From assembly GCF_900111745.1 (NCBI RefSeq), contig NZ_FOIJ01000001.1, forward strand, positions 372,001 through 436,000: 64,000 bases of DNA, given 5' to 3'. Positions 1 to 64,000 of the stretch are shown one piece after another. The notes under the pieces were generated by a model. The model was not told the DNA's origin. It searched no databases and saw only the letters and a list, made by a program, of their open reading frames with translations. Numbering within the stretch: the first letter of the stretch is position 1; each line of letters begins with the position of its first letter. The DNA is from Stigmatella erecta (GTDB lineage: Bacteria; Myxococcota; Myxococcia; Myxococcales; Myxococcaceae). The translations under genes and the position numbers were made by a program.

Positions 1-467
1 AGGATCTCATCGCCTACCCGACCCAGGGTAACCCGGGCCGCCCCCCGGACAAGGCACCGGGGCCGAGCGCCCCGAAGCCCACGGCCACGCCCGCCTCGGC
101 GGTGGCGGCCAAGAAGCCCGGGCCCCCCCGCCAGGGCAGCGTGTCCAGCGAGCCGGACGGGCTCGACATGGGCATCTCCTTTGATCAGGGGGCCATCAAC
201 AAGGTGGTCGCCACCAACCAGCGCACGCTCTTCCGGTGCTTCAAGGAGGAGGCCGAGCGCCGCCCCGGCTTCGCGGCCAAGGTCCCGATCGAGTTCGTCA
301 TCGGCAACGACGGCCGGGTGAACAAGCTCTGGGTGGACCACCCCCAGCTCAAGGATGGCGCACTGCACAAATGCCTCCTGGGCGAGCTGCAGCGCTGGCC
401 CTTCAGGCCGTACAAGGGCTCGCTGGCCTCCGTGGGCCTGTCGTTCACGGTCGGCAAGAAGGGGTAG
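1..467 (+). CDS. AgmX/PglI C-terminal domain protein (5' truncated by window edge)
   Basis: The reading frame is open from base 3 and ends at 467, so only the C-terminal ~154 residues are seen. The first ~60 residues are Pro/Ala/Lys-rich linker. The last ~90 residues carry the TonB-C-like fold typical of the AgmX/PglI C-terminal family: a helix with a Cys (RTLFRCF), then KVPIEFVIGNDGRV, then a second Cys (LHKCLLGEL) and a WPF motif before the final strand. In myxobacteria such domains end envelope or gliding-related proteins whose N-terminus often carries a zinc-ribbon or FHA module; that part is outside the window. Family assignment is from recognised motif spacing; the specific role is unknown. 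Confidence 0.75.
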   Translation, partial: DLIAYPTQGNPGRPPDKAPGPSAPKPTATPASAVAAKKPGPPRQGSVSSEPDGLDMGISFDQGAINKVVATNQRTLFRCFKEEAERRPGFAAKVPIEFVIGNDGRVNKLWVDHPQLKDGALHKCLLGELQRWPFRPYKGSLASVGLSFTVGKKG

Positions 468-512
468 GGCCGGTTTTTTGCCCGGTCCGGGAGCCTGAGC
501 GATACGTGCTAC

Positions 513-1145
513 ATGCTCTCCGTCGCCGAATCCGACATTCAGAAGAAGGCGCAGTCCGTCCCCCCGGGTACTTTCCGACACACCGTGCTCTTGGCGGCCA
601 AGCGGTTCAAGTCCACCTGGGCCGAGCTGGGCAAGCTGCTCGTCCAGGTCCGGGACGAGGCGCAGTTCGAGCAGTGGGGCTACCCCTCCTTCGAGGCGTA
701 CTGCCTCAAGGAACTGCACATCAAGAAGCAGACGGCCCTGAAGCTGACGCGCTCGTTCAGCTTCCTGGCCAAGCACGAGCCCCCCGAGGAGCTGGAGGCC
801 CAGGAGTTCCCCCAGAAGGCCCCTCCCTTCGAGGTGGTGGAAGTGTTGGCGGACGCCGCGGACCGGGGGCAGCTGTCGCCTTCCGAGTACCGTTCACTCC
901 GCGACAGCATCTGGAACGAGGAGAAGCCGGCCAACGAGCTGAAGCGCGAGTTCACCGAGCGCTTCCCGCGCCCCCCTCCCGAGCCGCCGCCCGAGAGCCT
1001 CCAGGTGCGCAAGCTGGCGCAGATGACGCGCAAGCTCGCCAGTGAGCTGTCGGGCTGCCGGCGGGTGCCCTCCGCCATCGCAGAGCGGGCCTCCGCGTTG
1101 GCGGACGACATGGAGGAGCTGTCTGCGGGCGTGACGAACGCCTGA
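513..1145 (+). CDS. conserved hypothetical protein, 210 aa
   Basis: A 210-residue soluble protein with no signal peptide or membrane segment. The N-terminal ~100 residues are mixed helical with a KKQTALKLTRSF stretch that could be helix-turn-helix-like. A proline-rich linker (around residues 150-160, PPPEPPPE) separates it from a C-terminal helical segment with an SGCRRVPSAIAERA stretch. The ATG at 513 has no strong Shine-Dalgarno sequence. The gene starts 45 bases after the preceding gene and is followed by ~200 bases leading to clpX. I do not recognise a defined family; a DNA- or nucleoid-associated role is only a guess from the basic helical character. Confidence 0.7.
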   Translation: MLSVAESDIQKKAQSVPPGTFRHTVLLAAKRFKSTWAELGKLLVQVRDEAQFEQWGYPSFEAYCLKELHIKKQTALKLTRSFSFLAKHEPPEELEAQEFPQKAPPFEVVEVLADAADRGQLSPSEYRSLRDSIWNEEKPANELKREFTERFPRPPPEPPPESLQVRKLAQMTRKLASELSGCRRVPSAIAERASALADDMEELSAGVTNA

Positions 1146-1212
1146 GCGACTGTTATCGAACGCTGAGCCCATCCGGAGTATGTAGGCATGACGGTGGGGG
1201 GCCTCGACGGGC

Positions 1213-1241
1213 TTCCTGCGCGTCGGGCGGGAGCCTATATT
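1213..1241 (+). promoter_or_regulatory. possible sigma-70-type promoter for clpX
   Basis: TTCCTG at 1213-1218 and TATATT at 1236-1241 are separated by exactly 17 bases, in a short AT-rich patch about 100 bases upstream of the clpX start. The -10 is close to consensus and the -35 is weak. This is a sequence match only. Confidence 0.4.
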
Positions 1242-1342
1242 TTGTCGAGACTGGTTGTTCGAGACGTGGGCAGCCTGTCGAGTGGGTGTGGGCGGTGATG
1301 TAGGCTCCGAACTTTCGGGGCCCGGCGAACTCGGAGGCAGCA

Positions 1343-2623
1343 GTGAAGAAGGAGCACCACGTCAATCTGTCCTGTTCGTTCTGCGGCAAGTCGCAGCGCG
1401 AGGTCCGCAAGCTCATCGCGGGCCCGACGGTGTACATCTGCGACGAATGCATCAAGCTGTGTAACGACATCATCGCGGACGAGAACGAGCGCGAGGAGGG
1501 CAAGCCGCAGGTCAGCTTGCCGACGCCCACGGAGATCAAGGCGTTCCTCGACGACTACGTCATCGGCCAGGACCAGGCGAAGAAGGTCCTCTCGGTCGCG
1601 GTCTACAACCACTACAAGCGCATCTACCAGAAGAAGCCGGCTGCGCGGCCGCGTCCCGGGGTCAAGGCCCAGGGCAGCGAGGATGTGGAGCTCCAGAAGA
1701 GCAACATCCTGCTCATCGGCCCCACGGGCAGCGGCAAGACGCTGCTGGCGCAGTCCCTGGCGCGCTTCCTCAACGTCCCGTTCACCATCGCGGATGCCAC
1801 CAGCCTCACCGAGGCCGGCTACGTGGGCGAGGACGTGGAGAACATCATCCAGAACCTGCTCCACAACGCCGACTACGACGTGGAGAAGGCCGCCCGGGGC
1901 ATCGTCTACATCGACGAGATCGACAAGATCGCCCGCAAGGGGGACACGCCGAGCGCCACCCGCGACGTGGGCGGCGAGGGCGTGCAGCAGGCCCTCTTGA
2001 AGATCATCGAGGGCACCCGGGCCAACGTCACCCCCCGCGGGGGCAAGAAGTACAACCAGCAGGAGTACGTCCAGGTCGACACGACGAACGTCCTGTTCAT
2101 CTGCGGCGGCGCCTTCCACGGCATCGACGGCATCATCAAGCGCCGCGTGGGCGAGAAGGGCCTGGGCTTCGGCGCCCGCATCACCCACCGCGAGGAGCGC
2201 AGCGTGGGCGAGCTGCTCGCCATGGCGGAGCCGGAGGACCTGATGAAGTTCGGGATGATCCCCGAGTTCATCGGCCGTCTGCCCATGGTCGCCACGCTCA
2301 ACGATCTCAAGGAAGATGACCTGGTCACCATCCTCACCCAGCCGAAGAACGCGCTGGTGAAGCAGTACCAGAAGCTCTTCGAGATCGAGAAGGTGAAGCT
2401 GACGTTCTCCAAGGAGTCCCTGCGGGCCATCGCCCGCGAGGCGATGCGCCGCAACTCCGGCGCGCGCGGCCTGCGCGCCATCATGGAGGATGCGATGCTC
2501 GAGGTGATGTACGACGTCCCGTTCCGCGAGGGCGTCAAGGAGTGCAAGATCAGCGAGAACGTCATCACCAAGCACGAGCCGCCGCAGATCATCATGGAGA
2601 AGATGGAGAAGAAGACGGCCTGA
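1343..2623 (+). CDS. clpX: ATP-dependent Clp protease ATP-binding subunit ClpX
   Basis: AAA+ unfoldase that recognises tagged substrates, unfolds them with ATP and feeds them to ClpP in the cytoplasm. The 426-residue length matches the family. The N-terminal zinc-binding domain has four cysteines (C11, C14, C33, C36), followed by [12 protein letters not shown], Walker A GPTGSGKT (residues 126-133), Walker B around IVYIDEID (187-194) and the LGF variant of the ClpP-docking IGF loop. GTG at 1343 is chosen because GGAG lies 8 bases upstream and the product starts at the usual place before the zinc finger. No clpP or tig lies in the 1.3 kb upstream. A strong terminator follows. Confidence 0.97.
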
Positions 2624-2656
2624 GCGCCGCTTCCCGTCTCCTCCGCTGGTGCCACG

Positions 2657-2693
2657 GACCCCGCTCTCCCTCAGGAGCGGGGTCTTCGTGTTT
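2657..2693 (+). terminator. rho-independent terminator after clpX
   Basis: Perfect 10-base stem: GACCCCGCTC (2657-2666) and GAGCGGGGTC (2675-2684) around an 8-base loop, followed by TTCGTGTTT. It lies between the convergent clpX and hsp70-like genes and may act in both directions. Confidence 0.8.
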
Positions 2694-2699
2694 GGGGGC

Positions 2700-4223
2700 T
2701 CAGGTCTGGCTGACGCGGACGGTGGTCCGCATCTCGCGGCCGGTGGCCGGATCCCTCGCGCGCATGGTGAGGATGCCCTCCACGTTCACGTCGAAGGTGA
2801 TCTCCACCTGGACGCGGCCCGCCTTGTCGGCGCGGATGCCCGAGAAGGTGAACTCCCCGAGCATGTCGTTCTGGGCCACCATCTCGTGGTCGCCCTGGAA
2901 GATGCGCATGGCCAGCTCCGTCTGGTTGTCCATGCTCGTGGTGGCCAGGAGCTGCTTGGCGTTGGGGATGGCCGCGTTGCGCGGGAACACCGTGTGGAAC
3001 GCGCCGCCCGCCTTCTCCAGGCCGATGGCCATGGGAATCACGTCCAGCAGCTGGATGCGCAGGTTGCTGTTGTCCTCCAGCGAGTTCGCGTAGAGCGCCG
3101 CCCCGATGGCCACCGCCTCGTCCGGGTGCACGCCCTTGCTGGGCGGCTTGCCGAAGAACTTCGTCAGCCGGTCCTGGACGATGGGCATGCGCGTCTGGCC
3201 GCCCACCAGCATCACCTGGTCGATGTCCTTGGTGGACAGGCCCGAGTCCACCAGCACGCGGGCGACGATCTGGAGCGACCGGTCGATGTGCTGGTTGGTG
3301 AGCTGCTCCAGCATCCGGCGCGTGAACTTCATCTCGATGTTCAGGGGCTGGCCCTGCGAGGTCATCGTGATGAAGGGGATGTTGAAGGGCACCTCCTCGC
3401 GCGCCGACAGGTCGATCTTCGTGCGCTCGGCCAGGTCCTTGATGCGCTGCATGGCCACCGGGTCCGTGGCCAGGTCGATGCCCGTCTTCGACGCGAAGTC
3501 CTTCAGGACGTGGTGGATGATGGCGTTGTCGAAGTCGATGCCGCCCAGGAAGATGTCGCCCCCGGTGGCCTTCACCTCGAAGACGCGGTCGCGGATCTCG
3601 ATGATCGACACGTCGAAGGTGCCGCCGCCCAAATCATAGACGACGACCTTCTCCTTGAGCCCCTTGCCCACGCCATAGGCGAGCGCCGCGGCGGTGGGCT
3701 CGTTGATGATGCGCACCACCTCCAGGTCGATGAGCTTGCCGGCGTCCTTCACCGACTGGCGCTGGCGGTCGTTGAAGTACGCGGGCACCGTCACCACCGC
3801 GCGCTTCACGGGGACCTTCAGGTGGTTGGCGGCCACGTCGCGGATCTTGTTGAGGATCTTCGCGCTGACCTCCTGGAGGGAGAACTCCTTCTTGCCCACG
3901 TCCAGGACGACGTCGTTCTTCTTGCCGGGGCGCATCGAGTACGCGACGACCTTCTTCATCGTCTCGACGATGTCGCTCTTGTACCCCCGGCCCACCAGGC
4001 GCTTGGCGCCGTAGATGGTGTTGCGCGGGTTGAGCTGCCACTGGCGCTTGGCCTCGAAGCCGATCAGCTCGTTGCCCTTGTCATCGATGGCGAAGATGGA
4101 GGGGATGGTGTAGTCGCCGCCCTTGTAGGGGATGAGCTTCACGTTCCCGCTCTCGTCGACATACGCCGCACACGAGTTCGTCGTGCCGAGGTCGATGCCG
4201 ATGATGGGCTCCTTCGTTTGCAT
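2700..4223 (-). CDS. Hsp70 (DnaK-family) chaperone lacking the C-terminal lid
   Basis: Hsp70-type ATPase. The nucleotide-binding domain is complete: IIGIDLGTTNS at the N-terminus, VVTVPAYFNDRQRQ, INEPTAAALAYG, YDLGGGTFDVSI and the VGGQTRMP adenosine loop. The substrate-binding beta-sandwich follows, but the protein stops at residue 507 (VRVSQT), where DnaK would begin its ~100-residue helical lid. The interdomain linker is atypical (LRIQLLDVIPM instead of the leucine-rich DVLLLDVTPL). It is therefore probably a specialised Hsp70, not the housekeeping DnaK, and no dnaJ or grpE is adjacent. Myxobacteria have many Hsp70 paralogues, some of them needed for motility and development (SglK, StkA); I cannot tell from sequence alone whether this is one of them. 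It is divergent from the prkA-like gene. Confidence 0.93.
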   Translation of the reverse strand: MQTKEPIIGIDLGTTNSCAAYVDESGNVKLIPYKGGDYTIPSIFAIDDKGNELIGFEAKRQWQLNPRNTIYGAKRLVGRGYKSDIVETMKKVVAYSMRPGKKNDVVLDVGKKEFSLQEVSAKILNKIRDVAANHLKVPVKRAVVTVPAYFNDRQRQSVKDAGKLIDLEVVRIINEPTAAALAYGVGKGLKEKVVVYDLGGGTFDVSIIEIRDRVFEVKATGGDIFLGGIDFDNAIIHHVLKDFASKTGIDLATDPVAMQRIKDLAERTKIDLSAREEVPFNIPFITMTSQGQPLNIEMKFTRRMLEQLTNQHIDRSLQIVARVLVDSGLSTKDIDQVMLVGGQTRMPIVQDRLTKFFGKPPSKGVHPDEAVAIGAALYANSLEDNSNLRIQLLDVIPMAIGLEKAGGAFHTVFPRNAAIPNAKQLLATTSMDNQTELAMRIFQGDHEMVAQNDMLGEFTFSGIRADKAGRVQVEITFDVNVEGILTMRARDPATGREMRTTVRVSQT

Positions 4224-4383
4224 CGTGCGTGAACTCCAAGGGTGAGCCGGGAACGGCCGCGGACGCTATTCATAGCCGACCGCGAGCAGGAGGAGGAAGG
4301 GGAACCGGGGGGCTTGCGGACACCGGCCCACACCCGGCAGGCCCCCGGAGGGCCCCTTCTCCACGGCCGGAGGGGAGGCGGGC

Positions 4384-4395
4384 GGAGCGCGCTCC
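4384..4395. promoter_or_regulatory. 12-base palindrome in the divergent hsp70/prkA spacer
   Basis: GGAGCGCGCTCC is a perfect 12-base palindrome within the 265-base spacer (4224-4488) between the divergent Hsp70-like and PrkA-like genes. It could be an operator, but GC-only palindromes arise easily in such a GC-rich genome. No clear -35/-10 pair was seen in this spacer. Confidence 0.2.
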
Positions 4396-4488
4396 CCCCA
4401 ACAGATGGCCTCCCGGGCGCTGGACTTCCCCTGGCCCGGGAGGAAAGGTGCTTTCCTGCAGCTCCCATCACCCCAGAGGAGAACCGAC

Positions 4489-6741
4489 GTGGAAGCCAAG
4501 CGCTACCTGCAGGACATCGGGGCCCACGTGTCCGCCGACTTCGTCAAGAACAGGTCCATCCTGTCCTTCGAGGAGTACGTCTCGCTCTTCTTCAACGATC
4601 CACGGTCCCAGGCGCGCAACGCGGCCCAGTACCTGCGCGACGTGATGGACCACTATGGCTCCGAGCAGGTGCCGCACCCCACGGGCACCATCCGGCGCTT
4701 CAAGGTCTTCGACATTCCGGGAATGGACCGGGACGGACGGGTGGCGGGCCAGGAAGAGGTGCAGAACGCCATCTACCGGCTGCTGGGCAACTTCGTGCGC
4801 ACCGGCCGCATCAACAAGCTCATCCTCCTGCACGGCCCCAACGGCAGCGCGAAGTCCACCCTGGTCAACGCGCTCAAGGCGGGCATGGAGGACTACTCGA
4901 ACCAGCCCTTCGGCGCGCTGTACCGGCTGGCGTGGGTGTTCCCCTCCGAGAAGCTCATCAAGGGCTCCATCGGCTTTGGCGAGCGGGCGCCCACCCCGGA
5001 CACGGACGTGGCCACGACGTTCGCGCACCTGGAGGCGGAGTCCATCGACGTGCGGATGCCGTGCGAGCTGAGGGATCATCCCCTGTTCGTCGTCCCGCCC
5101 GCCGAGCGCCGCAAGATGCTGGAGGCGGCGCTGAAGAAGAAGGGGCTGGGCACCGGGGACGGGGCCTCGGGGGACTTCATCCTCTCCAACTACATCCGCG
5201 ACGGGGAGATGTGCCACAAGTGCCGGCGCATCTTCACCGCGCTGCTCAACGCGTACGCGGGCGACTACCTCAAGGTGCTGCGCCACGTGCAGGTGGAGCG
5301 CTTCTACGTCTCGCGCCGCTACCAGGAGGGCACGGTCACGGTGGAGCCGCAGATGAGCGTGGATGCCATCGTCCAGCAGATCACCGCCGACCGCACCCAG
5401 CTCAACCTGCCCCCGGCGCTGCACGGCGTGGTGCTCTTCGAGCCGCACGGCCCGCTGGTGCACGCCAACCGGGGCCTCATCGAGTACTCGGACCTGCTCA
5501 AGCGCCCGCTGGAGGCCTTCAAGTACCTGCTGGGCTTCAGCGAGACGTCCCAGGTGCCGCTGGAGCCGTTCGTGCTCCAGCTCGACGAGGTGCTGATCGC
5601 CTCCGCCAACGAGAAGCACCTGGGCGCCTTCAAGGAGCTGCCGGACTTCGCCTCCTTCAAGGGGCGCATCGAGCTGGTGCGCGTGCCCTACCTGCGCCAC
5701 TACAAGCAGGAGCAGGAGATCTACGACGCGCAGATCACCTCCACGTCCGTGGGCAAGCACGTGGCGCCGCACGCCACCGAGGTGGCCGCCATGTGGGCGG
5801 TGCTCACCCGGCTCAAGAAGCCCATCCCCGAGCGCTACGCGGCCGACGTGAAGGAGCTGGTCGACCAGATTACCCCGCTGGAGAAGATGCACCTCTACAC
5901 GGAGGGCAGGGCGCCCCAGCGGCTGACCTCGGCCAACAACAAGGAGCTGAAGCGGCTGCGCACGGAGCTCTACGAGGAGTCGGACACCTATCCGAACTAC
6001 GAGGGCCGCTCGGGCGCCAGCGCGCGGGAGATCAAGACGGCGCTGTTCAACGCCGCGCAGAGCCCGGACTACAAGTGCCTCAACGCCCTGGCGGTGCTCG
6101 AGGAGCTCGACGCCATCTGCCGGGACAAGAGCGTGTACGAGTTCCTCCAGCAGGAGGTGGTGGACCGCTACCACGATCACGCGGAGTTCGTGCGGGCCGT
6201 GGAGGGCGAGTACCTCGACCGGGTGGACTCGGAGGTGCGGGACTCCATGGGCCTGGTCTCCGAGGACCAGTACCGGGACCTGGTGGAGCGCTACCTGCAG
6301 AACGTGAGCCACTGGGTGCGGAACGAGAAGATGCGCAACCGCGTCACCGGGGAGATGGAGCGGCCGGACGAGGGCCGGATGGCGGAGATGGAGGGCATCA
6401 TCATGCCCAAGGGCGAGGATCCGGGAGAGTTCCGCCGGGGCCTCATCTCCAGCATCGGCGCGCACCGGCTGGACAACCCGGACGCGCAGATGGACTACCC
6501 GCGCATCTTCCCGGACATGTTCAAGCGCCTGAGGGACCACTACTTCGAGGAGCGCAAGCGGGTGCTGCGCAAGAACAAGGAGAACATCCTCAAGTACCTG
6601 TCCGAGGAGCGCGGCGCGCTCACCCCCCGGGAGCAGACCCAGGTGGAAGGCACGCTCAAGACCATGGCGGACCGGTTCGGCTACTGCGAGCACTGCGCCA
6701 AGGACGCCATCCTGTTCCTGATGAAGCAGCGCTACGGCTGA
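4489..6741 (+). CDS. prkA: PrkA/YeaG-type AAA+ serine protein kinase
   Basis: Large cytoplasmic protein (750 aa) with the PrkA architecture: an N-terminal AAA+ ATPase with Walker A GPNGSAKST (~residues 125-133), a long central region, and a C-terminal PrkA domain rich in basic and acidic helices. PrkA proteins are stress and starvation kinases; in Bacillus PrkA affects sporulation. A CHKC pair in the middle and a CEHC pair near the end could bind a metal and are not typical of E. coli YeaG. GTG at 4489 is preferred because AGAGGAG lies 8 bases before it and homology-like sequence begins here; an upstream ATG at 4405 would add 28 low-quality residues. No yeaH/ycgB partner genes flank it. Confidence 0.88.
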   Translation: MEAKRYLQDIGAHVSADFVKNRSILSFEEYVSLFFNDPRSQARNAAQYLRDVMDHYGSEQVPHPTGTIRRFKVFDIPGMDRDGRVAGQEEVQNAIYRLLGNFVRTGRINKLILLHGPNGSAKSTLVNALKAGMEDYSNQPFGALYRLAWVFPSEKLIKGSIGFGERAPTPDTDVATTFAHLEAESIDVRMPCELRDHPLFVVPPAERRKMLEAALKKKGLGTGDGASGDFILSNYIRDGEMCHKCRRIFTALLNAYAGDYLKVLRHVQVERFYVSRRYQEGTVTVEPQMSVDAIVQQITADRTQLNLPPALHGVVLFEPHGPLVHANRGLIEYSDLLKRPLEAFKYLLGFSETSQVPLEPFVLQLDEVLIASANEKHLGAFKELPDFASFKGRIELVRVPYLRHYKQEQEIYDAQITSTSVGKHVAPHATEVAAMWAVLTRLKKPIPERYAADVKELVDQITPLEKMHLYTEGRAPQRLTSANNKELKRLRTELYEESDTYPNYEGRSGASAREIKTALFNAAQSPDYKCLNALAVLEELDAICRDKSVYEFLQQEVVDRYHDHAEFVRAVEGEYLDRVDSEVRDSMGLVSEDQYRDLVERYLQNVSHWVRNEKMRNRVTGEMERPDEGRMAEMEGIIMPKGEDPGEFRRGLISSIGAHRLDNPDAQMDYPRIFPDMFKRLRDHYFEERKRVLRKNKENILKYLSEERGALTPREQTQVEGTLKTMADRFGYCEHCAKDAILFLMKQRYG

Positions 6742-6858
6742 GGCGGGCGGGCGGGCGGGGAAGGGGTGCCTGGCCGGCTGCTTTCGTGGGCGGGACGGGC
6801 ACAGGAAGATAGGGGCTACAAACACGTTGTGGTCTCCTCCTTCCTTCCAGGAGTGTTG

Positions 6859-7749
6859 ATGAACCGGCTTCTCCTCGGGGCTCCCGCCCTATTCACCCTC
6901 TTGTCCTGCGCCAGCGCGGGCCCCTCGCAGCCCCCGGCCGCGGCCCAGGTGCGCGCCGCGACGCCCGCGCCGGAGCTTCAGCGGGTGGTGGCGCTCGCCG
7001 GGGAGCGGGCGCCGGAGGCGAGGCCCACGCGCAAGCAGGTGGTGCGGCAGATCCTCCCGCACAATGTCCGGCTGGTGGTGAGCGAGGGCGGGAAGACCCG
7101 GCGCAGCGCCTCGGGCGTGGTGATCGGCACCGAGCAGACGGAGCAGGGCGGCGTCAGCTACGTCATCACCAACGCGCACGCGGTGGACATGAGCGGGCTG
7201 AAGGCGCCGAACATGGTCATCCACCTGGAGAACCGGGCGGACGTCACCGAGTTCCCGGTGGAGGTGGTGGCCACGGGCAAGGTGCCGGAGATGGACCTGG
7301 CGCTCCTGCGCGTGCCGGGGGTGGAGCTGTCCTCGGCGAAGCTGGCGGAGGACGCGGAGCTGGAGCTGGGCGAGGACGTGGTGGTGGCCGCGTGCCCGTA
7401 CGGCAAGTCCCTGTCCCTGTCCGGCGGCATGCTCTCGCAGGTGGAGTGGGATCCCGAGAGCCGCCAGCCGCGGATGGTGAAGACCGACGCGCCCATCGGC
7501 TACGGGGCCTCCGGGGGCGGCATCTTCAGCCTGGAGACGGGCAAGCTGCTGGCCATCGTCGAGGGCTACCGGACGGCGAAGGTGGGCTTCGCGGTGGCGG
7601 ACAAGGACTACAGCTTCGATGTGCCGATGCCGGGCGAGACGTTCGCCGCGCCAACCTCGAAGGTGCGCGGCTTCCTGGAGGCCAAGGGCTTTGGCCGCCT
7701 GCTGTCGCGGCCCGCCGAGGGGCTCTCCGGACAGACCGCGCAGCGCTAG
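6859..7749 (+). CDS. trypsin-like serine protease, lipoprotein
   Basis: Predicted lipoprotein: a short signal sequence ending in lipobox LLSC. The protease domain carries the full chymotrypsin-fold triad, with His107 in TNAHAVD, Asp146 in MDLALLRV and Ser218 in GASGGG. There is no PDZ domain, so it is not a canonical DegP/HtrA; it resembles the short trypsin-like peptidases found in myxobacterial envelopes. ATG at 6859 is chosen because AGGAG precedes it and a signal peptide begins exactly there. It is followed at a short distance by the dCMP-deaminase-like gene, but the link between the two is not obvious. Confidence 0.85.
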   Translation: MNRLLLGAPALFTLLSCASAGPSQPPAAAQVRAATPAPELQRVVALAGERAPEARPTRKQVVRQILPHNVRLVVSEGGKTRRSASGVVIGTEQTEQGGVSYVITNAHAVDMSGLKAPNMVIHLENRADVTEFPVEVVATGKVPEMDLALLRVPGVELSSAKLAEDAELELGEDVVVAACPYGKSLSLSGGMLSQVEWDPESRQPRMVKTDAPIGYGASGGGIFSLETGKLLAIVEGYRTAKVGFAVADKDYSFDVPMPGETFAAPTSKVRGFLEAKGFGRLLSRPAEGLSGQTAQR

Positions 7750-7820
7750 GCGGCCGTCCGCTGGCGGACAGGGCCCGGCCAGGAAGTGGACGGGCGAGTG
7801 CGCCGGGCTACACCCGGGCC

Positions 7821-8270
<450 letters not shown>

Positions 8271-8453
8271 GACTTACCGTGTGTGTCGGCCCGTGAACAC
8301 TCCCGGGCTCAGGCAATCTATCGTTTTGACAGGGGAATTTGCGGGTTCCGGCAAGAATTACCGGCCTGGGGTTGCCGATTGAATCGGCGGACCCTAAATC
8401 CTCGGGCCTGTAGGCGGGGCGGCGAGTGGGCTGCAATTTCTCAGGAGTTACCG

Positions 8454-9131
8454 TTGGTTACCTCCACGGCTGTTACCAGTGTACCCCCAGTCCAGGAAGG
8501 GTCGGATCAGGTGGTTGGAGCCGCGCGTTACAGCGTGGTGCCCACCCTGATGGACAGCCTCCTGCACGACGTGCGCAATCCGCTCAACGCCCTGTCCATC
8601 AACCTGGAGGTTCTCTCCGAGAAGCTCAAGGGGGAGACGGGCCAGGTGCCTCCGTCCCAGGAGAAGAACATCAAGGCCATGCGCGATCAGATCCAGCGCG
8701 TGGACGGCATCCTCCGCCAGTTCTCCGACTTCATCGTCTTCCGGGGCGGGGCGGCCGGCGAAGTCCCACTGTCCGAGACGGCCAAGCGCTCCCTGGACGT
8801 GCTGGCCCATGAGAGCCGCCGGCGCCGCATCAAGGTCCAGACGGCCATCGAGCCCGACCTGCGCGTGGTGCTGCCGGATGCCGGGGAGCTGAGCTTCTTT
8901 CTGATCCAGACGCTGCTACGGGCCTTCAGCCGCTCCGAGGCGGGCGGCGAGGTGAGCGTCACCATCCGCGCCGAGGAGGGGCAGGCCCTCCTGGAGGTGA
9001 CGGACACGGCGGGCAACGCGCCCGAGCAGTCCCTCGACACCGTGGCGGCCCTGGAGCTGCGCTGTGCCCAGCTGGGCATCGGTTTCCAGATCCGGGCAGG
9101 TGTCTGCTGCCTGGCATTCAAGCGCGCCTGA
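8454..9131 (+). CDS. histidine kinase-like protein with degenerate ATPase domain
   Basis: A 225-residue protein. A HisKA dimerisation/phosphotransfer helix pair has an intact H box (LLHDVRNPLNAL, His38) and is followed by a region positioned like a HATPase_c domain. That region lacks a recognisable N box, and its G1-like motif is only DTAGNAP, so ATP binding is doubtful. No sensor domain or membrane segment is present. TTG at 8454 is chosen because CAGGAG precedes it by 6 bases; ATG-initiated extensions upstream read through unlikely sequence. It ends 71 bases before an NtrC-family response regulator, so it probably acts as its phosphotransfer or phosphatase partner. Confidence 0.8.
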   Translation: MVTSTAVTSVPPVQEGSDQVVGAARYSVVPTLMDSLLHDVRNPLNALSINLEVLSEKLKGETGQVPPSQEKNIKAMRDQIQRVDGILRQFSDFIVFRGGAAGEVPLSETAKRSLDVLAHESRRRRIKVQTAIEPDLRVVLPDAGELSFFLIQTLLRAFSRSEAGGEVSVTIRAEEGQALLEVTDTAGNAPEQSLDTVAALELRCAQLGIGFQIRAGVCCLAFKRA

Positions 9132-9202
9132 GCGGATGTGCGGGGCGCATTCAGACGTTCTCTCTTTTTCCGAGATGTACAGAGCAGTCGGGAGGTTTTC
9201 AC

Positions 9203-10639
<1,437 letters not shown>

Positions 10640-10681
10640 CCCTCCGGGTTGGAATTTGGGCCCGGATTCCGGGACCTTGGG

Positions 10682-10700
10682 GCCCTCCACCGGAGGGCTT
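10682..10700 (+). terminator. possible terminator after the response regulator
   Basis: Stem GCCCTCC (10682-10688) and GGAGGGC (10692-10698) with a 3-base loop and only two T residues after it. A plausible but weak intrinsic terminator 40 bases past the stop codon. Confidence 0.35.
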
Positions 10701-10738
10701 CCAGGGGGGCACCCGACCGGCAAACCCCGCGTCACTTC

Positions 10739-10801
10739 TTGACTTTTACCCTCTGGACAGACGATCCTTAGGGTCTCCCATATACGGAGTTCCCGTACGG
10801 G
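10739..10801 (+). promoter_or_regulatory. candidate promoter/operator upstream of the ArsA-like gene
   Basis: TTGACT at 10739-10744 matches a -35 element, but no good -10 is seen 16-19 bases later. A perfect 10-base palindrome CCCGTACGGG lies at 10792-10801, 100 bases before the start codon, and could be an operator. Both are weak sequence hints. Confidence 0.3.
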
Positions 10802-10900
10802 TCAGCACCTGACCGGGGACTTCTCCGCCTTCTTCGCGGCTGTCTACGAATAAACGATCTGGGGACCGGCGAGGGGGCGTTTAGGAAGGCCACGACGCAC

Positions 10901-12853
10901 ATGAGTGATGCGCGAGTACTCCACTTCTTCGGCGGTAAGGGCGGGGTTGGAAAGACCACGCTCGCGGCATCCTATGCGTTGATGCTCTCGGAGGATGCCC
11001 CCAAGGAGAAGGTGCTGCTGGTCTCCCTGGACGCCACGCGTTCGCTCTCCGATCTGGTGAAGAAGAAGCTGCCCGCCAAGCCCACCAAGCTGGTGCCGGG
11101 CAAGGGCGAGGGCGGGCTGTACGCGGCGGAGCTGGAGCCCGCGGCGCTGCTCAAGCCGTTCGCCGCCAAGTATGTCCCCGCGCTGGAGAAGGCCGCCGGC
11201 AAGGGCACGCACCTGTCCGAAGAGGACCTCGGCAAGCTCTTCGCCCAGGCGGTGCCGGGGCTGGAGGAGCTCGTGGGGCTCTTCCACCTGCAGTCGCTGC
11301 TGGAGGAGCAGGAGTTCGACCGGATCGTCGTGGATGCCTCGCCCACCAGCCACACGCTGCGCCTGTTCGACTTGCCGCAGGGGCTGCGCAAGTTCCTGGG
11401 CATCGTGAAGACCGGGGCCGAGAAGCCCTCGGGCTCCAAGAGCAAGAAGGAGCCCGTGGCCGAGGGCGGCTTCCTGGAGGAGACGGGGGCCCGCGCGGAG
11501 CGGCTGCTCGCGCTGCTCAAGGACCCTGTGCGGACGGCCTTCCACCTCGTGGCGCTGGCCGAGCCGGTGCCCGAGGCGCAGACGCGCATGCTGTTCGCGC
11601 AGCTGCGGGAGCGGAGCATCCCGGTGACGGAAATTCTCGTCAACCAGGTGGAGGCCAAGGACGGCTGTCCGGCGTGCCACGGCCGCCGGGGCCTGCAGGC
11701 CCCCCACGTGCGCAAATTCCAGGCGCTGGACAAGACCGTGCCGGTGCACCTGGTGGCCAAGCGCGAGCTGGCGCCCCGGGGGCTGGACGGGCTCAAGGAG
11801 TTCTCCAAGGAGTGGACGGGTGGCAAGGAGACCAAGCCGCTGGAGTTCTCCGCGGCCGAGGGGCCTCCGGCCCTGGTGCGGGCCCCCTCCATGCCCCCCA
11901 TCGCCGCGCCCCCGCTGCCGCCCACGCGCCTCATCTTCTTCGTGGGGCAGGGCGGGGTGGGCAAGAGCTCCTGTGCCGCCGCCGCCGCGGTGACGCTGAC
12001 CGAGAAGGAGGGGCCCGTGCTCCTCATCTCCACGGATCCGGCGCACTCGCTGTCGGACGTGCTGCAGAGCCGGCTCACGGACACCGAGACGCAGGTGAAG
12101 GGCACCAAGGGGCTCTACGCGCGCGAGCTGGACGTGGCCGGCTGGTTCAACGCCCTGCGCAAGCGCCTCAAGGAGAAGGCGGAGAAGGCCTTCGAGGGCG
12201 CGCCCAAGACGGGCAACGACGTGCCGCCGGACCTGGCCGCGCTGCGCAACCTGCTGGAGTGCGCGCCCCCGGGCATCGACGAGCTGGCGGCGCTCAGCTG
12301 CCTCACGGACGCGCTGGTGCAGGAGCGCTTCAAGCGCATCGTCGTGGACCCGGCGCCCATGGTCACCGCCATGCGCGTGGTGGAGCTGGCCGACACGGCC
12401 AAGGGCTGGCTGAGCACGCTGCACGGCGTGCTGTCCAAGCACCGCGCCAAGGGGCTGGGCGAGCTGGCCGATGACGTGGCCGCGCTGCTCAAGCACGTGA
12501 AGCGCTTCGAGGAGGCGCTGGCCTCGCCCAACGAGTCGCGCTTCGTGGTCGTCACCCGGGGCGAGGATCTGGCGGCCTCGCGCACCGAGCGGCTGGTGGA
12601 GTACCTCAAGGAGCGCAAGCTCCAGGTGGAGCGGGTGCTCGTCAACCGCGTAGGCCCCAAGTCCACCTGTCCCAAGTGCGAGAACCGCCGCAAGTTGGAG
12701 CTGAACGCCGCCAAGGCCATCGAGAAGAAGATCGGCCTGCCCGTCACCATGGCGCCCGCGCTGGGCCGCCACCCGGCGGGCCTGCGTGAGCTGAAGGCGT
12801 TCCGCACCGCGTGGTACGCCCTGTCGGCGCCGGTGAAGATCAAAGCCGCCTGA
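10901..12853 (+). CDS. ArsA/Get3-family ATPase with two nucleotide-binding halves
   Basis: A 650-residue tandem deviant-Walker ATPase. Half 1 has GGKGGVGKTT (residues 11-20) and half 2 has GQGGVGKSS (349-357). Each half carries a CxxC pair in a similar place (C256/C259 in CPACHGRR; C590/C593 in CPKCENRR), as in zinc-linked Get3 dimers. Half 2 keeps the classic STDPAHSLSD switch, whereas half 1 has SLDATRSLSD, so half 1 is diverged. Family members energise arsenite export or insert tail-anchored membrane proteins; no ars genes flank it, so arsenic resistance is not supported. ATG at 10901 gives a perfect N-terminus. Confidence 0.88.
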   Translation: MSDARVLHFFGGKGGVGKTTLAASYALMLSEDAPKEKVLLVSLDATRSLSDLVKKKLPAKPTKLVPGKGEGGLYAAELEPAALLKPFAAKYVPALEKAAGKGTHLSEEDLGKLFAQAVPGLEELVGLFHLQSLLEEQEFDRIVVDASPTSHTLRLFDLPQGLRKFLGIVKTGAEKPSGSKSKKEPVAEGGFLEETGARAERLLALLKDPVRTAFHLVALAEPVPEAQTRMLFAQLRERSIPVTEILVNQVEAKDGCPACHGRRGLQAPHVRKFQALDKTVPVHLVAKRELAPRGLDGLKEFSKEWTGGKETKPLEFSAAEGPPALVRAPSMPPIAAPPLPPTRLIFFVGQGGVGKSSCAAAAAVTLTEKEGPVLLISTDPAHSLSDVLQSRLTDTETQVKGTKGLYARELDVAGWFNALRKRLKEKAEKAFEGAPKTGNDVPPDLAALRNLLECAPPGIDELAALSCLTDALVQERFKRIVVDPAPMVTAMRVVELADTAKGWLSTLHGVLSKHRAKGLGELADDVAALLKHVKRFEEALASPNESRFVVVTRGEDLAASRTERLVEYLKERKLQVERVLVNRVGPKSTCPKCENRRKLELNAAKAIEKKIGLPVTMAPALGRHPAGLRELKAFRTAWYALSAPVKIKAA

Positions 12854-12941
12854 TGTCCGCCCTGCCGCCCGGCAGGCAGGCTGCGGCGGGGCGGTGACAG
12901 GGGCGGAGGCCGGCTGCACCTTCTTCAAAGGGAGGTGCCAG

Positions 12942-13172
12942 ATGGCCATCGAGCCCATGGAGAAGCTGCACCAGCGTCAGCGTGAGCAAGAGCGGCAACG
13001 GCTGCGGGAGCAGGAGCTCAAGGATCACGACGTGGAGGAGCAGCGCGGTCCGCGCCCCCTGGAGGGGTTCGCGGGCGGGCACACCACGTGGACCGGCCAG
13101 CAGGATGGGGCGGAGGACTCCTTCGCCCTCGAAGCGGAGGCCGCGGGCGGCCCCTCCGAGGACGACACCTAG
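12942..13172 (+). CDS. small hypothetical protein, 76 aa
   Basis: Highly charged 76-residue protein: an N-terminal Arg/Gln/Glu-rich helix (~residues 9-35, likely coiled coil) and an acidic, Gly-rich tail ending SEDDT. ATG at 12942 is preceded by AAAGGGAGGTG, one of the best ribosome-binding sites in the window, which strongly supports translation. It follows the ArsA-like gene by 88 bases. Its stop codon TAG lies in a CTAG shared with the stop codon of the convergent TPR gene. No family recognised. Confidence 0.7.
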   Translation: MAIEPMEKLHQRQREQERQRLREQELKDHDVEEQRGPRPLEGFAGGHTTWTGQQDGAEDSFALEAEAAGGPSEDDT

Positions 13173-13864
13173 GCCTCACATTCGGAGGGGGCGTCGGTGA
13201 AGGGGCCCAGCTCCGGGAGCGTCAGGAGCCCCGTGGGGCTGAGGGAGCCGGTGAGGGGCGCCGCATGGCCTGGCAGCGTCACCGTCACCGCGCTTCCCTT
13301 CACCCGGTAGCTTCCGGTCACGGTGTCCTCCCGGGGCGGGCCCTCGTCCTGGGGGACTTTTCTTTTCAGCACCACCTTTCCCCCGGCCTGGAAGTCCAGG
13401 CGCACCAGCGTGCCGTAAACGCCCACCCCGGGGCCGTACCAGTCCACGGCCTGGAGGAGGGCGGGCACGTCGGCGGCACGGGCCGGAGAGCGCCCCAGCA
13501 GCCGGTGCCACCCCACGGTGTTCCGGATCGGCTCCAGATCCGCGTCCTCCTGGGCGCGCTTCAGGCGCCGGGGATCCAACTCCACGGCCCGGGTGAGGTG
13601 CTGGAGGATGGTTTCTGGGTAGGCCTCGTACTCGCACACCTTGCGCTGCTTGCGCAGCACCCCGAGTGTGGCGGCCACGTTGTAGTGGGCCAGCGCATAC
13701 TGGGGGTTGGCCTGGGCGGCGGCCTGGAAGCGCTCCAGGGCCTCGGGGAACTGGCCTGCCTGGTAGAGGCGGAAGCCCTCGGTGTTGAGCGTCCGGGCCT
13801 TGGCGGGCTGGCCCAGGGCCGTGGAGGCCACCAGAACGAGGAGCAGCAGGGGGGTAGGGCGCAT
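13169..13864 (-). CDS. secreted TPR-repeat protein
   Basis: About 231 residues with an N-terminal signal peptide (MRPTPLLLLVLVASTALG) and 2-3 TPR-like units (LNTEGFRLYQAGQFPEALE; NPQYALAHYNVAATLG). The C-terminal half is beta-rich (GTLVRLDFQAGGKVVLKRK) and may be a small lipocalin-like or META-like domain. The start is placed at the second of two adjacent ATG codons (13867 or 13864), 5 bases after AAGGAG. Likely periplasmic; function unknown. Confidence 0.78.
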   Translation of the reverse strand: MRPTPLLLLVLVASTALGQPAKARTLNTEGFRLYQAGQFPEALERFQAAAQANPQYALAHYNVAATLGVLRKQRKVCEYEAYPETILQHLTRAVELDPRRLKRAQEDADLEPIRNTVGWHRLLGRSPARAADVPALLQAVDWYGPGVGVYGTLVRLDFQAGGKVVLKRKVPQDEGPPREDTVTGSYRVKGSAVTVTLPGHAAPLTGSLSPTGLLTLPELGPFTDAPSECEA

Positions 13865-13901
13865 CATCTCTCCTTCGACGGGGGCGGGGCTGGCACATTT
13901 A

Positions 13902-13930
13902 CTACGCAGCGCGTAACGCCGGGCGCGTAG
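13902..13930. promoter_or_regulatory. inverted and direct repeats in the accA upstream spacer
   Basis: CTACGC (13902-13907) pairs with GCGTAG (13925-13930), and GCGCGTA is repeated at 13909-13915 and 13923-13929, 14 bases apart. The repeats sit in the divergent spacer between the TPR gene and accA, just upstream of TTGAAA (13941-13946), a possible -35. A repressor site for one or both genes is possible. Confidence 0.3.
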
Positions 13931-13977
13931 CGGCTTGCGCGTTGAAAATCCATGGGGGCAGGTGCTAGGTCGGCGCC

Positions 13978-14946
13978 ATGGCGACCGGTACTGGTTACGC
14001 ACTCGACTTCGAACGCCCCCTCATTGAGCTGGAAAAGAAAATCGAGGAGCTGAAGGTGCTCTCCGAGAGTGGCTCCGTGGACTTCTCCTCGGAGATTTCC
14101 CGTCTGGAGAAGAAGGCCAAGAAGCTGCAGACGGAGATCTTCAGCGATCTGTCCCGCTGGCAGGTGGTGCAGCTGTCGCGCCACAGCGCGCGGCCCTACT
14201 TCCTCGACTACGTGCAGTTCCTCTTCACGGACTTCTTCGAGCTGAGCGGGGATCGCCGCTTCGGCGAGGATCCGTCCATCGTGGGCGGCTTCGCGCGGCT
14301 GGATGGCAAGCCCGTCATGTTGATCGGCCATCAGAAGGGGCGCAGCACCAAGGAGAACATGGCGCGCAACTTCGGCATGCCGCGCCCGGAAGGCTACCGC
14401 AAGGCGCTGCGGCTCATGGAGCTGGCCGAGCGGCTGGAGAAGCCCATCCTCACCTTCGTGGACACCCCGGGGGCCTACCCGGGCATGGGCGCCGAGGAGC
14501 GCGGCCAGGCCGAGGCCATCGCCGTCAACCTGGAAGTCATGAGCCGGCTCAAGGTCCCCATCCTCTCCACCGTCATCGGCGAGGGCGGCTCGGGCGGCGC
14601 GCTGGCCATCGGTGTGGGCAACCGCGTGCTGATGATGCAGAACAGCGTCTACTCGGTCATCACCCCCGAGGGTTGCGCCTCCATCCTCTTCCGGGACGCC
14701 TCCCAGGCGAGCAAGGCCGCCGATGCGCTCAAGCTCACCGCGAAGGACCTTCTGGGCATGAAGATCATCGACGAAGTCATCCCCGAGCCCGCGGGCGGCG
14801 CGCACCGCGATCCGGTCAAGGCCGCCGAGGGGCTGGGCAAGGTGCTGCGCAAGCACCTGTCCGAGCTGGAGAAGCTCTCGCCGGACGAGTTGGTGAAGGA
14901 CCGGTACGACAAGTTCCGCGCCCTGGGCGCCTTCACCGGCCGTTGA
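13978..14946 (+). CDS. accA: acetyl-CoA carboxylase carboxyltransferase subunit alpha
   Basis: Catalyses, with the beta subunit AccD, transfer of the carboxyl group from carboxybiotin to acetyl-CoA, giving malonyl-CoA for fatty acid synthesis. The 322-residue length matches bacterial AccA. Seen: an N-terminal helical region ([16 protein letters not shown]), [41 protein letters not shown], and the CoA/crotonase-fold loop [14 protein letters not shown]. Followed 14 bases later by cmk, so the two are probably co-transcribed. accD, accB and accC are not in this window. Confidence 0.97.
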
Positions 14947-14960
14947 GAGGGCGTGCGCGC

Positions 14961-15653
14961 GTGAGCTCCCGGCCTTTCATCGTCGCCATCGACGGCCCCG
15001 CGGGGGCCGGCAAGTCCACGGTCTCCAAGCTGCTGGCGCGCCGGCTCGGCTTCGCGCTGGTGGACACGGGCGCCATCTACCGCTGCGTGGCGTTGATGGC
15101 CCAGCGCGAGGGCATCGCCTTCGATGACGACGCCCAGCTGGAGGCGCTGCTGGGGCGCATCCACATCCACTTCCAGGTGGTGGGCGAGGAGAACCACGTC
15201 CTCCTGGACGGCCAGGACGTGTCCTCGGAGATCCGCGCGCCCGAGGTCTCCATGAACGCCTCCCAGGTCTCCAGCCGCCCGGTGGTGCGCACGGGGCTCT
15301 TGGCGCTGCAGCGCCGCTTGGCGCTGGAGGCGGAGAAGGGCGCCATCCTGGAAGGGCGGGACATCGGCACCGTGGTGTTCCCGGACGCGGACGCCAAGTT
15401 CTTCCTGGAGGCCTCTTCGGAGATCCGCGCCCGCCGCCGCTACGAGGAGCTGTTCCAGAAGGGCGTCGAGCGCAGCCTGGAAGACGTGCTCGCCGATCAG
15501 GTCCAGCGGGACCGGGACGACTCGACCCGCGCCGTGGCGCCGCTCAAGGCCGCCGAGGATGCCGTGCGTCTGGACTCCAGCGTCCTGCCGCTGTCCGAGG
15601 TGGTGCACCAGCTGGAGCATGAAATCCAGCAGCGGCTCGCGCAGCGCGGCTGA
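14961..15653 (+). CDS. cmk: cytidylate kinase
   Basis: Phosphorylates CMP/dCMP with ATP. The P-loop is IDGPAGAGKST (residues 10-20), followed by LDTGAIYR-like VDTGAIYRCVAL, the EGRDIGTVVFPDAD motif and the RDRDDSTRAVAPLKAAEDA segment with the arginines that bind CMP phosphate. 230 aa, as expected. GTG at 14961 is the only in-frame start near the P-loop, since a TGA lies just upstream in other frames. Directly downstream of accA. Confidence 0.96.
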   Translation: MSSRPFIVAIDGPAGAGKSTVSKLLARRLGFALVDTGAIYRCVALMAQREGIAFDDDAQLEALLGRIHIHFQVVGEENHVLLDGQDVSSEIRAPEVSMNASQVSSRPVVRTGLLALQRRLALEAEKGAILEGRDIGTVVFPDADAKFFLEASSEIRARRRYEELFQKGVERSLEDVLADQVQRDRDDSTRAVAPLKAAEDAVRLDSSVLPLSEVVHQLEHEIQQRLAQRG

Positions 15654-15674
15654 GCCCGCGCCCCGCCGGGCTCA
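15651..15674. terminator. inverted repeat between convergent cmk and slt genes
   Basis: TGAGCCC (15651-15657) and GGGCTCA (15668-15674) form a perfect 7-base stem. The arms contain the stop codons of both converging genes. There is no T-run, so at most a weak bidirectional terminator. Confidence 0.3.
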
Positions 15675-17804
15675 GAAGCCCACGCCCTCCACGGCGGGCG
15701 CGGGCACCGTCATCGTCAGCGGCGGCGGCGCCCCCTGGCCGTAGAAGGTGCGGTACAGGTACAGGTCCGCCACCACCTGCTTCACGTAGCCCCGGGTCTC
15801 GCGGAAGGGAATCTCCTCGATGAAGAGATCCAGGGGCAGGGTGCCCTTCTCCTGGGCCCACTTGACGGCCGCCTTGGGGCCCGCGTTGTAGGCCGCCGCG
15901 GCGAGCACGGGGTGGGAGAAGCGCTTCATGAGCTGCGCGAGGTACCAGGCGCCGTAGCGGATGTTGAGGTCCGGGGCGAAGAGGTCCGCCGGGTTGGGCG
16001 CGGGCTCGGACAGGTGCTGGGCGATGGAGGTGCCGGTGGGGGGGATGAGCTGCATCAGCCCCCGGGCATCCGCGGCGCTCGCCACCTCCGGGCGGAAGGC
16101 GCTCTCCCGGCGCATGATGGCCCAGACGAGCGAAGGCTCCACCGCGTGGCGCGTGGCCGCCGCCTCCACCGCCGAGGCGAAGGCGCGCGGATAGAAGGCC
16201 GCCAGCGCATCCGGAGCCCGGGCGCCGAAGGCCCGCCCCCACAGGTGCCGCGCGGCGACGGCGTGGGCATGGCCGAACTCGCCCAGCTGCAAGAGCGCGT
16301 GCGCGAAGGGCAGGGCCTGCTCCGCGGAGCGGATGCGCGAGACCCGTGACTCCACCTCCTCGGCCGCGTCCGGAAAGAGGCCCGCCTCGCTGAGCGCCAC
16401 CGCGAGCTCCAGCTCGGGGGGCCGGGGAACCAGCAGCTGCCGGGGCGGCGAGGGGAAGGCCACGGGGGGCGTGCGGCCCAGGGCCCGCAGGCGCTCGGAG
16501 GCCAGCAGCGCGTAGAACGACGCGGGGGCGGAGGCGATCACGCCCTCATACGCGGGCGCGGTGACGGCCGCGGTGGCCCCGCCCAGCTCCTGGCTGCGGG
16601 CCATCCAGTAGCGCGCCTGGGGCACGAGGCTGCTCTTCGGCGCGCCGGAGACGAGCAGCGCCAGGGCCTCGCGCGCCTCGGGGTACCGCTCCAGGCGCAG
16701 CAGGGCCAGGGCACGGAACCACAGCCCCTCGTCCCGGCGCCGGGAGCGCGGGTGGCGCTGTTCGTAGAGGGCGAAGGCCTTCACCGCCTCCTCGAAGCGG
16801 CCGGCCTGCAGGTCCAGCCACCCCGCGAAGAAGCCCCCTTCATCCCCCGCGGGCTGCTGGGGGAAGGCGCGGTCCAGCGCCGCCATCAGCTCGCGGGCCT
16901 GGTCATTCTTGTTGGCCCGGAGGGCCCGGCGGGCCACCAGCAGCTCCGCCTCGGCGGCGATCTCGGGAGGCCCCTTCCGGGCCTCGGCCAGCGCCTTCTC
17001 CGCCTGTTCCGGCTGTCCCAGGGCGAAGAGCGTCTGCGCCCGCGCGAGCGCCAGCCTCGCGCGCTCCAGCGGCGTCTCCGCGGGACGGTGCGCCGTGGCC
17101 TTCTGCAGCTCCTCCAGCGCGCGAGAGGCCTGGCCGCCGTCCAGGAACGCCCGGGCCCGGCGCACATGCTCATCGAGGGTCAGCCAGGCGGGCGGGTTGA
17201 GCAGCTCCAGCCGCGTCAGGGCCTCGTCCGCGTAGGGATGGGTGGGATAGCGCAGCGCCACCGTGCGCAGGTCCGCGCGGGCCCCTTCCGTGAGCCCCTT
17301 GGCACCGCGGGCCAGAGCCCGCTCATAGAGCAGCTCCGCCGACGGGGTCTGCGTCGCGGCAAGCTCCAGCACCGGCGCCGCCTGGGCCGTCTTGCCCGCC
17401 CGCAGGAGGGCCTCTCCCAGCCGCGCCTTCGCGCGAGGGGCCAGGGAGGGGGGCGCACCCTTCGCGGCGAGCGCGAACGCCTGGGCGGCCTCGGCGGGCT
17501 CGCCCGCGTAGAACAGCGCCTGGCCCCGGTAATACGCGTGGAAGGGCTCCAGGAGCGGCGGGGCGGGGTGGGCCTCCAGCAGCCCCCGGGCCTCGGCGGC
17601 CTCGCCGTCGGAGAGGGCCAGCGTCGCGGCCAGGAGGGCGAGGCGGCCCGCCTGGGCGCACCGGTGGGCCTCGCAGGCCTGGAGGTCCGCCTGGACGAGG
17701 GCGCGGGCCTCCGGCTTGTGCAGCCGCACGGCCTCCAACGTTTCCGGGGACTGGGCCAGGGCCACGCTCGAGACCAGCCCCGCCACCAAGCTGCTCCACT
17801 TCAT
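15672..17804 (-). CDS. soluble lytic murein transglycosylase (Slt-type)
   Basis: Periplasmic enzyme that cleaves peptidoglycan glycan strands. 710 aa: a signal peptide (MKWSSLVAGLVSSVALAQ), a ~500-residue alpha-superhelical U-domain made of TPR-like repeats, and a C-terminal goose-lysozyme-like domain. The SLT motifs are all present: catalytic Glu567 in IMRRESAFRPE, GLMQLIPPTG, NIRYGAWYL and AAYNAGP. The start at 17804 is chosen because it begins a good signal peptide; an alternative ATG 21 bases upstream (17825) is possible. It diverges from the small cysteine-protein gene at 18051. Confidence 0.92.
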   Translation of the reverse strand: MKWSSLVAGLVSSVALAQSPETLEAVRLHKPEARALVQADLQACEAHRCAQAGRLALLAATLALSDGEAAEARGLLEAHPAPPLLEPFHAYYRGQALFYAGEPAEAAQAFALAAKGAPPSLAPRAKARLGEALLRAGKTAQAAPVLELAATQTPSAELLYERALARGAKGLTEGARADLRTVALRYPTHPYADEALTRLELLNPPAWLTLDEHVRRARAFLDGGQASRALEELQKATAHRPAETPLERARLALARAQTLFALGQPEQAEKALAEARKGPPEIAAEAELLVARRALRANKNDQARELMAALDRAFPQQPAGDEGGFFAGWLDLQAGRFEEAVKAFALYEQRHPRSRRRDEGLWFRALALLRLERYPEAREALALLVSGAPKSSLVPQARYWMARSQELGGATAAVTAPAYEGVIASAPASFYALLASERLRALGRTPPVAFPSPPRQLLVPRPPELELAVALSEAGLFPDAAEEVESRVSRIRSAEQALPFAHALLQLGEFGHAHAVAARHLWGRAFGARAPDALAAFYPRAFASAVEAAATRHAVEPSLVWAIMRRESAFRPEVASAADARGLMQLIPPTGTSIAQHLSEPAPNPADLFAPDLNIRYGAWYLAQLMKRFSHPVLAAAAYNAGPKAAVKWAQEKGTLPLDLFIEEIPFRETRGYVKQVVADLYLYRTFYGQGAPPPLTMTVPAPAVEGVGF

Positions 17805-17975
17805 CACATGTGCCTCACCGGTCATACCCCTGCGGCCTCCCAACGGGAGCCATCTGGAAGACATTCCCCGGGGGGTCCCACCGGGGGGGTGGTTTGACAG
17901 CCGCCCCAACAAGTCCTAAATCGCGGCGCGCCCAACCCGTCCTGGCCCGATGCGTCACGCAAGGGGCTGGTTGGG

Positions 17976-18002
17976 ATGTGTTTCGTTGCATGTGTTTCGT
18001 TG
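17976..18002. repeat. tandem direct repeat upstream of the 77-aa gene
   Basis: ATGTGTTTCGTTG occurs at 17976-17988 and again at 17990-18002, one base apart, in the divergent spacer between the slt gene and the small cysteine protein. It is less GC-rich than its surroundings and could be a tandem regulator site. Confidence 0.5.
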
Positions 18003-18050
18003 GTCCTGATGCGCACGGGGGGAAAACGCTGACCTGGGAGGGCTCCGTTC

Positions 18051-18284
18051 ATGAAGCCGTGTCCGTCCGATCTATCGCAGACCATCAACCCTGAGGCTGG
18101 GCCGAAGCGAGCCGGTGTCGAGTCGCATCGCAACCTCAACTGCCACCACTACGACAACTGCCTCGACGAGGCGGTGCGCCGCGGCTGGCAGTCGTTCTCG
18201 TGCATGAAGTGCCCGCTCTACCAGAACGTGGCCCCGCCCCAGATGGGCATCGAGGCCTACGCCACGCAGCGCCGTCCCATCTAA
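18051..18284 (+). CDS. small cysteine-rich protein, 77 aa
   Basis: A 77-residue soluble protein with a conserved-looking cysteine/aromatic signature: C31-HHYDN-C37 (CxxxxxC), then a GWQSFSC51MKC54PLY segment. The spacing (C-x5-C ... W-x3-F-x-C-x2-C) looks like a small zinc- or Fe-S-binding knuckle that I have seen in small deltaproteobacterial proteins; the metal is not known. ATG at 18051 is preceded by GGGAGGG about 9 bases upstream, supporting real translation. It is monocistronic between divergent and convergent neighbours. Confidence 0.75.
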   Translation: MKPCPSDLSQTINPEAGPKRAGVESHRNLNCHHYDNCLDEAVRRGWQSFSCMKCPLYQNVAPPQMGIEAYATQRRPI

Positions 18285-18308
18285 GGGGCACGGGGTTCAA
18301 GGCCCGGC

Positions 18309-19823
18309 TCACCGGGGCGCGGTGTAGATGACCACCACCCAGTAGCGGTCCTTGCCGAAAGTCTTCGAATTGCCGCGGAGGACGCCCACACCGGCCTGCG
18401 TGTTGCGAGCATCCAAGAGGTTCTTGGACTCGGGCAGCGCGGTGGGGTCCTCCGCCACGTAGAAGTCCGCGGCCGCGGTGCCCACCTGGGGCAAGGCCTG
18501 GAACACGCGCTCGTGCAGCACGGAGCCGGGCAGGTCCGCCTTGGGCGTGTCGCGCTGGAGCGCCCGCCGCACGTGGTCCTGCGCCAGCTGCTCCAGCACC
18601 AGGCTGCGCTCGAGCGGCGGCAGCTTGGCCTCCTTGCGCTTGGCCGCGATGGCCTTGTACGCCTCCTCCACCGGGTTGCCGCGCAGGGGCGCCGCCGCCG
18701 TGGAGAACACCTCGGTGACGAGGGCCTGGGGCCGCCCGTCCACCGTCTGGAACACCACCCCGATGCCCACGTGCGTGAAGGGGGCCGCGAGCAGGTTCTT
18801 GCGGTGGCCGGGGCTGTGCTCGATGCCGAAGTGCGCCGCCAGGGGCCCCGCGGCCATGCCCAGGTTCTCCCCGGAGCCCCGGAAGGCAGGCCCCGCGGCC
18901 TCCATGCGCCCCCGCAGGTCCGAGCCGTCGGGCGCCACGTGGGCGAAGAAGCCCTCGCGCGCCATGCGCTCGCTGTAGGCCTGGGCCACCTCCTCCAGCG
19001 CGCTGTCGGCGGCCAGGGGGTTCAACCGGTGGGCCCGGCGCAGGCTGTTGATGCGGGCGAGGATGGCCTGCCGGGCCTCGGGCAGGGTGGTGGGCTCGGC
19101 CACGTCCTCGGTCTCCGCGCGGTCGCGCTGCCGGGGGCCTCCCACGTCCACGAAGAAGAGCGCGACGACCTCGGGCCCCTTGGTCCCCCGGCCCAGCACC
19201 TCCACGGTGTAGCCGCCCGTCTGGGCGAAGGGGATCCGCGCACAGAACACCGGGCCCTCCTGCCGCGACAGCGCCACGCGCTCCACGCTGCCCTCGGGCA
19301 GGGTGACGAAGACCTCCGCGGCGTTCAGGGGCGGCACCAGCTCGCCACACAGCGTCTGGGCCCCCCCGGCGCGGGGCAAGGCGCGGGGGAAGCGCTGGAG
19401 CTCCGCCTTGCGCTCGGTGAGCAGCATCACGAGCGAGGCGCGCTCGCCCGCGGTGGCCACGCCCACGCCGAAGTGGGTGGCGGGCTCGGCGCTGAAGTCC
19501 TTGCGTGCCAGGAACGTCTCGATGGCGTGCGCGTGCACCCAGGCGCGGATGACGAAGGTGCGGGGGCTCGGGTCGGTGCTGCCCGCGTCGCTGACCGCCA
19601 GCGTGAGCGCATGCAGGTCGGGCGCGCCGGTGGGCAGCTGCGGGCCCAGCGCCTCGCGGGCCAGGCGGCGCGCCGCCTCGGTCAGCGCCGTGTCCCGGAC
19701 GGGCAACCGGCGCCCCACGCGCTCGAACTCGCGCGCCACGTGGAGGGCCGCCTGCTGCTCCAGGGCCTCGGGCGCCAGCGGGGTGGCCGCGACCAGGGCG
19801 CTCAGCGCCAACGCGAACCCCAT
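18309..19823 (-). CDS. CAP (SCP/PR-1-like) domain protein, exported
   Basis: A 504-residue protein with an N-terminal signal sequence (MGFALALSALVAATPLA). The middle region carries a CAP domain (~residues 255-390): a RINSLRRAHRLNPLAADSALEEVAQAYSERMAREGFFAHVAPDG helix-loop, the GENLGMAAG motif and HSPGHRKNLLAAPFTHVGIGV, which supplies the CAP histidines. The flanking N- and C-terminal regions are unassigned. Its ATG (19823-19821) overlaps the dciA stop codon as TAATG on the minus strand, so translation is probably coupled. Confidence 0.88.
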   Translation of the reverse strand: MGFALALSALVAATPLAPEALEQQAALHVAREFERVGRRLPVRDTALTEAARRLAREALGPQLPTGAPDLHALTLAVSDAGSTDPSPRTFVIRAWVHAHAIETFLARKDFSAEPATHFGVGVATAGERASLVMLLTERKAELQRFPRALPRAGGAQTLCGELVPPLNAAEVFVTLPEGSVERVALSRQEGPVFCARIPFAQTGGYTVEVLGRGTKGPEVVALFFVDVGGPRQRDRAETEDVAEPTTLPEARQAILARINSLRRAHRLNPLAADSALEEVAQAYSERMAREGFFAHVAPDGSDLRGRMEAAGPAFRGSGENLGMAAGPLAAHFGIEHSPGHRKNLLAAPFTHVGIGVVFQTVDGRPQALVTEVFSTAAAPLRGNPVEEAYKAIAAKRKEAKLPPLERSLVLEQLAQDHVRRALQRDTPKADLPGSVLHERVFQALPQVGTAAADFYVAEDPTALPESKNLLDARNTQAGVGVLRGNSKTFGKDRYWVVVIYTAPR

Positions 19824-20119
19824 TACGTGCCCAACCGGAAGGACAGGGCCGTCACCTTCCCGGGCCCCAGCCGCTCATTGAGCCGTTCACACAGGGAGGC
19901 CTGCTCCCGCGACAGGGTCTGCGCCCACTCGGCGCTTTCCACGGTGACCACCAGCGTTCCTCCTTGCAGGGAGTAGGGAGAGGTGTGCTTGGCGATCTGC
20001 GCACCGACCGCCGCGGCCCAAACGGGCATCAGGGACTGACCCTTCCCGGATTCTTCGGCCAGGCGGGCCAGGAGCCGGGGCAGCAGGGCCTCCAGGGTCT
20101 TCGGTTCGTGGCGGGACAT
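19823..20119 (-). CDS. dciA: DciA (DUF721) replicative helicase loader-type protein
   Basis: A 98-residue DUF721/DciA protein: PVWAAAVGAQIAKHTSPYSL, LQGGTLVVTVESAEWAQTL and LCERLNERLGPGKV match the family core. DciA proteins interact with the DnaB helicase and act in replication initiation in bacteria lacking DnaC/DnaI-type loaders. This one is the short core form, without the variable long C-terminal extension. ATG at 20119 gives a complete domain. It reads into the CAP-domain gene with a one-base TAATG overlap, an unusual partner for a replication gene. Confidence 0.85.
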   Translation of the reverse strand: MSRHEPKTLEALLPRLLARLAEESGKGQSLMPVWAAAVGAQIAKHTSPYSLQGGTLVVTVESAEWAQTLSREQASLCERLNERLGPGKVTALSFRLGT

Positions 20120-20233
20120 GGCGGGCAAATCATCGGCCGGCTCGGGGGGGAAAGCCACTGCCGGGCCGTGTCGCGGAGCGGTTCGCCTGCTTGTAAGGTG
20201 CGGCAGTTCCCTGCCGGGAACAGGGAGCCGTCG

Positions 20234-22843
20234 ATGAGTGCACACACCCGCGCGCCGTTGCTGCTGGGCCTGCTGGGCCTGTGCCTGGCGTGGGCGGGGT
20301 GCGCCCAGGAGGACGCCGATGGCTTCGGGCCAGGCGGCGGCCACGAAGCCCCCGCTCCGAGCAGCCCCTGCTCCGTGGACGAGGACTGTCCGGATCCGGC
20401 GCTCTTCTTCTGCAACGCGGCCACCTCGCGCTGCGAGGCCTCGTGCCGGACGGCCCTGGACTGCGGCGCGGAGCGGCGGGGAACATTCGCCCTCGGCGAG
20501 TGCGACCGCAACCCGCTGGGCTGCCAGTGCGACGAGGGCAAGTGCGTGGTGGCCCTGTGCGCGGCGGATGCCGCCTGCGGCGCGCAGGTGTGCCGGGATG
20601 GCCGCTGTGTGGCCCCGCCGCCCGCCGCCCAGGCGGCCACGTGCCAGGTGACGCCCGCGTTCGCCGTGGGCCGCCAGGGCACGCAAGCGCGCTTCCACGT
20701 GGTGGTGAACGACGCCCAGGGGCAGCCCCTGGTTCCGGGCGGGGGAATTGCCTGGAAGGCCTCCAGCGAGGCGGTGAGCGGGGGCGGGGAGGGGACCGAG
20801 GCCCTCTTCACGGTGGTGACGCCGGAGCGGTCCACGGCGCGCATCGAAGCCCGGGTGGGCGGTGCGCTCTGCGCGGCCCAGCTCTCCATCCTGGCCGCCC
20901 CCGTGGAGGCCCGCGGCGTGCGCGTGGTGGTGACGGAGGAGCTGTCCGGGACACCGCTTCCGGAGGTCCTCGTGGCTGTCTCCACCGAGGAGGGACTGCT
21001 CAGCGGCACGGGCACGACGGACGCGGAGGGCGTGGCGCTCGTGTCCGCCACGGGCCGCGTGAACCTCACCGCCTTCCATCCGGAGTACGGCTACCTCACG
21101 CTGGCGAACCTGGACGCGGAGGCAGGCACCCGGGAGGTGCGCATGCCCCTGCGGCGCAACCCGCTGGAGGTTCACGGGGGCATCCAGGGCCAGTTCCAGA
21201 ACCGGCCCGTGGGCCCGTACCTCCACATGGGCCTCATCGGGCTGTCCATGCCCGGCCAGGGCGTGGAGCGGGTGGAGGCGCAGCGCCGGGGCCCCCGCGA
21301 GGCGGTGACGTTCGAGCTGAGCGGCCAGGTGCGCACGTGGGAGCTGCCCACGAACGTCACCCTGGCCACCCCCGCCACGGAGGCCCAGGTGGCGTACGTG
21401 GTGCCTGGCCTGGAAGGCGGCTGCGCCGGGGAGCCGGTGGTGGCCACCGGGGAGAACCCGGGCAGGCTCGCCCCCCGGTGCGGAATGCGCACGGCCTGGG
21501 CGCTGGCGGGGGACGTGCCCACCGCCGAGCTGCCGCCGGACCTCTTCGGCGCCTCCCAGGACACCACCCAGCTCCTCGCCCAGACCATCCCGCTGCTGCG
21601 GCACTTCCACTCCTCGGCCGTGCGGGATGTGCGCTTCCCGCTCGAGCCCCTTCCCGGCGCCCCCGAGGGCATGCCCGAGTTCCGCGACACGCGGCACTAC
21701 ACCGCCGTGAACCTGCCCGCGATGCAGATGCCGCTGGGGTTCCCGTTCGTCGTACGGGTGCCCACGCTGCCGGTGTACCGCGGGGCCTTCCTGAAGAACG
21801 CCTTCGTGGTGGGCGCCGTGGATGTGCCGGGGCGGGGCCGGGTACCCCTGGGGTTGGGGCTCGCGGTGAACGTGGCCCCCGCGGATCCCAACACGGACCT
21901 CCAGGCGGGCCTGTCCGCGCCCGGGCTCGTCGCGGTCCGCATGGCCCCCGCGCACCACGGCCTGGAGGGCCAGCCCTACCGGCTGATCGTCCTGGCCAGC
22001 ACCCACGCGGCCACGCTGGAAGCGCCGGTGGGCCAAGCCGTGAGCGCCGTGGTGGAGCCCCTCGCCGCCCCGCTGTTCGATCCCCGGGGCAGCACTCCCG
22101 TCACGCTCTCCAGCGGCTTCCTGCCCATCCCGGACGGGGCCCGCTACAACTTCGAGCCGGGGCCCTCCGGCATGCTCCAGGGCCGCCAGTTCTGGTTCAC
22201 GAACGGCTCGGGCCGCGTGGGCACGCTGCTCCGGGTGAGCTTCACCAACCGGTTCGGCCGCCAGTGGACGGTGCTGTACGAGCCCTCGCTGGAGACGCCC
22301 TCCGTGCGGCTGCCGGTGCCGCCCGCGCCCTTCGAGGACCGGACCTACTTTGGCGACCTCACCGGGACGCGCTCCCTGCTCTGGGTGCAGGCGCTCGCGG
22401 TGCGCGCGCCCGACGGCAAGCGCCTGAGCCTGGCGATGCTCGCAGAGGGACAGGCGGCGTCCCTGGCCGAGCTGGATGCGTTCACACGGGCCTTCGCCGT
22501 GCTCGACTACCGCCGCCCGGAGCTCACCTGGCTCACCCCGGAGGCGGACGGGCAGAGCGTGCCGCGAGGCGCCACCGTCCGCGTGCGCACCACCGGCTTC
22601 CTCCTGGGCCCGGCCCCGGAGGGCGAGGGCTTCGTGCAGCTCTCCTTCGTGGGCGGCGAGGGCTGCGAGGGCCTGACGGTGCGGGGCGAGCGAAACGCCG
22701 CCCAGGGCCCCGGGGATGTGGAGCTGCGCTTGCCCGCCGGGTGCTCGGGAAGCGACGTGGCCCTCACGGCGACGCTGGTGGATTCGAGCGGGCTGCCCCT
22801 TCGTCCGCCAGTGGCCTACACGCGCCGGCTTCACATCCTTTGA
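20234..22843 (+). CDS. large exported lipoprotein with Cys-rich N-terminus and carboxypeptidase-regulatory-like domain
   Basis: An 869-residue predicted lipoprotein: signal sequence with lipobox WAGC, then ~110 residues with many cysteines (CSVDEDCPDPALFFC ... CEASC) of the type seen in myxobacterial surface lipoproteins. Next come an Ig-like region and a carboxypeptidase-regulatory-like fold (VTEELSGTPLPEVLVAVSTEEGLL). The rest is beta-rich and unrecognised. ATG at 20234 follows AGGGAG. Expected location is the outer membrane or cell surface. It stands alone between dciA (divergent) and the diguanylate cyclase. Confidence 0.82.
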   Translation: MSAHTRAPLLLGLLGLCLAWAGCAQEDADGFGPGGGHEAPAPSSPCSVDEDCPDPALFFCNAATSRCEASCRTALDCGAERRGTFALGECDRNPLGCQCDEGKCVVALCAADAACGAQVCRDGRCVAPPPAAQAATCQVTPAFAVGRQGTQARFHVVVNDAQGQPLVPGGGIAWKASSEAVSGGGEGTEALFTVVTPERSTARIEARVGGALCAAQLSILAAPVEARGVRVVVTEELSGTPLPEVLVAVSTEEGLLSGTGTTDAEGVALVSATGRVNLTAFHPEYGYLTLANLDAEAGTREVRMPLRRNPLEVHGGIQGQFQNRPVGPYLHMGLIGLSMPGQGVERVEAQRRGPREAVTFELSGQVRTWELPTNVTLATPATEAQVAYVVPGLEGGCAGEPVVATGENPGRLAPRCGMRTAWALAGDVPTAELPPDLFGASQDTTQLLAQTIPLLRHFHSSAVRDVRFPLEPLPGAPEGMPEFRDTRHYTAVNLPAMQMPLGFPFVVRVPTLPVYRGAFLKNAFVVGAVDVPGRGRVPLGLGLAVNVAPADPNTDLQAGLSAPGLVAVRMAPAHHGLEGQPYRLIVLASTHAATLEAPVGQAVSAVVEPLAAPLFDPRGSTPVTLSSGFLPIPDGARYNFEPGPSGMLQGRQFWFTNGSGRVGTLLRVSFTNRFGRQWTVLYEPSLETPSVRLPVPPAPFEDRTYFGDLTGTRSLLWVQALAVRAPDGKRLSLAMLAEGQAASLAELDAFTRAFAVLDYRRPELTWLTPEADGQSVPRGATVRVRTTGFLLGPAPEGEGFVQLSFVGGEGCEGLTVRGERNAAQGPGDVELRLPAGCSGSDVALTATLVDSSGLPLRPPVAYTRRLHIL

Positions 22844-22897
22844 ATCTTTCCAAAGCTTCCCCCAGGCAGAGGGCGGATGCAGGGCCTCGGCTGGCTT

Positions 22898-22912
22898 TCT
22901 CGAATTTCGAGA
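22898..22912. promoter_or_regulatory. dyad upstream of the FHA-GGDEF gene
   Basis: TCTCGA (22898-22903) and TCGAGA (22907-22912) form a perfect 6-base inverted repeat with a 3-base centre, 19 bases before the start codon of the diguanylate cyclase. AT content is locally raised. Could be an operator over the promoter/leader. Confidence 0.3.
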
Positions 22913-22930
22913 TGATACCCTTGCACCGGT

Positions 22931-23809
22931 ATGGCGCAGAGAGAGACCGTCATCACGCTCATCTCGAAGATCTCCGACCGTCCGGTGAACCTGGACGCGG
23001 CGCTCGTCGTCATCTACGGCTTGGATCTGGGGCGGAAGTACGACTTGTCCCGGAACGAGATTTTCATCGGCCGGTCCTCCAAATCGGACATCTCGTTGGA
23101 TCAGGAGTCGGTGAGCCGCACGCACGCGCGCATCACCAACACCGTCAAGGGCGTCCACATTGAGGACCAGGGCTCCACCAACGGCACGTTCGTCAATGAT
23201 CATCCGGTGATGAGCCCCCAGGAGCTGCGCAACGGGGACCTGGTGAAGATCGGCCGGACGATCTTCAAGTTCATCGCGGGCGGGAACATCGAGGCGGCCT
23301 ACCACGATGAAATCTACCGGCTCACGACGATGGACGGGCTGACCCAGGTCCACAACCGCCGCTACTTTGACGAGCAGCTCGACCGCGAAGTCTCCCGCAG
23401 CCGGCGCTACGAGCGGGCCCTGTCGCTGGTGATGTTCGACGTGGACCACTTCAAGCACATCAACGACAAGCGGGGGCACCTGGCCGGGGACTACGTGCTC
23501 AAGCAGCTGGCCTCCGCGGTGCGCGTGAACATCCGCCGGGAGGATGTCTTCGCCCGCTACGGGGGCGAGGAGTTCGGCATCCTCCTGCCAGAGGTGGATG
23601 CCAAGGGCACCCGGCTGTTCGCGGAGAAGGTGCGCCAGAAGGTGGAGCAGACGCACTTCACGTTCGACAAGCACCCCATCCCGGTGACGATCTCACTGGG
23701 CTTCGCCCTCCTGCTGCCGGAGCACCGCGAGCCGGGAGATCTGGTGCGCGCGGCGGACGAGAAGCTCTACGAGGCCAAGAACAAGGGCCGCAACCGCGTC
23801 TGCGGTTGA
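22931..23809 (+). CDS. FHA-GGDEF diguanylate cyclase
   Basis: Makes the second messenger c-di-GMP from two GTP. 292 aa: an FHA phosphothreonine-binding domain (~20-115: GRSSKSDISLDQESVSRTHARI, GSTNGTFVN) and a C-terminal GGDEF domain with active-site GGEEF (211-215) and an upstream product-inhibition site RRED five residues before it. No transmembrane segment, so it is probably cytoplasmic and directed by binding a phosphoprotein, such as a Ser/Thr kinase target. Ser/Thr kinases occur elsewhere in the window, but no direct link can be shown. ATG at 22931. Confidence 0.95.
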   Translation: MAQRETVITLISKISDRPVNLDAALVVIYGLDLGRKYDLSRNEIFIGRSSKSDISLDQESVSRTHARITNTVKGVHIEDQGSTNGTFVNDHPVMSPQELRNGDLVKIGRTIFKFIAGGNIEAAYHDEIYRLTTMDGLTQVHNRRYFDEQLDREVSRSRRYERALSLVMFDVDHFKHINDKRGHLAGDYVLKQLASAVRVNIRREDVFARYGGEEFGILLPEVDAKGTRLFAEKVRQKVEQTHFTFDKHPIPVTISLGFALLLPEHREPGDLVRAADEKLYEAKNKGRNRVCG

Positions 23810-23833
23810 GGCCCCCCTGGCCCGGCCCGCCGC

Positions 23834-25579
23834 TCAGCCCGCGAAGACGGAGCGGCGCTCGCGCAGCAGCGCCTGGAGCATGCCCTGGATGGACTCGCGG
23901 GTGCGCTCGGTCAGCCGCTGCACCTCGGCCAGATCATTGGCGGCATCCTGGCTCAGGCCCTCCATGCTGATGGGCTCACCGAAGCGCAGCGTCCACTTGG
24001 CGGGCAGCGGCAGGGGCCCCGTCAGCGGCAGGTACGGCACCCCCAGGAAGCCCGCGGGGATGCGGCCCAGCAAGGGCGAGGTCTCCTCGGAGCCGACGAT
24101 GGCCACCGGGATGATGGGGGCCCCGGTGCGCAGCGCGAGCTTGACGAAGCCGCCCCGGCCGAAGCGCTTGAGCTGGTAGCGCTGGGCGAACGGCTTGCTC
24201 AGCCCCTGGTAGCCCTCGGGGAACACGAGCACCGGCCGCTGCTCGTCCAGCAGCCGCAGCGCGTTCTCGGGGCAGGCGCGCACGGCGCCCAGCCGGTTGA
24301 AGATCGTCCCCAGCACGGGCGCGTGGAAGATCTGATCCTCCACCAGCCAGCGCGGCTCCCGCAGCTCCGGGCGCTCCCGTAGGATGGCCTGAGTGACGAC
24401 CAGCCCATCGAAGGGCAGGGCGCCGGAGTGGTTGGCCACGAGGATGGCGCCCCCCGCGGGGATCATGTCCACGCTCTGCAGCGTGACGCGCCAGTAGCGC
24501 TCGTAGAGGAAGTCCAGCAGGGGCTGGAGCTCCGACACCAGCTCCGGATCCCGCCCGTACTCATCCAGGGACGTGCTGCCATGGGTCCCCAGCCCCGCGC
24601 GCAGGGTGTTCACCACCCCGTGCGCGGCCTCCAGCGTCCGGCCCATCGAGGCGCTCGACAGCGCCTGGAAGACAATCTCCTTGGCCAGGGCGAACACGCT
24701 GCCCGGCGGCGGCGTGGCGGTCACCTGCTCGGCCTGGAGCTGCTCCGGGGAGAAGGACTCCTCCTGCGCCGCCTCGGGCTCCTCCGGGGCGGGCACCAGG
24801 GACAGCGGGGCCTTCCGCGCGGGCGGGAACTCATCCTGCGACGGGTCGGGTACCTCCTCGGGGGTGTCCTCCGCCTCGGCGCTGGGCAGCGCGGAGGGGC
24901 CCGCGACGTCCCGCGTTTCCTCCTCCTCCTGCCCGCCTGGGGCCTGGGCCGAGAGGGCCACGCCCAGGACCGCCTCCGCGGTGGCTTCCGCGGCCTCGGC
25001 GACCACGGCGGTGGCCAGCTCCCGGTTCCACGTGGCCTCCAGCGAGTTGGGCGCCGGGGCCGTTCCCTCCAGGGCCTGCTGCGCCCCGAGCGTGAGCAGG
25101 GTGGCCACGGCGGTCTCCGCGGCGGCCTCGGCGGCGGCCTGGGTGGCCTCGAGGGCGGGGGCGGTGGCCATCACCCCATCCACCTCCCGCTCCCGCGCGG
25201 CCCGGGCCGCCACGGCCTTCTGGGACGCGGCCACCTCGGGGAGGGGCTCGGCCAGGGGACGGCGGGGGACCTCGGGGGACGCGGGCTCCCTCAACCGCGG
25301 GAGCATCTGCTGCGCGGGGGCGGACGTCCGGGCCGGTTTGCGCTCCCGGGGAGGCTTCGCGGCCTTGGGCGCGGCCTTGGGAGGCTTCGCGGCCTTGGGC
25401 GCGGCCGCCTTGGCAGGGGCGGCCTTCTTCGCCGTCCCCGGGGCTTTGCTCCGGGGCGAAGCGGCTTTCTTGGACGCGGCCGCCTTGGGAGCCTCCGCGG
25501 CGGGGGATTGGGGCTCGGTGGAACGCTGCGCGGCACCGCGCTGAAACGGATCGTTCCCGAGCACACCCTTGGTGGCCAT
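23834..25579 (-). CDS. lysophospholipid-type acyltransferase with a long Ala/Pro/Lys-rich N-terminus
   Basis: A 581-residue protein. The C-terminal ~220 residues are a PlsC-like acyltransferase: VANHSGALPFDG (His384 and Asp391 of the NHxGxxPxD-type motif), the LVFPEGYQG block and a VAIVGSEETSP block. This would acylate a (lyso)phospholipid or glycolipid at the membrane. The first ~340 residues are low complexity; residues ~28-85 are repeats of Ala, Pro and Lys (KAAASKKAAS, PKAAKPPKAAPKAAK), like a eukaryotic histone H1 tail. Such a tail on an acyltransferase is odd. It starts 3 bases after the epimerase stop, so they form an operon. Confidence 0.85.
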   Translation of the reverse strand: MATKGVLGNDPFQRGAAQRSTEPQSPAAEAPKAAASKKAASPRSKAPGTAKKAAPAKAAAPKAAKPPKAAPKAAKPPRERKPARTSAPAQQMLPRLREPASPEVPRRPLAEPLPEVAASQKAVAARAAREREVDGVMATAPALEATQAAAEAAAETAVATLLTLGAQQALEGTAPAPNSLEATWNRELATAVVAEAAEATAEAVLGVALSAQAPGGQEEEETRDVAGPSALPSAEAEDTPEEVPDPSQDEFPPARKAPLSLVPAPEEPEAAQEESFSPEQLQAEQVTATPPPGSVFALAKEIVFQALSSASMGRTLEAAHGVVNTLRAGLGTHGSTSLDEYGRDPELVSELQPLLDFLYERYWRVTLQSVDMIPAGGAILVANHSGALPFDGLVVTQAILRERPELREPRWLVEDQIFHAPVLGTIFNRLGAVRACPENALRLLDEQRPVLVFPEGYQGLSKPFAQRYQLKRFGRGGFVKLALRTGAPIIPVAIVGSEETSPLLGRIPAGFLGVPYLPLTGPLPLPAKWTLRFGEPISMEGLSQDAANDLAEVQRLTERTRESIQGMLQALLRERRSVFAG

Positions 25580-25582
25580 GAC

Positions 25583-26545
25583 TCAGCTCCTCCTCAGCGC
25601 CGCGGCGGCGTCCCGGGCGTGATGGATGGGGATGAAATTGAGCTCGTTCTCGGCGCGCTCGCCGTCCGCGACCAAGCTGTAATGAATGTAGTCGAGCAGG
25701 GCGATCGGCAATCCCGAGGCCCCGACGGCATCCATCACGTGCAAGGCCGTCCGGAACAGGGGCCCCGGCACGGGCAGTGGCCGGGCTCCCGCCTGGTAGA
25801 CCAGGCCAGAGAGCGGCAGCACGCCCTGGCCCACGATGTTGAACTCCCCCGAGGCATCCGCCGTGAGCGCCAGGTGCAGCGCCCGCGCGGCATCGTCCTC
25901 GTGGACGGCCTGCCAGAGCGGATCAAACCCCATGAGGGTGGGCACCACGGAGCGGCGGAGCATGCGGGTGGCAGGGTTGTCCACCGAGGGGCCGAGCACG
26001 GGGGCAAAGCGCAGCACGAGCACGCGCGTGGCCGGGTGGCGCTCGCGGAAGGCGCGCACCTGGCCCTCGACCTCCACCTTGTCGGTGACGAAGCGGCTCA
26101 GGGGGCAGCCGCTGAGCGGCGCCTCCTCGCGCAGCAGGGCGGGGTGCTGGCCCCGGGCGCCGTAGACGGCGGTGAGCGAGGGCACCACCAGCCGGGGCAC
26201 CCGCACGCGGCCCGCGGCGGCCAGGACATTGATGGTGCCAGCCACCTCCAGCTCGTGCGCCACCGAGCCGTTGGTCATGGGCCCGAAGGGGAAGGCGAGG
26301 TGGTAGAGCGCGTCCACGGGGTGGTCGGACAGGGCGTCGGTCAGCTCGCTCTCGGCGTCGTGGCGCGTGAGGTCCACCCGGTGAAACTCCACCTTGGTGC
26401 CTCCCGGGTTGGCCACATCCAGGACCAGCACGCTCTGCACGGCGGAGTCCGCTTCGAGCCGTGGCAGCAGCAGCTTGCCAAAATCCCCACTGGCGCCGGT
26501 GACGGCGACGCGCAGCCCCCTCTTTCCTGCCTGGGTCGCATCCAT
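25583..26545 (-). CDS. NAD-dependent epimerase/SDR-like protein with altered active site
   Basis: Rossmann-fold extended-SDR protein, 320 aa. The N-terminus has VAVTGASGDFGKLLLPRL (the TGxxGxxG-type cofactor loop), then a DVANP acidic end of beta2 and the VYGARG segment. The catalytic YxxxK position reads F152-VTD-K156, so the catalytic tyrosine is phenylalanine. It may still bind NAD(P) but is unlikely to be a classical dehydratase or epimerase. Immediately followed by the acyltransferase gene with 3 bases between. Confidence 0.83.
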   Translation of the reverse strand: MDATQAGKRGLRVAVTGASGDFGKLLLPRLEADSAVQSVLVLDVANPGGTKVEFHRVDLTRHDAESELTDALSDHPVDALYHLAFPFGPMTNGSVAHELEVAGTINVLAAAGRVRVPRLVVPSLTAVYGARGQHPALLREEAPLSGCPLSRFVTDKVEVEGQVRAFRERHPATRVLVLRFAPVLGPSVDNPATRMLRRSVVPTLMGFDPLWQAVHEDDAARALHLALTADASGEFNIVGQGVLPLSGLVYQAGARPLPVPGPLFRTALHVMDAVGASGLPIALLDYIHYSLVADGERAENELNFIPIHHARDAAAALRRS

Positions 26546-26663
26546 TCCGGGGCAAAGGTGTTAGCCCAACCGGCGGCGGATTGTCAGCCTTTCCCGCAAA
26601 GAAAGGGGTCCAACGCACTGGGTGTTGCGAGCCATGTCCTACCCTGAGAGGCTGCATCGCACC

Positions 26664-28472
26664 ATGGCCCGCATCGCCCGACTTCGTGACGACCTCATCA
26701 ACAAGATCGCCGCCGGCGAGGTGGTGGAGCGCCCCGCCTCGGTGGTGAAGGAGCTGGTGGAGAACGCCCTGGATGCGGGGGCCCGCACCGTCCAGGTGGC
26801 GCTGGAGGGCGGCGGCTTGCAGCGCATCGTCGTGTCCGATGATGGACATGGCATGGGGCGCGAGGACGCGGTGCTGTGCCTGGAGCGCCACGCCACCAGC
26901 AAGCTGCGCGAGCTGGACGACCTGGAGAACCTCGCCAGCAAGGGCTTCCGGGGCGAGGCGCTGCCGGCCATCGCCGCCGTGTCGCGCTTCACCCTGCATA
27001 CGGCCGAGCCCGATGCGGAGGTGGGCACGCGGGTGACGGTGGAGGGCGGGGCGGGGATGCACGTGGAGGAGGCCCCGCCGCGCGTGGGCACCGTCATGAC
27101 GGTGGAGGACCTCTTCTACAACACGCCCGCGCGGCTGAAGTTCATGCGCCGGGGGGAGACGGAGCTGAAGCACGTGGAGGAGGCCGTCATCCGGATCGCC
27201 CTGGCGCACCCGGAGGTGTCCTTCCTGGTGGAGCACGGAGGGCTGCCGCTGTTCACCAGCCCCGCGTGCCCGGAGGACCCCACCGAGCGCATCGCCGCGG
27301 CGCTCGGCACGGACGTCCACCCGCACCTGTTCCCCGTGGAGGAGCGGCGGCTGGGGCTGAGCGTCACCGGCCACATCGCCTCCCCGGAGTACACCCTGCC
27401 CACCGCCCGGGGCATCTACACCTTCGTCAACCACCGCTACGTGCGGGACCGGGGCCTCATCGGCGCCATCCAGCGCGGCTACCAGGAGTACCTGCCCTCG
27501 GGCCGCCAGCCGCTCGTGGTGCTCTTCATCGACGTGGAGCCCCACGCGGTGGACGTGAACGTGCACCCGCAGAAGATGGAGGTGCGCTTCGCGGACTCGC
27601 GCGGCGTGTACGACGCGGTGCTGGCCGCCGTCGTCCGCACCATCCGGGCCGCGCCCTGGCTGGGCCCCACGCCCCCAGGGGAGGCGGACCCCCGGCGCCA
27701 GGCGGCCCACTATGCCCAGGCGGTGGAGCGCTTCCTCACCCGGGCCCAGGAGGCCACCTGGGGCGCCCCCTTGCCACTGCCCTCCGCCGCGGATGCGCCC
27801 ACGCCGCTCGCCCTGGTGCCCGCCGCGCCGGTGCCCATGAGCCGCGCCCCCGCCTTCGGCCAGGCGCTGCCCCAGCTCAACGAGGCCCCACCGCCGGGGT
27901 ACTTCGCGGCGCTGCGGCCCCTGGGGACGCTGGGCGCGCGCTTCCAGGTCTGCGAGGGGCCCGGCGGCACGCTGGTGGTGCTGGATCCCCACGCGGCCTT
28001 CGAGCGCGTCCGGCTGATGGGCTTCTGCCGCATCCTGGAGGAGGGCAAAACGCCGCCCCCCTCGCTCTTCGGCACCACCGTGGAGCTGCCCGTGCCCGCG
28101 GCCCGGGCCCTGGTGGGCGGACGCGAGGCCCTGGCGCGGCTGGGCATCGACGCGGAGCCCTTTGGCGGAACGAGCTTCGCGCTCAAGGCGGTGCCCCCCG
28201 GCCTGGAGGGCGCCGACCCCCGCGCGCTGCTGGAGGCGCTGGCCCAGGCGCTGCCGCCGGCCGGGACGCCCCCCGACGCGGTGGGCCTGGCCGAGGCGCT
28301 GCGGGTGATGGCCTGCCATGCGGCCCAGACCGCCCCGGAGAAGCTCTCCGACGCCCAGCTGCGCGCCTTGCTGGAGGAGCTGGACACGGCGGACTTCCAC
28401 CCCACGTGCCGCCACGGCACCGTGGTGGTGCTGGAGATGCCCCTGCTCGAGCTGGAGCGCCGCGCCCGCTGA
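26664..28472 (+). CDS. mutL: DNA mismatch repair protein MutL
   Basis: GHKL-family ATPase coordinating mismatch repair with MutS. The 602-residue length is standard. N-terminal motifs: NKIAAGEVVERPASVVKELVENALDAGA, DDGHGM, RHATSKL, GFRGEALPAIAAV and NTPARLKF. The C-terminal dimerisation domain carries DPHAAFERV, close to but not matching the endonuclease motif (DQHAxxExxxxE: Q is P and the last E is M), plus a changed zinc-motif region (CRHGTV where CPHGRP is usual). ATG at 26664 is the normal MutL start; an upstream GTG (26622) would add 14 atypical residues. Confidence 0.96.
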   Translation: MARIARLRDDLINKIAAGEVVERPASVVKELVENALDAGARTVQVALEGGGLQRIVVSDDGHGMGREDAVLCLERHATSKLRELDDLENLASKGFRGEALPAIAAVSRFTLHTAEPDAEVGTRVTVEGGAGMHVEEAPPRVGTVMTVEDLFYNTPARLKFMRRGETELKHVEEAVIRIALAHPEVSFLVEHGGLPLFTSPACPEDPTERIAAALGTDVHPHLFPVEERRLGLSVTGHIASPEYTLPTARGIYTFVNHRYVRDRGLIGAIQRGYQEYLPSGRQPLVVLFIDVEPHAVDVNVHPQKMEVRFADSRGVYDAVLAAVVRTIRAAPWLGPTPPGEADPRRQAAHYAQAVERFLTRAQEATWGAPLPLPSAADAPTPLALVPAAPVPMSRAPAFGQALPQLNEAPPPGYFAALRPLGTLGARFQVCEGPGGTLVVLDPHAAFERVRLMGFCRILEEGKTPPPSLFGTTVELPVPAARALVGGREALARLGIDAEPFGGTSFALKAVPPGLEGADPRALLEALAQALPPAGTPPDAVGLAEALRVMACHAAQTAPEKLSDAQLRALLEELDTADFHPTCRHGTVVVLEMPLLELERRAR

Positions 28473-28573
28473 AGCCCGCCCCGTGCCGCACCCGGCCATA
28501 AAATTGACGCTCCAAGGGTCACTGTTACGGTGCGCCACATTCCTGTAGCGCGGGTGGAAACGAGGACGGATGC

Positions 28574-28729
28574 ATGCGCGGTGTCATCACCCTCCGGGAC
28601 GTGCTGGTGAACCTCGGCGTCGTGCTGCGGGAGTTCGGCGCGCTGTGCGTGGTGCGGTGCCTGCTCGCCTCGGTGCGCCGCCAACGCACGACCTTCCTCG
28701 ACATCGCCGTGCGCGGAAAGGGCCCCTGA
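28574..28729 (+). CDS. small protein, 51 aa, translationally coupled to an outer-membrane protein gene
   Basis: ATG at 28574, preceded by GAGGAC, opens a 51-codon frame. The product begins MRGVITLRDVLVNL, continues with LREFGALCVVRC and ends DIAVRGKGP. The stop codon TGA (28727-28729) overlaps the ATG of the next gene by one base (TGATG), the classical arrangement for coupled translation. It has an amphipathic, moderately hydrophobic helix and no signal peptide. I do not recognise a family. The tight coupling makes a real gene likely, though an upstream leader peptide for the next gene is an alternative. Confidence 0.55.
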   Translation: MRGVITLRDVLVNLGVVLREFGALCVVRCLLASVRRQRTTFLDIAVRGKGP

Positions 28730-29397
28730 TGCGCTGGGCCGCCATCCTCGCCGCAGGCCTCTGTGCCCCGGCCGCCTTCGCCGACGAGGGCGGACCGCTG
28801 CTGGGGGGCGTGGGCCGCATCACCGTGCAGGGCGGCTGGCGGCTCGTCGCCAACGACACCTTTTATGACCGGTACGCCTCGCGGCCGGAGAACGCGGGGC
28901 TGGCGCCCTCGCCCCGCTCCAAGGGCAGCCCCATCGGCCTGGCCTCCTTCGCCTATGCCGTCACGGACTTCGTGGAGCTGGGGGTGGATCTGTTCGGCAC
29001 GGTGCAGCGGCTGCAGCTTACCGGCCAGCCCCGGCTGAACACGGTCTCCTACGGGGCCCTGCTGGGGCTGCGGCTCCAGGGCGGCCTGGACGTGGGACCC
29101 GACGGGCTGGTGCCCTTCGTGGGCATCCTCACGGGCCCGCTGCTGGCCTCGGCCACCTTCGAGGGGCAAGCCTCCAAGGAGACGCTCACGCAGGCCTGGG
29201 GTGCCACCGTGGGGGCGACGCTCCGGCTGACGCCTGTCTGGGGGCTCACTGCCGAGTACCGCCTGGTGCGGGCCCGGGGCGCGGTCGAGGCGCCCGGACG
29301 GAAGTTCGGGACATTCAATGCGGGGGGCAGCTGGTTCGGCCTGGGCATCACGTACACCTTCCCCCCGGAGCCCTCCCACCCTGGACGGGGGTTCTAG
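28729..29397 (+). CDS. predicted outer-membrane beta-barrel protein
   Basis: A 222-residue exported protein: signal peptide MRWAAILAAGLCAPAAFA, then alternating hydrophobic/polar strands with many glycines and aromatic residues and a terminal strand WFGLGITYTF, typical of small 8-strand outer-membrane barrels. ATG at 28729 overlaps the stop of the 51-aa gene. The protein may be a porin or receptor; no substrate can be inferred. A gap of ~115 bases separates it from the next TPR gene. Confidence 0.75.
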   Translation: MRWAAILAAGLCAPAAFADEGGPLLGGVGRITVQGGWRLVANDTFYDRYASRPENAGLAPSPRSKGSPIGLASFAYAVTDFVELGVDLFGTVQRLQLTGQPRLNTVSYGALLGLRLQGGLDVGPDGLVPFVGILTGPLLASATFEGQASKETLTQAWGATVGATLRLTPVWGLTAEYRLVRARGAVEAPGRKFGTFNAGGSWFGLGITYTFPPEPSHPGRGF

Positions 29398-29512
29398 CCA
29401 GGCATCAGGCGCCTGCCCCTCTGGCTGCTGACAGAAAGGGGCGGGAAATGAGTTTTTTCCAAACCCTGTTCCGCTGCCGGAAAGTCATTGATCCGACAGG
29501 GGAACTTTTAGA

Positions 29513-30571
29513 ATGCGCGAGCCGGTCGAAGTCGTTTCCGGGCCCAACAGAAAGATGTCCATGGCATCCGAGCACAAGCCAGAGGTTGACAAGGAACTGT
29601 CGGAGATCCGCAAGGAGGTGATCGAGGCGCGCAACCTCGTCATCAAGACCGACAACCTTCTGAAGAACCTGCACGCCGAGGTGAAGGCCGTCGGCAAGCG
29701 GCACGAGGACTTCCAGAAGCGCCAGTGGATCTCCTCGGGGGTGGCCTACGCCCTCTTCGCCATCCTGGCCGGGGGAGGCGCGCTGCTCATCAGCAACGCG
29801 CGGACCTCCACCGCGGGCGCCGAGCGTGAGCGGCTGGAGAAGATGGTGACCGACTTGACGTCGGAGCTCGAGAAGCAGCGCACGGAGCTGGCCGCGAACC
29901 AGGGCGCCCAGCGCTCCGCGGCCGAGGTCTACAAGCTGATGACGACGCTGCCCGGCGACGAGCGGCTCAAGGGCATCGACGCGCTGGTGAAGCTGGACAC
30001 CACGCGCCTGTCCGGCCTGGAGCGCCAGGCGCTCAACGACCGCGCCACGCTGCTGCGCAAGGAGATCGGCGACGCCGCCTTCGAGCGCGGCAAGGCCGCC
30101 TTCCGCCGCAACGACATGAACGGCACCGTGGAGGACCTGTCGCGCTTCATGGCGATGAACCCCTCCGAGGCGGACGCGCTGGATGCGTCCTTCTTCCTGG
30201 GCGCCGCCTACAACAACCTCGGCAAGCACGAGCAGGCCGTGCCGCTGCTGGCCCGCTTCGTCGACGGGGACAAGCGCTCCAAGACGCGCGACTACGCCAT
30301 GGTGCTGCTGGCCCAGTCCTACCAGGAGACCAACCAGGTCGAGAAGGCGCTGGCCACCGTGCGTGACGCCATCGCCAACTACCCGGCGACCCAGTACCTG
30401 GGGGCGATGCGCGCGCGCCTGAACTCCGCCAAGCGCCAGCTGGGCGGCCCCGATGCGGCGGCAGCCCCCGCGCCCGCGGTCCCCACGCCCGCCGTGGCGG
30501 CCCCCGCGGCCCCCGCTCCCGCGGCCCCGGCCCCGGCGGCTCCGGTCACCGCGAAGCCCGCGGGCCAGTAG
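29513..30571 (+). CDS. membrane-anchored coiled-coil/TPR protein
   Basis: A 352-residue protein with an N-terminal charged coiled coil (~20-70), a single transmembrane helix (~73-97, ISSGVAYALFAILAGGGALLIS), a second coiled coil (~100-130) and TPR repeats (~190-300: DASFFLGAAYNNLGKHEQAV; DYAMVLLAQSYQETNQVEKA). A disordered Ala/Pro tail (~310-350) follows. ATG at 29513 has AGGGGA ~11 bases upstream; an internal ATG at 29555 is possible. It likely scaffolds a complex at the inner membrane, with TPR domain in the periplasm. Confidence 0.8.
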   Translation: MREPVEVVSGPNRKMSMASEHKPEVDKELSEIRKEVIEARNLVIKTDNLLKNLHAEVKAVGKRHEDFQKRQWISSGVAYALFAILAGGGALLISNARTSTAGAERERLEKMVTDLTSELEKQRTELAANQGAQRSAAEVYKLMTTLPGDERLKGIDALVKLDTTRLSGLERQALNDRATLLRKEIGDAAFERGKAAFRRNDMNGTVEDLSRFMAMNPSEADALDASFFLGAAYNNLGKHEQAVPLLARFVDGDKRSKTRDYAMVLLAQSYQETNQVEKALATVRDAIANYPATQYLGAMRARLNSAKRQLGGPDAAAAPAPAVPTPAVAAPAAPAPAAPAPAAPVTAKPAGQ

Positions 30572-30621
30572 TCCAAGCGGTTGCTCTTCCCACCCTCCGG
30601 GGGGGATGGGTGTTGCCTCGC

Positions 30622-30650
30622 GGGGCCCACGGTCGTAAGACCTGGGCCCC
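30622..30650 (+). terminator. strong GNRA-capped hairpin directly before the start of the next gene
   Basis: Stem GGGGCCCA (30622-30629) pairs with TGGGCCCC (30643-30650); inside it GGTC (30631-30634) pairs with GACC (30639-30642) around a GTAA loop. Only one base (C30630) is unpaired, so about 12 base pairs form. The stem ends at the base before the GTG of the 170-aa gene. It could be a terminator for the TPR gene or an RNA switch hiding the ribosome-binding region; there is no T-run. Confidence 0.5.
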
Positions 30651-31163
30651 GTGTCCGTTCCCGACCCCCGGAATTCCCAGTACCGCCCCTTTCGCGCCGC
30701 CACCTATGGGACGTACCTCGTCCTGGTGACGGCCTTCTGCTTGTGGCTCATCGTGAACGTCAGCCGGTCGGTGGCGGCGATGACGCCCGAGCGCCTGCCC
30801 GCGGCCAGTGAAGTGCTCAGCTACGGCGAGTGCCTCCAGGGCGCGCAGCGGCTGTGGACAGAGCTCGAGACCGAGCGCGAGATGCTGGTGCGCGCCTCCG
30901 AGAGCGCCCCCCGCGACGTGGATCAACAGTGGATGCGCGTGCGCACCGGGTGGCTGGAGAAACTGCGGATGCAGGAAAGTCAGTGTGCCCTGGGCTCGCG
31001 TGATCGCTCCGAGCTGCGCACCGTCTTCCGGCGCCTGGACGAGGTGCAGGATCTCTACACGATCCATGCCGTGCAGTACGCGGGCGAGGTGGGCGGCGCG
31101 GTGGATGCGCTCCAGTCGGCCTTTGCCGCCGCGCGTCTCAAGAACAGCCCGCGCTCCCCGTAA
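30651..31163 (+). CDS. small membrane protein with alpha-helical periplasmic domain
   Basis: 170 aa with one N-terminal transmembrane helix (~20-40, TYLVLVTAFCLWLIVNV) and a helical, charged domain with two Cys (C62, ECLQ; C105, SQCALG) behind it. The only near start is GTG at 30651, which lies immediately after a strong hairpin and has no Shine-Dalgarno outside it. No family recognised. Probably anchored in the inner membrane, soluble part in the periplasm; co-transcription with the TPR protein gene depends on whether the hairpin terminates. Confidence 0.65.
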   Translation: MSVPDPRNSQYRPFRAATYGTYLVLVTAFCLWLIVNVSRSVAAMTPERLPAASEVLSYGECLQGAQRLWTELETEREMLVRASESAPRDVDQQWMRVRTGWLEKLRMQESQCALGSRDRSELRTVFRRLDEVQDLYTIHAVQYAGEVGGAVDALQSAFAAARLKNSPRSP

Positions 31164-31334
31164 TTGGATTCATGTGAGTGTTTCACATAGCGGGTTGGGT
31201 TGGACCCCGGGGATGTAAAGACAGACCCCAGCCACAGAATCGGCCTGTGTTTCAATCGTGCAGAGCAATTGGATTCACCCTGCGGTGATCTTCTCTTTGG
31301 CTTGCGTGTCACGTATCGCTGTTAACGTAGCGAT
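31163..31334. promoter_or_regulatory. repeats in the spacer before the SnoaL-like gene
   Basis: The ~250-base spacer is less GC-rich than its surroundings. AATTGGATTCA occurs twice (31163-31173 and 31267-31277, 104 bases apart) and ATCGCT/AGCGAT form an inverted repeat at 31315-31334 with an 8-base centre. These could be regulator sites for the following gene. No obvious -35/-10 pair stands out. Confidence 0.35.
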
Positions 31335-31416
31335 GGGACCTCTTCTGATGGCGTGCATTGCGCCATGGCTGAGATCCCGCGAAGCCAATACAGTAGTCTT
31401 ACGAAAGGAGTCGCCC

Positions 31417-31983
31417 ATGAGTGAGTTGTTGGCGTCGACGGACGTGAAGAAGCCGCACGTGCAAGAGATGGCGCATCAGTGGGAGGCGCATCTGCACTCC
31501 GAGTTCCAGGCCAAGAGCACGGAAGAAGCGCTGGCGACCATGACGGACACGCCCCGCGTGAACATCGTGCCCTTGATGGTGGGAGGGCTGAACGCAGAAG
31601 AGCTGAAGATCTTCTACTCCAAGCACTTCCTCAACCAGCTCCCGCCGGACATCGCCTTCGCGCCCATCACGCGCACGGTGGGGCAGGGCCGGATCGTGGA
31701 TGAGTTCGTGCTGAAGTTCACGCACTCGCTTCAGATGGACTGGATCCTCCCGGGCGTGCCCCCCACCCACCGGTGGATCGAGATGGCCATGGTGGTCATC
31801 GTCCAGTTCAACCCGCAGGGAGACAAGATCGAGTCGGAGAACCTCTACTGGGACATGGGTTCGATCATGCTCCAGGCGGGCCTCATCGATGCATCGCTGC
31901 CGGTGCGCGGCGCGGACCACGCGCGGCAGGCCCTCAACCCGGTCATGCCGATGAATGAGTTGATTACCCGCGCTCAGGGCTGA
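31417..31983 (+). CDS. SnoaL/NTF2-like fold protein
   Basis: A 188-residue protein with an NTF2/SnoaL-type cone fold: helical N-terminus (QEMAHQWEAHLHSEF), then beta strands RTVGQGRIVDEFVLKFTHS, IEMAMVVIVQFN and a final DKIESENLYWDMGSIMLQAGL segment. Members of this superfamily include polyketide cyclases, ester-cleaving enzymes and proteins without activity. ATG at 31417 follows AAAGGAG 6 bases upstream; the frame is open upstream but the sequence there is not protein-like. Stands alone between a repeat-rich spacer and a convergent gene. Confidence 0.78.
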   Translation: MSELLASTDVKKPHVQEMAHQWEAHLHSEFQAKSTEEALATMTDTPRVNIVPLMVGGLNAEELKIFYSKHFLNQLPPDIAFAPITRTVGQGRIVDEFVLKFTHSLQMDWILPGVPPTHRWIEMAMVVIVQFNPQGDKIESENLYWDMGSIMLQAGLIDASLPVRGADHARQALNPVMPMNELITRAQG

Positions 31984-32053
31984 GCCCCTCGCTCCGCCCG
32001 CCGCTCCCAGAAGCCTGTCCGCCGGCCGCGCCCGCGCCGGGGGATGGGCTTCT

Positions 32054-33676
32054 CTAGCGTGTGGGGAGGGTGGCCGTGTAGTCCCCGGCGCTGTCGGCCA
32101 CCGTCTGGGCCAGCCGGACGGCGGTGGGCTTGCCGGCCACGTTCACCACGCGGAAGAACTGGATGTCGGCATAGGGCACCCCCGCGGTGCCGTGCGGGCC
32201 CTGCGCGTTCCCGAAGGTGACGCGGCCGGTGACGCGGCGCCCCTTGGACAGGGTGAAGGGCTCCAGCCGCAGCGCCTCCGTGGGCAGCACGGGCACGAAG
32301 CGGCTGACGCGCGGCAGGTTCTCGCCGGGCATGAAGTCGAAGCGGTACTCGCCCGGATCCAGGCGGAGGCTGTAGGCCCCCTCCTCATCGGTGGCGGAGC
32401 TCACCTCGGCCCCCTGGGCCGGCCAGGGCCAGCCGGTGACGGCCCCCACGGGATCGGCCACCACGCGCACCCCGGTCGCGGGGCCGCCCTCGGGCCGCAG
32501 CAGGACGCCCTGGACGATGACCTTGTTGGGGCAGAGCACCTCCTGGCCGGAGAGCCCGGCCGCGGGGACGCGCGTGGGCTGGCGGGTGATGCCCGCGGCC
32601 ACGTTCCCGGGGGGAATGGCATAGAGCATCAGCGGCGTGTCCGGCAGGCTCGGCAGGGACAGCACCTCGAAGCGGCCATCGGCCCCGGTCCGGACGGTGG
32701 GGCTGTGGAACTGGCCGCCCCCCTGGACCTTGCCCTGGAGGTACACGCTGGCGCCGGGCACGGGCTGGCCCGCGCGGTCCACGACGCGGCCGCTCACCGG
32801 CACGGCCGTGCCCGCGTCCTCCAGGACGAGCGGCGCGGTGATGCCCGGGCGCGGGTCCACGGAGAACTCCCGCTGGGGAAACAGGCCACCGGCCCGGGGG
32901 GCCGTCACCTGGACGAGGACATGCTCCAGCCGGGCGGCGGACGGGGGCAGCATGAGCAGGAACTCGCCCGTCTCGCGCGTCACGGGGACGCGCTGGGACA
33001 GGGGCTTCAGGCCCTCATCCAGCGCTTGAATCTCCAGGTCCTCGGTGACGGGCTGGCCTCCTTCCCGCACCACCTTGCCGGCCAGCCGGGTGAGCGAGGC
33101 GGCCGAGGGCAGGAGGAAGTCGAGCGGCACGGTCCCGCCGGGCTCCACGCGCACGCCTTCGGTGCGCAGGGGGGGCACCGAGGTGTCCCGGGGCACCAGC
33201 GTGACGGTGTAGGCCCCCGTGCCCACCGCGAGCTGGTAGCCGTCCCGGGTGGGCACGAGGGTGCCCTCGAAGCTGCGGGCCAGCCCCGGAATGAGCAGGC
33301 TCTCCCCGGTGGCCCGGATGAAGACAGGGTTCAGGTAGGGCACGGTGGCGGGGGTGCCGTCCGGGTTGAGCTCGGGCAGCTGCCGGCTCACCTTGCCCTG
33401 GAGGGTGGCGCGGCCGAACAGCTCCAGGTTGTGCTGGGGGCGCAGGTTCGTCACGGCGAAGTCCTGGGCGTGCAGCCCCGCGGCGGGATCCGGCTTCACC
33501 TCCACGACGATGTTCTGGCCCGGGTCGCCGCACCCGTCCGCGAAGCACACCTGGCCCTCGGTGCACTCGGCATCGCTGCGGCACACGAGCTGGATGTCCT
33601 CGCTGGAGTCCGGCAGGTAGGCGCAGGCGGCGCCCAGCAGCGCCAGCCCCAGGAGCGCGGCGCGGGGAAGCCTCAT
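32054..33676 (-). CDS. large lipoprotein with carboxypeptidase-regulatory-like repeats
   Basis: A 540-residue exported lipoprotein (lipobox GAAC, residues ~15-18), with a Cys-rich segment near the N-terminus (CRSDAECTEGQVCFADGCGDP) followed by repeated carboxypeptidase-regulatory-like/CarboxypepD_reg folds (VSGRVVDRAGQPVPGASVYLQG; VTGRVTFGNAQGP). Surface or outer-membrane exposure is expected. Its ATG overlaps the stop of the upstream lipoprotein gene by 4 bases (ATGA), and it is the last gene of the overlapping kinase cluster. A missing neighbour downstream suggests the operon ends here. Confidence 0.8.
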   Translation of the reverse strand: MRLPRAALLGLALLGAACAYLPDSSEDIQLVCRSDAECTEGQVCFADGCGDPGQNIVVEVKPDPAAGLHAQDFAVTNLRPQHNLELFGRATLQGKVSRQLPELNPDGTPATVPYLNPVFIRATGESLLIPGLARSFEGTLVPTRDGYQLAVGTGAYTVTLVPRDTSVPPLRTEGVRVEPGGTVPLDFLLPSAASLTRLAGKVVREGGQPVTEDLEIQALDEGLKPLSQRVPVTRETGEFLLMLPPSAARLEHVLVQVTAPRAGGLFPQREFSVDPRPGITAPLVLEDAGTAVPVSGRVVDRAGQPVPGASVYLQGKVQGGGQFHSPTVRTGADGRFEVLSLPSLPDTPLMLYAIPPGNVAAGITRQPTRVPAAGLSGQEVLCPNKVIVQGVLLRPEGGPATGVRVVADPVGAVTGWPWPAQGAEVSSATDEEGAYSLRLDPGEYRFDFMPGENLPRVSRFVPVLPTEALRLEPFTLSKGRRVTGRVTFGNAQGPHGTAGVPYADIQFFRVVNVAGKPTAVRLAQTVADSAGDYTATLPTR

Positions 33677-34214
33677 GTGCAGTCTCCCTGCACCGTGGTG
33701 ACGAACCACGAGTAGGTCACCACATAGCCGGGGTTGACGATGACGCCGCCGTCGCTGCCCGTGTGGGTGATGGACTCGGGCTGGCGGTTGGCCAGCAGGC
33801 GCGAGTCCGTCACCAGCGCCTCCACCACGTGCGTGCCCGGCTCGCGCAGGGGGCTGTTGGCCGCGCGCAGGTTGATGTTCAGCGTGCCGCGCTCCCCGCG
33901 CTGGGCCTGGCCGCTGCGGGCGAGGTCCGTCTCCCGGTACGGGCCAATGGGGTTCTGCGGGTTGTAGTCCAGGTACCACTTCACCGAGATGCGGTCGTCC
34001 ACGTCCGGATCCTCCACGATGACGGAGAACACCAGGTCGCAGAACCCCGCCGCGCCGAAGTCCTGGATGACGCGCGCCTGCGGCTCGGTCTGGGACTCCA
34101 CCACGCGGGGAGGGCGGTTGCGGCGCTCGGGCAGCTCCTCCAGGAAGATGTCGTCCTGGGGAAGGATGCAGCCGCTGGCGGCGCACACGGCCCCCAGCCA
34201 CGCCAGCCACCGCA

Positions 34215-34215
<1 letters not shown>
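33673..34215 (-). CDS. lipoprotein, 180 aa
   Basis: Predicted lipoprotein with lipobox ASGC near residue 15 and a beta-rich body containing a VFSVIVEDPDVDDRISVKWYLDY block, similar in style to Ig-like or PKD-like domains. The start codon overlaps the upstream activator's stop codon by one base (TGATG), and its own stop overlaps the next gene start by 4 bases. Function unknown. Position inside the kinase/sigma-54 cluster suggests it is an envelope component controlled by, or sensed by, that cluster. Confidence 0.72.
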
Positions 34216-36089
<1,874 letters not shown>

Positions 36090-36118
36090 GGTGGGACGAT
36101 TCCTGGAGAAATCCGAGG

Positions 36119-37101
36119 CTAGAAGGTGAGGGTGAGGCCGGCGCCGAGCCCGCCGGAGGTGGGGAAGAGCTGGAGGCGGGCCGAGGCGCCCGGTCCCGGC
36201 GCCGGGGCGGCCGGGGCCTGCTCGGGCCGCTCCTCGATGGAGGTCCGGACGACCTGGTCATCGTGGTGGTAGAGGGCATCGGCCACGCCGAGCGCGTAGA
36301 TGCTGTAGAAGCCGGCCGCCGAGCCCACCTTGAGCAGGCGCCAGGCATCGGCCTGGCCGGAGCGGCGCGTGGGGATGTAGCGCACGGTGATGGAGGCGCG
36401 CCCCGTCTCGGTGAGCACGTCGTCCAGCTCGATGGTGGAGGTCTCGAAGAGGGCCTCGTAGGCGAAGTAGGCGATGACGCTGGTGACGGCGAGCACGCCC
36501 TCGGTGGCGGCGAAGACGATGCCGAGGCTGTTGCGGCCCTGCTGGAACTGGCCCGCGCCGAAGGGGACGAAGTTCACGAGGAAGTTGCGCTTCTCCACGG
36601 TGCGCACCGTCACCTGCCGGGCGAGCGCCTCCACGCGGCGGCGCTGCTCCTCGGCGGCCAGCCGCTCGCGCTCGCGCCGCTCGGCCTCGCCCCGGGCGCG
36701 CTCCTGGCGCAGCCGCCGCTCCTGGCGCAGGAACTCCAGCTCCGAGGCCATCTTCTCCTTGAGCTTGTCGAAGTACGCCACGGCCGGGGGCGGCACCACG
36801 AAGGGATCCAGGCTGCTGTCCGGATCCAGCCGGAGCATCGCCGCGAAGTGCCGCTCCGCGTCCGTCATGCGCTGGAGGTTGAAGGCCGCCAGGCCCGCCA
36901 GCTCGTGCAGGTCCGCGAGCTGCTGCTCGCCCAGGTTGCCCCGGTCGATCCGGGCCTTGGCGCGATCGATGACCTCGGCGTACTTGCCGTACTCGAAGCT
37001 GGAGCGGATCGCGGCCGCCTCGGGGTCCGACTCCTGCGCGTGCGCGCGCCCGGGAACGAGCAGCAGGGGGACCAGCAACAGCGCGAGCAGCAGGCCACGG
37101 C

Positions 37102-37105
<4 letters not shown>
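36119..37105 (-). CDS. TPR-like membrane/envelope protein
   Basis: A 328-residue protein with an N-terminal signal peptide (LLLALLLVPLLLVPGRAHA), a TPR-like helical repeat (residues ~50-100: QLADLHELAGLAAFNLQRM), a long highly charged coiled coil (~125-185) and a hydrophobic C-terminal half (FVPFGAGQFQQGRNSLGIVFAATEGVLAVTSVIAYFAYEAL). The last strand LGAGLTLTF resembles an outer-membrane strand. The ATG overlaps the kinase stop by 4 bases (ATGA). Likely bridges the periplasm and passes signals to or from the kinase. Confidence 0.75.
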
Positions 37106-38928
<1,823 letters not shown>

Positions 38929-39180
38929 CGGGTGCAAGCGGTCCCCACCGGGTGCACGCCGCGTGGCAGGAGCCCCCGGATCCACGCCTCAGGGCCGCGG
39001 AGGGCACCGGCGGCAGTCAGGACTCCGGGGCTCGGGGGACAAGGCATGGTCGGACGCGGGTGTCAGGGACGAGGAGGCGCCTATGACAATGGCGTCGGGG
39101 GGGAGTTTAGGAGGCGACCCCGGGGTCCGCAACGCGCGAATCGAGAGAGGATCCGCTGCGGAAGCGCTTCATGTGCCTAT

Positions 39181-39208
39181 AAGGAAAAGAGAAACGGGCC
39201 CGGGGGCC
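39181..39208 (-). terminator. weak terminator-like hairpin past the TPR gene
   Basis: On the minus strand, GGCCC/GGGCC arms (39197-39208) form a short stem just after the TPR gene's stop codon, followed by a T-rich stretch (TTTCTCTTTTCC) at 39181-39195. Stem is short with a tiny loop. Confidence 0.35.
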
Positions 39209-39694
39209 TCAGCCTCCCTTGAGACGCTTCCGGGCCGCCAGCCGGTCCAGCAGGGCCTGGAGCAGCGGCTCGGTCTCCTTGGGCAGGGCGCGGTCCGTGG
39301 GCGAGCGGCCCGAGGTCGCCTGGGCGAGATGGAAGAGCTCCAGCAGGCGCTCCTGGATGAGCTCGCTGTCGGGACGCTGCTGCAAGGCCCGGCGGTAGGC
39401 GGCGGCGGCCCCCGCGTAGTCCCCCAGGGCGAAGAGGCGCTCTCCTTCCTGGATGGGCGAAGAGGGACCGAGCGTCAGCCGCTCCTCGCGGGGGGCGGCG
39501 GAGGCCCTCTGCAGGGCCTGCAGCTCCATGGGCTGGAGCGACTCGCGCAGCTGGGCAAGCCGCTGGGAGAGGGCTTCATCGGTAGGGCTCTCCCGGACGA
39601 GCGTCTCGTAGAGGCTTACGGCTTCGGCCAGCTCTCCGCGGCGCAGGGCCCGTTCGGCACGCGCCTGCATCTCGGCCCGGGCTTCAAGGGTCAT
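39209..39694 (-). CDS. TPR-repeat protein, 161 aa
   Basis: A soluble 161-residue protein with at least two TPR pairs (ARAERALRRGELAEAVSLYETLVRESPTDEAL and GERLFALGDYAGAAAAYRRALQQRPDSELI). No signal peptide seen. It lies 280 bases upstream of the Ser/Thr kinase on the same strand and may belong to the same transcription unit, though the spacer holds a terminator-like hairpin. Likely a protein-interaction adaptor. Confidence 0.75.
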   Translation of the reverse strand: MTLEARAEMQARAERALRRGELAEAVSLYETLVRESPTDEALSQRLAQLRESLQPMELQALQRASAAPREERLTLGPSSPIQEGERLFALGDYAGAAAAYRRALQQRPDSELIQERLLELFHLAQATSGRSPTDRALPKETEPLLQALLDRLAARKRLKGG

Positions 39695-39754
39695 CGCGGG
39701 ACAAGGTTACCGTGCGGGCTCCGGCCGCGCACGGGGTTATCCTCGGCGGGGCTT

Positions 39755-40417
39755 ATGTTCCTTGCCGCGCTTGCCGCCAGCCTGCTGTGGACCCAGGGCG
39801 CGCTCGGCTCCGAGCTGCGCAAGGACGGCTACGGCTTCCAGCCGCCGGAGGGCTTCGTGATGGTGCGCCCGGAGCCCTTCGCGGGCAGCCGGGTGGGCGC
39901 GGTGGCGCTGGAGCCGGACAGGCCCCGCTTCCTCTCGGTGGCGCTCTCGGATGGCGAGGGCCCGGAGGCGGCGGTGCTGCTCGTCTCGGTGGTGGAGGAG
40001 ACGTTCTCGGCGAGCCCCTCGGAGCGCGATGACTTCAGCGCGGCGGTGGTGCGGCACTTCGAGCGGGAGCTGGGCCTGGCGCTCACGCCGGAGCGCGTGG
40101 ACCGGCGCATGGGGCCCGTGCCCCGGGTGGAGGTGCTGGGCACCCTGCGCGAGGCGGGGCAGGTGAGGACGGTGCTGGTGACGGGGCTGGCCTCCACGGG
40201 GCGGCACGCGGTGGTGATGCTGAGTGCCCCCGCGGTCCGCTGGGAGGCGCTGGCACCACAGGTACACGCCTCGTTGGAGACCTTCCGGATGGAGGCGCCC
40301 ACCCACGTGGCCCTGTCCAACCGGACGACGGGGGCGCTGGCCGGGGCGCTGGCCGGGGCGCTCGTGGCCTCCTACATGGCCTGGCGCCGGCGCCGGCCGG
40401 ATAACACTTCCATGTAA
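39755..40417 (+). CDS. exported protein with C-terminal transmembrane helix, 220 aa
   Basis: A 220-residue protein: signal peptide (MFLAALAASLLWTQGALG), a soluble ~150-residue domain (YGFQPPEGFVMVRPEPF, LSVALSDGEGPEAAVLLVS), a C-terminal transmembrane helix (ALAGALAGALVASYMA) and a basic tail. The soluble part resembles short alpha/beta domains of unknown function. It diverges from the TPR gene at 39209. No family named. Confidence 0.72.
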   Translation: MFLAALAASLLWTQGALGSELRKDGYGFQPPEGFVMVRPEPFAGSRVGAVALEPDRPRFLSVALSDGEGPEAAVLLVSVVEETFSASPSERDDFSAAVVRHFERELGLALTPERVDRRMGPVPRVEVLGTLREAGQVRTVLVTGLASTGRHAVVMLSAPAVRWEALAPQVHASLETFRMEAPTHVALSNRTTGALAGALAGALVASYMAWRRRRPDNTSM

Positions 40418-40625
40418 GGTGTAGGGCCCCTCGCGTGGGTTCACCCTCCGTATAAACAGACATACTTCCGTCCAAACCAGCCATTTTTCCGCCGTCTTGG
40501 TGGGCTGTCTGTTGCGTTGGAGGAAAGCGCAGGGATGGACGGGAGGCCACTCGACCCCAGGGGAGATGGAGACTTATTCATCCCGGCGGATTTTCCACGC
40601 CCGCGATGCGGGAGGAGCGCTGCCC

Positions 40626-41066
40626 ATGATGGCCATGAACGCGATGCCGATGAACTCCACTCAGAGCATGCCGATGGGAAACATGATGCCCATGCCGATG
40701 ATGGGCATGAACCCGATGATGGGCGGCATGATGCCGATGATGGGCGGCATGATGGGCATGAACCCCATGATGAACCCGATGATGGGTGGCATGATGGGCA
40801 TGAACCCCATGATGAACCCGATGATGGGTGGCATGGGCATGCCGATGATGATGCCGATGATGATGCGTCAGATGGCGCCGATGATGGTCCGGATGACGTG
40901 TGAGATGGGCAAGGACGGCATGGTCTGCAAGATGATGCCGATGGAAGGCCAGGACATGGCGATGATGAAGGAGTGCTGCGACGCCATGAACTCCATGATG
41001 GCCATGGGCGCGCCGATGATGATGATGTGCAACGGCATGCCGATGATGATGTGCATGGCCCGCTAA
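40626..41066 (+). CDS. extremely methionine-rich small protein
   Basis: A 146-residue protein in which 66 residues (45%) are methionine, in MM-x and MGGMM patterns. A 14-residue unit (GGMMGMNPMMNPMM) is repeated twice in tandem. The C-terminal third also has six cysteines (TCEMGKDGMVCK; KECCDA; MMMMCNGMPMMMC). No signal peptide. Met/Cys richness suits binding of soft metals such as Cu(I) or Ag(I), or acting as an oxidant sink; this is inference. Start ATG at 40626 is chosen because GGGAGGAG lies 8 bases upstream; the upstream frame (from 40497) is not Met-rich and less likely coding. Confidence 0.8.
   Translation: MMAMNAMPMNSTQSMPMGNMMPMPMMGMNPMMGGMMPMMGGMMGMNPMMNPMMGGMMGMNPMMNPMMGGMGMPMMMPMMMRQMAPMMVRMTCEMGKDGMVCKMMPMEGQDMAMMKECCDAMNSMMAMGAPMMMMCNGMPMMMCMAR
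40743..40826 (+). repeat. tandem 42-base repeat inside the Met-rich gene
   Basis: Two head-to-tail copies (40743-40784 and 40785-40826) of a 42-base unit encoding 14 residues differ only at one third-codon position (GGC versus GGT). A partial third copy follows. Such near-identity implies recent duplication or gene conversion. Confidence 0.9.
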
Positions 41067-41073
41067 GGCCTGC

Positions 41074-41886
41074 TCAGCCGACTTCCTCGGCATAGGACAT
41101 CACCAGGTACATGGTGATGTCCTCGGTCCCGACGTTCCGGTACACGTGGGGCTTGTCCGCCTCGAAGAGGATGGCATCTCCGGTGGCCAGCAGGTGGTGA
41201 TCGGCTCCGATCTCCATCTCCAGCGTGCCCCGCGTCACGATGAGGTTCTCCATCGTCCCCGGGGGATGGGCGTCCGCCTGCTCCTCGCTCTGGGCCTTCA
41301 ACGTCAGCTCGTAGAACTCCACCCGGCGCGGCTCGTCGAACGGGAACAGCGCGCGGGAGGTGAAGCGCCCATCGTGCGAGGTGAGCCGCTTGGCCTGCAG
41401 CGCCCGCATCAGCCGGGTTCCCGCGCCGCCCGAGTTGCTGATGAGCGCCGAGAACGGCAGATCCAGCGCCCGGGCGATCTTCCAGAGCACGTTGATGGTG
41501 GGCGCGCTCTGTCCCAGTTCGATCTGTCCCAGCATGGCCCGGCTGACGCCGGAGGCCTTCGAGAGCCGCTCCAGGGACAGGCCCCGCTGGATGCGCAGCC
41601 GGCGCAGGTTCTTGCCCACCACGGGGGCCAGATCCTGGTCCGCGTCCGGGTGCGCCACCTCGTACGCCCACGCCGCCTCGCCTCCCGGAGGGGGGCTGGC
41701 CGCCGGAGCCTCTTCGGTGGGCTCTGGCGCCTCGGACGGCTGCGCCTCCGGCTTGCGGCGCGATGCGCCCTCGCGGCCCTTTCGCCCTGAATTCTCCCGA
41801 ACGGACTTCATACCGGCCAGACTATGACCCACACCCAGATGGGGATCCATGGGCGGGCGGTAGGAGAAGACCGCATCATCGAACAC
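41074..41886 (-). CDS. XRE-type transcriptional regulator with C-terminal cupin
   Basis: Helix-turn-helix (residues ~92-145: NLRRLRIQRGLSLERLSKASGVSRAMLGQIELGQSAPTI) plus a cupin_2 domain (~195-265: VTRGTLEMEIGADHHLLATGDAILFEADKPHVYRN). This layout is typical of small-ligand-sensing XRE-cupin regulators. A basic, proline/glutamate-rich stretch (~residues 26-85) precedes the HTH. The start is uncertain: GTG at 41886 is used because residues encoded between it and ATG 41811 look like real protein, but a frame disruption near 41895 suggests the native protein begins at 41942 in another frame. Convergent with the Met-rich gene, with 7 bases between stop codons. Confidence 0.8.
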   Translation of the reverse strand: MFDDAVFSYRPPMDPHLGVGHSLAGMKSVRENSGRKGREGASRRKPEAQPSEAPEPTEEAPAASPPPGGEAAWAYEVAHPDADQDLAPVVGKNLRRLRIQRGLSLERLSKASGVSRAMLGQIELGQSAPTINVLWKIARALDLPFSALISNSGGAGTRLMRALQAKRLTSHDGRFTSRALFPFDEPRRVEFYELTLKAQSEEQADAHPPGTMENLIVTRGTLEMEIGADHHLLATGDAILFEADKPHVYRNVGTEDITMYLVMSYAEEVG

Positions 41887-41942
41887 TGGGCGGTCCCGCG
41901 TTTCTTGCGAAAGTCCTCCAGGTCAATGACGGCGGCGCTCAT
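41808..41942 (-). other. 44-codon frame overlapping the XRE-cupin 5' end; likely the frameshifted N-terminus
   Basis: ATG at 41942 is preceded by AAAGAGG (spacing 7) and encodes MSAAVIDLEDFRKKRG, which looks like a genuine N-terminus, then shifts into a Trp-rich tail unlike protein (WIPIWVWVIVW). Its stop overlaps ATG 41811 of the regulator (ATGA). If the G-run at 41895-41897 (three bases) had one more G, this frame would join smoothly to the regulator. Either a one-base loss/sequencing error, or a coupled leader peptide. Confidence 0.5.
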
Positions 41943-42050
41943 GGAATGGCCTCTTTGAAATTGGACGTTTGTCCGCAAAAGCGGATGACTGAATATCCGT
42001 TGGAGCGGACGCGCTGTCAACGGCGGTCCGCCAAACAAGCGCTTGGGGGC

Positions 42051-42830
42051 TCAGCCTTCGAAGGAAGAGGCCTGGCCGCCGGGGCCCTGGCCCGCCAGGG
42101 GCTTGTGGGGCGCATAGAGGTTGCGCACGAAGCGGGTGAACAGGTGCTCCTCGTTCCAGCGCTGGCGCGCCATGCCGTACACGCCCGGGGCGCGCAGGTC
42201 ATGGGCGGTGACGGAGGGGACGAACTCCCGCTCGCTGTAGAGGGCGAACACTTCGTCCACCATGGCCCGGCTCCGGTAGGTGCGCAGCATGACCCGGTAG
42301 ATGAGATCGTTCTCCTCCTGGGTGAAGGCCAGTCCCTGGACGGCGTGGGCCATCTCGTGGAAGACGAGGTGGGGCTCGGTGCCTAGCTTGTCCTGCCGCA
42401 GCGCGATGCGGGCCCGCTCCCAGCTGGGATGATCCCAGAACAGCCCCGCGGCCTGCGGCGACACGGACCGGGGGTAGCCATACTTCGCCATGGGCTGCCC
42501 GGCGGGGATGAAGTCGACGGTGAGGGGGCGCGAGGCCTCCAGCCGCCCGATGAGCTGCAGGTTCGCGGAGAGCTGCCGGACGATGTCGCCCTCCACGCGC
42601 TGGAGCAGCTCCGCGGGGGCGCCATGGGCCACGAAGGTGATGCGCGCCTTCACATAGGCGCGGGCGCGGGCGAGGCCCTCGGCGGGAGGCCGTCCCTGGC
42701 GTGACTCGAAGACGTCGCCGCCATTGAGGAGCATGAAGGCGGACAGGGGCAAGCGGCGCCCGTGTTCGGCCGCCAGCGGGGTGATCTCCGGCGTCGAGCC
42801 GTCCACGGTCTCGTAAGTCGGGGGAGCCAT
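42051..42830 (-). CDS. putative zinc metallopeptidase (HExxH) protein
   Basis: A 259-residue protein with a clear zincin signature HLVFHEMAHAVQGL (HExxH with Glu as general base) around residues 150-165, and acidic residues ~35 residues later (MVDEVFALYSEREF) that could supply a third zinc ligand. No signal peptide is apparent. ATG at 42830 sits 26 bases after the stop codon of the large kinase; no strong Shine-Dalgarno was seen. Substrate unknown. Confidence 0.75.
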   Translation of the reverse strand: MAPPTYETVDGSTPEITPLAAEHGRRLPLSAFMLLNGGDVFESRQGRPPAEGLARARAYVKARITFVAHGAPAELLQRVEGDIVRQLSANLQLIGRLEASRPLTVDFIPAGQPMAKYGYPRSVSPQAAGLFWDHPSWERARIALRQDKLGTEPHLVFHEMAHAVQGLAFTQEENDLIYRVMLRTYRSRAMVDEVFALYSEREFVPSVTAHDLRAPGVYGMARQRWNEEHLFTRFVRNLYAPHKPLAGQGPGGQASSFEG

Positions 42831-42855
42831 GGGCGCATGATGCAACCAAACGGCC

Positions 42856-45800
42856 TCAGGAAAAATGTCCCCCCGCGCGCTGGACGGCATGTTGGTGGGC
42901 CATGGCGCGGCGCAGCTTCGCCATCAGCACCTCCACGTTCACGGGCCGCACGAGCACATCGTCCGCCCCCGCGTCGATGCCCATCATCACCCCGGAGGGA
43001 TCCTCGCGCGGCACGATGAGGAACACGGGCAGGTGGGCGGTGGCGGGCGAGGCGCGCAGCACCCGGAGCAGGGCATGCACGTCCCCGTCCGGCAAGGGGG
43101 CCTCCAGGATAGCCGCCTGGGCCCCGGCCAGGGACTGCTCGACCTCGGCCAGGGTGCGCACGCGCTTCATGCCGAGGCCGTCGGCCATGAGGCGAAGCTG
43201 GAGCGTCAAGGCCGTGCTCAGATCGTTGTCCACCACCACCACCCGGGGCGCCGTGCTGCTGACCCCCTCGGTGCCCGAGCCCAGCTCCTGGGCCAGGGCC
43301 TCCAGGGCCGCCGGGGTCAACCGCTGGCTCTTGCGCAGGGACAGCAGGGCCTCGATGACCTCGGTGGCGCTGGGCTGGGCGCTCTGGGTCTGAAGGACGA
43401 ACGCCGTCGCGGCGAGGACCGCCAGGGCCAGCCGGTCCGTGGGCGGCCCCGCCTCGGCCCCGCCCGACAGCACCGCCGTCAGCAGCTCCGCCACCTCCGG
43501 CAGCTCGCTGCCCACCAGCGAGTGCACGCGCGCCAGCGAGGGGAGCACGAAGTGCGAGGCCTCCTCCATCCGGGCCCCCAGCGCGAGCGCGGCCGCCGCG
43601 GTGCCCGCCAGGCTCTCCTCGACGCTGCCCGCGCCCAGCCGCACCGCGCAGCGCCGCGCGAGCCGCACCAGCAAGGGGGTCATCATGGCGCTGCCGCCCA
43701 TCATCGCCACGGCGCTCTCGAGCATCCGGGCGTGGACCGCCAGCTGCCGGGCCAGGGGGCCTCCCTCGCCGAGCAGCGCCGTGCTGAGCGAGGGCATGCA
43801 GCGCACGCCCACCCCCGGGTAGGCGGCCCGCAGCCGCGCGGCGGCCGCCGGGGGATCCGCCACCGCATCCTCCAGCACCAGCACGAGATCATACCCGCCG
43901 AGCGCCAGGGCCTTCTCGGCGGTGCCTGCGGGGCTCTCCGCCGCGGCGATGCCCTGGTGCAAGAGCAGCTTCACGGCGATGTGGACGGGCTCGGGCGTAT
44001 CGCCCACCACCAGCACCATGCGGGCCCGCGAGCTGCTGCCGGACAGAGGGGGGCGCGCCGGAGGGCTGGGCACCGGGGGCGGCGTCAACGCCGGCGAGGG
44101 CCGGGGGGGCGCGAGGGAGGGCTCGTCGAGTGGCTCGGCCTCCAGATCGAGGTTGACCATGGTGCGGCCGGTGAAGCGCTCCACGAAGTTCAGGACCCGC
44201 TCCCGGTTGAGGCTCGTCTCGCTCTTGTCCTCGGGCTCCTCCCGGGCCTCCTCCCCCAGGTAGAAGCGCCGGATGGCCCGGCGGATGGCGGGCTCGGTGG
44301 CGAACAGGCCATGCACCGAGATGGAGCCGGTGGCGAACTTCAACGCGTCCAGAACCTTGAGATCCCTCGGCTCCAGCATCGCGCAGTACAGCTCCCGGCT
44401 GCGCAGGGCCACCGGCACCGCGCAGAGCTTCTCGCACAGCTCCATGGGCATCAGCCGCGTCAGCTCCACCGGGATGGGCATCGTGTGGAGCCGCTCGCTG
44501 GAGATGTGGGGCAGCCCGGACTGCTCGGACAGGGCCCGGACCAGATCCTCGGCCTCCACGAGCCGCTCGCCCACCAACACCTGCCCCAGCTTTCCCCCCG
44601 CGCGCTTCTGGAGCACCAACGCCTGCTCCAGCTTGTCGGCGGTGAGCATCCCCCGGGCGAGGAGGATGTCGCCGATGCGGCGTCCCGCGCGGGGCCGGGC
44701 GGTGGAGCGGTAGGGCGCAGGCACGGGCTCACCGCCCACGGCCCCCCGTGTGGGCTCCTGCGCGGGACGCGGCAGGGGAGGTGGTCCCGGGGCCCGCCCC
44801 GAGCCCGGGGCTGGGGTGGCACGAATCAAGGTGGTCGCGGCGAACGGGGAGGCGGAGGTGAAGGGCTGGAGCACCGGCGGCGCCACGCCCCGGGGCGTGT
44901 CCCGGTTCTCCAGGTGGATCTCCTCGCCCCGGGCCCCCGCCAGATCCTCCAGCGGGGAGCGCCGCGCGGGGAAGGCACGGCCAAAGAGCGAGGCGATATC
45001 CGTGGTGCCCACCCGGAGCCGGTGATCGAACAGGAAGCTCTGCAGGGCCGAGGAGAGCTCCTGGGCCGTGCGGAAGCGGCCCGCAGGTGAGAAGGCCAGG
45101 GCCCGCTGGAGGATGCTCCACAGCGGGGCGGGAACGCCCGGGATGGGCTCCAGCGCGCGCTCGTTGAAGGTGCTGAGCTGCTGGACGATCTGAAGCTGGG
45201 TGCCCTGGAGCAACTGCTTTCCCGAGAGCAGCTCGTGGAGCAGCAGCCCGAGCAGGAAGATGTCGCTGCGTTGATCCACCGGCCTGCTGAGCACCTGCTC
45301 CGGGGACAGGTAGTTGATCTTCCCCTTGAGCACGCCCGCCTGCGTTTCCTGGTGCCCGTCGGCGACCTTGGCGATGCCGAAGTCCGCGAGTTTGATCTCC
45401 CCGTTGCCGCCAATCATCACGTTGGAGGGATTGACGTCCCGGTGGACGATGTTGAGCGGCGTCCCGGTGGCATCCGCGCGGGAATGGGCATACGCGAGCC
45501 CCTCGGCCACCTGCTGGGTGATGAAGCACACCTCGCGCAATCCCAGCGCGAACGGGCGGGTCCGGGCGGCCTTGAGGAGGGCGCGGAGGTTCTCCCCATC
45601 CACGAACTCCATGACCATGTAGTACTGGCCCTTGACCGCGCCGAGATCCAACACCTGCACCACGTTGGCGTGCTGGAGCGCCACGCACACCTTGGCCTCG
45701 CGCAGGAACAGGTGAATGAACGACTCGTCCTGCCCAAAGGACGGGAGAATGCGTTTGACGGCCACGGGCTTCTCGAAGCCCTCGGCCCCCACCATCTTGC

Positions 45801-45861
45801 CGAGGAAGACCTCGGCCATCCCCCCCACCGCCAGTCTTCGGATAATCCGATACGTCCCCAC
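42856..45861 (-). CDS. Ser/Thr kinase fused to an MshEN domain and receiver-like domains
   Basis: A 1001-residue protein. Residues ~1-275: kinase domain with GGMAEVFLG, VAVKRILP, catalytic HRDVNPSNVMI and DFGIAKV. ~394-537: MshEN/GspE-N domain (RRIGDILLARGMLTADKLEQ, KLGQVLVGERLVEAEDLVRAL, an R-I/L-G-x-x-L-x3-G signature); such domains bind c-di-GMP in MshE and related ATPases. ~640-750: a degenerate receiver-like fold. ~872-990: a C-terminal receiver-like domain (VVVVDNDLST; ADDVLVRPVN) with Glu920 in place of the phospho-Asp and Arg in place of the conserved Lys, so a pseudo-receiver. No transmembrane helix. Start ATG at 45861; the gene is followed by the zincin gene. Confidence 0.88.
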   Translation of the reverse strand: MGTYRIIRRLAVGGMAEVFLGKMVGAEGFEKPVAVKRILPSFGQDESFIHLFLREAKVCVALQHANVVQVLDLGAVKGQYYMVMEFVDGENLRALLKAARTRPFALGLREVCFITQQVAEGLAYAHSRADATGTPLNIVHRDVNPSNVMIGGNGEIKLADFGIAKVADGHQETQAGVLKGKINYLSPEQVLSRPVDQRSDIFLLGLLLHELLSGKQLLQGTQLQIVQQLSTFNERALEPIPGVPAPLWSILQRALAFSPAGRFRTAQELSSALQSFLFDHRLRVGTTDIASLFGRAFPARRSPLEDLAGARGEEIHLENRDTPRGVAPPVLQPFTSASPFAATTLIRATPAPGSGRAPGPPPLPRPAQEPTRGAVGGEPVPAPYRSTARPRAGRRIGDILLARGMLTADKLEQALVLQKRAGGKLGQVLVGERLVEAEDLVRALSEQSGLPHISSERLHTMPIPVELTRLMPMELCEKLCAVPVALRSRELYCAMLEPRDLKVLDALKFATGSISVHGLFATEPAIRRAIRRFYLGEEAREEPEDKSETSLNRERVLNFVERFTGRTMVNLDLEAEPLDEPSLAPPRPSPALTPPPVPSPPARPPLSGSSSRARMVLVVGDTPEPVHIAVKLLLHQGIAAAESPAGTAEKALALGGYDLVLVLEDAVADPPAAAARLRAAYPGVGVRCMPSLSTALLGEGGPLARQLAVHARMLESAVAMMGGSAMMTPLLVRLARRCAVRLGAGSVEESLAGTAAAALALGARMEEASHFVLPSLARVHSLVGSELPEVAELLTAVLSGGAEAGPPTDRLALAVLAATAFVLQTQSAQPSATEVIEALLSLRKSQRLTPAALEALAQELGSGTEGVSSTAPRVVVVDNDLSTALTLQLRLMADGLGMKRVRTLAEVEQSLAGAQAAILEAPLPDGDVHALLRVLRASPATAHLPVFLIVPREDPSGVMMGIDAGADDVLVRPVNVEVLMAKLRRAMAHQHAVQRAGGHFS

Positions 45862-45975
45862 GACTGCTCCCCCCCGGTGGCCGGCGTGCGCCGGCGCGAT
45901 GGCTGACCATCATCCCATTGATCCAGGGCGGCGGAGCCAGCCCCAATCCCAACGAGTGCTCCTCACGCAACGAAT

Positions 45976-46764
45976 CTACAGGGGCTTGAGCTGCCCGCCC
46001 GACCAGGCCAGCACGCCCAGCAGCCGCAATGCCTTGCGTCCTCCGCTCAGGTTCCCCACACGCTCGGCCCCCATGACCACCAGGGTCCTGCCCGAGGGGG
46101 ACAGGAAGATCCGGTCCAGCCCGGGCCGCCAGTAGCCCGCTGCGGCCGCGCTGTATTCATAGGAGGTCCGGCGGCTGAGCACCTTCGTCCGGGTGCCCTC
46201 CTTGAGCACGGACAGCTCCTGCTCCAGCGAGCCTCGCTGCAGGCTCTGCTTGGGCTTGGAGGGCTGAGGGACGATCCGCTCGGCGTACTCCAGGGTGTAG
46301 GGGGCCTGGGGGCCATCCTCCACCCGGAGGCCTCCGATTTCCGGGGTGAAGAGCAGCTCCTTCGCGGGAGGGCCCATGCGGATGCCCAGGGCCTCCAGCC
46401 GCTTCAGCGCCGCATTGAGCCGCTCCTGAGCCTGGGTCAGCGGGGTACAGGGGCCCGCCTCCTGAATGGGGAAGCTGGAGAGGAGCCGGCCCCCCTCATA
46501 GGCCAGCACCGTGAGGCTTCCCCGGAAGGGGTGGCCCTCACTGTTGACGTAGCCCTCGCAGGTCTCGGGCTCCCGCTCCAACTGAGGGGAGGCGGGGGGA
46601 GCCCGGGCATAGAGCCGGACGGCGAAGCGCTTCTCATCGTCCGACCAGCCGATGACCTGGGCCGCATGTTCCCCCTGGCCCGTCGCCAGGGGATCTTGAG
46701 CCGCGCGCACGGCGGAGGGAAGGAGCAGGGCACAGAGGCAGAACGAGGCGAGGAGGGAATGCAT
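45976..46764 (-). CDS. exported protein, 262 aa
   Basis: A secreted protein with signal peptide (MHSLLASFCLCALLLPSAVRAA). The first half has DEKRFAVRLYARAPPAS and two Cys; the second half has a hydrophilic beta-rich stretch ending in a block (GGRKALRLLGVLAWSGGQ) of WD- or beta-propeller style. Start ATG at 46764 has GGGAG ~11 bases upstream. Its function is not recognised. It diverges from the trypsin-like protease gene at 46936. Confidence 0.7.
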   Translation of the reverse strand: MHSLLASFCLCALLLPSAVRAAQDPLATGQGEHAAQVIGWSDDEKRFAVRLYARAPPASPQLEREPETCEGYVNSEGHPFRGSLTVLAYEGGRLLSSFPIQEAGPCTPLTQAQERLNAALKRLEALGIRMGPPAKELLFTPEIGGLRVEDGPQAPYTLEYAERIVPQPSKPKQSLQRGSLEQELSVLKEGTRTKVLSRRTSYEYSAAAAGYWRPGLDRIFLSPSGRTLVVMGAERVGNLSGGRKALRLLGVLAWSGGQLKPL

Positions 46765-46935
46765 GCGAGGGGTCTCCCACGGCCATCCTGGCATGGTGCG
46801 GCACGAAGCCCGAAACAACCCTCTCCCGGGCAACCTGCCAGGTCTCATGAGGGTGGGCCACAGGGCCCTACCTGTGGGGTTGTGCGGGCGGTGAGCGTCC
46901 CGGAATGGCCGGACGTCCGCTACTGTGCGGCCCCC

Positions 46936-48303
46936 ATGCTCACCCTTCTTGTCATCGCCACGCTTGCCCAGGTGCCGGTGCCCATCCCCCCGCGCGAGCC
47001 TGAGCCAGCGGTCCTTCCCGGGCAGTCCCCGGCCTCTTCACCCGGCGAGGAGGAGGCGCAGGAGCCCATTCCTCCGCTGCCGGTGGCCTCGCTGCCCCCC
47101 GCCACCCATGAGCTGTTCGAGCGCATCAAACGCCGGGTGGCCCAGGTGCGCATCATCGAGCGCCGCTCGGGCACGAAGTCCTCCATCGGCTCCGCCTTCT
47201 TCGTGAGCGCCGAGGGGCACGCCATCACCAACTACCATGTCGTCTCGGACATGGTGTTCCACCCGGAGGACTACACCGCCGAGCTGGTGCGGGATGGACA
47301 GCAGGCCCTGCCGGTGAAGCTGATCGGCGTGGATGTCGTGCATGACCTGGCCGTCGTCCGGCTCGAGCAGCCGATGGCGGACTTCTTCGTCCTGGAGGAG
47401 CGGCCCCCGCCGCAGGGCGCGCGCCTGTTCGCCATGGGCAACCCGCGCGACCTGGGCACCACCATCGTCGAGGGGACCTACAACGGGCTCGTCCAGGACG
47501 CCCTCTATGACCGGGTTCACTTCAGCGGCGCCATCAACCCGGGCATGAGCGGCGGGCCGACCCTCACGGGCGAGGGGCGGGTGGTGGGTGTGAACGTGGC
47601 CACCCTGGGCAACCAGGTGGGCTTCCTCGTCCCCGTGGAGCATGCCCGGGCGCTGCTGGCGCGCGCCCGGCAGGCCCAGGACGCGGAGGGCTCCTCGCAG
47701 GATGCGCTGTTCAACTCGGTGCGCACCCAGCTCTTCGAGCACCAGCAGCGCGTCACCGACCACCTGATGGCGACGCCCCTGCCACCCCAGGCCCTGGGCA
47801 GCTACGAGGTTCCGGGCCGGTGGCTGCCGTTTCTCAAGTGCTGGGGGGACACGCCCCATGACGCCGAGCGGCCCTACTCGGTGACGAACTACCAGTGCTC
47901 CTCCGAGGAGGACTTGTTCCTCACCTCCGCGCACCGCACCGGCGTGGTCTCCTACGTGCACCAGTACGTCTCGTCCTCGAAGCTGGGCACCCTGCGCTTC
48001 GCGACGCTCTACGCGGAGATCTTCGCCTCGGATCCCATCCTGGTGGAGGCCACGCGTGACGATGTGACGAACTTCCGGTGCCGCTCGGAGTTCGTGGAGT
48101 CCGGAGGCCTGACCCTGCGGGCCGCGCTGTGCCTGCGCGCCTACAAGAGGTTTCCGGGCATCTATGACCTGGTGCTCCGGGCCGCGGCGTTGCCCTCGGG
48201 CACGCAAGGGGTGGACACCAGCCTGACCCTGGCCGGCTTCTCCCCGGAGAACGCTCAGCGGCTCGCCCGCCGTTACCTGGAGGCCATGACGTGGAAGCGG
48301 TGA
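46936..48303 (+). CDS. trypsin-like serine protease, exported
   Basis: A 455-residue protein beginning with a short hydrophobic signal-like stretch (MLTLLVIATLAQVPVP) and a proline-rich linker. Protease domain ~80-250 with triad His101 (NYHVVSD), Asp137 (VVHDLAVVRL) and Ser205 (PGMSGGP). No PDZ domain. The ~200-residue C-terminal region is unassigned, with several Cys. Its end overlaps the GTG of the FHA gene by 13 bases, so these two are coupled. ATG at 46936 is the only reasonable start. Could act in the periplasm or outside. Confidence 0.87.
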   Translation: MLTLLVIATLAQVPVPIPPREPEPAVLPGQSPASSPGEEEAQEPIPPLPVASLPPATHELFERIKRRVAQVRIIERRSGTKSSIGSAFFVSAEGHAITNYHVVSDMVFHPEDYTAELVRDGQQALPVKLIGVDVVHDLAVVRLEQPMADFFVLEERPPPQGARLFAMGNPRDLGTTIVEGTYNGLVQDALYDRVHFSGAINPGMSGGPTLTGEGRVVGVNVATLGNQVGFLVPVEHARALLARARQAQDAEGSSQDALFNSVRTQLFEHQQRVTDHLMATPLPPQALGSYEVPGRWLPFLKCWGDTPHDAERPYSVTNYQCSSEEDLFLTSAHRTGVVSYVHQYVSSSKLGTLRFATLYAEIFASDPILVEATRDDVTNFRCRSEFVESGGLTLRAALCLRAYKRFPGIYDLVLRAAALPSGTQGVDTSLTLAGFSPENAQRLARRYLEAMTWKR

Positions 48304-49289
48304 GTCCCCTGGCGGCGCTGAACGAAGAGGTGCTCTTCCTGGAAGTCCTGGAGGGGGATGCCGTCCAGGCACGCCACCGCCTGGAGCGCTTTCCCGCCAC
48401 GGTGGGGCGGGGCTACACCAACGACGTCATCCTCGACGATCCCAAGGTCTCCACCCACCACCTGCGCATCGAGCGCGCCGAGGACGGCGGCTTCCTGGTG
48501 CGGGATGTCGGCAGCCGCAATGGCACCTTCCGGATGGAGCCGTGGGCGCCGCTGGCCGAGCTGAGCCTCACCCCCGGGGCGCGCGTGGCGGTGGGGGACA
48601 CGGTGCTGCGGTTCCGGGGCCTGAGCCACGCGGTGGAAGTCACCGCCGTGTCCGAGGCCCCCGTGGCGCCGCGCCAGCGCTTCTTCGAGCAGCCACCGCT
48701 CTTCCTGGTGGCGCTCGCGGCGGCGCTGGTGGCCTCCGCCCTGTCCGAGTACCTGACGAGCTACGACAAGACGGATTGGGGCGAGCTGGTGTACGCCGTG
48801 TTGCTGCCCGCGGCGATCTCCCTCTTCTGGGCGGGGGCCTGGTCCATCGCCAGCCGGATCGCCCGCCGCCAGTTCTACTTCCGGGCGCATGGCGCCATCG
48901 GGAGCCTGTCGCTGCTGGGAATCGTTTGTATCCCCGGCTTGCTCACAGTCCTGGGCTTCAGCTTCTCCCTGGGCCCAAGCATCCAGTGGCTGGGCTTGCT
49001 TGGCTACTTGGTGTTGATGGCGTGGGGGCTGTTCTGGCACATGCGATATGTGACGCGCTGGGATTCACGGCGGTTGGGCGCTGTGGTGGGCGTGGTGGTG
49101 CTGGGGTTTGGCACGCTCGTCCAGGCGCAGGAGCTGCTGGGCAACGAGGGGTTCAGCACGCAGCTGGATTTCTCGCGGACCCTGCTGCCGTCATCACTGC
49201 GGCTGGTGCCCGCCAAGACCGTGGAAGAGTTCTTCCAGGGGACGGCCGGACTCCAGGAGCAGGTGGATACCCTGGCGAAGGAAGAGTGA
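48291..49289 (+). CDS. FHA-domain polytopic membrane protein
   Basis: A 332-residue protein: N-terminal FHA domain (~25-110: ATVGRGYTNDVILDDPKVSTHHLRI, GSRNGTFRME), then five or six transmembrane helices (~145-275, e.g. LFLVALAAALVASAL, LVYAVLLPAAISLFWAGAW, GLLGYLVLMAWGLFW) and a C-terminal soluble tail. The FHA domain likely recognises a phosphothreonine protein at the membrane. GTG at 48291 overlaps the protease gene by 13 bases; GGAGG lies 10 bases upstream. Confidence 0.85.
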   Translation: MEAVSPLAALNEEVLFLEVLEGDAVQARHRLERFPATVGRGYTNDVILDDPKVSTHHLRIERAEDGGFLVRDVGSRNGTFRMEPWAPLAELSLTPGARVAVGDTVLRFRGLSHAVEVTAVSEAPVAPRQRFFEQPPLFLVALAAALVASALSEYLTSYDKTDWGELVYAVLLPAAISLFWAGAWSIASRIARRQFYFRAHGAIGSLSLLGIVCIPGLLTVLGFSFSLGPSIQWLGLLGYLVLMAWGLFWHMRYVTRWDSRRLGAVVGVVVLGFGTLVQAQELLGNEGFSTQLDFSRTLLPSSLRLVPAKTVEEFFQGTAGLQEQVDTLAKEE

Positions 49290-49302
49290 GTTGAGGACAC
49301 CG

Positions 49303-52300
49303 ATGAGCAACGCAGGCCCCCGATGGGGATGGCTGTATGTCGCGCTGGCGCTGGGGGCAGGCTGTGGTCCGATGGAGCCTTCGGCCGAAGCGGGGGCCCC
49401 GGCGCCCCAGACGCAGGACCTGGTAACGAGCGCACCGGGCTGGTGGATCTTCCAGGTGCAGGACATCAACCGCACGCACCTGGTGGAGGGGCCGGGCTTG
49501 GAGCTGGGCCCCACCTGGAGCACCGCGGTGGGCAAGACCGTCTTCTTCGTCTCCACGGATGCCCGCACGGGCACGGAGCTGTGGAAGAGCGACGGCACAC
49601 TCGCGGGCACCGTGCGGGTGAAGGACATCTTCCCGGGGCCCGGCGGCTCCAACCCCCACAACCTGCTCGCGGTGGGAGACACGCTCTTCTTCACGGCCCG
49701 GGGGGCGACCACCACGGGCACGGAGCTGTGGAAGAGCGATGGCACGGAAGCCGGCACGGTGATGGTGCGGGACATCGCGGCCGGGGCGGCTGACTCCGAG
49801 CCGCGCTTCCTCCAGCCCTTCGCCGGCGGCATCCTCTTCCAGGCCGAGGACGGCAAGACGGGCTACGAGCTGTGGAAGTCCAATGGAACGGCGGAAGGCA
49901 CCCAGCTCATCCGCGAGCTGATTCCGGGCGAGCGGGGGCTGCCCCTCCTTCAGCCCCGGACCCTTGGCCGGGTGCTCTACTTCGGAGTCCCGGGCGCCAA
50001 CGGCGCCACGGAGCTGTGGAAGACCGACGGTACCGCCTCCGGGACGGTGCGCGTGAAGGAGCTCCACCTCAGCCCGGACGCCACGTTCATCCCCGCCGAG
50101 GGCGAGACGTTCTACTTCCAGGCCTCGGACGGTGGGCACGGCGAGGAGCTGTGGAAGAGCGATGGCACGGAAGCCGGGACCGTGATGGTCAAGGACCTGC
50201 GCCCTGGCCTCGAGGGGGCGGGCATCCGCGAGATGCTCTGGGTGAACGGGCAGCTCTTCCTTCAGGCCGATGATGGAACCTCCGGCGCCGAGCTGTGGAA
50301 GAGCGATGGGACCGAGGCCGGCACGGTGCGCGTGAAGGACGTCTTCCCGGGGGCGGCGGGATCGCTGCCCATGGGGTTCCGGGCGCTGAACGGCCAGCTC
50401 GTCTTCAAGGCGGACGACGCGGCCGGGCGCACGGAGCTGTGGAAGAGCGATGGCACGGAGGCGGGCACGGTGAAGGTGCGGGCCGATCTGCCAGGGCCGT
50501 TGGACCGGAGCACGGACCACCGGGTCATCAACGGCACGCTGTTCTTCCGCGCGGCGGATCAGCAACTGTGGAAGAGCGATGGGACCACGGCCGGCACGGT
50601 GCGGGTGAAGGCGCTTCCCCTGGGGCCTGCCGCCGCGGACTACACGGAGCTCAACGGCACGGTGCTCTTCACCGTGAGCGCGGGCCAGGAAGCGCCCCAG
50701 CTCCAGCTGTGGAAGAGCGATGGGACCGAAGCGGGTACGGCCCTGGTGAAGGACTTCACCTCGCCGCCGGAGACCCCCTCCCATCCCCGTTACCTGACGG
50801 AGGTGAATGGCACGGTCTTCTTCCAGGCGGATGATGGCGTCAGTGGCGCCGAGCTCTGGAAGAGCAACGCGCGCGTGCGCGGCACGTCCCGGGTCAAGGA
50901 TCTGGCCCCGGGCGAGGCGAGCGGAAACCCGGAGGCGCTGATCGCCTTCCAGGGACAGCTCTTCTTCAGCGCGACCGATGGCAAGCAGGCGGGCCTGTGG
51001 CGGAGCGACGGCACGGACGCCGGCACCGTGCAGGTGAAGGACGTGCAGGTGTTCGTGGATCCCCGGGGCCGCAACTCCCTGGTGGTGCGCGGCGGCGAGC
51101 TGTTCTTCTTCGGCCACCGGGCCGGAGCGCCGCTGAGCCTCTGGAAGAGCGATGGCACCGAAGCGGGCACCGTGCCGGTGAAAGCGTTCGGCGCGGAGCC
51201 TGACAGCCTCCAGCCCGCGGGGCTGACGGCGGTGGGCACTCGCGTGTTCTTCACCGTCTGGGAGTCCGCCAGCGCCGGCCGCGAGCTGTGGAAGAGCGAC
51301 GGGACGGAAGCCGGCACCGTGCGCGTCAAGGACATCGCCCCGGGCGCAGAGAGCTCGGATCCCACCGCCCTGGTGGCGGTGGGCGACACGCTCTTCTTCG
51401 CCGCCCAGGATGCGCGCGGCCAGGAGCTGTGGAAGAGCGACGGGACGGAAGCCGGCACCGTGCGCGTCAAGGACATCGCCCCGGGCGAAGCCAGCGCTTA
51501 CCCCTCGCAGCTCGTGAGCATGGGGGGCAGGCTCTTCTTCGCGGCGAACGACGGCAACGGCCTGGCGCTCTGGCGGAGCGATGGCACCGAGGCGAACACG
51601 GTGGAGGTGAGGGACCTCTCCAGCGGCACGGGAGAGCCGGTGCTCAACGAGCTGACCGTGGCGGGCTCCACGCTCTTCTTCGCGGGCTCGAATGGCTCCA
51701 GTGGCATCGAGCTGTGGAAGAGCAATGGAACGAGCGCGGGGACGCTTCGCGTGAAGGACATCTCGCCGGGCCCTGGAGACTCGCTGCCCCAGGGGCTGCG
51801 CGCGGTGGGCACCCGGCTCTACTTCGCGGCCTCGGATGGAGAGAGCTCGCTCGAGCCCTGGACCAGCGATGGGACCGAAGGCGGGACCCTGCGGGTGGCG
51901 GACCTGGCCCCGGGCAATGACAGCTCCGAGCCCCAGGGCTTCACCGGCGCGGGGAACTTCGTGTTCTTCACCGCCCAGGTGGACGCCTCGGGGGCGGAGC
52001 TGTGGGCCATCGGGAACAATGGCTTCCGGGATACGGTGGCGCCCAAGCTGACGTGCCCCACGGAGACCACGCGGGAGATCCGCGAAGGCACCTCCACGCC
52101 GGTGAACTACAGCGAGGCCCAGGCCGAGGATGAGTTCTCGGAGGTGACGCTCACCTACACCAAGGCCCCGGGGTCTTCCTTCGACGTGGGCTCGACGCCG
52201 GTGAAGGTGACCGCGGCGGATGCCGCGGGCAACATCGCCTCCTGCACGTTCTTCGTCACGGTAAAGGTGACGGCCTCCGAGCCCGAGCCTGAGCCCGAGC

Positions 52301-52407
52301 AGCCGGAGAAGGAGAAGTCGGGCTGCACGGCCTCGCCGGGAAGCTTCCTGGGGTGGATGGCGCTGGCCCTGCTGCCGCTGCTGCGGCGGCGCCCATCGAA
52401 TCCGTGA
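49303..52407 (+). CDS. ELWxxDGT-repeat surface lipoprotein with HYR-like and MYXO-CTERM-like C-terminus
   Basis: A 1034-residue protein: N-terminal signal with lipobox LGAGC (residues ~17-21), then 17 clear ELWKSDGTEAGTVRVKDI-type units, each ~50 residues apart, with a degenerate eighteenth. These repeats form a large beta structure, probably a propeller. After them comes an HYR-like beta domain (KLTCPTETTREI ... VGSTPVKVTAADAAGNIAS). The protein ends in a spacer, Cys, a transmembrane stretch and an RRR tail (SGCTASPGSFLGWMALALL then LLRRRP), like the MYXO-CTERM sorting signal. ATG at 49303 starts 14 bases after the FHA gene. Both N-terminal lipidation and C-terminal anchoring signals together are unusual. 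Confidence 0.88.
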   Translation: MSNAGPRWGWLYVALALGAGCGPMEPSAEAGAPAPQTQDLVTSAPGWWIFQVQDINRTHLVEGPGLELGPTWSTAVGKTVFFVSTDARTGTELWKSDGTLAGTVRVKDIFPGPGGSNPHNLLAVGDTLFFTARGATTTGTELWKSDGTEAGTVMVRDIAAGAADSEPRFLQPFAGGILFQAEDGKTGYELWKSNGTAEGTQLIRELIPGERGLPLLQPRTLGRVLYFGVPGANGATELWKTDGTASGTVRVKELHLSPDATFIPAEGETFYFQASDGGHGEELWKSDGTEAGTVMVKDLRPGLEGAGIREMLWVNGQLFLQADDGTSGAELWKSDGTEAGTVRVKDVFPGAAGSLPMGFRALNGQLVFKADDAAGRTELWKSDGTEAGTVKVRADLPGPLDRSTDHRVINGTLFFRAADQQLWKSDGTTAGTVRVKALPLGPAAADYTELNGTVLFTVSAGQEAPQLQLWKSDGTEAGTALVKDFTSPPETPSHPRYLTEVNGTVFFQADDGVSGAELWKSNARVRGTSRVKDLAPGEASGNPEALIAFQGQLFFSATDGKQAGLWRSDGTDAGTVQVKDVQVFVDPRGRNSLVVRGGELFFFGHRAGAPLSLWKSDGTEAGTVPVKAFGAEPDSLQPAGLTAVGTRVFFTVWESASAGRELWKSDGTEAGTVRVKDIAPGAESSDPTALVAVGDTLFFAAQDARGQELWKSDGTEAGTVRVKDIAPGEASAYPSQLVSMGGRLFFAANDGNGLALWRSDGTEANTVEVRDLSSGTGEPVLNELTVAGSTLFFAGSNGSSGIELWKSNGTSAGTLRVKDISPGPGDSLPQGLRAVGTRLYFAASDGESSLEPWTSDGTEGGTLRVADLAPGNDSSEPQGFTGAGNFVFFTAQVDASGAELWAIGNNGFRDTVAPKLTCPTETTREIREGTSTPVNYSEAQAEDEFSEVTLTYTKAPGSSFDVGSTPVKVTAADAAGNIASCTFFVTVKVTASEPEPEPEQPEKEKSGCTASPGSFLGWMALALLPLLRRRPSNP

Positions 52408-52437
52408 TTGGGTAACGACGGAAATTCGAGGTGCTCG

Positions 52438-52466
52438 CTCCAAGGACGGATGCCAAGTCCTTGGAG
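52438..52466 (+). terminator. strong hairpin after the ELWxxDGT gene
   Basis: CTCCAAGGAC (52438-52447) and GTCCTTGGAG (52457-52466) form a perfect 10-base stem with a 9-base loop, 31 bases past the stop codon. No T-run follows, so it could be a terminator helper, RNA-stability element or operator for the serpin gene. Confidence 0.45.
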
Positions 52467-52534
52467 TCACTGAGGCTGCAGGCCAGCATGCCCTTTGCTT
52501 TCTGACGAAGGGCTCTCGCTGTCACGAGGAAGAC

Positions 52535-53824
52535 ATGGCCTCATCCCAGAAATGGCTCGCTCCGCTGTTCACCGCCGCCCTGGCGCTCACGCATTGCTCT
52601 GACTCCGGCACGCCGGCAGAGCCCGTCATGGAGGCGCCGGGGGATTTCGTCTTCTCGGACAAGGAGCGGGTGATGTCCCCCGAGGTGCCGGCCGGGGACC
52701 TCGCGGCGCTCGTCTCCGGGAACACCGACTTCGGGGCCTCCGTGTACCGGAAGATCGCGAAGCCGGGACAGAACCTCTTCTTCTCTCCGTTCAGCATCTC
52801 CCAGGTGCTGTCGATGGTGTACGCGGGTGCCCGCGGCGAGACCGAGGCCGGGATGACTCAGGCGCTTCGCTTCTCGCTGCCCCAGGCCCGGCTGCATCCC
52901 GCCACCAATGCGCTCAACCTGAAGCTCGACGCGCAGGCGGAAGCGACGGTGGGCGGGGAGAGCACGCCGACCCAGTTCCGCCGGGTGAACGCCACCTGGA
53001 GCCAGAAGGGGATGACGTTCGAGCCCACGTTCCTCGATGTGCTCGCCCTCCACTATGGCAATGGCGTGCACGTGGTGGACTTCTCCACCCAGCCCTCCGC
53101 CATCCGCGACGACATCAACGGATGGGTCGCGGAGCAGACGCAGGAGCGCATCCAGAATCTCCTTCCGGAAGACGCGGTGACCCGGAACACGCGGCTGCTG
53201 CTCGTCAACGCGCTCTACTTCAAGGGCGCCTGGCAGGCGCCGTTCAGCCCGAATGCGACTCAGGGCGCCCCGTTCCACCTGCTGGACGGAGGCACGCAAG
53301 AAGTCCAGATGATGCGCTCCCGCATGAACGTCGATTACCTGCGCGGAGAGGGCTTCGAGGCGGTGGGCCTGCCGTTCGTGAAGGGCACCTACCGCATGCT
53401 GTTCATCGTCCCCCAAGAGGGGCGGTTCGCGGAGGTGGAGTCCCGGCTCTCGGCGGACTTCCTGGCGAATGTCCGGGGGAGCCTGGTGCGCAAGGACGTG
53501 AGCTTCGGCCTGCCACGCTTCAAGGTCGAGCAGTCGTTCTCCCTGGCCGAGACGCTGAAGGAGCTGGGAATGGCCCGGGCGTTCACGGAAGAGGCCGACT
53601 TCTCGGGCCTGACGCAGCAGGAGAAGCTGGCCATCGCGCGCGTCGAGCACAAGGCCTTCGTGTCCGTGGACGAGAAGGGCGCCGAGGCCGCAGCGGCCAC
53701 GGCCGTCATCGTGGCGCCTCCCTCCATCCCCGAGCCGCTCACCGTGGACCGGCCTTTCCTCTTTCTCATCGAGGATGCGGAAACGCACACCGTGCTCTTC
53801 CTGGGCCGCTTCGTGAAGCCCTAG
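52535..53824 (+). CDS. serpin-family protein, predicted lipoprotein
   Basis: A 429-residue serine protease inhibitor (serpin). Signal peptide with lipobox THCS-like segment (LALTHC), then the serpin core: FFSPFSISQVLSMVYAGARGETEAGM, LLLVNALYFKGAWQAPF and VDRPFLFLIEDAETHTVLFLGRF. The hinge before the reactive loop (EKGAEAAAATAVIV, from E380) has the small alanine-rich residues of inhibitory serpins, so it probably traps proteases. The P1 position is not certain from sequence. Such lipoproteins may guard the cell against its own or prey proteases. It stands ~130 bases after the ELWxxDGT gene. Confidence 0.93.
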   Translation: MASSQKWLAPLFTAALALTHCSDSGTPAEPVMEAPGDFVFSDKERVMSPEVPAGDLAALVSGNTDFGASVYRKIAKPGQNLFFSPFSISQVLSMVYAGARGETEAGMTQALRFSLPQARLHPATNALNLKLDAQAEATVGGESTPTQFRRVNATWSQKGMTFEPTFLDVLALHYGNGVHVVDFSTQPSAIRDDINGWVAEQTQERIQNLLPEDAVTRNTRLLLVNALYFKGAWQAPFSPNATQGAPFHLLDGGTQEVQMMRSRMNVDYLRGEGFEAVGLPFVKGTYRMLFIVPQEGRFAEVESRLSADFLANVRGSLVRKDVSFGLPRFKVEQSFSLAETLKELGMARAFTEEADFSGLTQQEKLAIARVEHKAFVSVDEKGAEAAAATAVIVAPPSIPEPLTVDRPFLFLIEDAETHTVLFLGRFVKP

Positions 53825-53831
53825 TCCGCCC

Positions 53832-54440
53832 GTGAGCCAGGCGGGCACCGTCCTCTACCTGGTCCTGCTGGCCCTCCTGCTGGGGGCCATGCTGTCCATC
53901 GTCCTCTTCACGCTGCGGACGGGCATCTCCCCCATGCCCACCTCGGGCAGGGTGCGCCGGGAGCTGCTGGCGCTCCTCCCCGAGGGCCTGGAGGGGACGG
54001 TGCTGGAGCTGGGCTCAGGGTGGGGGACGCTGGCCTTCGCGCTGGCGGATGCGTGCCCCAATGCCCAGGTGGTGGGCTTCGAGCTGTCGCCACTGCCCTA
54101 TGCCTTCGGCCGGTTGCGCCAGTGGCTGGCGCCCCGCCGCAACCTCCGGCTCGTGCGCCGGGACTTCTTTCAGGCGTCCTTCGCGGAGGCCTCGCTCGTG
54201 GTCTGCTACCTCTTTCCCGAGGCCATGCGGCGCCTGGCGCCCAAGCTGGCCCAGGAGCTGCCCCGGGGCGCCTTCATCCTCAGCCACACGTTCGCGCTGA
54301 GAGGCTGGACGCCGCGCCGCACCGCCGTGACCGCGGATCTCTACCGCACGCCGGTCTACCTCTACGCGGCGCCCGGCACGTCACCCCAGGGGGCTTCGCC
54401 AGGCCTGCCTCAGCATGTTGAGGAGCAAGTCCCCGAATGA
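53832..54440 (+). CDS. membrane-anchored class I SAM-dependent methyltransferase
   Basis: A 202-residue protein: N-terminal transmembrane helix (YLVLLALLLGAMLSIVLFTL) then a Rossmann methyltransferase core with the SAM-binding motif LELGSGWGTLAFALADACP and an acidic residue (GFELS) for the ribose. The substrate is unknown. GTG at 53832 lies 8 bases after the serpin stop, so they are likely in one transcript. Its 3' end overlaps the convergent ATP-grasp gene by about 60 bases, so the last ~20 residues may be an overlong reading frame. Confidence 0.82.
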   Translation: MSQAGTVLYLVLLALLLGAMLSIVLFTLRTGISPMPTSGRVRRELLALLPEGLEGTVLELGSGWGTLAFALADACPNAQVVGFELSPLPYAFGRLRQWLAPRRNLRLVRRDFFQASFAEASLVVCYLFPEAMRRLAPKLAQELPRGAFILSHTFALRGWTPRRTAVTADLYRTPVYLYAAPGTSPQGASPGLPQHVEEQVPE

Positions 54441-55532
54441 CCAGCCGATGGCGCGGGCCGCGAGACACGTGAGGCTGTCCTGCTGTTCGCGCCCGGGCCG
54501 TCCCGCCCCGGTCATGTTCGGCTTCATGTTCAGATCGAAGAGCTCGAACTGTCCCTGCCCATCCCCCCGGCAATCGATGCGGATCGGCGCCCGCGCGCCC
54601 ACCAGCTCCGCCGCGCGGATGCAATCCTGGATCAGCGCCTGCACCGCCGGCTCCGCTTGCCGGGGGGCCTCCAGCGCCTCGCTGTTGTTCACCACGGCGA
54701 CGATGCCGTTGTAGGGGGCCACGCCGTCGTGGTGGTTGAAGCGGCGGACGGGCGGCAAGGCCCAGTGCCGGGGCTGGTGAACCTCCTTCCCCTGAAGGAG
54801 GTAGTGGCCCGGGGGCATGACGGTCAGGGTGAGCTCCTCTCCCGGGAGGAACTGCTCGACGATGGCGGTGTCGCCGTACAGGGGAACCTCGGGGGCCCCG
54901 TCCACCCGGGCGGCGAACAGCCCATGGGCCGCCTGAAGCAGGCCGGGGAAGTCCTCGACCCGCACAACGCCCTGGCTGCCACGCCCCCGGACGGGCTTGA
55001 GGACGAGCGGAAAGCGCAGCCCGCGGGCGGTCAGGTCCTGCTCGCCCAGCCGGTCCAGGGCAAGGGCCCCGGCACGGGGCGTGGCGCTCACCAACAGCGA
55101 AGCGGCCACACGGCATCCGGCCCGGCGCAGGGTCTCATTGGTGACCCACTTGTCGTCGAAGATCTCCGTGAGGCGGGGAAGCTGGCCGACGATCCACGTG
55201 TCGCGCATGGCGCGCTCCACGGGGTGGCCCTGAAAGAGCACCGTGTTGGCCCAGAGCAGCCGCGCGCCCTGGGCGCGGGCGGCGGCGATCCCCGCTGCAT
55301 CCTCGGCGAAGACCCAGTCCAGGTGCGTGTTCACGTCGGGTTGGGCCCGGGGCGTGAGCACGGGCACGCCCCGCTGGCGCAGCACATAGGCGATGTCGGC
55401 CCCGCTGTCGGCGTAGCCGCCCGGCTTCATGGGCTTGCGGAGCCCGTCCCTCAGCGGGGGAGGGAGCACTTGATAGAGAACGGCGACAGGCTGCCCGCCG
55501 TCCAGGGAGGCCAGATGTTCAAAGGTGCTCAT
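54381..55532 (-). CDS. ATP-grasp family ligase
   Basis: A 383-residue ATP-grasp protein. Seen: RFPLVLKPVRGRGSQGVVRV (ATP-binding Lys and Gly-rich loop), the DTAIVEQFLPGEELTLTVM block, and the metal-binding end LFDLNMKPNMTGAGRPGREQQDSL (Asn/Asp/Glu ligands). Related enzymes include D-Ala-D-Ala ligase-like amide and peptide ligases. The substrate cannot be named. Start ATG 55532 is preferred over an upstream GTG (55556), though neither has a strong Shine-Dalgarno. It diverges from the hybrid kinase gene and its end overlaps the methyltransferase gene. Confidence 0.84.
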   Translation of the reverse strand: MSTFEHLASLDGGQPVAVLYQVLPPPLRDGLRKPMKPGGYADSGADIAYVLRQRGVPVLTPRAQPDVNTHLDWVFAEDAAGIAAARAQGARLLWANTVLFQGHPVERAMRDTWIVGQLPRLTEIFDDKWVTNETLRRAGCRVAASLLVSATPRAGALALDRLGEQDLTARGLRFPLVLKPVRGRGSQGVVRVEDFPGLLQAAHGLFAARVDGAPEVPLYGDTAIVEQFLPGEELTLTVMPPGHYLLQGKEVHQPRHWALPPVRRFNHHDGVAPYNGIVAVVNNSEALEAPRQAEPAVQALIQDCIRAAELVGARAPIRIDCRGDGQGQFELFDLNMKPNMTGAGRPGREQQDSLTCLAARAIGWSFGDLLLNMLRQAWRSPLG

Positions 55533-55643
55533 GTCCAGGATTGAGCGTCGTATCACTCCAACTTCACGGGCCTCTAGAGAGACTTCACGAGTCCGTATAA
55601 GCCAGAGGGTTGAGCAAGAGACGATACCGGCCCTGACTCAACC

Positions 55644-58196
55644 ATGTCCCACATCGACTTCGAGACGCTCTTCAAACACTCCCCCAATCCGTACATGGTG
55701 CTGGACCGCGCGTTCCGGTACGTCACGGCCAACGAGGCCTATCTGCGGCTCACCGCGAGCCGCCTCGAAGATCTGCGGGGCCGCGATATCTTCGAGGCCT
55801 TCCCGCACGATCCCGAAAACCGCGACAACCAGAACGCTCGGCAGCTTCGAGATTCCTTTGTCCGCGTCTTGACCCAGCGGGTTCCGGACTTCCTGGCGGT
55901 GATCCTCTACCGGGTGCCCCAGGAGGTAGATGGCAGGACGGTCATCGAGGAGCGCTACTGGAGCGCGACCCACACCCCGCTGTTCGATGCCGCGGGAGAG
56001 GTGGCCTACATCCTCCAGCACACCACGGACATCACGGAGCTCCAGCAGCTCAAGCAGGCCGTCAAGGCCTCGCAGGAGCCCCGCTCGACGCAGATGGAGG
56101 CCAACGTCCTGCTCCGGGCGCAGGCTGTCCAAGAAGCCAACCGGATGCTGGAGCAGGATCGCCGCCACCTGCTCCGGCTGTTCGAGCAAGCCCCTGGCTT
56201 CATGGCGTTCCTGCGGGGACACCTTCACGTCTTCGAGATGGCGAACGCCGCGTACCTGCAGGTGGTCGGCCACCGGGACATCACCGGGAAGACCGTCCGG
56301 GACGCGCTGCCCGAGCTCACGGGACAGGGCTACTACGAGCTGCTCGACCGGGTGTTCACCACGGGAGAGCCCTTCGTCGGCCGGGCCATGGAGCTGCACG
56401 TGCAGCGGCACCCCGGCGCTCCCCTGGAGCAGGCGTGGGTGGATTTCGTGTACCAGCCCATCCGCGACGCCGACGGGACGGTCTCGGGGATCTTCGTCCA
56501 GGGCCACGACGTCACCGCGCAGCGGCGCGCCCAGGATGAGCTGCGCAAGTACCGCGAGCACCTCGAAGAGCTGGTCACGGAGCGCACCCGCGAGCTGGAG
56601 CAGAGCGAGGCGGAGCGGCAGAAGACCGAGGCCGCGCTGCGCCAGGCCCAGAAGATGGAGGCCGTCGGCAAGCTCACCGGCGGGGTGGCCCACGACTTCA
56701 ACAACCTGCTCCAGGTCATCAGCGGCAACCTCCAGCTCCTGTACCGGGATGTGACGGGCAACGAGCGGGCCCAGCGGCGCGTGCAGACCGCCATCGGCGC
56801 GGTGGACCGGGGCGCCCGGCTGGCCTCCCAGTTGCTCGCCTTCGCGCGGCGGCAGCCCCTCGAACCGAAGGTGCTGCACCTGGGCCGGTTGGTGCGCAGC
56901 ATGGACGAGCTGCTGCGGCGCGCGCTCGGCGAGAGCATCCAGCTGGAGACGGTCATCGGCGGCGGGCTCTGGAACACCCTGGTGGATCCCAACCAGCTCG
57001 AGAACGTCCTCTTGAACCTGGCCATCAACGCCCGGGATGCCATGAACGGGGAGGGCAAGCTCACCATCGAGGCGGGCAACGCCATGCTGGATGACCACTA
57101 CGCCCTGCGGCATCCGGATGTGACGCCGGGCCAGTACGTGGTCCTGGCCGTCTCGGACACGGGCTGTGGCATGTCCCCCGAGGTCCTGGAGCGGGCCTTC
57201 GAGCCCTTCTTCACCACCAAGACGGAGGGGCGCGGCACGGGGCTCGGGCTGAGCATGGTGTACGGCTTCGTCAAGCAGACCGGGGGCCACATCAAGATCT
57301 ACAGCGAGGTCGGCCACGGGACGACGATCCGCATCTACCTGCCGCGCACGCTCCAGGCCGAGGTGAGCCTCCCGGAGATCGTCACCGGCCCCATCGAGGG
57401 CGGCTCCGAGACGATCCTCGTGGTCGAGGACGACGCCGAGGTGCGCACCACCGTGGTGGAGCTCCTGGCGGAGCTGGGCTACCGCGTGCTCAAGGCCAAC
57501 GATGGCCAGATGGCGCTGGCGGTCCTCCAGAGCGGGATGCCCATCGATCTGGTGTTCACGGACGTGGTCATGCCCGGCCCGGTGCGCAGCCCCGAGCTGG
57601 CCCGGCAGGCCAAGGCGCTCTTCCCGAACATCCAGGTGCTCTTCACCTCGGGCTACACGGAGAACGCCATCGTCCACGGCGGACGGCTGGACCCGGGCGT
57701 CAGCCTGCTGAGCAAGCCCTACCGCAAGGAGGATCTCGCCCGGAAGCTGCGCCAGATGTTCCGCCAGCCCCCGCTGGTGGCTCCCCCCACGGCCGCCGCC
57801 GCCCCTCAGGCGAAGGCGTCCCACCGCGTGCTGCTCGTGGAGGATGACGAGGCCATCCGGTCCTCCGCGCTGGAGCTGCTGGATGTGCTGGGGCACCGCG
57901 TGCTGGCCGTCGAGAGCGCGGAGCAAGCGCGCGAGATGCTTGCCTCGGACCACTTCGACATCCTGTTCACGGATGTGAGCCTGCCGGGCCAGTCCGGCGT
58001 GGAGCTGGCCCGCGAGGCGGTTCACCGCGCCCCGGGCCTGAAGGTCATCATCGCCTCGGGGTACGGCATGTCCCTGACGCCCGAGCAGGGGGCTGCGATG
58101 GGCCACGCCGTGCTGCTGCCCAAGCCGTACGATCTGGCCGGGATTGGCCGGGCGCTGGCGCAGCTCGACGGCGGGGAGGCCCCGGCGGCGGGCTAG
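55644..58196 (+). CDS. PAS hybrid sensor histidine kinase with two receiver domains
   Basis: An 850-residue cytoplasmic sensor: two PAS-like domains (~1-130 and ~175-300), a coiled coil, HisKA with phospho-accepting His350 (VAHDFNNLLQVISGN), HATPase with NARDAM, DTGCGMSPE and GLGLSMVYGFV, then two receivers with phospho-Asp640 and Asp777 (TDVVMPG and TDVSLPG). No transmembrane helix. Such double-receiver hybrids often relay the phosphate to a separate Hpt or response regulator, none of which is nearby. Its stop codon shares a CTAG with the mltG stop. ATG at 55644. Confidence 0.94.
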   Translation: MSHIDFETLFKHSPNPYMVLDRAFRYVTANEAYLRLTASRLEDLRGRDIFEAFPHDPENRDNQNARQLRDSFVRVLTQRVPDFLAVILYRVPQEVDGRTVIEERYWSATHTPLFDAAGEVAYILQHTTDITELQQLKQAVKASQEPRSTQMEANVLLRAQAVQEANRMLEQDRRHLLRLFEQAPGFMAFLRGHLHVFEMANAAYLQVVGHRDITGKTVRDALPELTGQGYYELLDRVFTTGEPFVGRAMELHVQRHPGAPLEQAWVDFVYQPIRDADGTVSGIFVQGHDVTAQRRAQDELRKYREHLEELVTERTRELEQSEAERQKTEAALRQAQKMEAVGKLTGGVAHDFNNLLQVISGNLQLLYRDVTGNERAQRRVQTAIGAVDRGARLASQLLAFARRQPLEPKVLHLGRLVRSMDELLRRALGESIQLETVIGGGLWNTLVDPNQLENVLLNLAINARDAMNGEGKLTIEAGNAMLDDHYALRHPDVTPGQYVVLAVSDTGCGMSPEVLERAFEPFFTTKTEGRGTGLGLSMVYGFVKQTGGHIKIYSEVGHGTTIRIYLPRTLQAEVSLPEIVTGPIEGGSETILVVEDDAEVRTTVVELLAELGYRVLKANDGQMALAVLQSGMPIDLVFTDVVMPGPVRSPELARQAKALFPNIQVLFTSGYTENAIVHGGRLDPGVSLLSKPYRKEDLARKLRQMFRQPPLVAPPTAAAAPQAKASHRVLLVEDDEAIRSSALELLDVLGHRVLAVESAEQAREMLASDHFDILFTDVSLPGQSGVELAREAVHRAPGLKVIIASGYGMSLTPEQGAAMGHAVLLPKPYDLAGIGRALAQLDGGEAPAAG

Positions 58197-59209
58197 TAGA
58201 CGTTGTACTTGGCCCGCAGCTCCTCGTGCTCCTGGGCATTGCGCGAGGGGCGCAGCTTCCGCTGCGCGTCGTGCAGGTAGTACCAGTACTCGCTGGCCTG
58301 GGGGCGGAGCGCCGCGAGGAGCGAGTCCACGGTGGGCGCGCCGATGGGGCCCGGCGGCAGCCCGGGGCGGGTGCGGGTGTTCCAGGAGTCCGTGTTGTCG
58401 CGCAGCTTCTTCAGGAACTCCTTGCGATCGTTCCACTCCACGAGCTCGTAGCGGCTCGTGGCATCGACGCCCAGGGGAAAGCCCTTGTCGATGCGCTTCC
58501 AGAGAATCCCCGCCACCAGGGGCCGCTGCTCCGGCAGGGGCTCCTCGCGCTCCAGCATGGAGGCCATCACGACGATGTCGTGCAGGCTGCGCTTGCCCGA
58601 TTCGATCTCGGTCTTGTGCACGTCATAGAAGCGCACCCCGAAGGTGTTGAGCTGCCGCTGGATGAAGTCGTGCACGTTGAACCCCTCGGGCACCACCCCA
58701 TACGTCTCCGGGTAGAGGTAGCCCTCCAGGGTGCGCGTGGGCAGCGGGAACGAGGCCTGGAAGCGAGCGGGGCGGCTCGCCGCGGCGATGTACTCGCCCG
58801 CCTTGATGAGCCCCTTGGCGGTGAGCGCCTCGTCGGTGTCCCGCAGCCGCCACCCCTCGATCATGACGAACGGGATGTCCTCGGGCAGCGGGGGGCTCTC
58901 CAGCACGTTGGCGATCTCCACGATGGGCATGGAGGCGCGGAGCTTGAAGCGGCCGGCCTTCAGCGCCAGGCCCCCGCGCCGCCACAGGTGGTAGCGCCAC
59001 AGCCGCGGATCATCGATGAAGCCCTGCGCCTGGAGCTCCGGCCCCAGCGCCCGGGCCGTCGTCCCTTTCTTCACCACGAAGACGACCTCGGGCGCGCCGC
59101 TGGCGAGCTTCGGCGTCTTCGTCCCACGCTCCGCCCACAGGTACGCACCCGCGACGGCGGCAACCCCCAGGACGGCGAGCCCAAGAACCACGATGAGGAG
59201 CTTCTTCAT
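58193..59209 (-). CDS. mltG: endolytic murein transglycosylase MltG
   Basis: Cleaves nascent peptidoglycan glycan strands at the inner membrane, setting their length. 338 aa: N-terminal transmembrane anchor (KKLLIVVLGLAVLGVAAVAGAYLW), a LysM-like region (KKGTTARALGPELQAQGFID) and the YceG/MltG catalytic domain with LEGYLYPETY, catalytic Glu220 in MASMLEREEPLPE and the final LHDAQRKLRPSRNAQEHEELRAKYN segment. ATG 59209 is chosen because the anchor starts there; the frame extends 27 codons further up without a likely start. Convergent with the hybrid kinase, sharing a four-base CTAG overlap. Confidence 0.95.
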   Translation of the reverse strand: MKKLLIVVLGLAVLGVAAVAGAYLWAERGTKTPKLASGAPEVVFVVKKGTTARALGPELQAQGFIDDPRLWRYHLWRRGGLALKAGRFKLRASMPIVEIANVLESPPLPEDIPFVMIEGWRLRDTDEALTAKGLIKAGEYIAAASRPARFQASFPLPTRTLEGYLYPETYGVVPEGFNVHDFIQRQLNTFGVRFYDVHKTEIESGKRSLHDIVVMASMLEREEPLPEQRPLVAGILWKRIDKGFPLGVDATSRYELVEWNDRKEFLKKLRDNTDSWNTRTRPGLPPGPIGAPTVDSLLAALRPQASEYWYYLHDAQRKLRPSRNAQEHEELRAKYNVY

Positions 59210-59333
59210 GCGCCGGAAGCTACCAAAGCTCCGCCAGGGCGCGCGCACCGTCGTGCCCCCCCGTGTCCTCCCCAGGAAAGCACCGGCCATCCGCCTCTTG
59301 ACTCCCGGTACGGCCTCCAGGCACCATGATTTC

Positions 59334-59352
59334 GATTTTGATTATCGATATC
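59334..59352 (+). promoter_or_regulatory. Fur-box-like iron-responsive operator
   Basis: The 19 bases beginning GATTTTGATTATCG and ending ATATC match the classical Fur box (GATAATGATAATCATTATC) at 14 of 19 positions. An ATCGATATCGAT palindrome overlaps its end (59344-59355). It sits 17 bases before the heme-oxygenase-like gene, in a markedly AT-rich island; a TTGACT at 59298-59303 may be the -35. Fur with iron would repress. Confidence 0.55.
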
Positions 59353-59368
59353 GATTTCTGGAGATCCC

Positions 59369-60148
59369 ATGTCCGCCACCGCCCTGCTGCGAATCCCCAC
59401 CGCGTTCACCTCGGGGGCTGAGACCCCCAGCGCCCCGGTCCGGGAGGCAGAGCCGCCCCGGCTGCCCTTGTCCAAGCGCCTGGAGGAGGGGACGGCGGCG
59501 CCCCGCCGGGAAGCCGAGCAGACGCTGTTCATGAAGGGGCTGTTCCGGGGGGCGTGGGGCACGGGCGTGTACGGCCAGTTCGTCCGCGGCCGTCACTACA
59601 TCACCTACCTCCAGTGCCTGCTGGAGGTGTACGAGGCGCTGGAAGAGGCGCTGGAGTCCCAGCGCACGCACGCGGCGGTGGGCGGCTTCGTCTTCCCCGA
59701 GCTGTGGCGCTCTCACGCTATCCAGGAGGACCTGACGTGCTTCCTGGGCGAGGACTGGCGGGACACGCCCCGGCCGCTGCACCTGACCACCCCCCACGTG
59801 ACGCGCATCCAGGAACTGGTGGAGGAGGCGCCGCACCTGCTCGTGGCGCATGCCTACGTGCGCTACACCCGCGACATCCTGTCGGGGCCCATGCTGGGCA
59901 ACATGGTGTCGCGGGCGTTCGATCTCACGGACGGGGAGGGGATTGCCCTCTACCAGTCGGTGGGCCCCAGCTCGCTGGAGATCTTCCAGCGCCGGGTGAG
60001 CCGGAACATGGACGCGCTCAACCTCTCCGACGACCAGATGCGCGAGGTGGTCCAGGAAGCGCGGCTTGCCTTCCGGCTGGAGATCCAACTCTCCGACGCG
60101 CTGTCGAGGGGGGCCCTCGGCCTGAGGAGCCCCGATCTGGGCCGGTAG
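59369..60148 (+). CDS. heme oxygenase-like protein lacking the proximal histidine
   Basis: A 259-residue protein that follows cyanobacterial heme oxygenase over most of its length: LSKRLEEGT ... AEQTLFMKGLFRG, VYEALEEALE, FVFPELWRSHAIQEDLTCFLG, EEAPHLLVAHAYVRYTRDILSG, and MLGNMVSRAFDL. In true enzymes the helix before AE carries the heme-ligating proximal His; here that position is Arg46 (EGTAAPRREAEQ). The distal-helix GDLSGGQ is changed to RDILSGP. Heme degradation is therefore doubtful; heme or bilin binding or a regulatory role is possible. About 30 extra N-terminal residues precede the family start. A Fur-box-like site is just upstream, ATG at 59369 after GGAG. Confidence 0.85.
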   Translation: MSATALLRIPTAFTSGAETPSAPVREAEPPRLPLSKRLEEGTAAPRREAEQTLFMKGLFRGAWGTGVYGQFVRGRHYITYLQCLLEVYEALEEALESQRTHAAVGGFVFPELWRSHAIQEDLTCFLGEDWRDTPRPLHLTTPHVTRIQELVEEAPHLLVAHAYVRYTRDILSGPMLGNMVSRAFDLTDGEGIALYQSVGPSSLEIFQRRVSRNMDALNLSDDQMREVVQEARLAFRLEIQLSDALSRGALGLRSPDLGR

Positions 60149-60162
60149 CCTGGGAAGAGCTT

Positions 60163-61470
60163 CTACCGGCTCACCCTCCATACGGTGTTGCCCGCATCGT
60201 CGGCCACCAGGAGTGACCCATCCGGCAGGAAGGTCACTCCTACCGGCCGGCCGTACACTTCGCGCCGGGCCTCGTCCTTGATGAAGCCCGTGAGGAACGG
60301 CTCGGGCGGCGCGGTGGGCTGACCGTTGGAGAATGGCACGAAGACCACCTGGTACCCGGCCAGCTTCGAGCGGTTCCAGGAGCCGTGCTGGCCAATGAAG
60401 GCCCCCTCGCGGAAGCGCTCGGGAAACAGCGTTCCTTCGTTGAAGGCGAGCCCCAGGCTGGCGGTGTGCGCGCCCAGCGGCACATCCGGCACCCGGGCGT
60501 CCTTCGCATGCGCGGGGGCTGGCTCCTTCACCTGTGGATCCACGAGGGTGCCCCAGTAGCTGAAGGGCCAGCCGTAGAAGGCACCGTCTTCCAGGTGGGT
60601 GAGGTAATCGGGCACCAGCTCATCGCCCAGCTCGTCCCGCTCGTTCACCGTGGTCCAGAGCACGCGCGTGCCCGGGGCGAAGCGAAGGCCCACCGGGTTG
60701 CGCAGGCCGCTCGCGTAGATGCGCTCCCCCGTGCCATCCGGATTCACCTCCAGCACGTTGGCGCGACGGAGCTCGTTGGCGAGGCCGTGCTCCCCCACGT
60801 TGCTGCCCGAGCCCACCGTCACGTAGAGCTTCGTGCCGTCCGGGTGGGCCAGGAGGTTGCGCGTCCAGTGGTTGTTGTAGCCACCGGCGGGCAAGTCGAG
60901 AATCTTCTGCCCCTGGCCGGTGAGGGTGGTGTCCCCGGGCTGGTACGGGTAGCGCCAGAGCGCATCCGTGTTGGCCACGTAGAAGAAGTCCCCCAGCACC
61001 AGCATGCCGAAGGGCTGGTTCAGCCCCGACACGAACACCGAGCGCGTCTCCGGCACGCCGTCGTGGTCCGCGTCGCGCAGCAGCGTGATGCGGTTGGCGC
61101 TGGGCTCGATGCGGGAGGAGGCGGCGTAGCCAATCAGCTTCGCGCCCAGCTTCTTCACGCCGTGAATCTCGGTGTTGGCCTCGGCCACCAGGACATCGCC
61201 ATTGGGCGCGACGTAGAGGTTGCGCGGGTTGACCAGGCCGGTGGCGAAGCGCTTCACCGTGAAGCCCTCGGCCACGGGGCTCTTGTCTTCGGGCCAGCCC
61301 AGCACCTTGCTGAACTGGCGCACCGAGTCCGTGGCGTACGGCGCCGGTAGCTCCACCGTCCCCGTCCGCGCCGCCACCTGATCCGGAGGCCTGGAGGGCT
61401 TTGGGGTGCATCCCCCCAGCACCACGCCCCCCAGCAGCCCCGCGACTCCCAACGCACGCATTCCGTTCAT
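60163..61470 (-). CDS. PQQ-dependent sugar dehydrogenase-like lipoprotein
   Basis: A 435-residue lipoprotein (lipobox VLGGC) with a six-bladed beta-propeller of the soluble glucose/sorbosone dehydrogenase type: FATGLVNPRNLYVAPNGDVLVAE, FVSGLNQPFGMLVLGDFFYVANT, NNHWTRNLLAHPDGTKLYVTVGSGSN (with the catalytic-type His), YASGLRNPVGLRFAPG, and the GWPFSYWG plus ASLGLAFNEGT blades. Such enzymes oxidise aldoses using PQQ in the periplasm. PQQ genes are not in the window, so use of PQQ is inferred. Start ATG 61470, or the downstream 61461. Convergent with the heme-oxygenase-like gene. Confidence 0.88.
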   Translation of the reverse strand: MNGMRALGVAGLLGGVVLGGCTPKPSRPPDQVAARTGTVELPAPYATDSVRQFSKVLGWPEDKSPVAEGFTVKRFATGLVNPRNLYVAPNGDVLVAEANTEIHGVKKLGAKLIGYAASSRIEPSANRITLLRDADHDGVPETRSVFVSGLNQPFGMLVLGDFFYVANTDALWRYPYQPGDTTLTGQGQKILDLPAGGYNNHWTRNLLAHPDGTKLYVTVGSGSNVGEHGLANELRRANVLEVNPDGTGERIYASGLRNPVGLRFAPGTRVLWTTVNERDELGDELVPDYLTHLEDGAFYGWPFSYWGTLVDPQVKEPAPAHAKDARVPDVPLGAHTASLGLAFNEGTLFPERFREGAFIGQHGSWNRSKLAGYQVVFVPFSNGQPTAPPEPFLTGFIKDEARREVYGRPVGVTFLPDGSLLVADDAGNTVWRVSR

Positions 61471-61550
61471 GGGGACGGAGCATTCCTCAACCGGGACACG
61501 CCAGGCGTGTGCTGCACGGTGGAGCATTGAGGAGCCGACAGAGGGGCGCC

Positions 61551-62015
61551 TCAGAGCCCGAGCTCGCTCAGCCCGGGGTGCTCCTGGGGCCGGGGCCCCT
61601 GCGGCCAGTGGAACAGCCGTTCGCCTTCCGTGATGCGAACATCGTTGATGCTCGCCTCGCGCCGGCGCATGAGGCCGTGTTCGTCGAACTCCCACTGCTC
61701 GTTGCCATGGGAGCGCATCCAGTGGTGGCTGTCGTCGTGCCACTCGTAGACGAAGCGCACCGCGATCCGGTTCTCCGTGAAGGCCCAGACCTCCTTGATG
61801 AGGCGGTAGCCGAGTTCGCGCTGCCACTTTCGAGCGAGGAAGGCCTGGATAGCCTCGCGGCCCTGGAAGAACTCCGCGCGGTTCCTCCAGCGGCTGTCGG
61901 GGGTATAGGCCTGTGCGACCCGGGCAGGATCGCGGCTGTTCCAGGCATCTTCCGCGAGACGCGCCTTGAGGGTTGCGGTCTCGGCGGTGAAGGGGGGCAG
62001 GGGAGGACGATTCAT
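61551..62015 (-). CDS. DUF1348 (NTF2-like) family protein
   Basis: A 154-residue protein matching DUF1348: [13 protein letters not shown]-like [68 protein letters not shown] and [20 protein letters not shown]. These proteins have an NTF2-like cone fold; the family's biochemical role is not known to me. ATG 62015 is chosen because the family starts just after it. Divergent from the J-domain gene with 84 bases between. Confidence 0.88.
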
Positions 62016-62099
62016 GGCGCCATTCTGTTGTGAAACACTGGACGTGAGCGAGCCTCGCGGTTCTTGCCTCGTGCGCGGTCCGTCCCCAGTTTCCACCGC

Positions 62100-62423
62100 A
62101 TGGTGGACCTCTATAGGGTGCTTGGGGTGGCGGCGACGGCGGACGCGAGGGACATCCGGAGCGCCTACTTACGCCTCGTGCAACAGTATCACCCCGACCG
62201 GGACCCAAGGCCGGAGTCCACGGAGCGCTTCCTCCAGCTCCAGGCCGCCTACGAAGAGCTGGGGGACCCGGAAAAGCGCCAGCGCTACGACGCCCGGCGT
62301 CCGGGTTTCTCGGTGCCCACCTCACCGCAGCGGCGTTCCTCCGAGGCTTCCCGGGACGCAGCGCCAAGGCCCACGGCGCACGGCCCCTGGGCCCGCGTGA
62401 GCGTGAAGGTGCGGATCCACTGA
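62100..62423 (+). CDS. J-domain (DnaJ-like) protein, short
   Basis: A 107-residue protein: J domain at residues ~1-65 with [21 protein letters not shown] and the essential HPD motif (QQYHPDRDP), followed by [16 protein letters not shown] and a ~40-residue tail with basic and Ser residues. It would stimulate an Hsp70's ATPase. It lacks the G/F and zinc-finger regions of DnaJ. ATG 62100 is chosen because the J domain begins there (an in-frame TTG at 62064 adds 12 residues). It runs directly into the LysR-like fragment. Confidence 0.9.
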
Positions 62424-63004
62424 GGTCGGGCATCCTGGCCAAGACGCTCAAGGCGTTCCGGCAACGCGTGCCGGACATCGAGCTGCTCCTCCACGAGCTG
62501 CACCCCCATGACCAGCTCGAGGCCCTGCTGGAAGGGCGCATCCAGGCGGGGTTCATCACCGCCCCCGGCCAGCGCCTTCCCCCGGAGCTGACCGCCGTGA
62601 AGGTCGGATCCTGGCCCCTGCGGGTGGCCATGCCCGCGGGCCACCCGCTCGCCCAGCGGGACCGGGTCTCCCCCAGCCTGCTGCGCGAGGAGCCCTTCAT
62701 CGACTACGCCGGCTCCAAGGACGAGCAGGGGCTTCCCGCGCTGCAGCGCATCATGGGCTTCGCCCCCCCCATCCGCTACCGCGGCACCAGCATCATGGCG
62801 GTCATCAGCCTGGTGGCCGCAGGGCTCGGGGCCGCCCTGGTCCCGTCCTCCATCGCCACCCTCCACCTGGATGACAACGTTGTCTTTCTGCCGCTCACCG
62901 GCGTCACCGAAATGATGGAAATGATTGTCGCGTACCGGCGCGACGAGCGGGCTCCCGCCGTCCGGGCCTTTTGTGAAATCGTTTCCGGCACCGCACGGGC
63001 TTGA
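62420..63004 (+). pseudogene. LysR-type regulator fragment: effector-binding domain without the HTH
   Basis: In frame from ~62420 the product reads [21 protein letters not shown], then LLLHELHPHDQLEALLEGR, AFIT-like GFITAPGQR, VAMPAGHPLAQRDRVSPSLLREEPFIDYAG and IRYRGTSIMAVISLVAAGLGAALVPSS, an almost complete LysR substrate-binding domain. The usual N-terminal ~90-residue winged HTH is absent: the frame upstream lies inside the J-domain gene and is not LysR-like. GTG at 62468 is the first standard start, giving 178 residues. Probably a remnant left by deletion; a free-standing effector-binding protein cannot be excluded. Confidence 0.72.
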
Positions 63005-63019
63005 CGCACGAAGTCATCG

Positions 63020-63041
63020 AACTGTGTACAAAACAGTTTTT
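63020..63041 (+). terminator. AT-rich hairpin with T-run after the LysR fragment
   Basis: AACTGT (63020-63025) and ACAGTT (63033-63038) form a short stem with a 7-base loop, followed by TTT. Only 6 base pairs and mostly weak, but the T-run supports an intrinsic terminator. Confidence 0.4.
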
Positions 63042-63084
63042 CGCCTCAGACGTGATAACAAGATAAGGCTTTACTTCCCGGATA

Positions 63085-63109
63085 ACCTAATCTAAGTCTG
63101 CCATTAGGT
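63085..63109. promoter_or_regulatory. perfect T-N11-A dyad, LysR-type binding site
   Basis: ACCTAAT (63085-63091) and ATTAGGT (63103-63109) are perfect inverted repeats separated by exactly 11 bases, giving the T-N11-A core recognised by LysR-type regulators. It lies 80 bases after a LysR fragment's stop codon and 100 bases before the secreted-protein gene, in an AT-rich region. It may control the downstream gene; the regulator that would bind it is not clear, since the neighbouring LysR lacks its HTH. Confidence 0.55.
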
Positions 63110-63159
63110 CCGCATTGCTTGCCGGAAACGCCGCGCGTCGCGCGCCCGGGCCCCTTCCC

Positions 63160-63178
63160 ACAGTTTGAAACAGTTTCA
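63160..63178. repeat. tandem ACAGTTT repeats upstream of the secreted-protein gene
   Basis: ACAGTTTGA (63160-63168) and ACAGTTTCA (63170-63178) are direct repeats about one helical turn apart, and ACAGTTT also occurs at 63033-63039. The pair sits 30 bases before the start codon at 63209. Confidence 0.45.
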
Positions 63179-63208
63179 CCCTGAGTCATCCCCCCAAGGA
63201 GACGCCGT

Positions 63209-64000
63209 ATGAATAAACGTTTGTCGTCCACTCTTTCCGCGCTGACCGCGGCCGCGGGCCTGTGTGCCTTCCCGCCGGGGACGGCCGGAGCCGCGACGCC
63301 GATCTCCCAGGCGAACACCACCATCTTCGGCCCCCGCGTCTACGTCTTCGATCCCGACATGGCGGCGGCGGACATCAACGGTGTGGCCAACACCGTGTTC
63401 ACCAAGCAGGAGTCCAACCAGTTCGGCACGGACCGGTACGCCCTGTTCTTCAAGCCGGGCGCCTACAACGTCACCTTCAACGTGGGCTTCTACACGCACG
63501 TCGCCGGTCTGGGGCAGAACCCCGACGACGTGAACATCAACGGCGGGGTGAACGTCAACGCCAAGTGGATGCCCGCCGCCAACTCGACCTGCAACTTCTG
63601 GCGGACGTTCGAGAACTTCGCCGTCACCCCCTCCAACGGCATCACCCGCATCGCCGTGTCCCAGGCCGCCCCGCTGCGGCGCCTGCACGTCAAGGGTGAG
63701 CTGGACCTGTTCGAGTTCGACGAGAACTGGAACGCCGGCTGGGCCAGCGGCGGCTTCCTCGCGGACTCGCTCGTGGACGGCGCCGTCGTGCCCGCCTCGC
63801 AGCAGCAGTGGCTCTCGCGCAACAGCAAGTGGGCCAGCTGGTCCAACGCCGTGTGGAACATGGTGTTCGTGGGCAGCGTGAACACGCCCTCCGGCGCCAC
63901 CTTCCCGGAGCCGCCCTACACGGTCATCGACCGGACGCCCATCATCCGCGAGAAGCCCTACCTCTATACGAGCGGCGGCCAGTACTACGTCTTCGTCCCG
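63209..64000 (+). CDS. secreted beta-helix-type protein (3' end outside window)
   Basis: ATG at 63209 opens a frame running past the window end (264+ residues seen). Signal peptide (KRLSSTLSALTAAAGLCAF...AGA) then a region that resembles the N-terminus of secreted pectate-lyase-like or F5/8-domain proteins of actinobacteria and myxobacteria: VYVFDPDM, QFGTDRYALFFKPGAYNVTFN, GFYTHVAGLGQNPDDV, NFWRTFENFAVTP and SQAAPLRRLHVKGELDL. Such enzymes degrade polysaccharides, but the catalytic part is not visible. CCAAGGAGACGCC precedes the start as a good Shine-Dalgarno. A LysR-like dyad lies ~100 bases upstream. Confidence 0.78.
   Translation, partial: MNKRLSSTLSALTAAAGLCAFPPGTAGAATPISQANTTIFGPRVYVFDPDMAAADINGVANTVFTKQESNQFGTDRYALFFKPGAYNVTFNVGFYTHVAGLGQNPDDVNINGGVNVNAKWMPAANSTCNFWRTFENFAVTPSNGITRIAVSQAAPLRRLHVKGELDLFEFDENWNAGWASGGFLADSLVDGAVVPASQQQWLSRNSKWASWSNAVWNMVFVGSVNTPSGATFPEPPYTVIDRTPIIREKPYLYTSGGQYYVFVP

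Follow-up and report, generated by a model that had tools for sequence, protein, structure and literature searches.

The window analyzed here, a 64,000-nucleotide stretch of Stigmatella erecta DNA, carries a gene (positions 40626 to 41066, plus strand) for an extremely methionine-rich protein of 146 residues; the membership of this Met-rich gene in a sulfur regulon is well supported by computation. Judged from the sequences of its relatives, the protein is a member of a real, previously undescribed family, in which a variable repeat region precedes a conserved C-terminal domain. Within the sulfur regulon it probably serves as a cytosolic reserve of sulfur amino acids, of methionine and to some extent of cysteine. 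The module provides an undescribed family together with its regulator, operator, and regulon, making its function directly testable in culturable bacteria.

Translation of the frame gives 66 methionines (45.2%), the same count as in the initial annotation, and six cysteines at positions 92, 101, 117, 118, 135, and 143; the number of cysteines and their C-terminal location were likewise right, but the “C-terminal third” to which they had been assigned is slightly exceeded, as they occupy the last 37% of the chain. Methionine and cysteine together account for 49% of the residues, and sulfur accounts for about 14% of the mass. Because methionine stands at 2.2% in large neighboring genes, which makes 66 or more methionines in 146 residues a binomial event of P ~5e-68, a chance origin of this content is excluded. 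The frame is strongly conserved in relatives, the point on which the earlier reading of a real protein selected for methionine had been staked. The Shine-Dalgarno region (GCGGGAGGAGCGC, 40608 to 40620, plus strand) is of the GGAGG type and, like the ATGATG start, recurs in close relatives, in keeping with the earlier impression of a gene equipped for expression. By eye, no signal peptide is apparent at the N terminus.

All seven genomes of the genus carry the Met-rich gene, and of 195 genomes from the phylum, 30 have it. The 9.2-Mb window genome belongs to a family that, in named records, includes Pyxidicoccus, Myxococcus, Hyalangium, and Archangium; Sorangium has two copies in each of the two genomes searched. 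Homologs also occur in Tianweitania, Shinella, Rhizobium, and further Rhizobiales, with the gene found in 10 of 396 other genomes sampled from that order, and a Met-rich ORF with two C-terminal domains is present in probable Pseudomonas, judged as such by size, G+C, and gene content (L119 to L123). Near the two-domain ORF in L120 and L121 lies a spermidine-synthase-like ORF, a possible link to methionine salvage. Across 50 aligned homologs from Myxococcota and Rhizobiales, methionine stays within 38 to 50% while length, set by the number of GMNPMMGG-type repeats, varies from 95 to 265 residues; overall composition is 44% Met, 4% Cys, 1.6% for Leu, Ile, Val, Phe, Tyr, and Trp combined, and 0.03% His, so that methionine stands in for nearly all other hydrophobic residues.

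The conserved C-terminal domain, of about 72 residues (40848 to 41063, plus strand), shows the pattern M-T-C-x-M-T-x-x-G-M-x-C-x-M-M-P-M-D/E and, further on, C-C-x-x-M-x-x-M-M-x-x-G-M-P-M-M-M-M-C-G/N-G-M. An AlphaFold2 model of low confidence (mean pLDDT 66) predicts a strand-strand-helix-strand-strand order and has no fold match in the PDB. No sequence match to the protein was found in the PDB at E 0.1, and Pfam and NCBIfam profiles gave no convincing match to the window protein or to family members; on these four grounds a known domain was ruled out. If folded as predicted, this domain, built almost wholly on methionine, would be an extreme natural design, of use in protein chemistry and as a methionine-rich feed protein.

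Convergent with the Met-rich gene and directly downstream of it lies the gene of a SutR-like XRE-cupin regulator (41074 to 41811, minus strand; likely true start, an ATG at about 41811), an arrangement that recurs, with the two genes 2 to 172 bp apart, in 45 of 50 independent loci. The five exceptions to close pairing include a 3.1-kb gap in L036 and one of about 5 kb in G088 (L053); beside the Met-rich genes of L063, L064, and L066, no close XRE-cupin match was found. The pair also occurs in probable Pseudomonas loci. Upstream of the regulator in the window is a small ORF of 44 residues (41808 to 41942, minus strand; VIDLxxFRxxR ... WxPVWVWVxVWP), the TGA of which overlaps the likely regulator ATG (ATGA); small ORFs of about 43 to 67 residues, with a VIDxxxxR-like N terminus and a Trp-rich hydrophobic C terminus, precede the regulator in 39 of 52 loci from two phyla.

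The regulator combines an N-terminal HTH_3 domain (Pfam, 1.5e-15) and a C-terminal Cupin_2 domain (6.7e-11) in one protein. Over its whole length it is closer kin to Escherichia coli SutR (33.5% identity over 182 residues, 3e-37) than to PuuR (3.7e-9, mainly through the HTH), and its best and only full-length PDB relative is 1y9q (1e-24), in the cupin pocket of which D-methionine has been reported (PMC7901475). In Pseudomonas, regulators of the XRE-cupin type act locally to repress adjoining genes (PMC7901475), and a role in sulfur utilization is ascribed to SutR (cited in PMC11332829). The window regulator resembles SutR (YdcN), 1y9q, PsdR, and PauR in joining an HTH to a cupin and in adjoining its target, and it resembles SutR further in having sulfur genes as predicted targets; it is unlike all four in its N-terminal extension, the small ORF upstream, and the convergent Met-rich partner. 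Around more distant XRE-cupin paralogs, a Met-rich ORF was found in none of 20 stretches, and most of the neighbors sampled, such as malate synthase and isocitrate lyase, have no relation to sulfur. One paralog without a Met-rich partner (L149, G051:C90) has a B12-dependent methionine synthase activation domain nearby.

Aligned Met-rich promoters contain a recurring palindrome, TCCG-N6-CGGA. Its exact copies number 29 before Met-rich genes (250 bp upstream; 0.44 expected) and 50 before the regulator (1.2 expected), an enrichment of about 40- to 65-fold at the two positions, with expectations drawn from mononucleotide shuffles and with related genomes that are not independent of one another. 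Three Rhizobiales loci (L078, L080, and L082) have exact copies before their Met-rich genes. In the window, two exact copies, TCCGCAAAAGCGGA (41972 to 41985) and TCCGTTGGAGCGGA (41996 to 42009), lie 24 bp apart upstream of the small ORF and the XRE-cupin gene, and the Met-rich promoter has a near-operator with one mismatch (40447 to 40460), of which relatives carry exact copies. From position and enrichment we infer a candidate link, in which the XRE-cupin regulator would act through TCCG-N6-CGGA. In Met-rich promoters, the palindromes stand about 110 to 200 bp ahead of the start codon and clear of any TATAAC-like box, with which those in some cys promoters do overlap; this architecture was set aside as too weak a sign of the direction of regulation.

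A genome-wide search of the genus for tandem operators, with the reversed pattern as control, returned the promoter of the regulator, the genes for an M28 aminopeptidase and a TonB receptor and, in two genomes, a cysH-cysG-like-cysD-cysN operon, against almost nothing for the control; across 15 more genomes, tandem sites marked mainly the regulator promoter, plus some scattered matches. With a sharper motif, TCCGYTWTARCGGA, the search of 11 genomes yielded 29 distinct sites, as against none for the control. Among these are the promoter of the regulator, the cysH operon or cysD (G001, G006, G020, and G002), a metNIQ-type operon encoding a NIL-domain ATPase, a permease, and an NlpA lipoprotein (G020), an NlpA lipoprotein gene (G005), a position 266 bp upstream of a cysteine-synthase-type PALP gene (G133), Porin_O_P porins in several genomes, and amino acid or OpuAC-type transporters. 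An exact or one-mismatch site is present at the cys operon or cysD in all seven genomes of the genus, and in the window genome and three relatives the cysH promoter has a conserved one-mismatch site. Computation thus predicts sulfur-utilization genes (cysH-cysG-cysDN, cysK, and metNIQ) as targets of this SutR-type protein, a candidate sulfur master regulator for myxobacteria, and places sites also at genes with no obvious sulfur role, such as those for carbonic anhydrase, M28 aminopeptidase, and porins.

Some of the loci with operators have features of their own. The Porin_O_P porin that adjoins the sulfur operator in several genomes (L218, L220, L226, and orthologous sites) is a candidate sulfate or sulfonate porin, and the tandem operators before the M28 aminopeptidase gene of the window genome (L162:4199-6409, G000:C15) suggest that protein digestion is under sulfur control. 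Upstream of cysK in G133 (L231:2440-2725), a GGCCCG/CGGGCC-type stem comes after a possible Cys-rich leader peptide, MSLPLPTTGAQCCCCRVACACCCLAGPEHWESA, and cysH in G001 and G006 (L165, about 4100 to 4240; L166, about 4100 to 4260) has similar stems, with T runs, in front of it; the leader and stems look like cysteine attenuation.

The Rhizobiales modules have sulfur genes of other kinds around them: O-acetylhomoserine sulfhydrylase beside nitrogenase-like subunits, a combination that we take to resemble methylthio-alkane reductase loci, as well as cystathionine/cysteine synthase, DmoA/SfnG-type monooxygenase, taurine/sulfonate transporters, sulfur-transport and rhodanese domains, and methionine genes. 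These sulfur families are not among the recurrent ones of control regions, which came from nearly all of the same genomes; ABC transporters number 10 near the module and 5 in the controls. The XRE-cupin gene, which the initial annotation thought might be unrelated, is a conserved partner across phyla and has operators in common with the Met-rich gene, and gene context and shared operators point toward sulfur assimilation and lend no support to Cu(I)/Ag(I) binding or oxidant scavenging, which had been its leading ideas.

Because a regulator of sulfur assimilation adjoins the Met-rich gene and the predicted binding sites are shared, we take the protein to be a probable sulfur reserve rather than a copper binder. 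We posit that the XRE-cupin regulator would use its cupin pocket to detect methionine or some kindred sulfur metabolite, control sulfur uptake and assimilation, and switch the Met-rich gene in the opposite sense; surplus methionine could then be banked in a protein with one sulfur for every two residues, and proteolysis could recover this sulfur when it is short, with the folded C-terminal domain plausibly providing stability, assembly, or a handle for turnover. Composition, tolerance of length change, predicted cytosolic location, and regulon give the storage of methionine sulfur an even chance of being the function. The constancy of methionine content (38 to 50%) while repeats change the length counts in favor of a reserve; the presence of only a one-mismatch site both at the Met-rich promoter of the window and at the cys operon of its genome counts against it, as do the operator sites at genes with no obvious sulfur role, and storage would make no sense if the Met-rich gene were derepressed together with the cys genes under sulfur starvation. 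Somewhat more tentatively, at least two phyla, Myxococcota and Pseudomonadota, may possess a dedicated reserve of about 45% methionine, controlled by a methionine-sensing SutR-like XRE-cupin protein and co-encoded with a small Trp-rich protein.

Bacteria store carbon, phosphate, and nitrogen in polymers; to our knowledge, no protein store for organic sulfur is known in them. Our protein, if it is a reserve, would be the first known protein-based sulfur store in bacteria, and the newness of this kind of system hinges on the storage function. The literature that we searched held no report of bacterial methionine storage or of myxobacterial Met-rich proteins, and no description of the Met-rich family, of a bacterial sulfur-storage protein, or of the Met-rich/XRE-cupin module. 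The proposed role has a parallel in the Met-rich seed storage proteins of plants, delta-zein and 2S albumin, to which no sequence relation is claimed: the DZS18 zein contains 24% Met (PMC3514235), whereas the family described here is bacterial, cytosolic, and 38 to 50% Met. The MRP1 to MRP6 proteins of a composition survey (21 to 33% Met, with MRP1 of Nostoc also 12% Cys; PMC3514235) were likewise found by composition; the survey gives no family, partner, or regulon, and it is this description that sets the present proteins apart.

Among the alternatives, the one that survives best, though it is unlikely, is a cytosolic soft-metal protein that would store or buffer Cu(I), Ag(I), or Hg(II) on Met thioethers and Cys thiols, with sulfur control merely securing the supply of both residues. 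The composition, with Met and Cys and no His, would suit it, as would the MxxM and MxM motifs, and it draws strength from a weakness of bulk storage, the needs of which the conservation of the C-terminal cysteines exceeds: where Cys is replaced at three conserved columns, Met takes its place in 13 of 14 cases, even though TGY and ATG share no base at any codon position, a pattern that also suits soft-metal coordination. Individual cysteines are, however, missing from several family members, the operators mark sulfur genes, and no copper or silver family is among the 25 commonest neighbor families listed. The copper storage proteins Csp1 and Csp3 are small, sulfur-rich, Cys-lined four-helix bundles. 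The Met-rich proteins are also small and sulfur-rich, but methionine dominates in them (Cys, 4%), and the low-confidence model predicts a mixed C-terminal fold of one helix and four strands rather than a Cys-rich bundle.

Less probable again is an oxidant sponge, in which HOCl or peroxide would oxidize methionine and Msr enzymes would restore it, a role proposed for MrpX and BcrX. Very high methionine content fits this role, and Met-rich proteins are readily oxidized by hypochlorite (PMC3514235). MrpX and BcrX, which are also bacterial and Met-rich, are MXKDX repeat peptides linked to YedYZ/MsrPQ, in Brucella with an ECF sigma factor; the Met-rich protein, in contrast, lacks the MXKDX repeat and, on inspection, any evident signal peptide; neither MsrPQ nor an ECF sigma factor was seen as a partner, and no Msr family is among the 25 commonest neighbor families listed. 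Its partner is instead the convergent SutR-like sulfur regulator.

We give equally little credence to a gauge of methionine status, in which translation or stability of so methionine-costly a product would tell the regulator how much methionine is available; the Met-rich protein and the small Trp-rich ORF would then be regulatory partners of the XRE-cupin protein and not a store. Tight convergent pairing across phyla and the conserved small ORF overlapping the regulator start speak for such a device, the needs of which are exceeded by long variable repeats that extend the protein to as many as 265 residues.

That the true gene is the antisense His-rich ORF, as called in annotations of Shinella and Rhizobium plasmids, can be dismissed with near certainty: the in-register antisense is open, with His opposite each Met, but the sense strand is the coding one because these His codons are nearly all CAT (66 CAT and 0 CAC in the window; 3171 CAT and 21 CAC, of 3192, over 50 homologs) in a region that prefers CAC (16 CAT and 59 CAC in neighboring genes). 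Codon use thus ruled out the His-rich protein as a real product. Substitutions agree: the codon changes between L001 and L002 are five synonymous and one nonsynonymous in sense but none and six in antisense, and in the clearest close pairs (L001/L002, L001/L004, and L009/L054) changes are mostly synonymous in sense and never so in antisense, the remaining pairs having changes too few or too mixed to tell the frame. The window protein had no match on annotated plasmids; the Tianweitania homolog, used as a query, found the rhizobial Met-rich genes there. Wrong-strand annotation has probably concealed the family in at least some database records, and a sulfur store of this kind would have been overlooked partly for that reason. 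In two plasmid records the antisense of the Met-rich gene is entered as a “hypothetical protein” on the minus strand (L073:5649-6128 and L074:5664-6158).
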